From positions 11,666 through 57,840 of the forward strand of contig CADAOB010000013.1 in assembly GCA_902789445.1 (NCBI GenBank): 46,175 bases of DNA. Reading direction: 5' to 3'. Under the pieces are notes generated by a model. It did not search any database and was not told the DNA's origin. It worked only from the letters and a program-made list of their open reading frames with translations. The position numbers were made by a program, and so were the translations under genes. Position 1 is the first letter of the stretch; every line of letters starts with the position of its first letter. The stretch is from an uncultured Bacteroidia bacterium (GTDB lineage Bacteria; Bacteroidota; Bacteroidia; Bacteroidales; UBA932). This document shows, piece after piece, positions 1 through 46,175 of this stretch.

Positions 1-882
1 AAGCAGGCCCAGCTTCGCAGCGGCGGCGTGACGACGGACCCCGTTGTCCGCGTGCTGGCCTGTGACGAAAACTACCTGGCATGTCAGGACTTGCGACTGG
101 CGGCAGGAAGGGGCTTTACACAGCAGGAGGTAGAAGAGCGCCTGCCGGTGGCGCTGCTGGGGGACAATGTCCGCAAGAAGCTTTTCGAAAATGAAAACGG
201 ACTGGGAGAAATGGTCTCCTGTGGAAACGGCCGTTACCGTGTGGTCGGTGTGCTGGCCCGTGAGGGGGCCCTGTATGGGTCCAGTCTGGATGCTTCCATG
301 CTGGTCCCCATCGATGCCTCAGCAGCCGATTGTCGGATAAGCGTGCGCGTACCGGAAACGGGCTCTCTTTCCGCTGCCGTAGCGGAGGCTGGCGCACAGC
401 TGGCTGCCGTAAGGCGGTTGCCGCCGGGCAGCGAGCCTGATTTCGAAATCGCAAAAGCCGAAGGCGCTGAGGCGACGCTCGCTTCGCTGCGCTCGAAACT
501 GTCGCTGCTGGCGCTGGCCATCGGTCTGGTAACGATGCTGGGGGCTTCCGTCGGCCTGATGAACAGTCTGCTGGTCTCGGTCAAGCAGCGTACCCAGGAA
601 ATCGGAACGCGCCGGGCCCTGGGGGCCCGGGCGCGTTCCATTTCCCGGCAATTCTTGCTGGAGTCGGTCGTGATCGGCCAGATGGGCAACGCATCCGGCG
701 TGCTGCTCGGCCTGCTCTTCGGCGGCCTGACGGCACTGGCGCTCGGGGGCCGTTTTTCCGTTCCCTGGCCCTGGCTCGGCGCCGCCACACTCCTGTCGCT
801 GGCTGTCAGCCTGGCCGCCGGGGTCCTCCCGGCCCGCCGCGCCGCCCGCCTCAATCCCGTCGAGGCCCTGCGCAGCCTCTAA
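1..882 (+). CDS. ABC transporter permease, MacB/FtsX family (5' end missing)
   Basis: The reading frame is open from base 1, so the true start lies upstream of the window; about 293 residues are visible. The first part is soluble and fits the periplasmic core domain of MacB-type permeases (VVGVLAREGALYG is typical). After it come a membrane segment (ALAIGLVTMLGASVGLMNSL), the cytoplasmic loop QRTQEIGTRRALGA that contacts the ATPase in this family, two more membrane segments and the usual tail ARRAARLNPVEALRSL. It probably works with a MacB-type ATPase in exporting a substrate or in lipoprotein/peptide handling; the substrate cannot be told. It is convergent with the nitroreductase gene, with four bases between the stops. 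Confidence 0.88.
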   Translation, partial: KQAQLRSGGVTTDPVVRVLACDENYLACQDLRLAAGRGFTQQEVEERLPVALLGDNVRKKLFENENGLGEMVSCGNGRYRVVGVLAREGALYGSSLDASMLVPIDASAADCRISVRVPETGSLSAAVAEAGAQLAAVRRLPPGSEPDFEIAKAEGAEATLASLRSKLSLLALAIGLVTMLGASVGLMNSLLVSVKQRTQEIGTRRALGARARSISRQFLLESVVIGQMGNASGVLLGLLFGGLTALALGGRFSVPWPWLGAATLLSLAVSLAAGVLPARRAARLNPVEALRSL

Positions 883-886
883 TTAC

Positions 887-1534
887 CTACCACTTCTCGT
901 AGTGGATGCGTTCGGGTTTCCATTTGTCCTTCGGCTGCTCGTCACCGGCGGGATAGCCGACGGCTACGGCGCAGTAGGGAAGGATCGGGTCGGGGATCCC
1001 GAGTTCGCGCTTCATCGACGCATATCGGTCGCTGTACGGATAACCGGCCGTCCAGACGGCGCCCAGACCGAGCGATTCGGCCGCCAGCAGGAAATTCTCC
1101 GTGCAGGCACCCAGGTCGTCACGCCAGGTTCCGCTGGGACGGGTGACCGGTTCGCCATCGGGATTGTTGCGGGGCGGACGGGTGACGGTCGTGTCGGCGC
1201 AGAAGACAACCACGGCCGCGGCCGAGTTGAAAATGCGCATATTGAAATTGTTCTCGAACACCTTTTCGTACTGCGATTTGTCGGTCAGCACGACGAAGTG
1301 CCAGGGCTGGATGTTCGAACCCGTGGGCGCAGCCATCGCAGCCTTGAGCATCGTTTCCATATACTCGGTCGGGATCGGCTGGTCGGTGAAACTGCGCACG
1401 CTTTTACGGCTCATGATGGTGCGGATGGTCTCGTTGTCCACGCCGGCGGACGGCGCCGCAGCCTCCTTCTTTCCACAGGAGGACACGAGGAGGGCAGACA
1501 AAACGGCTGCACTCAGTAAAAGAATTCTTTTCAT
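887..1534 (-). CDS. Nitroreductase-family lipoprotein
   Basis: A 215-residue protein with a lipoprotein signal (LLVSSC, lipid Cys at residue 20), then a nitroreductase domain. The N-terminal FMN-binding pattern SRKSVRSF and AAPTGSNIQPWHFVVL are clear, and the C-terminal half has the LGLGAVW motif that lies over the flavin. Family members are FMN-dependent NAD(P)H oxidoreductases acting on nitro compounds or quinones; the real substrate is unknown. The lipid anchor is unusual for the broad family, but such forms occur in gut Bacteroidales. It starts 15 bases after the batD-batE stop and may be co-transcribed with the bat operon. Confidence 0.88.
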   Translation of the reverse strand: MKRILLLSAAVLSALLVSSCGKKEAAAPSAGVDNETIRTIMSRKSVRSFTDQPIPTEYMETMLKAAMAAPTGSNIQPWHFVVLTDKSQYEKVFENNFNMRIFNSAAAVVVFCADTTVTRPPRNNPDGEPVTRPSGTWRDDLGACTENFLLAAESLGLGAVWTAGYPYSDRYASMKRELGIPDPILPYCAVAVGYPAGDEQPKDKWKPERIHYEKW

Positions 1535-1549
1535 AGGTTAATATCGGGT

Positions 1550-4186
1550 TTAAATGACTTCGAAAGTGCCGGACGGAGCCCAGCCCTGGCGGCCGTCGGC
1601 GATGGAGATCTTCGCCCAGTCGCCCACGTTGTCGAGCAGGCGGACTTTCGTGCCTTCGTGGAGCACGAAGACCGTGTTGCCACCGTCGGCCGGCGAACTC
1701 TTGACCGAGCAGACCGGAGCGGTGACGATGGCGCTGTCCTGCCGGGTCACCGCCCGTTTCTGCTGCAGGGAGAAGATGAAGGTGAAGACGGCCAGCAGGA
1801 AAACCACGCAGGCTACGATGAACGATACCCGTCGCAGGGCCAGCGAGGCGCTGTTGCGGAAAAGCGTCAGCAGGATGCCGACCACCAGCAGCAGGCCCAG
1901 CGTGATCCAGGCCCAGCTGTCGGCGCTGAAAGACTGCCGCAGATGCCGGAACCAGGAGACCAGGATGAAGTCGGGCACGCTGTCGATCTTGTCGAGCGTC
2001 AGCTGCCGTACGATTTCCAGGTTGTGCGCCGCATCATCGTGTGACGGGTCGAGTTTGAGCGCCCGCTCATAGTAGAGGATGGCGTGTGCCTTGTCGTCCA
2101 GTTTGAAGTAGGTATTGCCGATGTTGTAGTACAGGTCGGCGCTCTGCAGGTTTTCGCCTTCGATCATCTGGTAGAAATTGAGGGCGTTCTGCCACTGGCC
2201 GGCGGCGAAGGCTTCTCCCGCTTTCTGCCAGAGGCCGGCCACGTCGTCCTGCGCCTGGACCGGCAGGGTGCTCAGGCCCAGGCCGAGCAGCAGCGCGACG
2301 AGCGCTGCGCCGGCGGCCGGCCGCCGGCCGGCTTTGGCCTTGTTGAGCTGGCTTTCAATCTCGGAGATGGCTTCGATGGCTTCGTTGTATTCGTTCTCCA
2401 TCTGCGTCTGGCCGCTGTCCGGCGCATAGCGGGCGTATTCGCATTTGTCGATCAGGGCTGTCAGCCGGTCGATGCTCTCATCGCGCACACCCCGCTCCCG
2501 GAGTTTTTCACCGATGGTTTCCTTCGACAGGTCGGCCGCGGGAATCAGCAGCTTGTCGGACACGTAGCCGGTGAGGGCCTTGTGAAGTTCCTCGTAATAG
2601 GCGCCGCCCAGGTTCTTGTGGAGATAATCTTCGGCCTGCCGGAGCCTTGCCCGTGCCATCTTGTTTGCACGGCGGTTCTTGGACCCTGCCACGTCGGCGC
2701 GCCGGGCCTGCGAGAACTTCAGCAGACGATTGACGATGAAGAGGATGATGGCAAGCGTGATCATAAGCAGATAAAAGAGGGGAGAGCCCGCGAAGAAAGC
2801 TCCTTTTTTCTTGAGTTGGCCGTCGCCCAGGGCAATGTAGCGGATGTCTTCGCTCAGGCTGCGGACACCCTGCCGGTTCGTCCCCGGCATCACGACACCG
2901 CCGCCCGCGATCTCTTCACCTTTCTCGACAGTCACGGGGATGTCGCCGGTTGAGGTGGTGACATATTTGCCGTGGGCGTTGTCGTAATAGGTGTATTCGA
3001 TCGACGGAATTGTGAAGTCCCCGTGGCTGCGCGGGATGAAGGGGAATTCGAAGGTCTTCGAACCGCTGGTTCCGCTGGCCGACGTCTTGTCGGTGCTCTT
3101 GAGGTCATAGACCTCGAAATCCGGCGGGAAGTTCACCTTCGGGGCTTCGAGCATGGAAAGGTTTCCGTTGCCCGAGATGGTGACAATCAGCGAGGCGGCC
3201 TCGTTCGACTTGATGCCGTCCTTGCTCAGCTTGGCGCTGATCTTGAAATCGCCAACGCCCCCGGCGAAGGAGGCCGGAGCGCCGGCGGGCAGGTCGCGGA
3301 CCTTGACCTGGATCGTCGGCGTGCTGATCCGTTTGCGGAGGGTCTGGTACTGGTCGAAGAAGTCGTCGAAGATCGACAGCGGGCTGCCGGAGGAGGTACG
3401 GACCCGGACCTGGCAGACCATTTCAGCCGGGTCGATGGTCAGCGTCCCGCTCTGCTGGGGAATCAGGACGTACTGCCTCAGGAGTGCGGAATTGTAGATG
3501 ACCCCGTTCACGTTTTCCCGGTTGAACTCCAGATTGCTGACCGAGACGGTCTCCTTGCTCCAGAATCCGTTGAAGGTAGGGAATTTGATATCTTCGAAAC
3601 CGGCGATGTCGGCGCGGGTGTAGATCTTGAGTGTGGCCGTGATGGGTTCGCCCTTGACGACATTCGTCTTGTTGAGCGTCAGGCGGAGGAAGAGATCCTG
3701 GCCCGAAACGGTGCCGGTGACGGAAGGGTCGCTGCTGCGTGGCTGCGTCTGGCCCTGCTGCTGTCCCTGGGCATCCTGCTGCTGCGTTGCGCCGCTTTGC
3801 TGTTGGCTCTGCGGCTGGCTGGCGACGACTTCGATCTGCAGCGTGGACGAGGAGACGCTCTGCTTGTCCACCGTCGCCGTCGCGGCCGCGATGGTGAACG
3901 TGCCGGTCTGCTTGGGCTGCAGCAGATAGGTGACGGTCTCCTGATGCGAGGAAGTGCGCTTGCCGTTGACGATGTTCGTGCTGGACATCGAACCGCGTTG
4001 CGGGCCCCAGACCACCTCGAAATCGTCGGTGCCGGGCCATGCGAAATCGCTCATCCGGGCATCGGCCGTAAAGACGATGCGGAAGGTCTCATCAAGCGAA
4101 ACCACGCGGGGACCTTCCAGTTTGAGGGTTTGAGCAGCACCCGTCAGGGCGCTGAGCATGAGCAGCAAAGTGAGGATGCGTTTCAT
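1550..4186 (-). CDS. batD: BatD-BatE fusion protein (aerotolerance operon)
   Basis: An 878-residue protein. Residues 1-18 are a signal peptide, and about 20-440 form the extracytoplasmic BatD domain (repeated Ig-like strands with a Gln/Ser-rich stretch near 125-155). A membrane segment follows at about 460-480, then a cytoplasmic helical region. Near 625 a second hydrophobic signal-like segment ending PVQAQ begins a BatE-like half: TPR repeats (YYNIGNTYFKLDDKAHAILYYERAL), two more membrane segments and a C-terminal SH3-like domain ending RQGWAPSGTFEVI. In many Bacteroidota BatD and BatE are separate proteins; here they are one frame. The role is known only in outline, as a membrane complex with BatA/B/C linked to oxygen tolerance. 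It starts 6 bases after batC. Confidence 0.85.
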   Translation of the reverse strand: MKRILTLLLMLSALTGAAQTLKLEGPRVVSLDETFRIVFTADARMSDFAWPGTDDFEVVWGPQRGSMSSTNIVNGKRTSSHQETVTYLLQPKQTGTFTIAAATATVDKQSVSSSTLQIEVVASQPQSQQQSGATQQQDAQGQQQGQTQPRSSDPSVTGTVSGQDLFLRLTLNKTNVVKGEPITATLKIYTRADIAGFEDIKFPTFNGFWSKETVSVSNLEFNRENVNGVIYNSALLRQYVLIPQQSGTLTIDPAEMVCQVRVRTSSGSPLSIFDDFFDQYQTLRKRISTPTIQVKVRDLPAGAPASFAGGVGDFKISAKLSKDGIKSNEAASLIVTISGNGNLSMLEAPKVNFPPDFEVYDLKSTDKTSASGTSGSKTFEFPFIPRSHGDFTIPSIEYTYYDNAHGKYVTTSTGDIPVTVEKGEEIAGGGVVMPGTNRQGVRSLSEDIRYIALGDGQLKKKGAFFAGSPLFYLLMITLAIILFIVNRLLKFSQARRADVAGSKNRRANKMARARLRQAEDYLHKNLGGAYYEELHKALTGYVSDKLLIPAADLSKETIGEKLRERGVRDESIDRLTALIDKCEYARYAPDSGQTQMENEYNEAIEAISEIESQLNKAKAGRRPAAGAALVALLLGLGLSTLPVQAQDDVAGLWQKAGEAFAAGQWQNALNFYQMIEGENLQSADLYYNIGNTYFKLDDKAHAILYYERALKLDPSHDDAAHNLEIVRQLTLDKIDSVPDFILVSWFRHLRQSFSADSWAWITLGLLLVVGILLTLFRNSASLALRRVSFIVACVVFLLAVFTFIFSLQQKRAVTRQDSAIVTAPVCSVKSSPADGGNTVFVLHEGTKVRLLDNVGDWAKISIADGRQGWAPSGTFEVI

Positions 4187-4192
4187 AGCGTA

Positions 4193-4978
4193 CTACCAAT
4201 TTTTCTCCTTCTGTTTCGATTTCAGACGGGCGGCCTTCTCTTTCTTGACCTTGTCCTGGGTATCTTTTTCCTGGGCCTGGATGGCCTGCAGCATCTGCTG
4301 GGCGGCCTGCGGCGTTATCCGGGGCTGCTGCCCCTGCTGCTGGTTCTGCTGCTGATCCTGATTCTGGTCCTGCTGCTGCTGATCCTGGTTCTGGTCCTGA
4401 TTCTGATCTTTGTTCTGGTCGTCGGTCTGATTCTGGTCTTTGTTCTGATCCTGGTTCTGATCTTTATTCTGGTCCTGGTTTTGATCCTGGTTCTGGTTCT
4501 GATCCTGGTTCTGGGCGTTGTTCCCGCCGCCGTTCTGCTGTTCGTTTTCGAGCATCTTCTGGGCGTAGGCCAGGTTTTCCTTGGTTTCCATGTCACCGGG
4601 ATTGCGCCGCAGGGCGTTCTTGTAGGCATCGATGGCGCCTTGCCAGTTGCGCTGTTTCAAGAGGGAATTGCCCATGTTGTGGAAGGCGTCCGCCCCGTAT
4701 TTCCCCTTCGCGAGCGAATCGATGGCGGCTTTGTAATAACGGTCGGCTTCGCCGAAGTTTTCCTGCCGGAAATAGGTGTTTCCCAGATTGTAGTCGGCCG
4801 CCACGGAAGTTGAGTCGGCCACCAGGGCTTTCTTGTAATTGATCTCGGCCTGCTGCCACGCCTCCTTGCGGAAGTCGCGGTTGCCGCGGCGGACGCTTTT
4901 CCGCTCTCCCTGCGCGAAGCAGGCGGAAGCGGCCAGCAGCAGCAACAGTCCGGTGCAAAGATATCGTTTCATATTCAT
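4193..4978 (-). CDS. batC: BatC, TPR protein with Asn/Gln/Asp low-complexity tail
   Basis: A 261-residue exported protein. It has an N-terminal hydrophobic signal ending SACFAQG and three TPR motifs at about 30-145 (DYNLGNTYFRQENFGEADRYYKAAI is the best). A long DQNQ/DQNK repeat at about 150-220 follows, then a charged Lys-rich end. BatC is thought to scaffold the VWA proteins BatA and BatB in the periplasm. Its ATG overlaps the batB stop (ATGA), so the two are translationally coupled. The tail is encoded by near-repeats of a 6-12 bp unit, which may vary in length between strains. Confidence 0.87.
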   Translation of the reverse strand: MNMKRYLCTGLLLLLAASACFAQGERKSVRRGNRDFRKEAWQQAEINYKKALVADSTSVAADYNLGNTYFRQENFGEADRYYKAAIDSLAKGKYGADAFHNMGNSLLKQRNWQGAIDAYKNALRRNPGDMETKENLAYAQKMLENEQQNGGGNNAQNQDQNQNQDQNQDQNKDQNQDQNKDQNQTDDQNKDQNQDQNQDQQQQDQNQDQQQNQQQGQQPRITPQAAQQMLQAIQAQEKDTQDKVKKEKAARLKSKQKEKNW

Positions 4979-5979
4979 CGCTTGAACAGGTGCCGCCGTG
5001 CCTTCGTGTCGGAAACCAGCAGTTCCAGGATCAGGAAGAAGAGCGCGATGGCAAAGAAATACATGAATTGTTCGTCGAAATCCTCGAAAACCACGGAGTT
5101 GAACTGCTCCTTATCGAGGGTCCGGATGTCGTCGATGATGGGATTCAGCCCGAATTCGGCTGCGCCGGCCCGGACATATTTGCCGTTCCCGGCCCCGGCG
5201 ATTTCCTGAAGGATCTCTTCGTTGAGGCGGGTGACCACGATTTCGCCGGAGGCGTCTTTCAACAGGCTGCCGTTTTTGGGAATCGGTTTGCCCTGCGGGG
5301 AACCTACGCCGATGCAGTAGATGCGGATGCCCTGTTCGGCAATGGCCCGGGCCGCCTCGATGGCTTCACCCTCATGGTCTTCACCGTCGCTGATCAGGAT
5401 GATGGCGCGCGAGCGTTCGCTCTGCGTGCTGAAACTGCGGGCCGAGGCCATCAGGGCCTCCGAAAGGGCTGTTCCCTGAATGGGAACACTCTCCGTGTCG
5501 ATGCTTTTCAGGAAGACTTTGGCCGAAACATAGTCGGCGGTGATGGGCAATTGGACGAAGGCTTCGCCGGCGAAGACCACCAGGCCGATGCGGTCGCCCT
5601 GCAGTTTGTCCACCAGACGGGAGATGGCCAGCTTGGAGCGTTCGAGCCGGTTGGGCGAGTAATCTTCGGCCAGCATGGAATTGGAGACGTCCAGGGCGAC
5701 CATCACCTCCACGCCCTGGCTCTGGTGTTCCTTGAGCCGGGCCCCGAGCTGCGGACGGGCCAGGCCGATCACGAAGAAGAACCAGGCGGCGGCCAGCAGG
5801 CTGATCTTGAGCCAGCCCTTGCCCGTGGAGGCGTCGGGCATCAGTTGGGACACGAGCTCCGGACTGCCGAATCGCGCCAGGCGTTTGCGGCGGGCGCGCA
5901 GGTAGAGCGCGTAAGCCACGAACAGCAGCGGTACGATCAGCAGGAGCAGCAGATATTGACTTTGTGCCAGATAGACCAT
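4975..5979 (-). CDS. batB: BatB, membrane VWA-domain protein
   Basis: A 334-residue protein with two N-terminal membrane segments (about 8-25 and 58-75), a von Willebrand factor A domain and a C-terminal membrane segment (QFMYFFAIALFFLILELLV). The metal-ion adhesion motif is intact: MVALDVSNSM (DxSxS) near 95, a conserved Thr (IQGTALSEAL), and ISDGEDHEG. The domain faces the periplasm. It shares a TAATG stop-start with batA upstream and an ATGA overlap with batC downstream, typical of tightly coupled bat genes. Confidence 0.9.
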   Translation of the reverse strand: MVYLAQSQYLLLLLIVPLLFVAYALYLRARRKRLARFGSPELVSQLMPDASTGKGWLKISLLAAAWFFFVIGLARPQLGARLKEHQSQGVEVMVALDVSNSMLAEDYSPNRLERSKLAISRLVDKLQGDRIGLVVFAGEAFVQLPITADYVSAKVFLKSIDTESVPIQGTALSEALMASARSFSTQSERSRAIILISDGEDHEGEAIEAARAIAEQGIRIYCIGVGSPQGKPIPKNGSLLKDASGEIVVTRLNEEILQEIAGAGNGKYVRAGAAEFGLNPIIDDIRTLDKEQFNSVVFEDFDEQFMYFFAIALFFLILELLVSDTKARRHLFKR

Positions 5980-6965
5980 TAGGGAATCCTCCTCAAGATT
6001 ACGAAGCGCAGCAGCAGCTCTGCGAGCAGGGCCAGCAGCGCGATCAGCGCAAAGCGCATGAACAGTTCCGAATAGACGGGGAAGCTGTCCACCGTGGTGC
6101 GGGTCTTCTCCATCTGGTTGATTTCGGAATAGATTTCCATCAGTTTGGTGTTGTTGGTTGCCCGGAAGTACTTGCCGCCGGTCTCGGTGGCGATCTGCTT
6201 GAGCAGGTCTTCGTCGATTTCAACCTTCACGTTCTGGATCTGGACGCCCCAGGGGGTCATGAACGGGTAGGGGGCTTCGCCCATGGCGCCCACGCCGATG
6301 GTATAGACGCGGATGTCATAGGTCTTGGCGATTTCAGCCGCCATCAGGGGCGCGACCTCGCCGCTGTTGTTCATACCGTCGGTCAGCAGGATCACCACCT
6401 TGCTCTTGGCGTCGGAATCCTTGAGCCGGGCCACGGCGGTCGCCAGGCCGTTGCCGATGGCCGTCCCGTCGTCGATCAGGCCGGTTTCGATCTCTTTCAT
6501 CAGGTTGATCAGGGTGGCGCGGTCAGTGGTCAGCGGGGCCTGCGTGTAGCTTTCCCCGGCGAAGACCACGATGCCCATCCGGTCGGCCGGACGGCTGGCA
6601 ATGAATTCCATGGCGATGTCCTTGGCGGCGCCGATGCGGTCGGGCTTGAAGTCGCGGGCCAGCATCGAGGTGGAGACGTCCATCGTCAGGACGATGTCGA
6701 TGCCTTCGGTATCCACTTTTTCGAAATTCTGCGACGAGCGGGGCCGGGCGATGGCCACGATGATGGCTGCCAGGGCGACCATGCGCAGGATGAAGGGCAG
6801 GTGCCGGGCCGCGGTGGCCAGCCGGCCGCTGCCGCCGTCCCACTGTTCGGCGTCGGGAACCGTCAGTGACGCTTCCTTGCCGCGCAGGCACCGCCACAGA
6901 TAGAGGGCGGTCAGCGGAATGAGCAGGAGCTCCAGCCAGAGCAGATGCGGGTATTCAAAAAACAT
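5979..6965 (-). CDS. batA: BatA, membrane VWA-domain protein
   Basis: A 328-residue paralogue of BatB with the same layout: membrane segments near 8-25 and 58-75, a VWA domain, and a C-terminal membrane helix (LFMRFALIALLALLAELLLRF). The MIDAS residues are present (LTMDVSTSM near 95, DGTAIGNGL, LTDGMNNSGE). It probably forms a complex with BatB and BatC driven by the MoxR ATPase encoded at the head of the operon. It begins 3 bases after the preceding gene's stop. Confidence 0.9.
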   Translation of the reverse strand: MFFEYPHLLWLELLLIPLTALYLWRCLRGKEASLTVPDAEQWDGGSGRLATAARHLPFILRMVALAAIIVAIARPRSSQNFEKVDTEGIDIVLTMDVSTSMLARDFKPDRIGAAKDIAMEFIASRPADRMGIVVFAGESYTQAPLTTDRATLINLMKEIETGLIDDGTAIGNGLATAVARLKDSDAKSKVVILLTDGMNNSGEVAPLMAAEIAKTYDIRVYTIGVGAMGEAPYPFMTPWGVQIQNVKVEIDEDLLKQIATETGGKYFRATNNTKLMEIYSEINQMEKTRTTVDSFPVYSELFMRFALIALLALLAELLLRFVILRRIP

Positions 6966-6968
6966 AGG

Positions 6969-7916
6969 CTACTGGTCCTCCTCCTTTTCGATCTCTTTCA
7001 TATAGGTCTCGTTCACGAAACGGATGGCCGTCGGGATGGCGTTCTCGTTTTCCTGGTCCGAAGCCGTATGCTTGGCGAATTTCACGAAATCGGCCGTGGT
7101 GAACAGATCTTTGAGTTTCTCCTTCAGTTCCGGTTCGATATCCTTGTCCTGCAGGTCGCGGAACATCTCGGCGGAGGTCTGTTCGAGCGCAGCCACGTCG
7201 AAGCGGTCGGCGATGTACTGGCGCAGTGCGTCGGTCACCTGGGTGTAGAACTGTTTCTGCTTGCCGGCCTGCCAGAGTTTCTGCGCACGGGTCTTTTCGA
7301 GGCTGCGGAGCGCCACGATGTGCGGCGGGTCCTTGACGACGGGTTTCCCGAAGAAATCGCGGTTCTGGCGGCGCAGGCGGATCCAGCGTACCAGCAGCCA
7401 GATCAGGGCCACCACCAGCAGCGCGAGCCCGACCCAGGGGATCACCTCCCGGAAAGTGACCGGGTAGCGGATCTGTCCCTTGATGTCGTGGGGCTGGAAC
7501 GTTGCGGTATCGATGGGAATCGTATTGACGGCCAGCCGCGGTCCGGTGTATTCCAGGGTGTCGATGCTGCCGTCGGCGCGGGCCATCAGCACGTAGAGCG
7601 GCGGCAGGACGTAGCTGCCGCTGTCGAAGCTCGTCAGGATGATGCGACCGCGCAGGCTGAGGGTGCCTTTTTTGTCCGAGAGCGTGTCGAGCGCCATTTC
7701 GCCGAGCGCCTCCACGCCGGGGACGGGTTCTGCGCCCGGCTTGCTGATGCTGACCGCTTCGCCCGGGGCGAGTTGGAAATCGAGGGTCCACTCGACCTGG
7801 TCGCCGATCAGGATGGAATCGCGGCTGATGCGGCTTCGCAGCGCCCCGTCGTCTTGTGCCCGGCATAGCGGGGCGGCGAGGGCAAGCAGCAGCACGGGCA
7901 GAAGGTACTTCTTCAT
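6969..7916 (-). CDS. Bat-operon membrane-anchored protein, BatD-like exterior domain
   Basis: A 315-residue protein. It has a signal peptide (ending APLCRA), about 130 residues of exterior beta-rich sequence, one membrane helix at about 160-183 (VIPWVGLALLVVALIWLLV), and a cytoplasmic helical part with QFYTQVTDALRQYIADRFDV, reminiscent of the cytoplasmic part of BatD. Genes of this kind usually lie between the DUF58 gene and batA in Bacteroidota and carry no established name. It is inferred to couple the cytoplasmic MoxR/DUF58 pair to the periplasmic VWA proteins. It ends with an acidic-basic tail. Confidence 0.75.
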   Translation of the reverse strand: MKKYLLPVLLLALAAPLCRAQDDGALRSRISRDSILIGDQVEWTLDFQLAPGEAVSISKPGAEPVPGVEALGEMALDTLSDKKGTLSLRGRIILTSFDSGSYVLPPLYVLMARADGSIDTLEYTGPRLAVNTIPIDTATFQPHDIKGQIRYPVTFREVIPWVGLALLVVALIWLLVRWIRLRRQNRDFFGKPVVKDPPHIVALRSLEKTRAQKLWQAGKQKQFYTQVTDALRQYIADRFDVAALEQTSAEMFRDLQDKDIEPELKEKLKDLFTTADFVKFAKHTASDQENENAIPTAIRFVNETYMKEIEKEEDQ

Positions 7917-7917
7917 A

Positions 7918-8741
7918 TCAGGCTCTGTTTTTGAAGAATGCGATCATTTTCTTTACGTAGTCCTCGCCCGTTCCGATGCTGACCGTGTCGATGCGGTAGC
8001 GCCGCAGGGTGGCGAGGGTATTGTCGAAGGCTTCGCGGCTCCAGGTCTCGTAGTTGCGGCGGACCGTGGCGGCCGAGGTGTTGATCCAGCGGCCGCGGCC
8101 GGTCTCGGCGTCGCGGATGTGGACCAGGCCTACGTTGGGCAGCGTCCGCTCGCGCGGGTCATACACGTTGATGACCGAGATGTCGTGGCGGCCCGCCGCG
8201 ATCTTCAGGGCGTCCTCGTAGCGGGGATGCCGCGTTCCGTCAGGAACCGGAGCGCGGCGCCGATGTCGGTCCCGCGGTCTTCCGGCTCAAATTCCACCAG
8301 TTCGCGGATGATGCGCAGCAGATGGCTGCGGCCTTTCTTGGGCGGAATGAATTTCTCGACCTTGCTGCTGAAGAAGAGGGCCCCCACCTTGTCGTTGTTG
8401 ATCGAGGCGGAGAAGGAGAGCACGGCGGCGATTTCCGTCACCAGGTCTTTCTTCGTCTGGCTGGTGGTGCCGAACAGCCGCGAGCCGCTCACATCGACCA
8501 GCAGCATCACGGTCAGTTCGCGTTCCTCCTCGAAGATCTTGACGTAGGGCGCGCGCAGACGGGCGGTGACGTTCCAGTCCATGTTGCGGACGTCGTCGCC
8601 GTACTGGTACTCGCGGACCTCGCTGAAGGCCATGCCCCGTCCCTTGAACGCGGAATGGTACTCGCCGGCGAAGACCTGGTGCGAGAGCGCCTTGGTCTTG
8701 ATCTCGATCTTGCGGACCTTCTTTAGTAAATCGTTTTCCAT
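7918..8741 (-). pseudogene. DUF58-family protein, broken by internal deletion/frameshift
   Basis: The upstream piece starts at the ATG at 8741 (TAATG overlap with the moxR stop) and reads a normal DUF58 N-terminus: MENDLLKKVRKIEIKTKALS, the RGMAFSEVREYQYGDDVRNMDW signature (split here as FSEVREYQYGDD and RNMDW) and LLVDVSGS. It reaches FLTE near 8235, then runs out of frame to a stop at 8205. The C-terminal part (YEDALKIAAGRHDISVINVY onward, then VYDPRERTLPNVG, to the stop at 7918) is open in another frame from about 8226. Family members have roughly 15-18 more residues at this joint, including a Ser-Asp-Phe type strand, so a small deletion rather than a one-base slip is likely. All flanking bat genes are intact. 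Confidence 0.8.
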
Positions 8742-9733
8742 TAAGGTACTTCTACGGCGTTGAGGACGTCGGTGATGATTTCTTCGGAGGTGATGTTCTC
8801 GGCTTCGGCCTCGTAGGTCAGGCCGATGCGGTGGCGCAGCACGTCGTAGCAGACGGCGCGTACGTCTTCGGGAATCACGTAGCCGCGGCGTTTGATGAAC
8901 GCATAGGCCTTGGCGGCCATCGCCAGCGAGATGCTGGCACGCGGCGATCCGCCGAACGAAATCATATCCTTCAGCTTGCCCAGGCCGTATTCTTCCGGCT
9001 GGCGCGTCGCGAAGACGATGTCCACGATGTAGCACTCGATTTTCTCGTCCATATAGACGTCGCGCACCACTTCGCGGGCCCGGAGGATGTCCTCCGGCTT
9101 GAGCTGCGTGTTCGGGCGCGGGAATTCACCCTGGTTGTTCATCCGGATGATCAGCTTTTCTTCCTCTTTCTTGGGATAGGTGACCTTGACCTTCAGCATG
9201 AAACGGTCCACCTGCGCCTCGGGCAGGGGATAGGTGCCTTCCTGCTCGATGGGGTTCTGCGTCGCCATCACCAGGAAAGGTTCCGGAAGCTTGAAGGTGG
9301 TCTCGCCGATGGTCACCTGACGCTCCTGCATCGCTTCGAGCAGGGCGGACTGCACTTTGGCCGGGCTGCGGTTGATTTCATCGGCCAGGACGAAATTGGC
9401 GAAGACCGGGCCTTTCTTGATCTGGAACTGCTCGCTCTTCTGGCTGTAGATCATCGTGCCGATCAAGTCGGCCGGCAGCAGGTCCGGCGTAAACTGAATG
9501 CGGTTGAAACGGGCGTCTACGATCTGGGCGAGCGTGTTGATGGCCAGCGTCTTGGCCAGGCCCGGCATACCTTCGAGGAGAATGTGCCCATTGGCGAGCA
9601 GGCCGATCAGCAGATTGTCCACGAGCTGTTTCTGTCCGACGATCACCTTGCCCATCTCCATCTGGATGATATCGACGAAGGCACTTTCGCGCTCGATCCG
9701 TTCGTTTAACGCTTTAATGTTGACACTATCCAT
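8741..9733 (-). CDS. moxR: MoxR-family AAA+ ATPase
   Basis: A 330-residue AAA_3 ATPase starting at the ATG at 9733 (MDSVNIKALNERI); the frame continues upstream, but that part is Arg-rich and lies in the promoter region. Walker A is LEGMPGLAKTL, Walker B is FVLADEINR, and the sensor region MATQNPIEQEGTYPLPEAQ and the downstream FGGSPRAS are typical. MoxR proteins act as chaperone-like ATPases with VWA partners, here BatA/BatB and the broken DUF58 product. It is the first gene of the operon, with its own promoter in the 59-bp divergent gap before truA. Confidence 0.93.
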   Translation of the reverse strand: MDSVNIKALNERIERESAFVDIIQMEMGKVIVGQKQLVDNLLIGLLANGHILLEGMPGLAKTLAINTLAQIVDARFNRIQFTPDLLPADLIGTMIYSQKSEQFQIKKGPVFANFVLADEINRSPAKVQSALLEAMQERQVTIGETTFKLPEPFLVMATQNPIEQEGTYPLPEAQVDRFMLKVKVTYPKKEEEKLIIRMNNQGEFPRPNTQLKPEDILRAREVVRDVYMDEKIECYIVDIVFATRQPEEYGLGKLKDMISFGGSPRASISLAMAAKAYAFIKRRGYVIPEDVRAVCYDVLRHRIGLTYEAEAENITSEEIITDVLNAVEVP

Positions 9734-9792
9734 TTTTAATATGTTTTTTGTATTTTTGTTGCCTGTAACAATCTTGCAAATGTAATAAAAAT
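9734..9792. promoter_or_regulatory. Divergent moxR/truA promoter region
   Basis: Fifty-nine AT-rich bases separate the two divergent starts. On the plus strand TATTTTTG (9751-9758) matches the Bacteroidota -7 box TAnnTTTG for truA. On the minus strand the complement of 9777-9784 reads TACATTTG and would serve the moxR-bat operon. The two boxes are 18 bases apart, so the two promoters overlap and probably compete. Confidence 0.6.
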
Positions 9793-10545
9793 ATGCGGCT
9801 CTTCGTCCAGCTTTCCTATGACGGTTCCCCTTTCTGCGGATGGCAGTTCCAGCCGAACGTGCCCTCCGTCCAGCAAGAGGTGGAGCGGGCGCTTTCGATT
9901 GCATTCGGGGAGCCTGTCACCGTAGTGGGGGCAGGGCGGACCGATACGGGCGTCAATGCGCGGCATTACATTGCCCATTTCGACGTTACCGCCTGGCCGC
10001 TTGAAGAGTCCGCCCGCATACTTCGCAAAATAAATGCCATTCTGCCGCCCGCCATTGTGGCAGAAGCCTTTTACCGGGTGGCCGACGAGGCGCATGCGCG
10101 TTTCGACGCCGTGAGCCGCACCTACCGCTATTTTATCCATACCGTCAAGGATCCTTTCGCCCGCCATTCCTGCCGCCTGTGGTTCACGCCCGACGTTGCG
10201 GCGATGAACCGCGCTGCCGAACCGATGCTGGGACGGCACGACTTTTCGAGTTTCGAAAAGACCGGCGGGGCCAACAAGACCTCCCTTTGCACCGTCACCG
10301 AAGCCCGCTGGGAAGCCCTTGATTCCGAGCACTTCGTCTTCACCATTACCGCCGACCGCTTCCTGCGCAACATGGTCCGCGCCACGGTCGGCACGCTTTT
10401 GGAAGTGGGAAGGGGGCGGCGCGCGCCCGAGTGGGTAGGCGAGGTCCTGGCGGCGCGCAACCGTTCGGAGGCGGGCCAGTCCGTCATCGGGGAAGCGCTT
10501 TTCCTGGAAGAGATCCGCTACCCGTATCCGTTGCAAACAATTTAA
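9793..10545 (+). CDS. truA: tRNA pseudouridine synthase A
   Basis: A 250-residue TruA. The N-terminus RLFVQLSYDGSPFCGWQFQP and the catalytic region VVGAGRTDTGVNARHY, with the nucleophilic Asp, are diagnostic. Further family landmarks are RTYRYFIHT, HDFSSFEK and the C-terminal FLRNMVRATVGTLLEVG. It modifies uridines 38-40 in the anticodon arm of tRNAs. The length is normal. It is followed after one base by exbB and shares its promoter. Confidence 0.95.
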   Translation: MRLFVQLSYDGSPFCGWQFQPNVPSVQQEVERALSIAFGEPVTVVGAGRTDTGVNARHYIAHFDVTAWPLEESARILRKINAILPPAIVAEAFYRVADEAHARFDAVSRTYRYFIHTVKDPFARHSCRLWFTPDVAAMNRAAEPMLGRHDFSSFEKTGGANKTSLCTVTEARWEALDSEHFVFTITADRFLRNMVRATVGTLLEVGRGRRAPEWVGEVLAARNRSEAGQSVIGEALFLEEIRYPYPLQTI

Positions 10546-10546
10546 A

Positions 10547-11260
10547 ATGATCAATACTATGCTTTTCCCTTTCCTTCAAACCGCCGTTGACGCCGTCGAG
10601 GCGGTCCCCGTCCAGGAAGAACTCTCTTTCTCACTGATCAGCATGGCTGCCAAAGGCGGCTGGCTGATGCTGGTCCTGCTGGCGCTCTCCATCGTGGCTA
10701 TCTACATTTTCGGCAAGAAATGGTGGGCCATCCGCCAGGCGGGCAAGATTGACAAGAATTTCATCAAGGATGTGGACAATTACCTGGCGGAAGGCAAGGT
10801 CCGCTCGGCCCGCGCCCTGTGCCGCCGCAGCGACACCCCGATCGCCCGCATGATCGAGAAGGGTGTCGAGCGTATCGACAAACCCCTGGCCGACATCCGG
10901 ATCGCAGTGGAAAACGTGGCCAATGTCGAGGTGGCCAAACTTGAGAAGGGCCTGCCCGTCCTGGCGACCATCGCCGGCGGCGCCCCGATGATCGGTTTCC
11001 TCGGCACGGTGATGGGTATGGTCCAGGCTTTCTTCAATATGGCCCAGGCCGGCAACAACATCGACATCACCCTGCTCTCCGGCGGTATCTACACGGCGAT
11101 GATCACCACCGTCGGCGGTCTGATCGTGGGTATTCTCGCCTACTTCGGCTACAACTTCCTCACGGCCCAGGTCTCGAGCCTGGTCGCCAAGATGGAAGCC
11201 TCTTCCATTGAATTCCTCGACGCGGCCCAGGCCCGCAAAGAATCCAAAAACGAGGCGTAG
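10547..11260 (+). CDS. exbB: ExbB/TolQ-family proton-channel protein
   Basis: A 237-residue inner-membrane protein with three hydrophobic segments (about 33-52, 138-160, 180-205). The conserved MotA/TolQ/ExbB core reads VLATIAGGAPMIGFLGTVMG, followed by ISLLSGGIY-like ITLLSGGIYTAMITTVGG. It forms the proton-driven motor with ExbD to energise TonB-dependent outer-membrane transport. An alternative ATG lies 12 bases downstream (10559); the first was chosen because it directly follows truA. Confidence 0.92.
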   Translation: MINTMLFPFLQTAVDAVEAVPVQEELSFSLISMAAKGGWLMLVLLALSIVAIYIFGKKWWAIRQAGKIDKNFIKDVDNYLAEGKVRSARALCRRSDTPIARMIEKGVERIDKPLADIRIAVENVANVEVAKLEKGLPVLATIAGGAPMIGFLGTVMGMVQAFFNMAQAGNNIDITLLSGGIYTAMITTVGGLIVGILAYFGYNFLTAQVSSLVAKMEASSIEFLDAAQARKESKNEA

Positions 11261-11262
11261 CC

Positions 11263-11676
11263 ATGGCGATCAAACGGACCACGAAGGTTGACTCGTCTTT
11301 CTCGATGTCGTCGATGACCGACATCGTGTTCCTGCTGCTGATCTTCTTCCTCGTCACTTCGACCCTGGTCAACCCCAACGCCCTGAAGCTCCTGCTTCCC
11401 AAGAGCACCGGCCAGGTGGCCGCCAAGGCCACGGTCAGCGTGTCGATCAAGCATTACCCGGCCGAGAACCGCGTCACCTATCATATCAACGGAAATCAGA
11501 AACCGGTAGCCTTCAGCGAGATTGAACCGGCCATCCGCGACCTGCTCCAGTTCGAGGACGACCCGACCTTCTCGATCTATGCCGACGAGACCGTTCCGGT
11601 CAAGGAGGTCGTTGCGCTGATGAACATTGCCAAGCGCAACCACTACAAAGTCATCATGGCGACATCGCCGGAATAA
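11263..11676 (+). CDS. exbD: ExbD/TolR-family biopolymer transport protein
   Basis: A 137-residue protein with the ExbD layout: a short cytoplasmic N-terminus, then SMSSMTDIVFLLLIFFLVTS, a membrane helix with the essential Asp of the proton path. A periplasmic domain follows, with DPTFSIYADETVPVKEVVAL near the C-terminus. It starts two bases after exbB and is followed by the tonB-like gene, so motor stator, rotor and transducer are encoded together. Confidence 0.93.
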   Translation: MAIKRTTKVDSSFSMSSMTDIVFLLLIFFLVTSTLVNPNALKLLLPKSTGQVAAKATVSVSIKHYPAENRVTYHINGNQKPVAFSEIEPAIRDLLQFEDDPTFSIYADETVPVKEVVALMNIAKRNHYKVIMATSPE

Positions 11677-11695
11677 TCACTGGGGAACTTACGCA

Positions 11696-12433
11696 ATGAA
11701 TCGGTCCAACTGGGTGGGAATCGGCTTGACGGTGGTGTTTCACGCACTGCTGCTGACGCTCTGCTTTTCGTCCGGGCTGAAGTATCTCTATCCGCCGCCG
11801 CAGGAACAGGCTTTCCTGATGGAATTCCCGGACGACGAGCCGCTTCCGCAGCAGATGGAGGTCGGAAACGAGCCCCGCAGCGAGACGCCCGACCCGGACC
11901 GCGAGGTCCAGTTGGTCAAACGCTCGGAGTCGCCCGTCCAGGGCACCAAGGCCAATGAGGCGCCGGAATCCACCGTCGGGGAAGACGGGGACGTGGAAGT
12001 TCCCGAGCCCAAGCGGGAAATCGACCGCCGGGCGCTTTTCCCTTCGGCCGCCAACAACAAGAAAGACACCCTTGCGCAGCAGACCTCGTCGCAGCCGTCG
12101 CCCCGCTTCGACGAAGGGCACGCCAGCGGCAACACCATGACCGGCTCCTCCGACGGCGAACCCTCCGCCCGGCTTGCCGGTCGCAGTGTCGTGGGCTCGC
12201 TCCAGCTCCCTTCCTATGGCGTCCAGAAGGCCGGCCGCGTCGTGGTCCGGATCCAGGTGGACCGCGAAGGCAACGTCACCGACGCCATCCCCGGCATTGA
12301 AGGCACGACCGTGCAGGACCGCTCCCTCTGGGCCGCCGCCAAGAAAGCCGCCCTCACCGTCCACTTCAACGCCAACCCCAACGCCCCCCTCTCCCAGGAA
12401 GGCACCATCACCTACGTCTTCAAGCTGCAGTAG
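11696..12433 (+). CDS. tonB: TonB-like energy transducer
   Basis: A 245-residue protein starting at the ATG at 11696 (MNRSNWVGIGLTVVFHALLL), with an N-terminal membrane anchor at about 6-25. A long Pro/Glu/Arg-rich, disordered periplasmic spanner runs to about 150. The TonB-type C-terminal domain follows (YGVQKAGRVVVRIQVDREGN, then AAKKAALTVHFNANPNAP, ending TYVFKLQ). It transmits ExbBD motor force to outer-membrane receptors. It is downstream of exbD by 19 bases and ends opposite the convergent antitoxin-like gene. Confidence 0.85.
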   Translation: MNRSNWVGIGLTVVFHALLLTLCFSSGLKYLYPPPQEQAFLMEFPDDEPLPQQMEVGNEPRSETPDPDREVQLVKRSESPVQGTKANEAPESTVGEDGDVEVPEPKREIDRRALFPSAANNKKDTLAQQTSSQPSPRFDEGHASGNTMTGSSDGEPSARLAGRSVVGSLQLPSYGVQKAGRVVVRIQVDREGNVTDAIPGIEGTTVQDRSLWAAAKKAALTVHFNANPNAPLSQEGTITYVFKLQ

Positions 12434-12442
12434 CGCCCATCC

Positions 12443-12468
12443 GCCGGCCCATTTTCCGTCAGGCCGGC
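12443..12468. terminator. GC-rich hairpin between convergent genes
   Basis: GCCGGCC (12443-12449) can pair with GGCCGGC (12462-12468), leaving a 12-base loop. It lies between the tonB stop and the end of the convergent regulator gene, whose stop codon is in the loop. No T-run follows on either strand, so termination is only suggested by position. Confidence 0.3.
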
Positions 12469-12866
12469 CGGGAATCTTCTTCGAGGGCCTTCAATCGAGC
12501 AAAATTGTCTTTTTCTGAGATCAAGGTGATTAGGCGGGCGTTCGAGAGCGAGGGCATTTCACCGTTTTCGTAAAGGCGGTATTGGTTAGCGCCAAACCCG
12601 AGGATCCGCGACATCTTGGCTGCGGAAACCCGATATTTCATCCGGATTGCCTTGATTTCCGCAGGGAATGGGATGCCGTGCCTCTCGCGATACTGGCGAA
12701 AGACCTGTTCCATGGCCTCCGTATCAAGTGCTGTCGTGGTAAAGTGCTCCCCGCTGTCTTTGCACAAATAGTAAGAAGCCGTGTACGAGTAGCACTCACC
12801 ACGGTAGTTCGCAGTCCTCGTCTCCTGACAGACAGACATTTCTTTTCCGGTAACCGGACTCTTCAT
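12459..12866 (-). CDS. MqsA-like antitoxin/HTH regulator, probably truncated
   Basis: A 135-residue protein from the ATG at 12866, chosen because GGAGGT lies four bases upstream and family members begin MKSPxTGKEM. An in-frame ATG at 12893 is possible. The first ~45 residues form the family's N-terminal domain (YYLCKDSGEHFTTTALD), followed by an XRE-like HTH with KYRVSAAKMSRILGFGANQY and ENGEMPSLSNARLI. Related Bacteroidota proteins are often longer and carry a SocA/DUF4065-type C-terminal domain; here the protein ends about 15 residues after the HTH. No toxin partner adjoins it, so it may be an orphan regulator or a remnant. Confidence 0.65.
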   Translation of the reverse strand: MKSPVTGKEMSVCQETRTANYRGECYSYTASYYLCKDSGEHFTTTALDTEAMEQVFRQYRERHGIPFPAEIKAIRMKYRVSAAKMSRILGFGANQYRLYENGEMPSLSNARLITLISEKDNFARLKALEEDSRPA

Positions 12867-12968
12867 CGTACCTCCAGTCGTGTTGCCATACATAATCTTC
12901 CACAAAATTAAACGAAAAAGTTGAAAGAGCTTACTGGGAGTCGCGAAAAAAAGTGACCCCGCATCGGC

Positions 12969-13050
12969 TTTCCGGGGTTCGTCAGCCGTCATTCACTCCC
13001 TCCGGTCGTGGCTCTCGCTTCGCTCGGGTCCCGGCTTGACCGGGAATCTC
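12969..13050. repeat. Dispersed ~80-bp repeat, copy 1
   Basis: Matches 13993-14074 in the same orientation. The 70 bases from 12981 differ at a single position (g/a at 13005), and the 12 bases before that are partly conserved. It contains a short inverted repeat (CCCGG..TTGA..CCGGG around 13030-13044). On the minus strand both copies read the peptide EIPGQAGTRAKREPR. Copy 1 supplies the last ~22 codons and the stop of the higA-like gene. Confidence 0.85.
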
Positions 13051-13341
13051 TAATTCCGTTGTGGCTGTTCCTTGCGGTTCATTTATTCGGATCAATGGCT
13101 CGCCCAGAGCTTCCGAAAGCTTCGCAAGCGAGGAAATCGTGAAGTTGGGAAAGCCTCGTGTCCAGCGTGTAATTTGGGTTTCATTGCATCCGATCTTCTC
13201 TGCCAATTCTCTCTGCGTCATTCCTTTGCGCTTCAAGATTTCGGCAATGCTGTCAATGAGGGCACGCGACCATTCCATCTCCAGCCGGACAGCCGGTGAC
13301 ACTTGCTCAAGTTGTTTGTGAAACATTGGATTTTGCTTCAT
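12982..13341 (-). CDS. higA: HigA-like XRE-family antitoxin
   Basis: A 119-residue protein with a clear helix-turn-helix at about 35-90 (RKGMTQRELAEKIGCNETQI, then RWTRGFPNFTISSLAKLSEAL). Its ATG overlaps the toxin stop (ATGA), giving the toxin-first order of HigBA modules. The last ~22 residues (EIPGQAGTRAKREPRPEGVN and two more) are encoded entirely by the dispersed repeat, so the original C-terminus has probably been replaced or extended. Antitoxins of this type bind both the toxin and their own promoter; an operator was not identified. Confidence 0.75.
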   Translation of the reverse strand: MKQNPMFHKQLEQVSPAVRLEMEWSRALIDSIAEILKRKGMTQRELAEKIGCNETQITRWTRGFPNFTISSLAKLSEALGEPLIRINEPQGTATTELEIPGQAGTRAKREPRPEGVNDG

Positions 13342-13817
13342 ATCCAGTAATCTTTGTCTTCTATGTTGGTCAGTTCTCTTTCTTCGATGGATACGACTCC
13401 GTCATCGATGTCCTTTCGAAGAAGCTTTTCAAATCTTTGCAAGTCGAGCGCATACCCATATAATTTCGTGTCTTGCTCGTAAGTTGCTGTATGTTTGAAA
13501 TCCCCATTGCCCAGGATGAGAATTTCATCAGAAATCCGGAGGCAGAACAGCCGTATTCTGCTATTCTCAATCGGCAATGCATTCAAAGAATCATCCCGTT
13601 TTCCTTCAGGTCTGAAATAACGTTCCAAAGCGCCGTTCTCTAATATGATGGACAGTGCATAAATGATTCTTTGATAGTCCCTGTTAAGCGATGCCTCTTT
13701 CTCAAACTTGTTGAGAAAGCATTCAAATTCTGTTTTACGGTCCATCGCAAAACTAATCGAGTACAAACTCACTTTCTCCGATTGTTCAACCAGTTCCAAC
13801 GTCGTCTTCTTTTTCAT
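13338..13817 (-). CDS. higB: HigB/RelE-like toxin
   Basis: A 159-residue protein. The recognisable part is GALERYFRPEGKRDDSLNAL followed by SRIRLFCLRISDEILILGNG, the pattern of Bacteroidota HigB/RelE-fold mRNA-interferase toxins, where a basic residue-rich sheet binds RNA in the ribosome. The C-terminal third (after about 110) is a predicted helical tail with acidic residues. Codon use is AT-rich compared with tonB and truA. It precedes and overlaps its XRE partner gene. Assignment to the toxin superfamily is by pattern, not alignment. Confidence 0.65.
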   Translation of the reverse strand: MKKKTTLELVEQSEKVSLYSISFAMDRKTEFECFLNKFEKEASLNRDYQRIIYALSIILENGALERYFRPEGKRDDSLNALPIENSRIRLFCLRISDEILILGNGDFKHTATYEQDTKLYGYALDLQRFEKLLRKDIDDGVVSIEERELTNIEDKDYWI

Positions 13818-13819
13818 GG

Positions 13820-13827
13820 CAAATATA
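13820..13827 (-). promoter_or_regulatory. Candidate -7 box of higBA
   Basis: The minus strand reads TATATTTG here, matching TAnnTTTG, but only two bases separate it from the annotated toxin ATG (13817). Either the transcript begins inside or at the start codon, or translation begins at a later Met (residue 25), or another promoter upstream is used. Confidence 0.4.
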
Positions 13828-13992
13828 CAAATCTTTACTTAAATGTAAAACAAAAGTCTTTCCGGATAAAGGATCCTTTTGCATTTCCACCCCGCAAATC
13901 TAAATGAAGTGACCAGCAAATAAAAACTCCGATGAAAGATTAACCGTTTTCCAAAGATTCTGGAAATAGTTGAAAAAGAAAACCTCCCGACC

Positions 13993-14074
13993 TTTCCGGG
14001 ACCCGTCAGCCGTCATTCACTCCCTCCAGTCGTGGCTCTCGCTTCGCTCGGGTCCCGGCTTGACCGGGAATCTC
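13993..14074. repeat. Dispersed ~80-bp repeat, copy 2
   Basis: Same orientation as 12969-13050, with one mismatch over the 70 conserved bases. Here it is intergenic between the toxin gene and the IS remnant. On the minus strand it follows an open stretch reading MWGNYFKGGGSSAAAG, which may be the end of a lost gene. Confidence 0.85.
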
Positions 14075-14392
14075 ATAGTTCCTTGCCCCCCCCGCCGCCG
14101 CCGACGAACCCCCGCCCTTGAAGTAGTTCCCCCACATAGTCTTGGGAAAAGTCGGGCAGGAAGTCAATCGGCTTCCTGCTCTGTTTTGAGGATCAGCGGC
14201 AAAATTAATTGGGTAATTGGAAGTTCCGCCAAAGTGTATTCAGCTAATAGCCGTTTGAGGGCAACAGAACGCCGCTTCGGTGAATACACTGCCCCAAATC
14301 CGCCGGGTGTATTCAGTGGAGTGCCGCTATAGGTGCTCCTGCCGCGGTTCTCTGAACACACTTTGGCAGAAACAGGGACTCGTGATGCTTGA
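14075..14392. other. Intergenic remnant with three GTGTATTCA motifs
   Basis: No convincing gene. GTGTATTCAG occurs at 14234-14243 and 14307-14316, and TGAATACAC (its reverse complement) at 14281-14289. TCTGAACACACTTT at 14351-14364 resembles TCTGGACACACTTT at 14845-14858 on the other side of the transposase fragment. The stretch looks like debris of a mobile element insertion and deletion. Confidence 0.4.
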
Positions 14393-14885
14393 CTTGCTGT
14401 AATGCTCCCCGTATATCTCATCGAACACCTGACCGACTTGACGCTGGGTCAGACCCTTGGTATAGAGGCTGCCGGCAAGCTTCTCGCATTCCTCCTCCTG
14501 ATCCCGGAGAATCGCCAGGATCTTCGGATGGAAGTTCCCGAAACGATCCCGGGGGATCTTGAACTCCAACCTTCGGCCGTGGCCGTATGTGTGGCCGAAA
14601 CGAAAGCCGTTCCCCTTGTTGCGGTCCACCTGTTTGCTCAAAAACTCGCTACGCTCCGCCACCATCAGGCTCTCCAACATAATCTCCAAAAGGTCGTGAA
14701 GACCATTTTCTTTCTCGGCATGCTTGCACATTACCGCAGAAAGTTGTTCCTTTGTAAAAGTAATCATAAGTCTGTATTTTTAAAGTTGAACATGATTGTT
14801 CTTTTTAGTCACTTTAAATTTACAGACTTTCTTCTTTCTACCTATCTGGACACACTTTTTGGGACATTATCGTTTTAGTGGACAC
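14345..14885 (-). mobile_element. Remnant of an IS256-family insertion sequence
   Basis: It contains the 5' part of an IS256 transposase gene and, at the right edge, a terminal-type sequence with TGGACAC repeated at 14847-14853 and 14879-14885. The left end and two thirds of the transposase gene are missing, so the element cannot move by itself. The outer limits are approximate. Confidence 0.55.
14393..14767 (-). pseudogene. IS256-family transposase, N-terminal fragment
   Basis: About 125 residues match the N-terminus of mutator-type (IS256) transposases: RNKGNGFRFG, LEFKIPRDRFGNFHPKIL, LAGSLYTKGLTQRQVGQVF and IYGEHYSKSSI. After SIT the similarity stops and the frame runs on to a stop at 14327 with unrelated sequence. 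The catalytic DDE region, which should follow, is absent. It starts at the ATG at 14767. Confidence 0.85.
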
Positions 14886-14891
14886 TAATGA

Positions 14892-15664
14892 CTATCGAAA
14901 TAGAAAAATACCTTTATCGAAAGAATAACGTTGTGAGTCTATCTCAATTGGCTTGGAATCAAGTGCATTAAGTATAATACTGAACAACTCTTGAAGACAG
15001 CTAATTTTCTTGTTACAACCATCTGTGGTTGAAAAGGACAAATACGCGATCGCATCTCCATTATCTAAAGGGGCATAATCTAAAGAATAGATCGATTCGC
15101 TTTTAAGTGCTATAATTGACTTAGGAAGCCACTCTAAATCTGGCCAATCATAAATATAATCTACAACCGATTCTACAGTATTAGAAGATAGCCTATACGA
15201 GGATAGCCATTTATCTAGGCATCTCCTTGAAAAGGAGTTAAAAACAAAGAGAAATGTTTCGATTTTCCCCATTTTGCTCATCTTCTCGAATGCTTTCAAG
15301 GAAGTATGAAAGGAGTGTTCACTTATCGAGGATTTTACTTCAATCACAATGACTGCTGATAAGACATTTACGATTTTAATATCGCCAAATGATTTATATA
15401 CAGCGTTTCCTTTTTTTCCCTTTCTTAAATAATAATATCGCACTGATTGGAAAATAACATCTGGCCGCTGTCATCAAATCTCATCAAAAAACCTTGGCAT
15501 ATTCCAAAACCATTAGGAAGCACTTTTCTTAATGCATTTAGAAGAATATGCTCGCCCACATATCCAATAGATGGTTTATGGAAGTTCATTTCCTTCCTTG
15601 CGCATTCTATTTGCAGCAGCATTCTTTGGGCATCATGTCTATATTTTTCCTCATTTAATCCCAT
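14892..15664 (-). pseudogene. DUF6602-like PD-(D/E)XK-type nuclease, frameshifted
   Basis: Two overlapping frames join into one protein of about 255 residues. The first (ATG 15664 to stop at 15425) reads PSIGYVGEHILLNALRKVLP and ends SNQCDIII. The second continues YYLRKGKKGNAVYKS and VLSAVIVIEVKSSIS to the stop at 14892. The order G-E, then Q/C-D-III-Y, then VIEVKS is that of DUF6602 proteins and fits a PD-(D/E)XK nuclease core (Asp, then ExK). Frames change at an ATT-ATT-ATT-T run near 15428-15437, where a one-base length change would repair the gene. It is AT-rich, 17-23 bases after the membrane-protein gene. Whether the lesion is real or a base-call error cannot be told here. Confidence 0.6.
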
Positions 15665-15687
15665 ATCCAATTATTGAATTTCTTTTA

Positions 15688-16839
15688 TTATTGCTTTACG
15701 TGAAAGCGTGTATTATCAAAAATGATAAAGTCAGAATCATTATGAACGAAATCATAAATAACTCCTTCATCTGTTTTTATGAGACTCCTATCAGGAGAAA
15801 AGATAATTTGATGTTCTTCTTCTTGATTATCTCTTAGTATTTTTATTCTTCGCTTTCCAAATAACGGCAAATTAAACAATAAGGCTACTGTGTTATCTTC
15901 ATTGATCCATATCTTGTTACGTAAAGAATACATCCATCCATGTTCAAAAATATGAATGGCTATGACAATCAATAATCCGGCTATCCCTCCGAAGAGCAAG
16001 CAAATAATTAGAAGTTTTTTCTGTTCATCAGTTTTTTCGAGGATATTCGCACACCCTTCTTGTTTTTCTATAAAAACCGCCCAATCATCTTCCTCTTCAA
16101 AAGCTGTATATATCTTATTTGGCCCTCCCATGGCAAAGACTTCTTTTTCAGTCGGTTCGCCTACACTCAAGTAGAAATAACATGAAGAAAAAGACTTGTG
16201 TGGCGGAAACGCGTGAAACTGTTTCCGTATACCAGAATTATCGATTAATTCAGATAGTGCCGTTTGATAAATGCTTCTAGGATAAATAATCAATTCTTCA
16301 GTACGGTAGATAGCACCCCTGGATATATAAATTGTGAGCCAATAATCTCCTTTGGATCCTCTAAGTTTGCTTACTGAAAAACATTGTTGTTCATATGGAG
16401 TAGAAGCTACGATCTTCCTTGAACTAGATGAGCGCCACTCGCGTATTTTATCTTCAAAGTGATAGTCATAATGTTTTCCGTAAGGGATTCTTTCAAATAA
16501 TGAGATTGACTTTGGATCAATTACTTGTATCGTAGGTGTTATGTTGATCTTACTTGGCGTTGTGTTAAATCTATAAGGGATTACATCTATTTTTCCTGTT
16601 AGCCCCATCCCCCTATATTCAAAAAAATTATAAACATCAATATATGTCCCATTGCTTGGCTCGTTCAGTATGTATCTCTCTACTCGCTTAACTAAGTCTC
16701 GCTTATCAAAAAACAGAATAATTGAGTGAATTATAATGGCTACCACAACAAAAATGACAATTATAGTTATAGCCCTAATCAAATGACGTCTAAAACATCT
16801 GTGATTTTCAAATGCAAGACGATTATCTAAAGATCCCAT
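15688..16839 (-). CDS. Two-TM membrane protein of unknown function
   Basis: A 383-residue protein I do not recognise. It has a basic cytoplasmic N-terminus, a membrane helix at about 22-44 (IRAITIIVIFVVVAIIIHSI), an exterior domain of about 230 residues (aromatic- and Ser-rich, with YFYLSVGEPTEKEVFAMGGP), a second helix at about 277-298 (LLIICLLFGGIAGLLIVIAI) and a cytoplasmic tail of about 85 residues ending in short beta-like strands. Base composition is strikingly AT-rich compared with the gene upstream, suggesting transfer. It starts 19 bases after the phosphodiester-glycosidase gene and is followed by the nuclease-like gene, with which it probably forms a unit. Confidence 0.7.
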   Translation of the reverse strand: MGSLDNRLAFENHRCFRRHLIRAITIIVIFVVVAIIIHSIILFFDKRDLVKRVERYILNEPSNGTYIDVYNFFEYRGMGLTGKIDVIPYRFNTTPSKINITPTIQVIDPKSISLFERIPYGKHYDYHFEDKIREWRSSSSRKIVASTPYEQQCFSVSKLRGSKGDYWLTIYISRGAIYRTEELIIYPRSIYQTALSELIDNSGIRKQFHAFPPHKSFSSCYFYLSVGEPTEKEVFAMGGPNKIYTAFEEEDDWAVFIEKQEGCANILEKTDEQKKLLIICLLFGGIAGLLIVIAIHIFEHGWMYSLRNKIWINEDNTVALLFNLPLFGKRRIKILRDNQEEEHQIIFSPDRSLIKTDEGVIYDFVHNDSDFIIFDNTRFHVKQ

Positions 16840-16858
16840 TATCAGTTATTGTTGACTA

Positions 16859-17773
16859 TTATTCCCAAATAATATAACTCTCATTCCTAAACGAAGCCCG
16901 GTGTTTATCCTGACTGAAGTATTCAATCTCTCCGGCTTCATTTCTCCACCAGCCGAAAGCCGAATGGCTTCCTACCAGGTAGATGGCATTGTCCACTCCG
17001 AGGTCCACCAACGCCTGGGCGAAGTCGTGCATTGATTCGTCGGTTTGGCTGACGGCCACGAAAACCTGGCCATCGCGGTCGCACAGTGCCTTGCGCATGG
17101 TCTTGTTCTTGAGCTCACTTTCGACCAGGGTGCCGCGGTCCACCAGCGGGTACTGGCGGAAGAAATAGCCTTCCTTTTCGGTGGCCTCTTCGAAAAGCGG
17201 AGAGTTTTCGGCGGTGCCGATGGTGACTTTCCCGTCGATGATGGCGCAGTAACCTTTCTTCGACAGGCCCCAGGCCAGCGGCTTGCCTTTCAGCACGAAG
17301 GCGCCGAGAATCTTGCGGTTGTCGGCGCGGATGTCGGCGGCCTGAAAGGCGAGGAATGCCTTGCGGGTCTGGGCGTCCGGGGCTCCGACGCTCAGGCGCG
17401 GCGCGGCGTTGTGGGGAATGTAGATCGCGAGCCGTACATCGTTGATGGTGGTATCAATCCGTTCGGCGTAAGGTGCGCGGAGCGAGTCGGCCGGGCTGCC
17501 GAGTGCGACTTTTTCGGGTGCCGGATCTTTCTGGGTGGGAACCGGGTCGAAAACCCCCGGGTCCGGCTGCGGCTTCTTGCCGCCGGGCCAGTTGAAATAG
17601 ATAAGTAGCCCGATGGCCAGGATGATGAGCAGCGAAACCACACCGACAACCCCGCGCCGCCCCGTCTTTCCATCCGGTTTCGGCGCTTGTGACGGGGTGG
17701 ATGCCGGATTGGCCGGCCGACGGCCGATCACCCGGAACTCATCGTCCTGTATGTTGTTCTTGTTATCCGTCAT
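16859..17773 (-). CDS. Membrane-anchored phosphodiester glycosidase-like (NAGPA domain) protein
   Basis: A 304-residue protein with a short cytoplasmic N-terminus containing Pro/Ser, one membrane helix at about 41-63 (VVGVVSLLIILAIGLLIYF), and an exterior domain. The domain shows the NAGPA/DUF2233 pattern: WGLSKKGYCAIIDGKVTIGT in the middle, FFRQYPLVDRGTLVESE, then RDGQVFVAVSQTDESMHDFA and LVDLGVDNAIYLVGSHSAFG. The family removes N-acetylglucosamine from phosphodiesters in animals; bacterial members are less defined and may act on envelope glycans. It overlaps the LytTR gene by 11 bases, so the two are co-expressed. Confidence 0.78.
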   Translation of the reverse strand: MTDNKNNIQDDEFRVIGRRPANPASTPSQAPKPDGKTGRRGVVGVVSLLIILAIGLLIYFNWPGGKKPQPDPGVFDPVPTQKDPAPEKVALGSPADSLRAPYAERIDTTINDVRLAIYIPHNAAPRLSVGAPDAQTRKAFLAFQAADIRADNRKILGAFVLKGKPLAWGLSKKGYCAIIDGKVTIGTAENSPLFEEATEKEGYFFRQYPLVDRGTLVESELKNKTMRKALCDRDGQVFVAVSQTDESMHDFAQALVDLGVDNAIYLVGSHSAFGWWRNEAGEIEYFSQDKHRASFRNESYIIWE

Positions 17774-18137
17774 AGTTCAAAATGCTGGCATCGACATAGG
17801 CTTTCAGGCGTGTGAGGACTTCCCGCGAAGCGGACAGTTCCTTGCGGAACTGGCGGCAGTCGGACAGCACGACGCTCTGCCGGGATATATCGATGGAATA
17901 CAAATAATCGGTGTTGATGATCAGCTTCCGTCCCAGCCGTACGAAATGCTCGCCCGCTTCTCCCAGCTGGTCTGCAATCAAGTCCTCCAACTGCCCGAGC
18001 TGGAACGACACCATCTTCCTGTGGCCGTCCTGCGTGACCACATGGGAATAATTTCCGTCCGCCTCGATATAGACCAGTCGTGCCGCGGGTACCCGCAGCA
18101 ACTCCGTTCCGGCTGATATGACGACGTGCGTGTTCAA
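17763..18137 (-). CDS. LytTR DNA-binding regulator (single domain)
   Basis: A 124-residue protein consisting only of a LytTR domain: LVYIEADGNYSHVVT, MVSFQLGQLEDLI, HFVRLGRKLIINTDYLYSID and VVLSDCRQFRKELSASREVL. No receiver domain is present, so it cannot be a classical phospho-acceptor. No ATG is available at the domain start; a TTG at 18137 is the likely start, supported by the TAACTTTG box 20 bases upstream. Candidate binding sites lie at 18204-18232, upstream of this promoter, and matching ones upstream of the TPR-protease gene. It overlaps the membrane glycosidase gene downstream, so regulator and membrane protein may form a signalling pair. Confidence 0.85.
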   Translation of the reverse strand: MNTHVVISAGTELLRVPAARLVYIEADGNYSHVVTQDGHRKMVSFQLGQLEDLIADQLGEAGEHFVRLGRKLIINTDYLYSIDISRQSVVLSDCRQFRKELSASREVLTRLKAYVDASILNYDG

Positions 18138-18157
18138 TGCTTCAGCTTGATCGATGA

Positions 18158-18165
18158 CAAAGTTA
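18158..18165 (-). promoter_or_regulatory. -7 box of LytTR operon
   Basis: The minus strand reads TAACTTTG, a perfect TAnnTTTG match. It is 20 bases from the TTG start of the LytTR gene and 38 bases downstream of the nearest TTCGTACAA-type site. Confidence 0.6.
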
Positions 18166-18203
18166 CACTTTTCTGCGGATACGCGGCACGCACTTTCCGG
18201 AAC

Positions 18204-18232
18204 TTGTACGAAATGAACGGATATCGTATGAA
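18204..18232. promoter_or_regulatory. Paired 9-bp sites, candidate LytTR operator
   Basis: TTGTACGAA (18204-18212) and TCGTATGAA (18224-18232) are direct repeats 20 bases apart start to start. The surrounding 30 bases resemble 20891-20925 (TGTACGAAAT then GAATTCCG). LytTR proteins are known to bind pairs of ~9-bp direct repeats one to two helical turns apart. Position upstream of the LytTR promoter suggests autoactivation. Confidence 0.55.
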
Positions 18233-18242
18233 TTCCGTTTTC

Positions 18243-18857
18243 TCAGAACTGGCTCAGGAAGTATCGGAAGATTTCTGGCTTGCAGGCGAGGGGAAAGAGG
18301 AAGCCGTACACGGCACCCCAGAAGTGCGCCGTGTGGCCGATGTTGTCGGCATTGCGCCGCGCCATGTACCAGCAATAGACCAGATACAGCGGCGCAAAGA
18401 TATAGGCAGGTACGGGAATGGGAATCAGGTAGATGTAGATTCCCATCTTCGGATTGAACAGGATGGCGGCGAAGAGGATGGCGGAAATCGCGCCGGACGC
18501 GCCGACGGCGTTGTAGGAGATGTCATCCTTGTGCTTGAACAGATCGCCGAGTGAGGATACGGCAAGGGCGCTTACATACAGTACAATGTAGAGGATCATG
18601 CCGTGCTGCGCCCCGAAAACCGCCCCGAAATACTGCTCCACGACCGGCCCGAAGAAGTACAGGGTGAGCATGTTGAAAAGCAGGTGTCCCCATCCGCCAT
18701 GGACCAGGCCGTAGGAAAATAGCTGGTACCACTTCCTGCGGTGCCATACCTCATAGGAATTGAAAATCAATGGACTGACGTTCAACATCCCGGTGAACCC
18801 CAGCATGCTGACCAGGCAGGTTATGCCGATAATGATGAGAGTAACAGTGATATTCAT
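18243..18857 (-). CDS. Rhomboid-family intramembrane serine protease
   Basis: A 204-residue membrane protein from the ATG at 18857 (MNITVTLIIIGITCLV). It has about six hydrophobic segments, the loop-1 region WHRRKWYQLFSYGLVHGGWG, HLLFNM (typical for rhomboids), the catalytic serine motif VGASGAISA, and the partner histidine in HTAHFWGA in the last segment. Rhomboids cleave membrane proteins within the bilayer; the target is unknown. The length is that of minimal bacterial rhomboids. It ends 11 bases from the paired LytTR-type sites, so those belong to the next gene's control region. Confidence 0.9.
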   Translation of the reverse strand: MNITVTLIIIGITCLVSMLGFTGMLNVSPLIFNSYEVWHRRKWYQLFSYGLVHGGWGHLLFNMLTLYFFGPVVEQYFGAVFGAQHGMILYIVLYVSALAVSSLGDLFKHKDDISYNAVGASGAISAILFAAILFNPKMGIYIYLIPIPVPAYIFAPLYLVYCWYMARRNADNIGHTAHFWGAVYGFLFPLACKPEIFRYFLSQF

Positions 18858-18910
18858 ACGCTTTGTGCCCCCCCGCTTCCGCCGGCCGCCGGAAGCATTT
18901 CGTTCCACCG

Positions 18911-18918
18911 CAAAGATA
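18911..18918 (-). promoter_or_regulatory. -7 box of the rhomboid gene
   Basis: The minus strand reads TATCTTTG here, 53 bases before the ATG at 18857, implying a leader of about 45-50 bases. Confidence 0.55.
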
Positions 18919-19050
18919 CGCTTTTTCTCCCGGAATCCTTCATGCGTGCCCGGATGATGGTTCGGCGTGGAAAATTCGGAAAAAAGAATCACGGAATGGG
19001 CGGAATCCGCCTTCTTTGGGCTGGGTCGGGAAACGGCAGGGAATAATTGT

Positions 19051-19058
19051 TATATTTG
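19051..19058 (+). promoter_or_regulatory. -7 box of the M28 peptidase gene
   Basis: TATATTTG matches TAnnTTTG and lies 28 bases before the ATG at 19087. Confidence 0.55.
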
Positions 19059-19086
19059 TAAATAGAAACCTTAAACTACTGCTGAT

Positions 19087-20625
19087 ATGAAAAAGCTGTT
19101 TGTCTTTGTATGCGTGGCCGTCTTTCTTTTCGGCGGCAATGCGGCTCAGGCACAGGTGTCTGAGTCTCCGGAGTGGGCAAGCCGGATCAAGGCGGAAGGC
19201 CTGAACCGTTCCCAGGTTGAAGAGATCGCCCAATTTTTGACCGACTATGCCGGCTCCCGACTTACGGCGTCCCGCCAGAAACGCCGCGCTGATTCGTTGG
19301 TCGTGGCCAAGCTGCAGGAGTTCGGGTTTTCTAACCCCCGGGCCGCCTTTGCCATGGATTTTCCCCGTGGCGGCTGGGATGTGGTCAAGACGTATGCGGC
19401 GATGGTCACACCCTATTATTGCGCTTTCTCTGTCAATCCCCGGGCTTGGTCGGGCAGTACGGACGGTCTGGTGAAAGGGGAGTGCATGCTCTTCGATGTC
19501 AATACGAAAGAAGACCTGGAGAAATACCGGGGCAAGGTCGCGGGCAAGATCCTGCTGATTCCTTCCACCCGGACCTACGACATCAATTTCGAGCCCCTGG
19601 CCTCCCGTTACACCGAGGAAGAGTTGGAGGTTTTGCTGCAGGATAACCGTGGCACTGCGCGCAGCCGTTACGGCCGGATGAGCATGGATTACCGGGCCTA
19701 TATGGAACTCCGCCAGCTGATAAACGAATTCTACGCGGCTGAGAAACCGCTTTGCGTCGTCAATGCAAGCGGCTCCTTCAATGTCCCGGGCAGTTCGGGT
19801 GTCAGCTACAAGGCGGGCGACCCGGAACCGGTCCCCGAGATCGCTATGCCGATTGAGGATCACGGCCGGATGGTCCGTCTGCTCGAGAAAGGCCGGAAAG
19901 TCGAAATGGAACTGGAACTCATCAACCGCTTCAGCGATGAACGGGAAGTCCACAATATCTATGCGGAGATCCCCGGCACCGATCCCAAACTCAAGGATGA
20001 GATCGTCCTGCTGGGCGGCCACTTCGATTCCTGGCACGGTGGAACCGGTGCGGCAGACAACGCCTCCGGCTGCATCGTGATGATCGAGGCGATGCGCATC
20101 CTCAAAGAATTGGGATTCAAGCCCAAGCGGACCATCCGCCTGGCCTTGTGGGGCGGCGAGGAACAGGGACTCTACGGTTCGCGGGGCTACCTGGAACAAT
20201 TCCTCTACAAGGATCAGAAGAAACTCCCCGGTTTCGACAAGTTCGCCCTCTATCTGAATATGGATAACGGGTCGGGCCGTTTCCGGGGCATCTATCTGGA
20301 ACAGAACGATGCGGCAACCGCTTTCTTCGAGGCTTGGATGAAATATATCGAACCGCTGGGATTCCAGTATCTGTCACCCCGGACGACAGGCGGAACCGAT
20401 CACCAGACCTTCACCCGCTACGGTCTTCCGGCCTATCAGTTCATTCAGGACAAGCTCGAATACGGCCGGACCTACCATACGGTCATGGATACCTATGAGC
20501 GCCTTTCGCTCAGTGACCTGAAGGTCGATGCAACCATCGTCGCCTGGCTGGCCGCCTGCGCCGCCAACGACCCCGGCCGCATCCCGGTCAATCCGGCTGT
20601 GGAGGCGGCGCAGCCGCGCTTCTGA
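19087..20625 (+). CDS. Secreted M28-family zinc aminopeptidase with PA domain
   Basis: A 512-residue protein with a signal peptide (MKKLFVFVCVAVFLFGGNAA, cleaved after AQA). A protease-associated (PA) region at about 110-280 follows, then the M28 catalytic domain. Metal ligands are visible: GGHFDSWHGGTGAADNASG (His, Asp), WGGEEQGLYGS (catalytic Glu and Glu ligand), LNMDNGSG (Asp) and TGGTDHQTFTRYG (His). It probably releases N-terminal residues from peptides in the periplasm or outside. The gene is monocistronic: its own promoter box lies upstream and a terminator hairpin downstream. Confidence 0.93.
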   Translation: MKKLFVFVCVAVFLFGGNAAQAQVSESPEWASRIKAEGLNRSQVEEIAQFLTDYAGSRLTASRQKRRADSLVVAKLQEFGFSNPRAAFAMDFPRGGWDVVKTYAAMVTPYYCAFSVNPRAWSGSTDGLVKGECMLFDVNTKEDLEKYRGKVAGKILLIPSTRTYDINFEPLASRYTEEELEVLLQDNRGTARSRYGRMSMDYRAYMELRQLINEFYAAEKPLCVVNASGSFNVPGSSGVSYKAGDPEPVPEIAMPIEDHGRMVRLLEKGRKVEMELELINRFSDEREVHNIYAEIPGTDPKLKDEIVLLGGHFDSWHGGTGAADNASGCIVMIEAMRILKELGFKPKRTIRLALWGGEEQGLYGSRGYLEQFLYKDQKKLPGFDKFALYLNMDNGSGRFRGIYLEQNDAATAFFEAWMKYIEPLGFQYLSPRTTGGTDHQTFTRYGLPAYQFIQDKLEYGRTYHTVMDTYERLSLSDLKVDATIVAWLAACAANDPGRIPVNPAVEAAQPRF

Positions 20626-20653
20626 CGCTTCCGGCTTCCAGTTTCTGCTTCCT

Positions 20654-20705
20654 GCTCCTGATGTCCCATCCGGAGGGGGGATCGGGAGCGTTTTGGGGCT
20701 TTTTT
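20654..20705 (+). terminator. Rho-independent terminator after the M28 peptidase gene
   Basis: GCTCCTGAT (20654-20662) pairs with ATCGGGAGC (20681-20689) with one G-T pair, and the interior CCC/GGG can extend the stem. A T-rich tract with TTTTTT at 20700-20705 follows. It lies 29 bases after the stop codon. Confidence 0.65.
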
Positions 20706-20709
20706 GCGT

Positions 20710-20736
20710 CCGATGTCCCTCATTTGGGGACATCGG
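20710..20736. repeat. Perfect 10-bp inverted repeat
   Basis: CCGATGTCCC (20710-20719) and GGGACATCGG (20727-20736) flank a 7-base loop. No T-run follows, so it does not look like a second terminator; a protein site or structured leader is possible. Confidence 0.5.
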
Positions 20737-20866
20737 CGTCAGTCCGTCAGCCCGTCAGTTCCGGGCTTCCCAGACGATGGAACGCTCGTCGCGGAACGAT
20801 TGGCGGTGCCGGTCCAGGCTGAAGTATTCGGTCCGGCCGCGGGCACTTCATCTGCTGATTTCTAAC

Positions 20867-20883
20867 TCCGCAAACCTTGCGGA
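20867..20883. repeat. Short hairpin repeat, copy 1
   Basis: TCCGCAA (20867-20873) and TTGCGGA (20877-20883) flank ACC. The hairpin and its right flank (ACTCC..TC..CGAAAT) resemble the hairpin at 23203-23227, so related small elements lie on both sides of the TPR-protease gene. Confidence 0.5.
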
Positions 20884-20890
20884 ACTCCAT

Positions 20891-20968
20891 CTGTACGAAA
20901 TACACGCATACTGTACGAATTCCGCTGTGATGGGAGTACTCGTACAATCGGCTGGCGGGTTCGTACAG
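20891..20968. promoter_or_regulatory. Four TGTACGAA-type sites, candidate LytTR operator array
   Basis: CTGTACGAA occurs at 20891-20899 and 20911-20919 (20 bases apart), and its inverted form at 20939-20947 (CTCGTACAA) and 20960-20968 (TTCGTACAG, 21 bases apart). The proximal pair ends 38 bases before a GAACTTTG box at 21007-21014, the same gap and orientation as the pair upstream of the LytTR gene. This is inferred to be the activator site for the TPR-protease gene. Confidence 0.55.
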
Positions 20969-21056
20969 GGGCCTGTGAAATGCTTTGGAAATGAGGGTTT
21001 TCTGCTGAACTTTGCAAGTGAAACACGATTATATACTGACTGATAAAACATATCCT

Positions 21057-23204
21057 ATGAACCGAAACTTTTCTTCCATTCTGGCCGCCCCGCTGCTGGC
21101 GGTGTCGCCCCTGGCCCTGGCCTTAACCTTGACCTTGACCCTGACGCTGGTTTCCTGCAGCCAGCCGAAATATGTGTCTGACTATGACTACCGCAAAGCG
21201 CGGGAGGCGTATGAAGCCGAGGATTACGACGAGGCGATGTCGTTGCTCGATAAGCAGTTGAGGGCGACCCCGAAGCACGTTGATGCGCTGTACCTGCGTG
21301 CCTTGATCCACGGAGAGAACGAAGCGTATGCTGCGGCGCAGGCCGACCTGGACCGGGCCTTGAAATACTATCGCGGCGGATCGGAGGCTTTCCGCTCGGG
21401 AATCATGGGATTAAAAGGGCTGCTTTACCAGTCGGAGGAGCGTTTCGCCGAGGCCGCGAGGGCATTTGGCCGGGCTGCGAAGTGGGCGCGAAAGGACGAC
21501 CCGGAGCATGTGCCGAGCATCTTTTTCCTGCAGGCGCAGTCCTTTTATAAGAATGGGGATCCTGCGGCTGCGGAAAAGGTTTACCTCCGTATGCTGAAAG
21601 ACGATCCGCAGGACCAGGCTGCACTGGTCGGCCTGGCCCGCAACCGCAAGGATGACGGGCAGTTCGAGGCGGCGCTGGACTATCTGGATAAGGCGCAGGC
21701 CGCGGATGAGACCTATTCCTCGGTGTACAAATTCAAGATGCAGGTGCTCGACAGCCTGGGCCGCACGGACGAGAGTATCGATGCGGCGCTCAAATTTTTC
21801 GAATATGATGAAAATCCTCCTTTCCAGGCTGTGGCACAGTATGGGTTGAAGCATCTCTCTTATGCGGAGGCCCGGATCCTTTCGCAGGCCAATCAGTCTG
21901 ATGATCCGCAGGGCTGGTTGTATCTGTTGACGGATCTTTATGAATTGGCCGGGGAATGGGCATCTGCCGTGAAGACCTATGACCGGCTGGAACAAGAATA
22001 CGATGAAGACGCGACGGTTTATCATTACCGGGCGAAAGCTTATGAAGAACTGGGTGATTTCCGGGCTGCCATGGCTGACCTGCAGCGGCTTTACGATACG
22101 ACAGGCGATGATGCGGCGCTGCGGCGCCTGGGCGATGTCTGCCGCAGTGCCGGTTTGTATGACGAGGCCGTCCGCAACTACAAGACCTGCCTTGAGCGGG
22201 ATCCTTCCAGCGGCTATCTCTATTACGCAATCGGCTGGAGCTATGAACTGTCCGGCGATCCGGAACAGGCCATGCGCTATTACGACAGAGGCATCGATAT
22301 CGACAAAAGTTATGCGTATCTGTTCCTGCAGCGCGGAGACCTGCGCAAGCTGAACGGACGGACCGAAGAGGCTTGGGAGGACTATGAGCAGGTGCTCGCG
22401 CTGGATACGGTTCCGGAAAATGGCAGCTGCCGGCAATATGCTTTGCTGGGGCTGGGCTGGGAAGAGGAGGCAGTCGCGTGGATGGACCGGATCGTCGCCA
22501 GCGATACGACGAACGCTGGCAGCTGGTACGACAAGGCCTGCCTCTATGGCCGGATGGAGCGGGTAGGAGAGGCGATATCGGCGCTGGATACAGCCTTTCA
22601 GAAAGGGTTCCGCCGCTTCGCGCATCTGGAACACGACGACGATATGGATCCGATCCGTGACCTGCGTGCCTATCAGGCGCTGGTGGAGAAATACCGGGCA
22701 CTGGCCCAGCACCCCGAAGATGGGACCGAACCCGATCCGGCCCGGGAACTGGCCGTGGGACAGGAATCCGAAAGCCGTCTGTCGGATACGCTGCGGACAG
22801 ACGCGCTGCTCAGCGAGGTCCCCATGCGCCGCAAAAAAAGCGGAACCTACGAAGTGCCCTGCACCATCAACGGCCTGCCGCTCAAATTTATTTTCGACAC
22901 AGGGGCGAGCGATGTGACGCTCTCCTCGGTTGAAGCGGATTTCATGCTGAAGAACGATTATCTCTCCGAGAAGGATTTCCGCGGCTCGCGCAAGTACCTC
23001 ACGGCCTCGGGCAGCATCTGCGACGGCGCGTTGGTCTGCCTCAAGGAAGTGCGGGTAGGGGACGTAACACTCAAGAACGTTGAGGCTTCCGTGGTCCGGA
23101 ACCAGCAGGCGCCGCTCCTCCTCGGCCAGTCTGCCCTCGAACGCCTCGGCCGCATCACCATCGACAACGAATCCTCCCGGCTCATCATCAAGCGGAAAGA
23201 ATGA
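21057..23204 (+). CDS. TPR-repeat lipoprotein with C-terminal retropepsin-like aspartic protease domain
   Basis: A 715-residue protein from the ATG at 21057 (MNRNFSSILAAPLLAVSPLA). The signal contains an unusual LTLTLTLTL run before the lipobox LVSC (LVSCSQPKY). About 550 residues of TPR repeats follow (for example YYAIGWSYELSGDPEQAMRY). The C-terminal ~125 residues begin KSGTYEVPCTINGLPLKF and contain FIFDTGASDVTL (Asp at residue 614), LTASGSICDG and LLLGQSALERLG, the layout of single-domain clan AA aspartic proteases that dimerise. It is probably anchored in the envelope and may process or sense a partner bound by the TPRs. LytTR-type sites upstream suggest control by the regulator at 17763-18137. 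Confidence 0.82.
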   Translation: MNRNFSSILAAPLLAVSPLALALTLTLTLTLVSCSQPKYVSDYDYRKAREAYEAEDYDEAMSLLDKQLRATPKHVDALYLRALIHGENEAYAAAQADLDRALKYYRGGSEAFRSGIMGLKGLLYQSEERFAEAARAFGRAAKWARKDDPEHVPSIFFLQAQSFYKNGDPAAAEKVYLRMLKDDPQDQAALVGLARNRKDDGQFEAALDYLDKAQAADETYSSVYKFKMQVLDSLGRTDESIDAALKFFEYDENPPFQAVAQYGLKHLSYAEARILSQANQSDDPQGWLYLLTDLYELAGEWASAVKTYDRLEQEYDEDATVYHYRAKAYEELGDFRAAMADLQRLYDTTGDDAALRRLGDVCRSAGLYDEAVRNYKTCLERDPSSGYLYYAIGWSYELSGDPEQAMRYYDRGIDIDKSYAYLFLQRGDLRKLNGRTEEAWEDYEQVLALDTVPENGSCRQYALLGLGWEEEAVAWMDRIVASDTTNAGSWYDKACLYGRMERVGEAISALDTAFQKGFRRFAHLEHDDDMDPIRDLRAYQALVEKYRALAQHPEDGTEPDPARELAVGQESESRLSDTLRTDALLSEVPMRRKKSGTYEVPCTINGLPLKFIFDTGASDVTLSSVEADFMLKNDYLSEKDFRGSRKYLTASGSICDGALVCLKEVRVGDVTLKNVEASVVRNQQAPLLLGQSALERLGRITIDNESSRLIIKRKE

Positions 23205-23227
23205 CTTCCGCAAGCCTTGCGGAAGTC
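23203..23227. repeat. Short hairpin repeat, copy 2
   Basis: GACTTCCGCAA (23203-23213) and TTGCGGAAGTC (23217-23227) form a perfect 11-bp stem with a 3-base loop, starting in the stop codon of the TPR-protease gene. No T-run follows, but it could stabilise the mRNA end or stop transcription weakly. Confidence 0.55.
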
Positions 23228-23249
23228 CGTCGTGAAATCAGATTCATCT

Positions 23250-23257
23250 TACCTTTG
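23250..23257 (+). promoter_or_regulatory. -7 box for the gene at 23274
   Basis: TACCTTTG matches TAnnTTTG, 16 bases before the ATG; the leader would be about 10 bases. Confidence 0.55.
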
Positions 23258-23273
23258 AACACAATTTGAAGCT

Positions 23274-24374
23274 ATGGGATTTTTTGTATCAGCGGCAGGG
23301 ACGCTTTTGGAGTTTGATACGCCATTTTGCTGTGGCGATGACGAAGTGCTGTACCTGGAGGGAAAACGTAAATCGGTTGCCCTGCTGGTTGACGCTTTGC
23401 GCGACAAGGCAGATGCCGTGCTGTCGAAATACGCGCAGCGGCCAATGAAAATCATTACCTTGCGCGAGTTGGTGAAGCGGGGTGACTTTATGGAGAAGGT
23501 GCTGTATCAGTTCCCTTTCCTGCCGCAGGACACCCCTTTGGGATCGTATGAGGAACTGTCAGCGCGCTTGTGGGACAGGCTGGATTTGAAAGGGAATCTG
23601 CCGCTTCACGGCGCTTTCCTGTGGTTCGGCGAGGATCCCACGCTGGGTTTCTTTCCCGTCCAGTCCTCCTGGGAAGCCTTGGTGAAAGGATTTGAATTGC
23701 TGGGAGAAGAGATAGACGATATCCTTTCTTCCATCCGCAATTCAATGTTCGAGTCGATTTGGGCATCGCGGGCCGAGTCTCCCGAAGACACAGCCGACCG
23801 GCGCTTCGGGAGTCAGTACGACAGCGATGCGGAGAAAGTGATGGCCGAGGTCCGCGAGCGGATTGCCCATCTTCGGAGTGTCGGGGTGGACGAAGTGGTT
23901 ATCCGCTCCCTGTTCTGGCAGGATATCAAGTTGAGCCGCCTGGTCATTACGGAAGATTTCCGGATCCTGCTGCCCGACTATAACAATATGGAAATCGAGA
24001 TGGAACCGCTTCCCAAGGCGCTCTACGTCCTGTTTCTGCGGCATCCCGAAGGCCTGGTGTTCAAGCATATGTCGGTCTGCCGGCGGGAACTGCTCCGGAT
24101 ATACAGCGCCATCACGCGCCGCGAGAATCCCGACGCCGTCGTCGCCAGCATCGACCGCCTGCTCGATTCCACCAACAACTCCATCAATGAGAAATGCTCC
24201 CGCATCAAGGCCGCTTTCCTGGCCCGCTTTGCCGACGAGATCGCCGAAAACTACTATATCACCAACCAGGACGCCTACACCACCGACGTGGTCCCCAACG
24301 AAATCTACAACCGCCTCTGGTACAAAGGCATCTCACTCGACCGCAAACTGGTGACTTTTGAATGTAAAATATAA
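23274..24374 (+). CDS. Conserved-type hypothetical protein (FLRHPEG motif)
   Basis: A 366-residue soluble protein with no signal or membrane segment. I cannot name a domain. The best landmark is ITEDFRILLPDYNNMEIEME, then LPKALYVLFLRHPEGLVFKH, then LLRIYSAI and a charged helical end with NEKCSRIKAAFLARFADEIA. I recall similar FLRHPEG proteins as unnamed hypotheticals in Bacteroidota, but no function. The N-terminal half contains FGEDPTLGFFPVQSSWEALV. It heads a run of four plus-strand genes with short gaps. Confidence 0.7.
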   Translation: MGFFVSAAGTLLEFDTPFCCGDDEVLYLEGKRKSVALLVDALRDKADAVLSKYAQRPMKIITLRELVKRGDFMEKVLYQFPFLPQDTPLGSYEELSARLWDRLDLKGNLPLHGAFLWFGEDPTLGFFPVQSSWEALVKGFELLGEEIDDILSSIRNSMFESIWASRAESPEDTADRRFGSQYDSDAEKVMAEVRERIAHLRSVGVDEVVIRSLFWQDIKLSRLVITEDFRILLPDYNNMEIEMEPLPKALYVLFLRHPEGLVFKHMSVCRRELLRIYSAITRRENPDAVVASIDRLLDSTNNSINEKCSRIKAAFLARFADEIAENYYITNQDAYTTDVVPNEIYNRLWYKGISLDRKLVTFECKI

Positions 24375-24398
24375 TTGAAAAACATCATTTTAAAAACT

Positions 24399-24788
24399 AT
24401 GACAACAGTATTATTGATTCTTGCAATCGTTTTTTTTGCTTTGTTTCTCTATTTCCGTATCAGCACATCCGATGTCCAGAAACCCGCTGACTGTGATATG
24501 CGGAAGAAATACTCTACTTTGGTGGAGCATATGTTGTCCGGACATCGGGAGGCGCGGATAATGAAAGAAACTGGGACTGAAATAGTAGTGGGTGTAGATA
24601 ATTACGGCGGCTATACGGCGCTTCATATCCAACAAGAGACCGGTAATATGGTTCGCCTGGTGTATGTCGTCAAGAATAATCCGACTGTCAGATCTTTTCT
24701 GGTGGAAAAACGCTTCAGGGATAATATGGACCAGAACCTGATGTTAGGTGAGATCTTGGTAGAAGTCCAGCATAAGTTGAACCGGTAG
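24399..24788 (+). CDS. Small single-TM protein, unknown
   Basis: A 129-residue protein from the ATG at 24399; a TTG at 24375, directly after the previous stop, would add eight residues. It has one N-terminal membrane helix (LLILAIVFFALFLYF), then about 100 residues of mixed sequence with GVDNYGGYTALHIQQETGNM. Its base composition is more AT-rich than the preceding gene. It is likely co-transcribed with the gene before it. No family is recognised. Confidence 0.55.
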   Translation: MTTVLLILAIVFFALFLYFRISTSDVQKPADCDMRKKYSTLVEHMLSGHREARIMKETGTEIVVGVDNYGGYTALHIQQETGNMVRLVYVVKNNPTVRSFLVEKRFRDNMDQNLMLGEILVEVQHKLNR

Positions 24789-24798
24789 AACGTGAATT

Positions 24799-24933
24799 AT
24801 GAAGATTTTGGTTGGAATTATTGCGCTGTTTGTGCTTCTTCCTCTTGGTGTTGCCGCCGCCATCAATGTAATCGGTGGGATTTGTATCCTTGTCGGAGGG
24901 CTTATTTCTGCGATTTTCAGCAAAGACAGTTAG
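24799..24933 (+). CDS. Very small hydrophobic protein (44 residues)
   Basis: MKILVGIIALFVLLPLGVAA begins a frame of 44 residues that is almost wholly hydrophobic with glycines (GGICILVGGLISAIFS) and ends KDS. It could be a small membrane protein with one long or two short helices. It starts 10 bases after the stop of the previous gene and ends one base before the next ATG, which supports real coupling. No known family is recognised. Confidence 0.5.
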   Translation: MKILVGIIALFVLLPLGVAAAINVIGGICILVGGLISAIFSKDS

Positions 24934-24934
24934 G

Positions 24935-25561
24935 ATGAGACGGTTATCGGAAATAGGTCTGATAGGCCTGTTGTTCTTGACGGTTTCGTGCGGGAAACCT
25001 GGTGAGCAGCTGTCTTTGTTCGTCGCTGAGCGGCAGGCTTATCACGACTGGCGGGCCTGGCAGGACACGGTGTGCCTGCAGTTGATAGGTGACATTTGGG
25101 ATTTGTGGTACGGAGGAACCGCGTTAAGGTCGTGGCAAGAAGCCTATCTGAAGGATCTTATGGATCAGGAACGGGAGGAACTGCGGAGATTGTCGTTGAT
25201 CGTTTCAGGCGGAAAGATTGAGATGCGTGAATTTGCAGCGGTTTCAATGGACGAGATAGAAGCGGAGACGCGCGCCATCCTGGTCGATGTTGACAATCGG
25301 TTCGATGCTTGGCGTGAGGCCGGCACCGGAGAAATCGTTGTCCCGGATTACTTTTCCTGCGGTCTTGCGGTCAAGCCGCGGATGGCTGGGGTCATGGAGC
25401 GGGATTTGCAGCTGCTCGGCAAGTGGATGGAAGCGAGGAATGAATTCTCAAAAAGTCTTCCCAGCAGGCAGCGTCTTTGTTACGGCAGTCTTACAAACGA
25501 GCGGCTCTGGAATTGCCGCTGGCGTTACCGGACACGCTTTCTCGAGCGGCCAGTCAGATGA
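24935..25561 (+). CDS. Lipoprotein of unknown function
   Basis: A 208-residue protein from the ATG at 24935 (MRRLSEIGLIGLLFLTVSCG), with a lipobox LTVSC and the lipid Cys at residue 19. The mature part is helical and rich in Trp and charged residues (YHDWRAWQDTVCLQLIGDIW; RSWQEAYLKDLMDQEREELR). The last ~25 residues are Arg/Trp-rich and unlike the rest, so a small frameshift near 25460-25500 is possible, but nothing proves it. No family is recognised. It is the last gene of the 23274-25561 run. Confidence 0.6.
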   Translation: MRRLSEIGLIGLLFLTVSCGKPGEQLSLFVAERQAYHDWRAWQDTVCLQLIGDIWDLWYGGTALRSWQEAYLKDLMDQEREELRRLSLIVSGGKIEMREFAAVSMDEIEAETRAILVDVDNRFDAWREAGTGEIVVPDYFSCGLAVKPRMAGVMERDLQLLGKWMEARNEFSKSLPSRQRLCYGSLTNERLWNCRWRYRTRFLERPVR

Positions 25562-25822
25562 TAATCCATATTTATTATCGGTATAAGCTGGAATGTAAGT
25601 GTATGATTTTCAGACGATAGCGTGATGTTGCCCGCTGGGCTGAGTGGTGGGCAGGAAACTGCTAATCGCTGTGTGTCAGCGTATTAGCCTCCAGCGCTAA
25701 TGAATTCTGCCCGCACACTTTTCGGCTTGGCGGATAGGATGTTGCGTGTCAAGGGCGGGCGGGGGCCCCTGGCACCTGCTGGCAGCCGACGCGCCGGATA
25801 TGCGTAAAAAATACACAAAAAA
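25562..25822. other. Intergenic, no gene seen
   Basis: The stretch between the lipoprotein gene and the ADP-ribosylglycohydrolase promoter. ATTAGC..GCTAAT (near 25685-25703) is a weak inverted repeat that could end the upstream transcript. There is no long open frame with gene-like features. Confidence 0.35.
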
Positions 25823-25870
25823 TTTGGCGTTTTCAAAAGAACGCCTTATCTTTGCGTTAAAATTACGCAA
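25823..25870 (+). promoter_or_regulatory. Promoter and palindromic operator of the ARH-NrtR operon
   Basis: TTTG (25823-25826) and TATCTTTG (25847-25854) have the Bacteroidota -33/-7 spacing of 20 bases. A perfect inverted repeat, TTGCGT and ACGCAA around TAAAATT (25852-25870), overlaps the -7 box and the predicted transcription start, a repressor position. The NrtR-like gene of the same operon is the natural candidate for binding it. Confidence 0.6.
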
Positions 25871-25897
25871 CAAATATAATTCAAACGCAACAAACCG

Positions 25898-26770
25898 ATG
25901 ATAGGCGCACTTGCAGGGGATACCATAGGCTCGGTCTATGAGTTCCGCAACACGAAAGATTACCATTTCCCGCTGTTCCACGAGAGCAGCAACTACACCG
26001 ATGACAGTGTGATGACGATGGCGGTGGCCTGGTGGCTGCTCACCGATCCGTCGCACAGCTACCAGAAGCTCGAAGACGCGATGGTCGCCTTCGGCAAAAA
26101 TTGCCCCTGTCCGATGGGCGGCTACGGCGGCGGTTTCCGCCGCTGGCTCTTCTTTCCGAAAGAGCTGGCCAATTTTGATGAACAGTACGGCGAAGCGCCG
26201 TACCAGTCCGCCACCGGCCGCCATCCCTACGGCTCCTGGGGCAACGGCAGCGCAATGCGCGTAAGCGCCGTGGGCTGGTTCTTCGACACGTTGGAAGAGA
26301 CGGAGCGCGTGGCGGAAATTTCGGCCGCCATCACCCACAATCATCCCGAGGGCATCAAGGGCGCGCAAGCGACAGCTGCTGCCATCTGGCTGGCCCGTAA
26401 CGGGAAATCCAAAGAAGAGATCCGGAACTATATTGAGACAAGCTACGGCTATGACCTGCACAAGACCTGGGAGGACTGGCATTACGCATACAACTGGCAG
26501 GACAGTTGCCAGGGCACGGTCCCGCAGGCCCTGATCGCCTTCCTTGACTCAGCGGATTTCGAGGATGCCATCCGCAAGGCAGTCTCGATGGGCGGCGACA
26601 GCGACACGCTGGCCTGCATCACCGGCGGCGTCGCCGAAGCTTTCTATGGCGGCGTCCCGGAATCCATCGCCTCCCGCGTCACCCACAATCTCCCCAATGT
26701 CTTCTACCAGATCCTCGACGGCATGCGCGCAGAAACTGCCTACGGGAAACTGAAATCCGTTCAACCATAA
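25898..26770 (+). CDS. ADP-ribosylglycohydrolase family protein
   Basis: A 290-residue protein starting MIGALAGDTIGSVYEF, the family's opening motif. The di-metal site is visible as NYTDDSVMTMAV near the start and AVSMGGDSDTLACITGG near the end; GSAMRVSAVGW and ITHNHPEGIKGAQATAAAIW are also typical. Such enzymes remove ADP-ribose from proteins, nucleic acids or metabolites. The gene starts 27 bases after the palindromic operator and is followed by an NrtR-like regulator, pointing to ADP-ribose/NAD turnover. Confidence 0.92.
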   Translation: MIGALAGDTIGSVYEFRNTKDYHFPLFHESSNYTDDSVMTMAVAWWLLTDPSHSYQKLEDAMVAFGKNCPCPMGGYGGGFRRWLFFPKELANFDEQYGEAPYQSATGRHPYGSWGNGSAMRVSAVGWFFDTLEETERVAEISAAITHNHPEGIKGAQATAAAIWLARNGKSKEEIRNYIETSYGYDLHKTWEDWHYAYNWQDSCQGTVPQALIAFLDSADFEDAIRKAVSMGGDSDTLACITGGVAEAFYGGVPESIASRVTHNLPNVFYQILDGMRAETAYGKLKSVQP

Positions 26771-26781
26771 AGAGATATCCT

Positions 26782-27495
26782 ATGTCTGACGAAAAAGGAG
26801 TCTATACATATGCCTACCCGCGGCCGGCGGTGACGACGGATTGCGTGATTTTCGGATATGATATCAAGGATGGGCTTTCGGTGCTGCTGGTGGAACGGGG
26901 GCTGGAGCCGTACAAGGGATGCTGGGCCTTTCCCGGCGGTTTCCTGAAGATGGACGAGACGGCCGATGCCTGTGCCCGGCGGGAGTTGGAAGAAGAAACC
27001 AGCCTTTCGCTCGGCGAAGAGAGCAATCTGCTCGCGCAGCTGGGCTGCTTCTCGGGAGTGGACCGCGATCCGCGCGGGCGCGTGATCACCATCGCTTACT
27101 ATGCGTTGGTGCGCAAGGCGGAGGTCCGAGGCGGCGACGACGCCCGCGCGGCCCGCTGGTTCCCGATCCAGGCTGTTCCCCAGCTGGCTTTCGACCATGA
27201 GCTGATCCTGCGCACGGCCCTCAAACGCCTGAAGGAGGACATCCATTTCAAGCCGGTGGGCTTTGACCTGCTGCCGGCGACTTTCACGATGCCGCAGCTG
27301 CAGAATCTCTACGAGTCCATTCTGGAGGTGCATTTCGACCGTCGGAATTTCGCCGGTAAAATGCTGAAGCTGGGCATCCTCGAGGCTACGGGCGAACGCC
27401 CGGCGGGTACGCCCCGCTCCATCCCCGTTAGCTATCGTTTCAAGCGCGACCGATACCGTGAGATGAAGGCCGCCGGCTTCAAGCTTGAATTCTGA
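26782..27495 (+). CDS. nrtR: NrtR-like Nudix/winged-helix regulator
   Basis: A 237-residue protein. The N-terminal Nudix domain carries the box G53..E59..R67-E-L-E-E-E (GGFLKMDE then RRELEEET). The C-terminal ~85 residues (FTMPQLQNLYESILEVHFDR, NFAGKMLKLGIL) form the winged helix of NrtR-type regulators. NrtR proteins sense ADP-ribose or related NAD products and repress NAD-metabolism genes; whether this one also hydrolyses is unknown. It is co-transcribed with the ADP-ribosylglycohydrolase gene 11 bases upstream and probably controls the palindrome at 25852-25870. Confidence 0.85.
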   Translation: MSDEKGVYTYAYPRPAVTTDCVIFGYDIKDGLSVLLVERGLEPYKGCWAFPGGFLKMDETADACARRELEEETSLSLGEESNLLAQLGCFSGVDRDPRGRVITIAYYALVRKAEVRGGDDARAARWFPIQAVPQLAFDHELILRTALKRLKEDIHFKPVGFDLLPATFTMPQLQNLYESILEVHFDRRNFAGKMLKLGILEATGERPAGTPRSIPVSYRFKRDRYREMKAAGFKLEF

Positions 27496-27534
27496 TGCCG
27501 CCATTGCGCCGTTTCGCAGCCGCTTCCTCCCTTC

Positions 27535-27651
27535 TTGCGCTGCAACGGACGCATTTGACTGTCAGTGGTTTACGCAATGTGATCCCCCTCGAAATGAGGG
27601 GGATCACATTGCGTAATCGGCTGAAATCCATATGTGTACATTGCAGCGGAA
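27535..27651. repeat. Hairpin element A (MITE-like), left of the cobalamin cluster
   Basis: Ends are TTGCGCTGCAA (27535-27545) and its near-perfect inverse TTGCAGCGGAA (27641-27651). The centre is a perfect 21-bp stem (27570-27590 with 27596-27616) around a 5-base loop GAAAT. The whole unit is homologous to element B at 39123-39241 in reverse orientation. Short open frames in it are a by-product. Confidence 0.85.
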
Positions 27652-27669
27652 AATCTGTGAAAAAATGCT

Positions 27670-27698
27670 TACCTTTGCGTAATTGCGTAATTGCGTAA
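27670..27698 (+). promoter_or_regulatory. cobJ promoter box and triple TTGCGTAA repeat
   Basis: TACCTTTG (27670-27677) is a TAnnTTTG box. TTGCGTAA then occurs three times in tandem (27675-27682, 27683-27690, 27691-27698), overlapping the box and ending one base before the ATG at 27700. The same 8-mer ends element A's hairpin (27609-27616) and its half is in the ARH operator. Confidence 0.6.
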
Positions 27699-27699
27699 A

Positions 27700-29130
27700 A
27701 TGGACAAACAGAGGCAACGCGAGATGAAGAAACGGATCATTGTGGCCGGAATCGGGCCGGGCAGCGCGGGCGACGTGACGCCCGCCGTCCTCGAGGCGGT
27801 CCGGCAGGCCGATGTCATCATCGGATACAAATACTATTTCCAGTTTATCGAACCCTATGTGCAAGCCGGGACGGAATGTGTCGATACCGGCATGCTGAAG
27901 GAGAAAGAGCGGGCACGCCATGCTTTCGAACAGGCCGAACAAGGCAAGACCGTCTGCGTGATCAGTTCCGGCGATGCCGGTATTTACGGCATGGCGCCGC
28001 TCATCTGGGAGATGAAACGCGAGCGCGGCAGCGACGTCGAGATCGAGGTCCTGCCCGGCATCAGCGCTTTCCAGAAGGCGGCCTCGCTGCTGGGCGCCCC
28101 CATCGGACACGACCTCTGCATCATCTCCCTGTCCGACCTGATGACGCCCTGGGAAACCATCGAGCGGCGGATCCGCGCCGCCGCCGTCGCCGATTTCATC
28201 ACGGCGGTCTATAATCCCAAGAGCAACGGCCGCTACTGGCAACTCTACCGCCTGCAGGAAATCTTCCTCCAGCACCGCGATCCGGCGACGCCGCTGGGCT
28301 TCGTCCGCCAGGCCGGCCGCGATGAGCAGCAGGTGACGGTCACGACGCTGGGCGAATTCGATCCGGAGCAGGTGGATATGTTCACCGTGGTGCTCATCGG
28401 CAATTCCCAGTCATACATCCACGAAGGAAAATTCATCACGCCGCGCGGCTATTACCGCGAGCAGGATAACAGGGGTGCCAAAGGCATCGGCCAGGAGATC
28501 ATGATCGAGAGTTTCCGCACCATCGAAAAGGAGCTCCGCAATCCCGATATTCCGCTGGGCAGGAAATGGGCGCTGCTCCACGCCATCCACACCACGGCCG
28601 ATTTCGACATGGAAAACATCCTGCAGGTGGACGACGGCGCCGTTGAGACGCTCTATGCCGGATTCGCCGGAGGCCGCATCAAGACCATCGTGACCGACGT
28701 CACCATGGCTGCATCGGGCATCCGGAAAGGGGCCTTGCAGCGGCTCGGCGTGGAAGTCAAATGCTATCTGTCCGACCCCCGTGTGGCGGAAATGGCCGCG
28801 GAAAAAGGAATTACCCGCACCCAGGCCGGCATCCGGCTGGCCGTTGCGGAACATCCCGATGCACTCTATGTGTTTGGCAATGCCCCGACAGCCCTGATGG
28901 AACTCTGCCATCAGATCCGTCTCCAGCAGGCGGTGCCGGCCGGCATTGTCGCCGCCCCCGTCGGCTTCGTCCATGTACGGGAAAGCAAACACATGGTCAA
29001 GCCCTTCAGGCAGATTCCCAAGCTGATCGTCGAAGGCCGCAAGGGCGGCAGCAACCTGGCCGCCACGCTGGTCAATGCGATTCTCTGCTTCAATGATGCC
29101 GAACAACTCAAACCGGGCCGCGATGTGTAA
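27700..29130 (+). CDS. cobJ: CobJ-CbiC fusion: precorrin-3B C17-methyltransferase and precorrin-8X methylmutase
   Basis: A 476-residue fusion. Residues 1-250 are a SAM-dependent corrin methyltransferase (IIVAGIGPGSAGDVTPAVLE, VISSGDAGIYGMAPLIWEM, EVLPGISAFQKAASLLGAPI). About 265-476 are the methylmutase (LLHAIHTTADFDMENILQ with the catalytic His, VTDVTMAASGI, FGNAPTAL, GIVAAPVGFVHVRESK). Together they methylate C17 with ring contraction and later move a methyl group to give the corrin ring. ATG 27700 sits next to the repeat; ATG 27724 after GAG is an alternative that fits the family start (MKKRIIVAG) better. Confidence 0.92.
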   Translation: MDKQRQREMKKRIIVAGIGPGSAGDVTPAVLEAVRQADVIIGYKYYFQFIEPYVQAGTECVDTGMLKEKERARHAFEQAEQGKTVCVISSGDAGIYGMAPLIWEMKRERGSDVEIEVLPGISAFQKAASLLGAPIGHDLCIISLSDLMTPWETIERRIRAAAVADFITAVYNPKSNGRYWQLYRLQEIFLQHRDPATPLGFVRQAGRDEQQVTVTTLGEFDPEQVDMFTVVLIGNSQSYIHEGKFITPRGYYREQDNRGAKGIGQEIMIESFRTIEKELRNPDIPLGRKWALLHAIHTTADFDMENILQVDDGAVETLYAGFAGGRIKTIVTDVTMAASGIRKGALQRLGVEVKCYLSDPRVAEMAAEKGITRTQAGIRLAVAEHPDALYVFGNAPTALMELCHQIRLQQAVPAGIVAAPVGFVHVRESKHMVKPFRQIPKLIVEGRKGGSNLAATLVNAILCFNDAEQLKPGRDV

Positions 29131-30334
29131 GGGAGACAGCCGCGGCAGCGGCCGGCATTTCACGGTCATCGGCATGACCGACGAGCGGGAGGTCTGGTTC
29201 CCGCCGCAGGTTCGCGATGCCATTGCGGCAGGCCGTGTGTTCAGCGGCGGAAAGCGCCACCACGAAATCGTGGCGCCGCTGCTGCCCGCAGACGCCCGTT
29301 GGATCGATATTACCGTGCCGCTCGAAGCGGTGTTTGACCAGTATGAAAGCCATCCCGAAGTGGTCGTCTTCGCTTCGGGCGACCCGCTGTTCTTCGGCAT
29401 CGCTAACACCCTCCGCCGCGAGTTTCCGGCTGCGGAACTGACGGTTTTCCCGTCTTTCAATTCGTTGCAGCTGCTTGCTCACCGGATGGAACTGGCCTAT
29501 GCCGACATGTGTACGGTCTCGCTTACCGGACGCCCCTGGGATGCCTTCGACAGGGCCGTGATCCGGGGAGAACGGCTCATCGGGGCACTGACCGACCGGC
29601 ACAAGACGCCCGCGATGATTGCGGCCCGGATGCTGGAATACGGTTATGACAATTACCGGATGACGGTAGGGGAGTGTCTGGGAAATCGGGAGGCCGAGCG
29701 GGTCCGGAGCTTCGCTTCGCTGGAAGAAGCGGCCACGGCGGAATGCACTTTTCCCAACTGCCTGATCCTCGAGCAGACCCGGCTTCGCCCGCATCCTTTC
29801 GGATTGCCGGAACAGGATTTCGCCCTGCTCGACGGCCGGGTGAACATGATTACCAAGATGCCCATCCGCCTGCTGACGCTCAGCCAGCTGGACCTGCCCC
29901 GGCGCACGTCGTTCTGGGACGTGGGATTCTGCACGGGATCCGTTTCGATTGAAGCCCGGCTGCAGTTCCCGCACCTGAAAATCACCGCTTTTGAAATCCG
30001 GGAAGCCGGACGGGCCCTGATGGAGCAGAATGCCCGCAAGTTCGGCGCACCCGGCATCAACGCCCTGATCGGCGACTTCCTGGAGGCCGACCTGAGCGAA
30101 CTGCCGGCGCCCGACGCCGTATTCATCGGCGGGCACGGCGGCCGGCTCGTCGAAATGCTCCGCCGCATCGACCGCGTCCTCCTGCCCGGCGGCATTATCG
30201 TCTTCAATGCCGTCAGCGCGCAGAGCCAACAGCTCTTCCGCGAAGGCATCGCCGCCACAGGCCGCCGGATTACCGGCGAAATGAACGTCACCATCAACCA
30301 GTTCAACCCCATCACGATCCTCAAAGCCGAATAA
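29123..30334 (+). CDS. cobL: CobL (CbiE-CbiT): precorrin-6Y C5,15-methyltransferase/decarboxylase
   Basis: A 403-residue bifunctional enzyme from the ATG at 29123, which overlaps the cobJ-cbiC stop by eight bases. CbiE occupies about 1-200 (FTVIGMTDEREVWFPPQV, VVFASGDPLFFGIANTLRRE). CbiT occupies about 220-403 (LRPHPFGLPEQDF linker, FWDVGFCTGSVSIEARLQFP SAM-binding motif, PDAVFIGGHGGRLVEMLRRI). It methylates C5 and C15 and removes the acetate carboxyl from ring C. The GFCTG form of motif I replaces the more common GAGTG. Confidence 0.92.
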   Translation: MCKGDSRGSGRHFTVIGMTDEREVWFPPQVRDAIAAGRVFSGGKRHHEIVAPLLPADARWIDITVPLEAVFDQYESHPEVVVFASGDPLFFGIANTLRREFPAAELTVFPSFNSLQLLAHRMELAYADMCTVSLTGRPWDAFDRAVIRGERLIGALTDRHKTPAMIAARMLEYGYDNYRMTVGECLGNREAERVRSFASLEEAATAECTFPNCLILEQTRLRPHPFGLPEQDFALLDGRVNMITKMPIRLLTLSQLDLPRRTSFWDVGFCTGSVSIEARLQFPHLKITAFEIREAGRALMEQNARKFGAPGINALIGDFLEADLSELPAPDAVFIGGHGGRLVEMLRRIDRVLLPGGIIVFNAVSAQSQQLFREGIAATGRRITGEMNVTINQFNPITILKAE

Positions 30335-30341
30335 GTCCACC

Positions 30342-32216
30342 ATGAAACATACCGCCATCATCCTCGTCTCCGAATCCGCGCTGAATCTTGCACAGCGCAT
30401 CGCTAGCGATATGAACCGGAACGATAAACCAGAGCAGCGGAGCGCCATCATCTATACGAAGAACGAAGTCCCCGGCTGCACCGCCATCGGGCCGTATGCC
30501 CCGTTTTTGAAAGAACACTGGCAGGATTTCGAGGCCGTGGTTTTCATCGGTGCCATGGGCATCTGCGTCCGCAGCATCGCTCCCGCGTTGAAAAACAAAT
30601 ACCAGGATCCGCCCGTAGTCTGCATCGACAGTACCGGCAAGTTTGTCGTGCCGGTGGTTTCCGGCCACGTCGGCGGCGCCAATGACCTGGCGCGCCGCCT
30701 CGCCGCCCTGACCGGCGGAACGGCCGTGGTGACCACCCAGAGCGACAACGAAGGGCTCTGGGCCCTCGACATCCTGGACCGCTGCATGGGCTGGCAGGTC
30801 GAGACCACCCCGGCCGGGATGAACCGCGCGGTCTTTGCATTCGTCGAGAAGAAACCCACCGCCCTGCTGCTGGAAGTGCGTGATCCGGGCACCGACTATC
30901 TGGAACGCACCTGTCCGCCGCACGTCAAGGTTTTCTACCGCCGCGAGGACCTGGACCTGAACGGCTTCGCCCTCCTGATCGCCGTCACGCCCTTCCTGTT
31001 GCCCGACGCCGGCCGGGACGCCCTGCCCGGCTTGAACGGGCATCTCCCCGTACTGATCTTCCGGCCGCCGGTGCTGCACCTGGGTTTCGGCTGCCGTAAG
31101 CAATGCCGTCCGGACGGAATTCCCGAAGCCATTGAAACCAAGCTGCGGGAAACGGGCCTCAGCCCGAAATCCATCGCCACGATCGGGACCATCGAACTGA
31201 AAAAAGACGAGCCGCTGCTGCAGGCGTTGTCGGAACGCTGGCCGCAGGCCCGCCCCGTCATCTATCCTGCGGAGACGCTGGCTGCCATTGACGTGCCCAA
31301 TCCGTCGGAGAAGGCGCTTGCGGCCACCGGAAGTGCCGGCGTGGCCGAAGCGGCGGCGCTGGAAGGTGCGCACGGGGGACCGCTCCGGATCGAGAAGCAG
31401 AAGGGCCGGCTGAGCGAAGGCAACGACTTTACGTTCGCCCTGGCCCAGGAAGCCGCGTCCTGCCGGGAAGGCCATATCGAAATCGTCGGCGCCGGTCCCG
31501 GCGACCCGGAGCTGGTGTCGGTACGCGGCAAGCGCTTCCTCCAGCAGGCCGACCTGATTCTCTATGCGGGCAGCCTGGTCCCGGTCGAACTGACGTATTA
31601 TGCGAAACCTGGCTGCGTCGTGCGGAGTTCGGCTTCGATGGACCTGGAGGAGCAGTTCGCCCTGATGAAGGAATTCTATGACCGCGGCCTGCGGGTGGTC
31701 CGGCTTCATACCGGCGACCCCTGTATCTACGGGGCTATCCAGGAACAGATGGCTTTCTTCGACCGCTACGGGATGCATTACCACATTACGCCGGGCATCT
31801 CGGCCTTCCAGGCGGCCGCGGCGGCGCTCCGCTCGCAGTTCACCATTCCCGAGAAGGTACAGACCATCATTCTCACCCGCGGGGAGGGACGGACCCCGAT
31901 GCCTGAAAAAGAACAGCTCCACAAGCTGGCCCAGTCCCAGAGCACCATGTGCATCTATCTGAGCGCCGCCATCGTGGAGGAAGTCCAGGCCGAGCTCCTG
32001 CAGGCCTATCCGCCGGAAACGCCGGTGGCGGCCTGCTACAAACTCACCTGGAAGGAAGAACGCATCTACCGCGGCGAACTCCGCGACCTGGCGAAGATCG
32101 TCCGCGACAACAAGCTCACCCTCACGACTTTGCTGGTGGTCGGCGAGGCCATCGGCAACCGGGAGGGTCTCTCGCGGCTGTATGCCCACGAATTCAAACA
32201 TCTGTTCCGGCCATGA
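30342..32216 (+). CDS. cobM: CbiG-CobM fusion: cobalt-precorrin-5A hydrolase and precorrin-4 C11-methyltransferase
   Basis: A 624-residue fusion. CbiG runs to about 330 (VVFIGAMGICVRSIAP, VPVVSGHVGGANDLARRLAA, the C-terminal LHLGFGCRKQCRPDGIPEAI). A linker of about 50 residues follows, and CobM/CbiF starts at about 377 (IEIVGAGPGDPELVSVRGKR, ILYAGSLVP, LHTGDPCIYGAIQEQ, TPGISAFQAAAAALRSQFTI). CbiG opens the delta-lactone and loses acetaldehyde in the anaerobic route, so its presence with CbiD indicates early cobalt insertion. It starts 7 bases after cobL and overlaps cobK-cbiD (ATGA). Confidence 0.92.
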   Translation: MKHTAIILVSESALNLAQRIASDMNRNDKPEQRSAIIYTKNEVPGCTAIGPYAPFLKEHWQDFEAVVFIGAMGICVRSIAPALKNKYQDPPVVCIDSTGKFVVPVVSGHVGGANDLARRLAALTGGTAVVTTQSDNEGLWALDILDRCMGWQVETTPAGMNRAVFAFVEKKPTALLLEVRDPGTDYLERTCPPHVKVFYRREDLDLNGFALLIAVTPFLLPDAGRDALPGLNGHLPVLIFRPPVLHLGFGCRKQCRPDGIPEAIETKLRETGLSPKSIATIGTIELKKDEPLLQALSERWPQARPVIYPAETLAAIDVPNPSEKALAATGSAGVAEAAALEGAHGGPLRIEKQKGRLSEGNDFTFALAQEAASCREGHIEIVGAGPGDPELVSVRGKRFLQQADLILYAGSLVPVELTYYAKPGCVVRSSASMDLEEQFALMKEFYDRGLRVVRLHTGDPCIYGAIQEQMAFFDRYGMHYHITPGISAFQAAAAALRSQFTIPEKVQTIILTRGEGRTPMPEKEQLHKLAQSQSTMCIYLSAAIVEEVQAELLQAYPPETPVAACYKLTWKEERIYRGELRDLAKIVRDNKLTLTTLLVVGEAIGNREGLSRLYAHEFKHLFRP

Positions 32217-34153
32217 TCCTGATTCTCGGCGGAACGACGGAAGGCCGGCTGGCCGTGCGGGTCGCCGATGCGGCGGGGTCGCCGTATTGGTACTCCACGC
32301 GCGGGGACCAGCAGCAGATAGAATGCAAGCACGGCACGCACATCAGCGGCGCGCTCGACGAGGCTGCGATGGCAGCTTTCTGCACGGCGCACGGCATCCG
32401 TCTGCTGGTCGATGCGGCCCATCCGTTCGCCGTGGAATTGCACCGGACCGTCGCCGCCGTGGCCGAGTCGCTCGACCTGCCGGTGGTCCGCGTGGAGCGG
32501 GTCTATGCAGACCCCGCCGGCATGTCCGGCTCCGACCGGGCCTCCCTCCGCTGGTGTGACGATTATGCCGATGCCATCCGGCAGCTGGAAGCCGACGGAA
32601 TCGATCGCCTGCTGGCCCTTACGGGCGTGCAGACCATCGGAAAATTGCGGCCGTTCTGGAGCCGGCACACCTGCTGGTTCCGGATCCTGCGGCGGGAAGA
32701 ATCTCTGGAAAAGGCGCGTCAGCAGGGTTTTCCGGAAGAACGGCTGGCCTATTATGAAGAAGATGATGACGCCGCGCTGATCGCCCGGCTTCGCCCGGAG
32801 GCGATCCTGACCAAGGAAAGCGGCGAATCGGGCGGCTTCGGCCAGAAGCTTGCAGCCGCCCGGGCCGCCGGCATTCCCGTCTATGCCGTACGGCGGCCGG
32901 CGCTGCCTGCCGGTTTCGAAGTCGTGACCGGCGAACACGGCCTGCGCAAGGCCATCGAACGGCTGGTCCCGGATTTCTTTCCGCTGCGCAGCGGCTTTAC
33001 CACAGGGGCTTGCGCGACAGCTGCCGCCAAGGCCGCCTTGCTGGCCCTGCTGGGCCATCCGGCCGGCGACCGTGTCGAAATCACCTTCCCCGACGGCGAA
33101 ATTCTCGCGCTGCCCGTAGCCGATGTCCACCTGCTGCCGCCTCCGCCGCGGGACGAGGCGAATCCACGCGCGGCAGAACCTTTTTTGACCCAGCGAGGGC
33201 GCTTGGGTCAAAAAGAACCTGCCGCTCCACCAGGCCAGCCCGAGCCTCGCCCCGCGGCGGAGGCGGCGACGGCGACGGTCATCAAGGATGCGGGCGACGA
33301 TCCCGATGTGACCAATGGCTATCCGATCGTAGCGACGGTGGCCTTCAGCCAGGAGCCCGGCATCCATTTCCTGCAGGGCGAGGGCGTCGGCCGCGTCACC
33401 CTGCCCGGCCTGGGCCTGCCAGTCGGCGGCCCGGCCATCAACCGCGTGCCGCGCCAGATGATGGAGCGGGAACTCACGGCCCTCTGCGACAGCGGCCTCG
33501 ATGTGACGATATCCGTGCCGGGCGGCCGGGAACTGGCCGGGCGGACCTTCAACCCCAAGTTGGGCGTCGTGGACGGCATCTCCATCATCGGCACCTCCGG
33601 CATCGTGCGACCCTTCTCGAACGAGGCATTCGTGGATGCCATCCGCAAAGAAATCGAAGTGGCCAAAGCCGTCGGGGTCCGGCACCTGGTCATCAACTCC
33701 GGCGCCAAGAGCGAAGCCTTCCTCAAGAAACGCTTCCCCGACCTGCCTCCGCAGGCTTTTGTCCACTATGGAAATTTTATTGGCGAGACCCTGCGCATTG
33801 CCGTCGCCCTGGGCGTTCCGCAGGTGACCATGGGCATCATGCTCGGCAAGGCCGTCAAACTGGCCGAAGGCCACCTCGACACCCATAGCAAAAGCGTCGT
33901 GATGAACAAGGTTTTTCTCAGGGAAGTCGCTGCCGGAGCCGGCTGCTCGCCGGCGGCGGCAGCTGCCATCGACAGCCTGACGCTTGCCCGTGAACTTTGG
34001 CACGGACTCTCCGGAGATGATGCCGCCCGTTTCTTTTCCGCCCTCCTCGACCGCTGTGCCGCAGCATGCGCAACTGTCTGTCCCAGGCCCGGTCCGACAA
34101 ACCTCACCATCCTCCTCCTGGACGAGGACGGAAACATCTTCATCGATTCTTAA
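32213..34153 (+). CDS. cbiD: CobK-CbiD fusion: precorrin-6A reductase and cobalt-precorrin-5B C1-methyltransferase, with an internal palindromic insert
   Basis: A 646-residue fusion from the ATG at 32213, overlapping the previous stop by four bases. CobK/CbiJ (about 1-250) starts ILILGGTTEGRLAVRVADAA and has LVDAAHPFAVELHRT and LALTGVQTIGKL. CbiD follows from about 258 (LRSGFTTGACATAAAKAALL, VIKDAGDDPDVTNG, LNPKLGVVDG-like FNPKLGVVDGISIIGTSGIV, VHYGNFIGETLRIA). CbiD methylates C1 in the anaerobic pathway. Residues 309-352, between the DGEILALPVADVHLLP strand and ATATVIKDAG, are encoded by a 132-bp palindrome absent from the family, giving a Pro/Arg/Ala-rich loop. Confidence 0.9.
   Translation: MILILGGTTEGRLAVRVADAAGSPYWYSTRGDQQQIECKHGTHISGALDEAAMAAFCTAHGIRLLVDAAHPFAVELHRTVAAVAESLDLPVVRVERVYADPAGMSGSDRASLRWCDDYADAIRQLEADGIDRLLALTGVQTIGKLRPFWSRHTCWFRILRREESLEKARQQGFPEERLAYYEEDDDAALIARLRPEAILTKESGESGGFGQKLAAARAAGIPVYAVRRPALPAGFEVVTGEHGLRKAIERLVPDFFPLRSGFTTGACATAAAKAALLALLGHPAGDRVEITFPDGEILALPVADVHLLPPPPRDEANPRAAEPFLTQRGRLGQKEPAAPPGQPEPRPAAEAATATVIKDAGDDPDVTNGYPIVATVAFSQEPGIHFLQGEGVGRVTLPGLGLPVGGPAINRVPRQMMERELTALCDSGLDVTISVPGGRELAGRTFNPKLGVVDGISIIGTSGIVRPFSNEAFVDAIRKEIEVAKAVGVRHLVINSGAKSEAFLKKRFPDLPPQAFVHYGNFIGETLRIAVALGVPQVTMGIMLGKAVKLAEGHLDTHSKSVVMNKVFLREVAAGAGCSPAAAAAIDSLTLARELWHGLSGDDAARFFSALLDRCAAACATVCPRPGPTNLTILLLDEDGNIFIDS
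33136..33267. repeat. 132-bp palindromic element inserted in frame in cbiD
   Basis: Outer arms 33136-33159 and 33244-33267 are inverted copies with 23 of 24 bases paired. Inner arms 33170-33195 and 33200-33225 (GCGGCAG..TTTTTTGACCC and GGGTCAAAAA..CTGCCGC) form a second long stem with a 4-base loop AGGG. The total length is exactly 44 codons, there is no stop in the frame used, and removing it restores the normal CbiD sequence. Confidence 0.85.
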
Positions 34154-34213
34154 CACCTGTTTCACGGCTTTGTAACATCCGGACAATATCTTTACAGCCA
34201 AATCTAGTAGCAC

Positions 34214-35881
34214 ATGGGTACGCAAACTGTCATTGTCGCTTTACTCAATCTCCTCGCCGGAATCGGCGTTTTCCTGATTGCGTGCCAGATGATGAGTTCG
34301 AATCTGGAGGCGGCGAGTTCTGACAAACTGAAAAAACTTTTCTCCAAAGCTTCCGGCAGTAAATTGCTGGGCGTCGGAATCGGCGCGCTTGGAACGGCTG
34401 CCATCCAGAGTTCCGGTGCGACGACCGTCATGACCATCGGCTTTGTCAATGCCGGAATCATCTCGCTCGCCCAGGCCGCCACCATCATCTATGGCGCCAA
34501 TATCGGTACCACCATCACGGCACAGATCGTCGCGCTGGGTATGTTCAGCGGAAATGCCATTTCCACCAGCGTCATCTTTGCCGCCTTCGCTGGACTGGGC
34601 GCTTTCATGGGCTTGTTTGCCAAGAAAAGCAACCTGAAAACGCTCGGCGGTATCCTGGCCGGTTTCGGCCTGCTGTTCGTGGGTCTCGAACTGATGAGCG
34701 GGTCCATGGAATCTTTTGCCGCGCTCGACGGGGTCAAGACCTTCCTGGCCGGCATCCGCAATCCCCTGTTGCTCGTGCTGGTCGGTGCCGTTTTCACGGC
34801 CATCATCCAGAGTTCTTCCGTGATGACCTCCATCGCGCTTACGATGGTCGTCACCGGACTCATCGGCATCGACCAGGGCATCTACCTGACGATGGGTTCC
34901 AATATCGGATCGTGCGTCGTTGCGATCATTGCCGGTCTGACCAGTGGTACCAACGCCCGGCGGACGGCACTTATCCACCTGCTGTTCAACTGCTCGGGTG
35001 TCATTCTTTTTATGCTTGCCGCGTTGGCGCTCGGCGGTTTCGACGTCTCCTACGGCAGCCTCTTCGAGAAGCTCTTCCCGTCGGCGCCCCAGGTACAGCT
35101 GGCCATGTTCCATACTTTCTTCAACGTGGTGACGGTCATCCTGATGCTGCCCCTGACGGGCGCACTGGTGGCACTTGTCAAGAAGCTCATTCCGGAAAAA
35201 GCCCCCGCGCAGCGTACCGAGTTCACGCTGCGTTATGTGGATGAGAACATGCTCCGTACCCCGCCTGTGGCCGTTTCCCAGGTCAAGCGTGAAATCCTGC
35301 GGATGGCGGACATCGCCCTCGGCAATGTGGACCGCAGCCTCGAAATGGCTACGCAGCTCGATTTTGCCGCGAAGCCTTTGTTTGAACGCGACGAGCAGGA
35401 GCTGAATTACATCAACCGCGAGTTGATCGCATTCGTCGTCCGCCTGAGCGGGAAAAGCGGGTTGGGAGAGAAAGACCGGGCGTATCTGTCCGGGACCTAC
35501 CGGAGCGTCCGTGACGTGGAGCGCATCGGCGACTATGCCGAGAACATCATGGAATATGCGCTCGCCCTGGCCGGTTCCAACCAGCAGTTCTCGGAGGATG
35601 CCAAGCACGAGATCAGCCATCTGGAAGATCTGCTGCACCGATTGTTCGACCATGCGATGACGGCCTATCGCGAAGAGGACCGCGCTTCCCTGGATCGGGC
35701 CAATGAGATCGAGGAGGAGATTGACGACTATACCAAGCTGATGGAAGAAGGGCATATCGCCCGGATGGAGAAAGGCATCTGCACCCCTTCCGTGGGTGCA
35801 CAGTATTTGGAACTCTCCTCCAATGCCGAACGAATCGCCGACCACATGATCAATATCGCAAAATCCATCAAGTCACTTTGA
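34214..35881 (+). CDS. Na/Pi-cotransporter family protein with PhoU-like tail
   Basis: A 555-residue protein. The N-terminal ~330 residues hold about eight membrane segments with the duplicated Na/Pi cotransporter signature (GALGTAAIQSSGATTVMTIG near 57 and AVFTAIIQSSSVMTSIALTM near 195; QSS is the core). The C-terminal ~200 residues form two helical PhoU-like repeats (RSVRDVERIGDYAENIMEYA, NAERIADHMINIAKSIKS). It likely imports phosphate with sodium. It has no evident link to B12 and lies between the two halves of the cobalamin cluster. Confidence 0.9.
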   Translation: MGTQTVIVALLNLLAGIGVFLIACQMMSSNLEAASSDKLKKLFSKASGSKLLGVGIGALGTAAIQSSGATTVMTIGFVNAGIISLAQAATIIYGANIGTTITAQIVALGMFSGNAISTSVIFAAFAGLGAFMGLFAKKSNLKTLGGILAGFGLLFVGLELMSGSMESFAALDGVKTFLAGIRNPLLLVLVGAVFTAIIQSSSVMTSIALTMVVTGLIGIDQGIYLTMGSNIGSCVVAIIAGLTSGTNARRTALIHLLFNCSGVILFMLAALALGGFDVSYGSLFEKLFPSAPQVQLAMFHTFFNVVTVILMLPLTGALVALVKKLIPEKAPAQRTEFTLRYVDENMLRTPPVAVSQVKREILRMADIALGNVDRSLEMATQLDFAAKPLFERDEQELNYINRELIAFVVRLSGKSGLGEKDRAYLSGTYRSVRDVERIGDYAENIMEYALALAGSNQQFSEDAKHEISHLEDLLHRLFDHAMTAYREEDRASLDRANEIEEEIDDYTKLMEEGHIARMEKGICTPSVGAQYLELSSNAERIADHMINIAKSIKSL

Positions 35882-35900
35882 TATAAAAAGAATCGCCCCG

Positions 35901-36431
35901 CTAGATCCGGATGCGGACCAGGCCGCCGAAGGGCGGCAGGCTGCTGAAGGCTTCTTCGGCTGTGACCAGTCCCGCGTAAACCTGGGCGCTGACCAGGACG
36001 CCGCCGTGGGCGAATACGGCCACGCGATTCCAGGGTTTCGTCTTGAGTTCGTCCAGGAAATTGCTTACGCGCTGGTACTGCTGAATGAACGACTCTCCGC
36101 CGGTGACCGGCGTATGGATGTGGTCCTTGTACCAGGCTTCCAGATGCGGGTCGGTGATGTCGTCGAAGAGCATCATTTCCCATTCTCCGAAATTGAGTTC
36201 GAGGATCCGCGGGTCCCGTTCGGCGTCGGCATAGCCGCAGAAGGCGGCCAGCCGTGTGCAGCGGGAGAGGGGACTGGTGTAGGCATGGTCGATCGGGCCG
36301 CAGGCGTCCAGCTCGGCCCGGGTGCGGGTCGCTTCGGCCTCGAACGAGGACTTCAAGGGTACATCGGTCTGTCCGTAGCAGGTGCCGGTCGGCACATCGA
36401 CGGCGGTATGGCGGATTAAAATGACTTCCAT
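35901..36431 (-). CDS. cobC: Alpha-ribazole phosphatase-like histidine phosphatase (CobC)
   Basis: A 176-residue phosphoglycerate-mutase-like phosphatase from the ATG at 36431; a TTG at 36440 would add three residues. The catalytic motif is LIRHTAVDVPTGTCYGQTDV, with RHT plus the CYGQTDVPL run typical of CobC. Further catalytic residues are SPLSRC, ILELNFGEWE and VFAHGGVL. CobC dephosphorylates alpha-ribazole-5'-phosphate or adenosylcobalamin phosphate during loop assembly. It is separated from cobU/S/T by a ZIP remnant and transcribed from a divergent promoter with a very short leader. Confidence 0.88.
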   Translation of the reverse strand: MEVILIRHTAVDVPTGTCYGQTDVPLKSSFEAEATRTRAELDACGPIDHAYTSPLSRCTRLAAFCGYADAERDPRILELNFGEWEMMLFDDITDPHLEAWYKDHIHTPVTGGESFIQQYQRVSNFLDELKTKPWNRVAVFAHGGVLVSAQVYAGLVTAEEAFSSLPPFGGLVRIRI

Positions 36432-36437
36432 AATCGA

Positions 36438-36473
36438 CAAAGATACGAAAAAGCGATGGAATCATTATCTTTG
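36438..36473. promoter_or_regulatory. Divergent cobC / ZIP-remnant promoter boxes
   Basis: The minus strand reads TATCTTTG at 36445-36438, only six bases before the cobC ATG. The plus strand has TATCTTTG at 36466-36473, four bases before the ATG at 36478. Both would give leaderless or nearly leaderless transcripts. Confidence 0.6.
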
Positions 36474-36477
36474 TGCC

Positions 36478-36723
36478 ATGCAATCTGTCGACCTGCAAGC
36501 TGTCATCGTGGCCCTGCTGATTCCTTTCCTGGTGCTCTTTCTGGCTTCCGCCATGACGCCATGGATGCCCTATCTGCTGGCCTTCGCCGCCGGCGCCATG
36601 CTCTATGTCGTGGTCGAGGAACTCATTCCCGAAACCGCCGAAGGCGCCCACTCCAACATCGGAACCGTGGGTTTCGCCCTGGGCTTCGCCCTGATGATGG
36701 TCCTGGATGTGGTGATGGGATAA
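36478..36723 (+). pseudogene. ZIP-family metal transporter, remnant (C-terminal part)
   Basis: The frame of 81 residues starts at the ATG at 36478 (MQSVDLQAVIVALLIPFLVL). From about residue 30 it matches the end of ZIP transporters: MPYLLAFAAGAMLYVVVEEL then IPETAEGAHSNIGTVGFALG and FALMMVLDVVMG. Normal members have about 250-270 residues with eight helices; the first two thirds are missing although a promoter box remains four bases before the start. It is convergent with cobS, one base apart. It could be a deletion remnant or, less likely, a functional small membrane protein. Confidence 0.7.
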
Positions 36724-36724
36724 A

Positions 36725-37480
36725 TCAGAACAACAGAACGGACGAGAGGTAGAATGCGAGTTCGCAGAGGAGGAAGGTGGCGCCGCAGCAGTCGCCGGTG
36801 TAGCCCTGGATCCGCCGTTTCATCAGCAGCGTCAGCAGCAGCATCAGGACGAGCGGGACCGGGAGCAGGCAGCAGAACGTGCGGGGCAGCCAGCCCAGGC
36901 CGAAGCTGAAGGTCAGCGCAGGCGCCAGGCCGAAAAAGAAGCAGACAAGCAGTTCCGGCAGCGTCATCCGGCTATAGACCGTCTTGTTCTTGGCCGTCTC
37001 TTCCGTACGGGCGTAGGGGAGGAAATTGATGAGCTGGGCCGCGCAGCATTTGGCCCAGCAGTCGCCGCACAGCACCGTCAGGCAAAGCGTTTCAAGCGGC
37101 AGGGCCGACGGAAGTTGCAGCATCAGGGCGAAATAGACAATCAGCCCGATGACTCCGTAGGTACCGATGTGCGAGTCTTTCATGATGGCCAGCACGCGAT
37201 CGCGCGTCGTGCCGCCGCCGAATCCGTCCAGGAAATCAGCCAGCCCGTCTTCGTGCAGGCAGCCGGTGAGCAACAGGCGGGCGGCCAGCGCCAGCACCCA
37301 GGCCAGCGTCAGCGGCATCACCTGGCCGCAGAGCCAGAGCACGCCGGCGGTCACCCCGCCCGTCAGCCAGCCCGCGACCGGCCACAGCGGCACCACCCGC
37401 TTGAAATACGCGGCCGGAATCTCCCGGATCCGCCACAGCGGGAGCCGGGTAAAGAAAGTCAAAGCTGCCAGCAGTCTCAT
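36725..37480 (-). CDS. cobS: CobS: adenosylcobinamide-GDP ribazoletransferase
   Basis: A 251-residue integral membrane enzyme starting MRLLAALTFFTRLPLWRIRE. The family signature is complete: LLTGCLHEDGLADFLDGFGG (acidic metal-binding run), then DRVLAIMKDSHIGTYGVIGL, and the ending YTGDCCGATFLLCELAFYL. It joins adenosylcobinamide-GDP with alpha-ribazole at the inner membrane, the last step of cobalamin assembly. It diverges from cobU with a 43-bp gap that carries both promoters. Confidence 0.93.
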   Translation of the reverse strand: MRLLAALTFFTRLPLWRIREIPAAYFKRVVPLWPVAGWLTGGVTAGVLWLCGQVMPLTLAWVLALAARLLLTGCLHEDGLADFLDGFGGGTTRDRVLAIMKDSHIGTYGVIGLIVYFALMLQLPSALPLETLCLTVLCGDCWAKCCAAQLINFLPYARTEETAKNKTVYSRMTLPELLVCFFFGLAPALTFSFGLGWLPRTFCCLLPVPLVLMLLLTLLMKRRIQGYTGDCCGATFLLCELAFYLSSVLLF

Positions 37481-37488
37481 AAGTGCTG

Positions 37489-37516
37489 CAAATTTAATGA
37501 ATAATCGCTACCTTTG
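37489..37516. promoter_or_regulatory. Divergent cobS/cobU promoter boxes
   Basis: The minus strand reads TAAATTTG (complement of 37489-37496), eight bases before the cobS ATG. The plus strand has TACCTTTG (37509-37516), seven bases before the cobU ATG. The two boxes are 12 bases apart and both transcripts would be almost leaderless. Confidence 0.6.
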
Positions 37517-37523
37517 CAATCCG

Positions 37524-38036
37524 ATGAAACGCATCATTCTGATTACCGGCGGGGCCCGCAGCGGCAAGAGCGGTTACGCGGAGAAACTGGCGTTGTCGCT
37601 CTCCGACGCGCCGGTCTATCTGGCGACGGCCCGGATCTGGGACGAGGAGTTCCGGGAACGGGTCCGGCGGCATCAGGCGCGCCGCGGTCCGCAGTGGACC
37701 AATATCGAGGAAGAGAAGCAGCTGAGCCGGCACGATCTTTCGGGCCGCGTTGTCCTGGTGGACTGCCTGACGCTCTGGGCGACCAACTTCTTCTTCGACC
37801 TGGAGAGCGACGTGGACCGTGCCCTGGCCGCCCTGCAGGAAGAATTCGACCGCTTCACCGCCCAGGAAGCCACGTTCATCTTCGTGACCAACGAGATCGG
37901 GATGGGCGGTACTTCCGACAATGCCATCCAGCGCCGCTTTACCGACCTGCAGGGCTGGATGAACCAATATGCCGCCGCCCGGGCCGATGAGGTCATTCTG
38001 ATGGTGAGCGGCATCCCCGTTAAAATCAAAGGTTAA
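37524..38036 (+). CDS. cobU: CobU: adenosylcobinamide kinase/guanylyltransferase
   Basis: A 170-residue enzyme from the ATG at 37524 (MKRIILITGGARSGKSGYAE), which includes the P-loop GARSGKS. YLATARIWDEEFRERVRRHQ carries the family's His that becomes guanylylated, and VVLVDCLTLWATN and FVTNEIGMGGTSDNAIQRRF are also characteristic. It phosphorylates adenosylcobinamide and then attaches GMP to give adenosylcobinamide-GDP for CobS. It is followed by cobT after three bases. Confidence 0.93.
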   Translation: MKRIILITGGARSGKSGYAEKLALSLSDAPVYLATARIWDEEFRERVRRHQARRGPQWTNIEEEKQLSRHDLSGRVVLVDCLTLWATNFFFDLESDVDRALAALQEEFDRFTAQEATFIFVTNEIGMGGTSDNAIQRRFTDLQGWMNQYAAARADEVILMVSGIPVKIKG

Positions 38037-38039
38037 TCC

Positions 38040-39080
38040 ATGGAATTCCATATCGAAAGGCCCGATGCGGCCATCCGTCCTGCGCTGCAGGAAAAAATCG
38101 ACAATCTCACCAAGCCCAAAGGCTCGCTCGGCAGGCTGGAAGAACTGGCGCTCCAGATCGGCCTGATCCAGCAGACCCTTTCGCCCGCGCTCCGCCATCC
38201 GCAGAACATCGTCTTTGCCGCCGACCACGGCATTGTGGAAGAAGGCGTGAGCATCGCCCCGAAGGAAGTGACCTGGCAGCAGGTCTGTCATTTCACCCAT
38301 CCGCAAGGGACCGGCGGCGTCAACTTTCTCTGCCGCCAGCACGGCTTCACCCTCAAGGTGGTCGATGCCGGCGTCGATTACGACCTGCCCCGTGACCGCG
38401 GCATCATCGACCTGAAAGTCGCGCGCGGCACCCGCAACTTCCTGCACGGCCCGGCGATGACCGAAGCCGAGATGGAGCAATGCCTCGCCGGCGGCGCCTC
38501 GGTTGTCCGCCAGTGCTTCGAAGAAGGGAGCAACGTCCTGAGTTTCGGAGAGATGGGGATCGGAAACACCTCGCCATCCTCCGTCTGGATGTCTTATTTC
38601 ACGGGGATTCCCCTCGCGGAATGTGTGGGGGCGGGAAGCGGCCTCGACAGCGCCGGGATCCGGCACAAGCTCGACGTGCTGACCCGGGCTATGGACAACT
38701 ACCGGGGTGACGGTTCCCCGCGCGACCTGATCCGCTGGTTCGGCGGCTTCGAGATGGTGATGGCCGTCGGTGCCATGCTGCAGGCGGCTGCGCTCCGGAT
38801 GGTGATCCTCGTCGATGGTTTCATCATGACCAATTGTATCCTGGCCGCCTCGAAGCTCTATCCCGAGGTGCTGGACTATGCGGTTTTCGGCCACTGCGGC
38901 GACGAATCCGGCCACCGGAAGGTGCTCGACGCCCTCGGGGCCAAGCCGCTGCTCAACCTCGGCCTGCGCCTCGGCGAAGGCACCGGCGCCATCTGCGCCT
39001 ACCCGATCGTCGATTCCGCCGTCCGCATGATCAACCAGATGGACACCTTCTCCGGCGCAGATATCACGAAGTACTTCTAG
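38040..39080 (+). CDS. cobT: CobT: nicotinate-nucleotide-dimethylbenzimidazole phosphoribosyltransferase
   Basis: A 346-residue enzyme. Landmarks are the N-terminal [53 protein letters not shown], and the C-terminal [20 protein letters not shown] with the catalytic Glu. It makes alpha-ribazole-5'-phosphate, the lower ligand precursor, which CobC dephosphorylates and CobS uses. It is the last cobalamin gene before element B, with 42 bases from its stop to the element. Confidence 0.94.
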
Positions 39081-39122
39081 GACGCAACGGGCGTTCCGCC
39101 CTCATTCTGCGAGCGCCCTGCT

Positions 39123-39241
39123 TTTGCGCTGCAATGTACACATCAGTAAATCAGCGACTTACGTAAGTTGACCCCTTCGTTTTTGGAGGGGGTCAACTTG
39201 CGTAAACGGCTGATAGTCAGGTGCGTCCGTTGCAGCGCAAA
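39123..39241. repeat. Hairpin element B (MITE-like), right of the cobalamin cluster
   Basis: Perfect 12-bp terminal inverted repeats (39123-39134, 39230-39241; core TTGCGCTGCAA). The central stem runs 39159-39178 with 39186-39205, with one or two G-T type pairs, around a 7-base loop. Homologous in reverse orientation to element A: both have CTGCAACGGACGCA and TGTGTACATTGCAGCG on the corresponding arms, while the stem sequences near the loop differ but remain paired. Confidence 0.85.
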
Positions 39242-39258
39242 GGCCGTCGGTTTCCCTC

Positions 39259-39403
39259 CGCCGACGCTAGTCGGCGTGAGCCCGCTTACCCTTATTCTGA
39301 CACCTTTCTGTCGATACCTACTCGGGCTCACCCCCGTCAAAAGCCCCGTCGAGCCCGCAGACAATGGTTTCTACGGCCTTCTGCCCGGGATCTAGCGGGC
39401 TCG
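39259..39403. repeat. Cluster of three nested or successive inverted repeats
   Basis: CGCCGAC/GTCGGCG (39259-39265, 39270-39276, 4-base loop), GTGAGCCCG/CGGGCTCAC (39276-39284, 39323-39331) and CGAGCCCGC/GCGGGCTCG (39350-39358, 39395-39403). The second and third pairs share the GAGCCCG core. No gene fits; a structured RNA or further repeat debris is possible. Confidence 0.5.
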
Positions 39404-39650
39404 CACGGACGCGAATGGATATGACGGCGTTTGTCTGGTCCGGTCGTATATACAAATCGGGTGTATTCCGGCGGGCAGTTCGCCACGATTGGCTTGCGGG
39501 GGCTCTCTGTCGTGTATTATGGCGGATAGGGCAGGGGCTGTCGCTCTCGGAATCAGTCATTTATTGAAAATAAATTTCGGAAATTGCATAATAATTAGTA
39601 AATTAGCAGGGCGGACGAATCTCTGAATATTTTTTAAATAATATACAAGT
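39404..39650. other. Intergenic leader region of the stalk-lipoprotein operon
   Basis: No gene seen. From about 39555 the sequence becomes AT-rich up to the ATG at 39651, as expected for a promoter, but no clean TAnnTTTG box was found. Confidence 0.4.
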
Positions 39651-40349
39651 ATGAAGCAATTCTTTTTAGCCATCATGCCGGCGCTGCTGCTGTTGCTGCT
39701 GCCGGCTTCCCTTCAGGCGCAGGATGCGCGTGAGGGGACGTTGGGTATTCGTCTCGACGGTGGCCTTTCCTGGTCACTGGGCGGCGATTTTGCCAACTCG
39801 GTCAAGAATGCTCCGACCGCGACTCAGCCACAGGGTGTCGCCGGATTGTTCTATAACTTCAGTTCCCGTTTCCGCTTGGGACTTGACTACGGTTACACGC
39901 GGATGATCCGCGAACAGACAAATGGTACGATGAATGCGCTTCCGGGCGGCGGTGTCGAAGGTGAGGTCTATCGCAATCTGAAGAATCACTTCCACGCCGC
40001 GGAACTCACGGGTGAATTCAATCTGCTGGGTGAAGGACCCTTGTCCTTCTACCTGGGTGCAGGTGCCGGCTGCCAGTTCGTGGTCGGTAACACCTATACC
40101 ATCGCCGTGAAGAATGAAGTCAAACCCGGCGGCCTGGGCAATTCGATCCATGTCACGGGACACAATGTGGGACACAAGTATGCAGCGCCGTATATACCGG
40201 TGACGCTTTCGCTGGAATATGCGTTCCTTCCGCAAGTGGCTGTGAGCGTTGGCGGCGGTTACCGCCTCATCCTGGCCGGGAAGAAAGAGTTTTCGGCCAA
40301 GAGCCAGCCGTTCGCGACCCTCGGTCTTCGTTTCAATCTTTCGAAATAA
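39651..40349 (+). CDS. Outer-membrane beta-barrel protein
   Basis: A 232-residue protein with a signal peptide (MKQFFLAIMPALLLLLLPAS, cleaved after LQAQ). Alternating amphipathic strands follow, with aromatic girdles (FRLGLDYGYTRMI, FYLGAGAGCQFVVG, VSVGGGYRLILAG), ending in the barrel-type ATLGLRFNLSK. It fits the small 8-stranded porin/OmpA-like barrel class (OMP_b-brl). It starts the operon with three stalk lipoproteins, the first 15 bases downstream, so the barrel may anchor, export or display them; that is inference from context. Confidence 0.78.
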   Translation: MKQFFLAIMPALLLLLLPASLQAQDAREGTLGIRLDGGLSWSLGGDFANSVKNAPTATQPQGVAGLFYNFSSRFRLGLDYGYTRMIREQTNGTMNALPGGGVEGEVYRNLKNHFHAAELTGEFNLLGEGPLSFYLGAGAGCQFVVGNTYTIAVKNEVKPGGLGNSIHVTGHNVGHKYAAPYIPVTLSLEYAFLPQVAVSVGGGYRLILAGKKEFSAKSQPFATLGLRFNLSK

Positions 40350-40364
40350 AAAAGGAGTATCATC

Positions 40365-42374
40365 ATGAAAACTTTCAAGAATAAAACGTTTTGGTGCGGC
40401 CTTCTTTGCGCCGTCGCCCTCTTCGGCTTCACGCCGCTCCTCCTGACTTCCTGTGAGCAGGATCCCGCTGAGATCAATGTCACGCTTGAAACCGACATGA
40501 GTTCCATCATTGCGGCCATCAACAATGCCAATACCGCGCTCTCCGACAAACTGGCGACCATCGAAAAGGCCATGTCCGACGGTCTGGCCGACAGCCAGGC
40601 CGCCATCAAGCTGATCCAGCAGGCCGTAGAGTCGATGAACGGTACGATGGCCGAGAAACTGGCGGCCATCGAAACGGCCATCAAGTCGCAGACCACGAGC
40701 CTGGAAACGAAGATTGCCCTGGTCGAGGCGGCCGTGAAGAACGGCTTCGCCGACGCGAAGACGCAGCAGGAACTCCTGCAGCAGGCCATCGAATCGATGG
40801 GCGGCACGAGGGCCGAGAAGCTCGCCGCCATCGAGACGGCCGTCAAGGAACAGACCACGGGCCTGGTGACGAAACTCGGCCTGATCGAGGCCGCCGTGAC
40901 GACCGGCCTGGCCGACGTCAAGGATGCGCAGGATTTGATGAAAGAGGCGATCGAGACCCTGGGCGGCACGATGGGAGAGAAGCTCGCCGCCATTGAAAAG
41001 GCGGTCGGCGACCAGACGACCGACCTGGGTGCCAAACTCGCCCTGGTCGAGACGGCGGTGAAGGAAGGCTTCGCCGACCAGAAAGCCCAGGAAGACCTGC
41101 TGAAAGAAGCCATCGAATCGCTGGGCGGAACGATGGAAGAAAAACTCGCGGCTCTCGAAGAGGCAATGAAGAGCCAGACCTCCAGCCTCGAAACGAAACT
41201 TGATGCCATCGAGACGGCGGTGGAGAACGGCGTTGCCGACGCCAAGGAGCAGCGTGAACTGATCCAGAAGGCGGTTGAATCGCTGGAAGGTACGGCCGCC
41301 GAAAGAATGGCGAAGATTGAGCAGGCCATCTCGAGCCAGACGACCACGCTGTCCTCGAAGCTGGCCGCCATCGAGACTGCGTTCAAGAACAGTTCGAGCG
41401 ATGACGCCACGGCGCTGGAAGCCATCAAGACGGCGATCGAGACGTCGGGTACCACCACGGCCGAAAAACTCGCGGCCCTTGAACAGGCCATCAGCGGCCA
41501 GACGACCAGTCTGACGACGAAACTGGCCGCCATCGAGACGGCCGTGACCGGCGGCGTCACCGACGTGACCGGCGCGCTGGCCCTGATCAAGACGGCGGTA
41601 GAAGCCATTCCCGCAGCCCTGACTTCGCTCGACACGGACCTGAGCACCAAGATCGCCGAAGTGGTCACGGCCATCGGCGCCGTCAATACGACGCTCACCA
41701 CCGGCGATGTCGCTACGGCCCTGTCGAACATCCTCGACGCCATCACGAATCAGACCGACTACACCGACATTCTCGAATCCATTCTGGAAAACGTCGAGGC
41801 GCTGGGCGGCACGACGATCCACGGCCACAGATTCGTGGAGATGGGCGACGGCCTGAAATGGGCTACGATGAACGTGGGCGCTACGACTCCGGAAGAATTC
41901 GGCGACTACTTCGCCTGGGGTGAAACGGAACCGAAAAACAGCTTCAGCTGGGACAATTACAAGTATGGGACGGAGGATAACCTGACCAAATACAACGCAT
42001 CCGACGGCAAGGTGACCTTGGATCTTTCCGATGACGCCGCAAGTGCCAATTGGAAAGGTACCTGGCGAATGCCGAAAAGGGCGGAATGGGCCGCCCTGTG
42101 TAATACGACCAACTATACTTGGACGTATGATTCCGAAAAGGGGGGATATACGGTAACAAGCAAAGTCTCAGGATATGAGGGTAACAGTATTTTCATTCCG
42201 GCAGGTTCCTGGTTCGGCGGTCCCGGAGTCGGAGAATATGGTTACTATTGGTCTTCTGAGATGTTTACCGCAACCTATAACCACTCATATATCTTGTTTG
42301 TGGGCCCCACCGAATGGGAAACACGGGCAGCTCTTCGCTATGTTGGGTATTCTGTCCGGGCCGTTTCCGACTAA
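40365..42374 (+). CDS. Stalk lipoprotein 1: six 54-residue repeats and C-terminal FISUMP domain
   Basis: A 669-residue lipoprotein (LLTSC lipobox followed by EQDPAE, an acidic run like the surface-export signal known in Bacteroidota). Residues 92-415 are six tandem 54-residue units, each built of three 18-residue helical segments (EKLAAIETAIKSQT; TSLETKIALVEAAVKNGF; ADAKTQQELLQQAIES), predicting a long rod or coiled coil. After a ~70-residue helical region, residues ~490-669 form a FISUMP-type domain (FVEMGDGLKWATMNVGATTP, YFAWGETEPK, WRMPKRAEWAALC, YYWSSEM, SVRAVSD). It has GGAG eight bases before the ATG. It is inferred to be a surface adhesin or binding protein. Confidence 0.8.
   Translation: MKTFKNKTFWCGLLCAVALFGFTPLLLTSCEQDPAEINVTLETDMSSIIAAINNANTALSDKLATIEKAMSDGLADSQAAIKLIQQAVESMNGTMAEKLAAIETAIKSQTTSLETKIALVEAAVKNGFADAKTQQELLQQAIESMGGTRAEKLAAIETAVKEQTTGLVTKLGLIEAAVTTGLADVKDAQDLMKEAIETLGGTMGEKLAAIEKAVGDQTTDLGAKLALVETAVKEGFADQKAQEDLLKEAIESLGGTMEEKLAALEEAMKSQTSSLETKLDAIETAVENGVADAKEQRELIQKAVESLEGTAAERMAKIEQAISSQTTTLSSKLAAIETAFKNSSSDDATALEAIKTAIETSGTTTAEKLAALEQAISGQTTSLTTKLAAIETAVTGGVTDVTGALALIKTAVEAIPAALTSLDTDLSTKIAEVVTAIGAVNTTLTTGDVATALSNILDAITNQTDYTDILESILENVEALGGTTIHGHRFVEMGDGLKWATMNVGATTPEEFGDYFAWGETEPKNSFSWDNYKYGTEDNLTKYNASDGKVTLDLSDDAASANWKGTWRMPKRAEWAALCNTTNYTWTYDSEKGGYTVTSKVSGYEGNSIFIPAGSWFGGPGVGEYGYYWSSEMFTATYNHSYILFVGPTEWETRAALRYVGYSVRAVSD
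40638..41609 (+). repeat. Six tandem 162-bp repeats (stalk lipoprotein 1)
   Basis: Six units of 54 codons with no length change between units. Each begins near (G)GTMAEKLAAIE and ends near LLQQAIESL. Unit 4 is almost the same in all three paralogues. Confidence 0.85.
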
Positions 42375-42392
42375 TTCAGAAAACCAGTCGTC

Positions 42393-44585
42393 ATGAAACG
42401 TTTTACTGACAGAATCATACGTTGCGGCTTGCTGGTCGTTTTCCTGCTGGCGTTTATGGCGTGCGAGAAAGAGCAGGAGCCGGTCGACATCACGTTGCGG
42501 CCGGATTATAGTGCCGTCATTGCGGCCATCAACGATGCAAACGCGTCGTTGACGAGCAAGCTGTCACTGATCGAGTCGTCACTCACCGAGGGTTTCTCCG
42601 GCAACGAGTCGGCCCTGAAACTGGTCCGGCAAGCCGTGGCGTCGATGAGTGGCACGGCTGCCGAGAAGCTCTCGGCCATCGAAACGGCCATCCAGTCGCA
42701 GACCTCGAGTCTGGAGATGAAGCTCGCGCTGGTCGAAGCGGCCGTGAAGGAAGGCTTCGTCGACGCGAAGACCCAGCAGGAACTGCTCCAGCAGGCCATC
42801 GAGTCGCTGGGCGGCACGATGGCCGAGAAACTTGCTGCCGTCGAGACGGCCGTTCAATCCGAGACGACGGGTCTGGAGACGAAGCTCGGCCTGGTTGAAG
42901 CCGCCGTGACGACCGGCCTGGCCGATGTCAAGACGGCCCAGGATCTGGTCAAGGAAGCGATCGAGGCCACTGGCAGCACGCTTGAAGAGAAACTCACTGC
43001 CATCGAAACCGCCCTTCAGAGCCAGACGACCGACCTGGGCGCCAAACTCGCTCTGGTCGAGACAGCGGTGAAGGAAGGCTTTGCCGATGCCAATGCGCGA
43101 CAGGAGCTGCTGCAGCAGGCCGTCGAGTCGCTGGGCGGCACGATGGAAGAGAAACTCGCCGCCCTCGAAGAGGCGATGAAGAGCCAGACCTCCAGCCTCG
43201 AAACAAAACTCGATGCCATCGAGACGGCGGTCGAGAACGGCCTGGCCGACGCCAAGGAGCAGCGTGCGCTGATCCAGAAGGCGGTCGAATCGCTGGCAGG
43301 CACGGAAACCGAGAAACTCGCGAAGATCGAACAGGCCATCACAAGCCAGACGACCACGCTGTCGTCGAAACTGGCCGCCATCGAGACGGCCTTCAAGAAC
43401 GGTGCGAGCGAAGATGCCGCTACACTGGAAGCCATCAAGACGGCGATCGAGACGTCGGGCAGTACTACGGCCGAGAAACTCGAGGCCCTCGAACAGGCGA
43501 TCAGCGGCCAGACGACCGGCCTGACGACGAAGCTGGAAGCTATTGAGGCGGCCGTGACCGGTGGCGTCGCCGACGTCACCGACGCGCTGGCCCTGGTCAA
43601 GACGGCGGTGGAAGCCATCCCCGCAGCCCTGACTTCGCTCGATACGGACCTGAGCGCCAAGATCGCCGACGTGGTCACGGCCATCGACGCTGTCCAGACG
43701 ACACTTACCACGGGTGAAGTCGCAACTGTCCTGTCGGACATCCTCGATGCCATCACGGGCCAGACCGACTACAGCGAAATCCTTACCGCCATTCAGGAAG
43801 CTGTAGCGACGATCGAACCTGCGCACGGCTCTCCCAAAGACCTTACCGTCTGGTGTTATCCCAATGCGACCTTTGACCTCGATCTGTCAAAGGCCGTGGA
43901 GGTCAGCGATATCTTTTGCGCGCTCCATGCGTCGAAGGACGGTTCCTATACGGCCGATAACATCGAGACCGTTGAGTTCCTGCCTTTGAATGACTCAATC
44001 GCACCGGTTCAGGTTACATTTGACAAGGACAGGCATTTCCTTCGTTTCCATCCCGATACGACCGGAAGCCGGGTCTGGCGTAATTTTCAGGATTCCTCCG
44101 GGTTTAAGAATGAAGGTGTGACAGGCAAGCTGATCCTGACTGACCGTTGGAAGCAGAAGGACACGATTTTCAATATGGTGACTCCGCGTGGTGAAAAACT
44201 GTTCAAGATCAGTTGGTTCAATGCCTCGGGTTTCTCCTGGAGAAAGAAAGTGTCCATGAGCATGATCAACGACAATAAAGTGACCCTCGTGTTGGATGAA
44301 TTTTCCAGGGTCCTCGGGTTCGACTATGATAAGTTGAAGAAATCCTGGTATATGATCAATACAGCGTTCGAAAAGTACGGGAATTATAAATTTATAACTG
44401 GCAAGTTCAAGCCGGAGGAAACTGCGCTGGAATTGGAGTTTGCTGACGATTATCTGGTAGGCGACAAATTCGGTTTGATCGGGACAATTAGCGTCTGTGT
44501 CGAACCCGACGAGTGGTCTTTCGCTTTCAGCCCTGTTCAAATGAAGTTCCGCTTCGACTTGACGGTGGAGATCACCAATAATTAA
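42393..44585 (+). CDS. Stalk lipoprotein 2: six 54-residue repeats and a different C-terminal domain
   Basis: A 730-residue lipoprotein (MKRFTDRIIRCGLLVVFLLA, lipobox FMAC followed by EKEQE, again a surface-export-like acidic run). Residues 86-409 are six 54-residue units matching those of its neighbours position by position. Then comes the same ~65-residue helical collar (AALTSLDTDLSAKIADVVTA, ILDAITGQTDYSEIL). The last ~255 residues (from SPKDLTVWCYPNATFDLDLS) are a beta-rich domain unrelated to FISUMP that I do not recognise; it contains LRFHPDTTGSRVWRNFQDSS and ISVCVEPDEWSFAFSPVQMK. It starts 18 bases after gene 1. Confidence 0.8.
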   Translation: MKRFTDRIIRCGLLVVFLLAFMACEKEQEPVDITLRPDYSAVIAAINDANASLTSKLSLIESSLTEGFSGNESALKLVRQAVASMSGTAAEKLSAIETAIQSQTSSLEMKLALVEAAVKEGFVDAKTQQELLQQAIESLGGTMAEKLAAVETAVQSETTGLETKLGLVEAAVTTGLADVKTAQDLVKEAIEATGSTLEEKLTAIETALQSQTTDLGAKLALVETAVKEGFADANARQELLQQAVESLGGTMEEKLAALEEAMKSQTSSLETKLDAIETAVENGLADAKEQRALIQKAVESLAGTETEKLAKIEQAITSQTTTLSSKLAAIETAFKNGASEDAATLEAIKTAIETSGSTTAEKLEALEQAISGQTTGLTTKLEAIEAAVTGGVADVTDALALVKTAVEAIPAALTSLDTDLSAKIADVVTAIDAVQTTLTTGEVATVLSDILDAITGQTDYSEILTAIQEAVATIEPAHGSPKDLTVWCYPNATFDLDLSKAVEVSDIFCALHASKDGSYTADNIETVEFLPLNDSIAPVQVTFDKDRHFLRFHPDTTGSRVWRNFQDSSGFKNEGVTGKLILTDRWKQKDTIFNMVTPRGEKLFKISWFNASGFSWRKKVSMSMINDNKVTLVLDEFSRVLGFDYDKLKKSWYMINTAFEKYGNYKFITGKFKPEETALELEFADDYLVGDKFGLIGTISVCVEPDEWSFAFSPVQMKFRFDLTVEITNN
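42648..43619 (+). repeat. Six tandem 162-bp repeats (stalk lipoprotein 2)
   Basis: Same number, length and register as in the genes on either side; units correspond one to one, pointing to duplication of whole genes rather than independent repeat growth. Confidence 0.85.
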
Positions 44586-44603
44586 ATAGGAATAGCCGTC
44601 TTT

Positions 44604-46175
44604 ATGAAACGTTTTACGAATAGAATCATACATTGCGGCTGGCTGGTTTCTTTCCTGTTGCTGGTGCCGCTTGCGTCGGTAACGTTTACCGCGTGCGGCA
44701 ACCCTGCTCCGGAACTCAACATTTCGATGGAGACCGATTTCAGCGGTGTGCTTGCGGCGCTAAACAACGCGAATACGTCGTTGAGCGACAAGCTTTCTTC
44801 GATTGAAAAGGCGATGTCCGACGGCCTGGCAGACAGTCAGGAAGCGCTCGAAATGGTCCGCAAGGTCGTGGAGTCGATGAACGGCACGATGGCCGAGAAA
44901 CTGGCGGCCATCGAAACGGCCATCCAGTCGCAGACCACGAGTCTGGAAACGAAGATCGCCTTGGTTGAGGCCGCCGTGAAGGAAGGCTTCGCCGATGCGA
45001 AGACGCAGCAGGAGCTGCTGCAGCAGGCCATTGAATCGCTGGGCGGCACGATGGCCGAGAAACTGGCGGCCATCGAGACGGCCGTCAAGGAACAGGCGAC
45101 GAGCCTGGAGACGAAGCTCAGCCTGGTCGAAGCCGCCGTGACCAACGGCCTGGCCGACGTCAAGACGGCCCAGGAGCTGGTTAAGGAAGCAATCGAAGCC
45201 CTGGGCGGCACAATGGAGGAGAAACTTGCCGCCATCGAAACGGCTCTCCAAAGCCAGACGACCGACCTGGGCGCCAAATTCGCCCTGGTCGAGACGGCGG
45301 TGAAGGAAGGCTTTGCCGACCAGAAAGCCCAGGAAGACTTGCTGAAAGAAGCCATCGAGTCGCTGCAGGGTACTGTTGAAGAGAAACTCGCTGCCCTCGA
45401 AGAAGCGATGAAGAGCCAGACCTCCAGCCTGGAAACGAAACTGGATGCCATCGAGACGGCGGTGGAGAACGGCGTTGCCGACGCCAAGGAGCAGCGTGCG
45501 CTGATTCAAAAGGCGGTCGAATCGCTGGCAGGCACGGAGGCCGAGAAACTTGCGAAGATCGAGCAGGCCATTACGAGCCAGACGACCACGCTGTCGTCGA
45601 AGCTGGCCACCATCGAGGCGGCTGTCAAGAACGGTGCGAGCGACGAAGCCACGGCACTGGAAGCCATTAAGACGGCGATTGAGACGTCGGGCACCACCAC
45701 GGCGGAGAAACTCACGGCCCTCGAACAGGCAATTGGCGGCCAGACGACCGACTTGACGACGAAGCTTGTGGCGATTCAGCAAGCCGTGACAGGTGGCGTC
45801 GCCGACGTCACCGACGCGCTGGCCCTGGTCAAGACGGCGGTGGAAGCCATCCCTGGCTCCCTGACATCGCTCGACACGGACCTGAGCGCCAAGATCGCCG
45901 AAGTGTTGACGGCCATCGGCGCCGTCAACACCACGCTCACCACCGGCGCTGTCGCCACGGCACTGTCGAACATCCTCGATGCCATCACGGGCCAAACTGA
46001 CTATAGTGACATCCTCACAACCATCCTGGAAGTCCTCGAAGTCTTGGCCCCCAAGGAAATCAACGGCCACGCCTATGTGGAGATGGGCGATGGCCTCAAA
46101 TGGGCCACCTGCAACATCGGCGCGGAGAATCCGTGGGACTACGGCGACTACTACGCCTGGGGCGAGACGGCCACG
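44604..46175 (+). CDS. Stalk lipoprotein 3: six 54-residue repeats, FISUMP domain cut by the window end
   Basis: The frame is open from the ATG at 44604 to the last base (524 codons), so the gene continues beyond the window. The start (MKRFTNRIIHCGWLVSFLLL) is nearly that of paralogue 2; the lipobox is FTAC followed by GNPAPE, without the acidic run of the other two. Residues 93-416 are six 54-residue units. After the shared helical collar, a FISUMP domain begins (EINGHAYVEMGDGLKWATCN, then YYAWGETAT at the edge), as in paralogue 1. Eighteen bases separate it from gene 2, the same as between genes 1 and 2. Confidence 0.8.
   Translation, partial: MKRFTNRIIHCGWLVSFLLLVPLASVTFTACGNPAPELNISMETDFSGVLAALNNANTSLSDKLSSIEKAMSDGLADSQEALEMVRKVVESMNGTMAEKLAAIETAIQSQTTSLETKIALVEAAVKEGFADAKTQQELLQQAIESLGGTMAEKLAAIETAVKEQATSLETKLSLVEAAVTNGLADVKTAQELVKEAIEALGGTMEEKLAAIETALQSQTTDLGAKFALVETAVKEGFADQKAQEDLLKEAIESLQGTVEEKLAALEEAMKSQTSSLETKLDAIETAVENGVADAKEQRALIQKAVESLAGTEAEKLAKIEQAITSQTTTLSSKLATIEAAVKNGASDEATALEAIKTAIETSGTTTAEKLTALEQAIGGQTTDLTTKLVAIQQAVTGGVADVTDALALVKTAVEAIPGSLTSLDTDLSAKIAEVLTAIGAVNTTLTTGAVATALSNILDAITGQTDYSDILTTILEVLEVLAPKEINGHAYVEMGDGLKWATCNIGAENPWDYGDYYAWGETAT
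44880..45851 (+). repeat. Six tandem 162-bp repeats (stalk lipoprotein 3)
   Basis: Identical architecture to the other two arrays. Unit 4 (EEKLAALEEAMKSQTSSLET then KLDAIETAVENG) is shared almost unchanged, suggesting recent duplication or gene conversion. Confidence 0.85.

Follow-up and report, generated by a model that had tools for sequence, protein, structure and literature searches.

The window analysed here, a stretch of 46,175 nucleotides, holds a long palindrome within an open reading frame, which raises the question of what kind of element this is and how it can persist inside a conserved gene. The host is a fusion of CbiJ and CbiD, recognized by Pfam on 32213-34150 with E-values of 3.2e-46 and 3.5e-88, respectively, and the insert at 33136-33267 lies in frame within the CbiD part. 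The features defined in the window are listed below, the strand being given where one was assigned.

32213..34153, + strand: host gene, CbiJ (precorrin-6x reductase)-CbiD fusion, an ORF that is open through the insert
33131..33159: 5' outer arm; near-perfect 24-bp part at 33136-33159, 29 nt with mismatches
33160..33167: 8-nt spacer GAATCCAC; family consensus approximately ..TCCNNC; fixed 8/7 outer-stem register in the 58-copy alignment
33168..33236, + strand: 69-nt core common to the family, from the nhmmer alignment of copies and the covariance model
33170..33176: 5' side of the middle stem, GCGGCAG, partner of 33219-33225
33177..33179: AAC side of the AAC/AAC internal loop, opposite 33216-33218
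33180..33215: inner hairpin, with a stem that varies among copies and the loop AGGG at 33196-33199
33219..33225: 3' side of the middle stem, CTGCCGC, partner of 33170-33176
33226..33236: conserved unpaired tail TCCACCAGGCC, near-invariant alignment columns
33237..33243: 7-nt spacer AGCCCGA; fixed outer-stem register in the copy alignment
33244..33272: 3' outer arm, whose distal 7 nt are host codons of the ATATVIKD motif

A nested palindrome inserted in frame in cbiD

Folding predicted three stacked stems, that is the outer arms, the middle stem GCGGCAG/CTGCCGC with the AAC/AAC internal loop, and the inner hairpin. The original prediction of an in-frame palindromic insert agrees with what we observed for the outer arms, since 33136-33159 and 33244-33267 are 96% complementary over 24 nt, with one mismatch. 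The inner arms (33170-33195 and 33200-33225, around AGGG) fold together as had been proposed, but they do not pair perfectly: in the window they form 7 bp, the AAC/AAC internal loop and a further stretch of about 15 bp interrupted by two single-base bulges, and they are absent from the output of an ungapped inverted-repeat finder. Likewise, the proposed length of exactly 44 codons stands in that the insert counts 132 nt, contains no stop and leaves the ORF continuous; its limits are not sharp, because the arms merge into host sequence and the inserts of filled orthologues differ in length. The RNA-folding check proposed at the outset returned a strong nested hairpin, the predicted fold of the 183-nt region in the window being 6.3 s.d. 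more stable than those of 300 codon-shuffled versions. When CbiD was aligned with 1SR8, the insertion site fell between segments matching neighbouring parts of it (residues 38-73, and 77 on). On this one alignment, the position is probably a turn between strands, where an extra surface loop may be tolerated.

A family of three-stem elements found within one genus

The core is found seven further times in the same 2.26-Mb genome (E 2e-21 to 3.2e-6), which makes eight copies; therefore, as had been argued from the window itself, it is not a chance palindrome. An initial DNA search gave matches to the core in 15 of 37 genus genomes, counting its own, and no match in 24 genomes that represent other families of the order. 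With at most 90 candidates scored per genome, the covariance model then matched 153 times at E values of no more than 0.01, the matches being spread over 22 of the 40 genus genomes. Under stricter filters and with at most 12 candidates per genome, it matched nowhere in 294 other Bacteroidales genomes, three of which are from the same family. Hence the copies expected elsewhere, if the insert belonged to a family, exist in its own genome and in 21 others from the genus. Copy number ranged from 1 to 23 per genome, with zero in 18 of the 40 genus genomes, many of which are incomplete.

A search with the core pattern returned 47 named stretches, 43 of them from Bacteroidales or Bacteroidia assemblies, many titled rumen or omasum. 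The other four (Deltaproteobacteria, Desulfobacteraceae, Spirochaetota and Dadabacteria) were taken as chance matches, two being kept by the profile but with weak scores of 17 and 19 bits. Rfam gave six matches, every one under the threshold of its family and none over the element. A phage or viral origin was rejected, as viral contigs contained no exact pattern match and phages no blastn match, and plasmids yielded a single match with 34% coverage and E 0.5. A reading as attC or another integron site was considered and then set aside.

By aligning 58 copies, we found a 69-nt core with the well-kept motifs GCGCG, CAGAACC, AAAGAACC and CTCCACCAGGCC, separated from the outer arms by spacers fixed at 8 and 7 nt. 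Changes on both sides of a pair were found in 454 paired cells compared to 231 +/- 13 in shuffled alignments, and they affected all 18 outer pairs and 11 of the 15 inner pairs. Pairing was possible in 74% of the cells (57% for the outer stem alone) compared to 35-45% when the partner was slid. The number of further pair types was not distinct, being equalled or exceeded in 51 of 500 shuffles. By eye, the middle stems vary among subfamilies yet remain complementary. The copies of G029 and G019 (L236-L240, L251 and L266) form a distant subfamily with the tail CTCCACCAGGC and a different, AT-richer inner hairpin.

Then, we asked where the copies reside. After leaving out seven copies at locus edges, copies with a profile score below 30 and duplicates, 63 of 134 scored copies had an open and coding-like frame on both sides in what is a coarse test; of these, 35 lie along the gene (+) and 28 against it (-), and each of the six frames is represented, five by more than one copy. 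Random segments from the same loci passed in 1585 of 2257 cases (70%), so that by this coarse test copies are less often genic than expected by chance. For instance, the test gave L004 an antisense frame, although one comparison groups this copy with those of the aminotransferase and another identified a sense frame. Protein comparison is firmer for placing copies in genes. By Pfam, the hosts include ABC-F proteins (in two main loops), CbiD, glycerate kinase, an aminotransferase and an HI0933-like protein, along with RNA methyltransferases, GH43 and GH3 enzymes, the DNA polymerase III clamp loader subunit and others. At L098:1725-3359, one open frame carries glycerate kinase and ribonuclease HII domains, the element being in the kinase part. 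The copies thus form a family of three nested stems that occurs in frame inside genes and also outside the frames tested.

The same gene positions are filled in many species, in both orientations

We found cbiD in 24 of the 40 genus genomes, 23 of them readable at the site. Ten of these orthologues are filled, all in frame and with no stop, the element running along cbiD in five (G000, G034, G028, G023 and G031) and against it in the other five (G063, G011, G018, G036 and G007). The core is absent in 12, one of which (G003) has extra residues of unclear origin. G010 retains an in-frame piece of the element, CACGCGGCAGAACCCTTC. The possibility had been raised that orthologues share the inserted residues in the absence of palindromic DNA; what we found is that 12 of 23 do not have the core and that all ten filled genes carry palindromic DNA, in which the encoded residues differ because both orientations occur. 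For the same reason, a role of the insert at the protein level was rejected. The proposal that this lineage has its own family of coding-compatible palindromes is supported by the copies of the family together with this comparison of cbiD orthologues.

In the cbiD tree, the genes on the longest branches (G062, G014, G019 and G029) are all empty. G004 has no core in cbiD, and shows a short hairpin at the position where its sister G023 has 26-bp arms; with a stability z of -1.9 this hairpin is not special, the other empty sites ranging from -1.9 to +1.4. For glycerate kinase, matches were obtained in 32 of 40 genomes, of which 20 were fetched and 17 readable. Six of the 17 are filled and two (G004 and G011) carry in-frame remnants. 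At several gene positions, the family is present in many species and in both orientations.

Arms often match within a copy but not between species

We compared the outer arms over 16 bp. In cbiD (nine copies) and glycerate kinase (five copies), the two arms of a copy paired with each other at 0.94 and 0.99, compared to 0.44 and 0.48 when the 5' arm of one species was paired with the 3' arm of another. Pairing was complete (16 of 16) in five copies from cbiD and four from glycerate kinase. At ABC-F site a, the values were 0.79 for own and 0.41 for cross pairing, and own pairing was weaker at ABC-F site b (0.72) and in the aminotransferase (0.74). These figures favour own arms, because registers were fitted on each own copy, and the fair baseline, obtained with fitted mismatched arms, is 0.62. 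Across all sites, 71 of 138 copies had an arm pairing of at least 0.75 compared to 12% of mismatched copies, and 0.875 was reached by 41 of 138 compared to 0.3% of the fitted mismatched baseline. Arms are homogenised copy by copy, strongly at cbiD and glycerate kinase and more weakly elsewhere.

In G018 cbiD, 29 of 29 arm positions pair (G-T allowed), 7 nt of them being in the eight-residue stretch ending VIKD, and in G011 and G023 cbiD 26 of 26 do, with 3 and 4 nt within host codons. Since the arms extend into host codons, the palindrome in several species holds an inverted copy of host sequence. At cbiD, the arm finder missed the outer arms of G063, reporting a 10-nt hairpin elsewhere, and gave 9 nt only for G031.

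Orientation, reading phase and core conservation

The sister genomes G028 and G063 (support 100/97) carry cbiD cores that are identical at 62 of 66 positions and oriented in opposite directions, with four-fold sites 79% identical, and the G063 copy is the nearest to the G028 cbiD copy of all those compared. This pair fits an inversion of the core. In addition, the cbiD cores of G000, G018 and G011 are mutually nearest, that of G000 being oriented the other way. As for the reading phase, only +1 or -2 is used by the nine cbiD copies and the seven copies at ABC-F site b, and only +0 or -0 by the five glycerate kinase copies; the phases at these three sites are those that inversion about the centre of the palindrome predicts. 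Exact re-insertion at the same nucleotide would give fixed phases too. At ABC-F site a, 13 of 15 copies obey the phase rule. Two sites do not fit simple inversion: phases are mixed among the five copies in the aminotransferase and among the four in HI0933.

To compare cores, we used seven of the ten filled cbiD copies (21 pairs) and left out G023, G007 and G031, which belong to other subfamilies. The three pairs formed by G000, G018 and G011 have 67, 66 and 64 of 69 core positions identical, with four-fold sites at 52%, 46% and 43%, respectively. Apart from these and the G028/G063 pair, the other 17 pairs keep 34-38 of the 39 junction positions but only 46-58 of the 69 core positions overall, a divergence similar to that of the coding sequence. 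With a simple binomial, the two best core pairs have probabilities of about 5e-17 and 5e-19 at the four-fold rate; if the overall coding identity (0.77) is taken as the rate, the value for the best pair becomes 3e-6. These values are uncorrected for the choice of the best pairs. Among intragenic copies, mean core identity was 0.699 at the same site in different genomes, compared to 0.746 at different sites within one genome and 0.680 at different sites between genomes. Same-site cores are thus barely closer than different-site cores, and less close than cores within one genome, so some replacement or reinsertion must occur. Junction motifs are perhaps held constant in part by exchange or renewed insertion within genomes; the constancy of the core motifs may reflect either renewed mobility or a function that these motifs have themselves. 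The cores of L244 (ABC-F of G004) and L269 (cbiD of G023), in different genes of sister species, are identical at 69 of 69 positions.

Recent amplification and association with Y1 transposases

Outside the tested reading frames, G032 and G007 contain copies that are near-identical, arms included, and have therefore been amplified recently. These copies (L045, L063, L068, L071, L073, L074, L077, L080, L088 and L134 in G032; L212-L226 in G007) lie in part beside short repeats such as CCCGGCTTGACC.

Y1 domains were found in 27 of 40 genus genomes, 25 of them above the curated cut-off; most of these domains lie in open frames roughly 290-390 aa long. They are present in 20 of the 22 genomes with the element compared to 7 of the 18 others (Fisher p 7e-4, uncorrected for kinship and completeness). 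Among the 68 Y1 matches and 150 copies listed, 11 of the 68 Y1 matches share a contig with a copy, and none lies closer than 1.7 kb to one, the nearest being at 1715 bp. By eye, most of the ten Y1 genes that we folded are flanked by nested palindromes of their own with the same general layout (L139 is not); the core motif of the element was not found in these ten loci, and their flanking palindromes are other sequences. Y1/RAYT transposases are candidate mobilisers of the element by association only, and a Y1-type mechanism is plausible only by analogy.

The window also carries another family of nested palindromes, of about 120 nt, at 27535-27651 and 39120-39244, with 67 matches in the genome on both strands; two of its copies, G000:C1:139705-139824 and 141506-141625, bracket a Y1 transposase match. 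Finally, the inverted-repeat matches at 40629-40687, 42670-42828 and 44722-45083 of the window contain GGCCATCGA motifs and possibly belong to a repetitive protein gene.

Comparison with known palindromic elements

The Rickettsia palindromic elements (RPEs) are described as palindromic repeats of about 105-150 bp, found in one genus, both intergenic and in frame within unrelated genes (PMC10969869, PMC2229807). Like them, the family reported here is palindromic, of comparable size range, present in several copies per genome, genus-specific and resident in frame in unrelated protein genes. Unlike them, it belongs to a different phylum, has three nested stems and recurs at one site across many species, where the arms have changed together and are unrelated in sequence between species; it also encodes no single conserved peptide, because both orientations and several reading frames are used. 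By this description, the analogy with RPEs is supported, and we do not claim membership in the Rickettsia families.

REPs are described as short palindromes held to be mobile, some of them intragenic, and two Xanthomonas species carry different REPs at roughly the same position in recB (PMC3733652). The present family shares with REP/REPIN elements a palindromic nature and an occasional intragenic location, but it is longer, its conserved core carries no GTAG or CGTC tag (by eye, in the 58-copy alignment), and no RAYT gene adjoins it among the 68 Y1 matches and 150 copies listed. Some G007 copies do have CGTC, immediately beyond the outer arm. The same source gives the name TIRYT to Y1 transposases flanked by TIRs (PMC3733652), and a Bacteroidetes TnpA-Y1 subclass 2.6 has been described with atypical flanking structures (PMC6006769). 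The ten Y1 genes of this genus that we folded, mostly flanked by nested palindromes of similar layout, resemble both, and the other palindrome family of the window, which brackets a Y1 gene in the genome, shares this layout; these flanking palindromes differ in sequence from the element.

Template switching in quasipalindromes is reported to have two outcomes, arm homogenisation and spacer inversion (PMC8604942), and both are described within coding genes (PMC8604942, PMC8794818). Our copies are similar in that, inside coding genes, arms are homogenised and the spacer may have been inverted. They differ in that the spacer to be inverted is about 84 nt, compared to 3-5 nt among the yeast rows listed (PMC8604942), and in that the arms enclose a conserved mobile core. 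Among open-licence titles and abstracts, we found none describing this family, subscription papers lying mostly outside the scope of the search.

Origin and maintenance of the element

Our preferred reading, to which we give a probability of roughly 0.6, is that of a new genus-restricted, non-autonomous palindromic mobile element of about 120-130 nt, RPE-like, whose arms are rewritten and whose core is inverted by template switching. According to this scenario, copies would have entered tolerant protein loops long ago and, once resident, would be translated as neutral inserts. Switching of the DNA polymerase between the palindromic arms would copy one arm onto the other, would also copy host flank into the palindrome and would sometimes invert the core, and some copies would be lost through in-frame deletion. 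New copies would come from mobilisation of the hairpin; that it moves as single-stranded DNA handled by a Y1/HUH-type enzyme is the likeliest route, but a guess from association only. We infer template switching at these sites from the sequence comparisons, and it leaves the constant unpaired core motifs unexplained.

Several observations could also be explained by repeated independent insertion, in which a target-preferring transposase re-fills the same loops in one orientation or the other, each insertion creating new arms. Different core subfamilies are found at one site (for example G023, G007 and G000 in cbiD), the G004 ABC-F core is identical to that of G023 cbiD, the near-identical copies of G032 and G007 show recent mobility, the element is patchy on the cbiD tree, and phases are mixed at the aminotransferase and HI0933 sites. 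Against this, the cores of G000, G018 and G011 remain mutually nearest despite the opposite orientation in G000, the G028/G063 pair looks like an inversion, and the in-frame remnants in cbiD (G010) and glycerate kinase (G004 and G011) argue for old presence followed by loss. We therefore regard re-insertion as possible but rather unlikely. An improbable alternative is that each copy is a functional hairpin site for binding or processing, selected by the host as a DNA structure regardless of gene and orientation. The frequently paired arms would fit, as would the 3 of 21 cbiD pairs that keep 64-67 of 69 core positions while four-fold sites have fallen to 43-52%. However, most cbiD cores are not specially conserved beyond their junctions, no site that we examined is universal, copies are lost in frame, and numbers vary from 1 to 23 per genome with zero in 18 of 40 (many of them incomplete).

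Splicing of the insert out of the RNA, or its bypass in translation, either of which would give a protein free of it, is very unlikely. The hairpin predicted in the mRNA is strong and the host genes are conserved, but the ten filled cbiD genes keep the frame and have no stop, which splicing would not need; moreover, both orientations occur, so that no single RNA motif is shared, and the 1SR8 alignment puts the insert where an extra loop may be tolerated. We attach next to no weight to a chance palindrome or an assembly artefact. Chimeras can occur in MAGs, and a few contigs of G032 end in a copy, but we found nothing in favour of this possibility, and the recurrence in 22 genomes, in records from different assembly projects, and the covariation of the stems argue against it. 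A doubtful but more far-reaching extension of the preferred reading is active maintenance in addition to replication errors, in which a structure-specific enzyme would repeatedly recognise the core hairpin, flip the core and re-copy host flank into the opposite arm. If true, each copy would rebuild its palindrome at a fixed codon position, the core motifs remaining constant while the gene diverges.

As far as the open-licence literature goes, two aspects are apparently undescribed: the filling of the same codon site in many species and in both orientations, and the combination of a core whose motifs stay constant with flanking arms that match each other but are unrelated in sequence between species. 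The family is a further case of in-frame palindromic DNA in conserved bacterial genes, in a phylum other than that of Rickettsia. Its many orthologous sites amount to a natural experiment on arm matching, on the frequency of inversion and on the tolerance of protein loops. Since some sites combine near-saturated synonymous positions and replaced arms with a near-unchanged core, whether the palindromes are maintained by mutation or by an enzyme can be tested.
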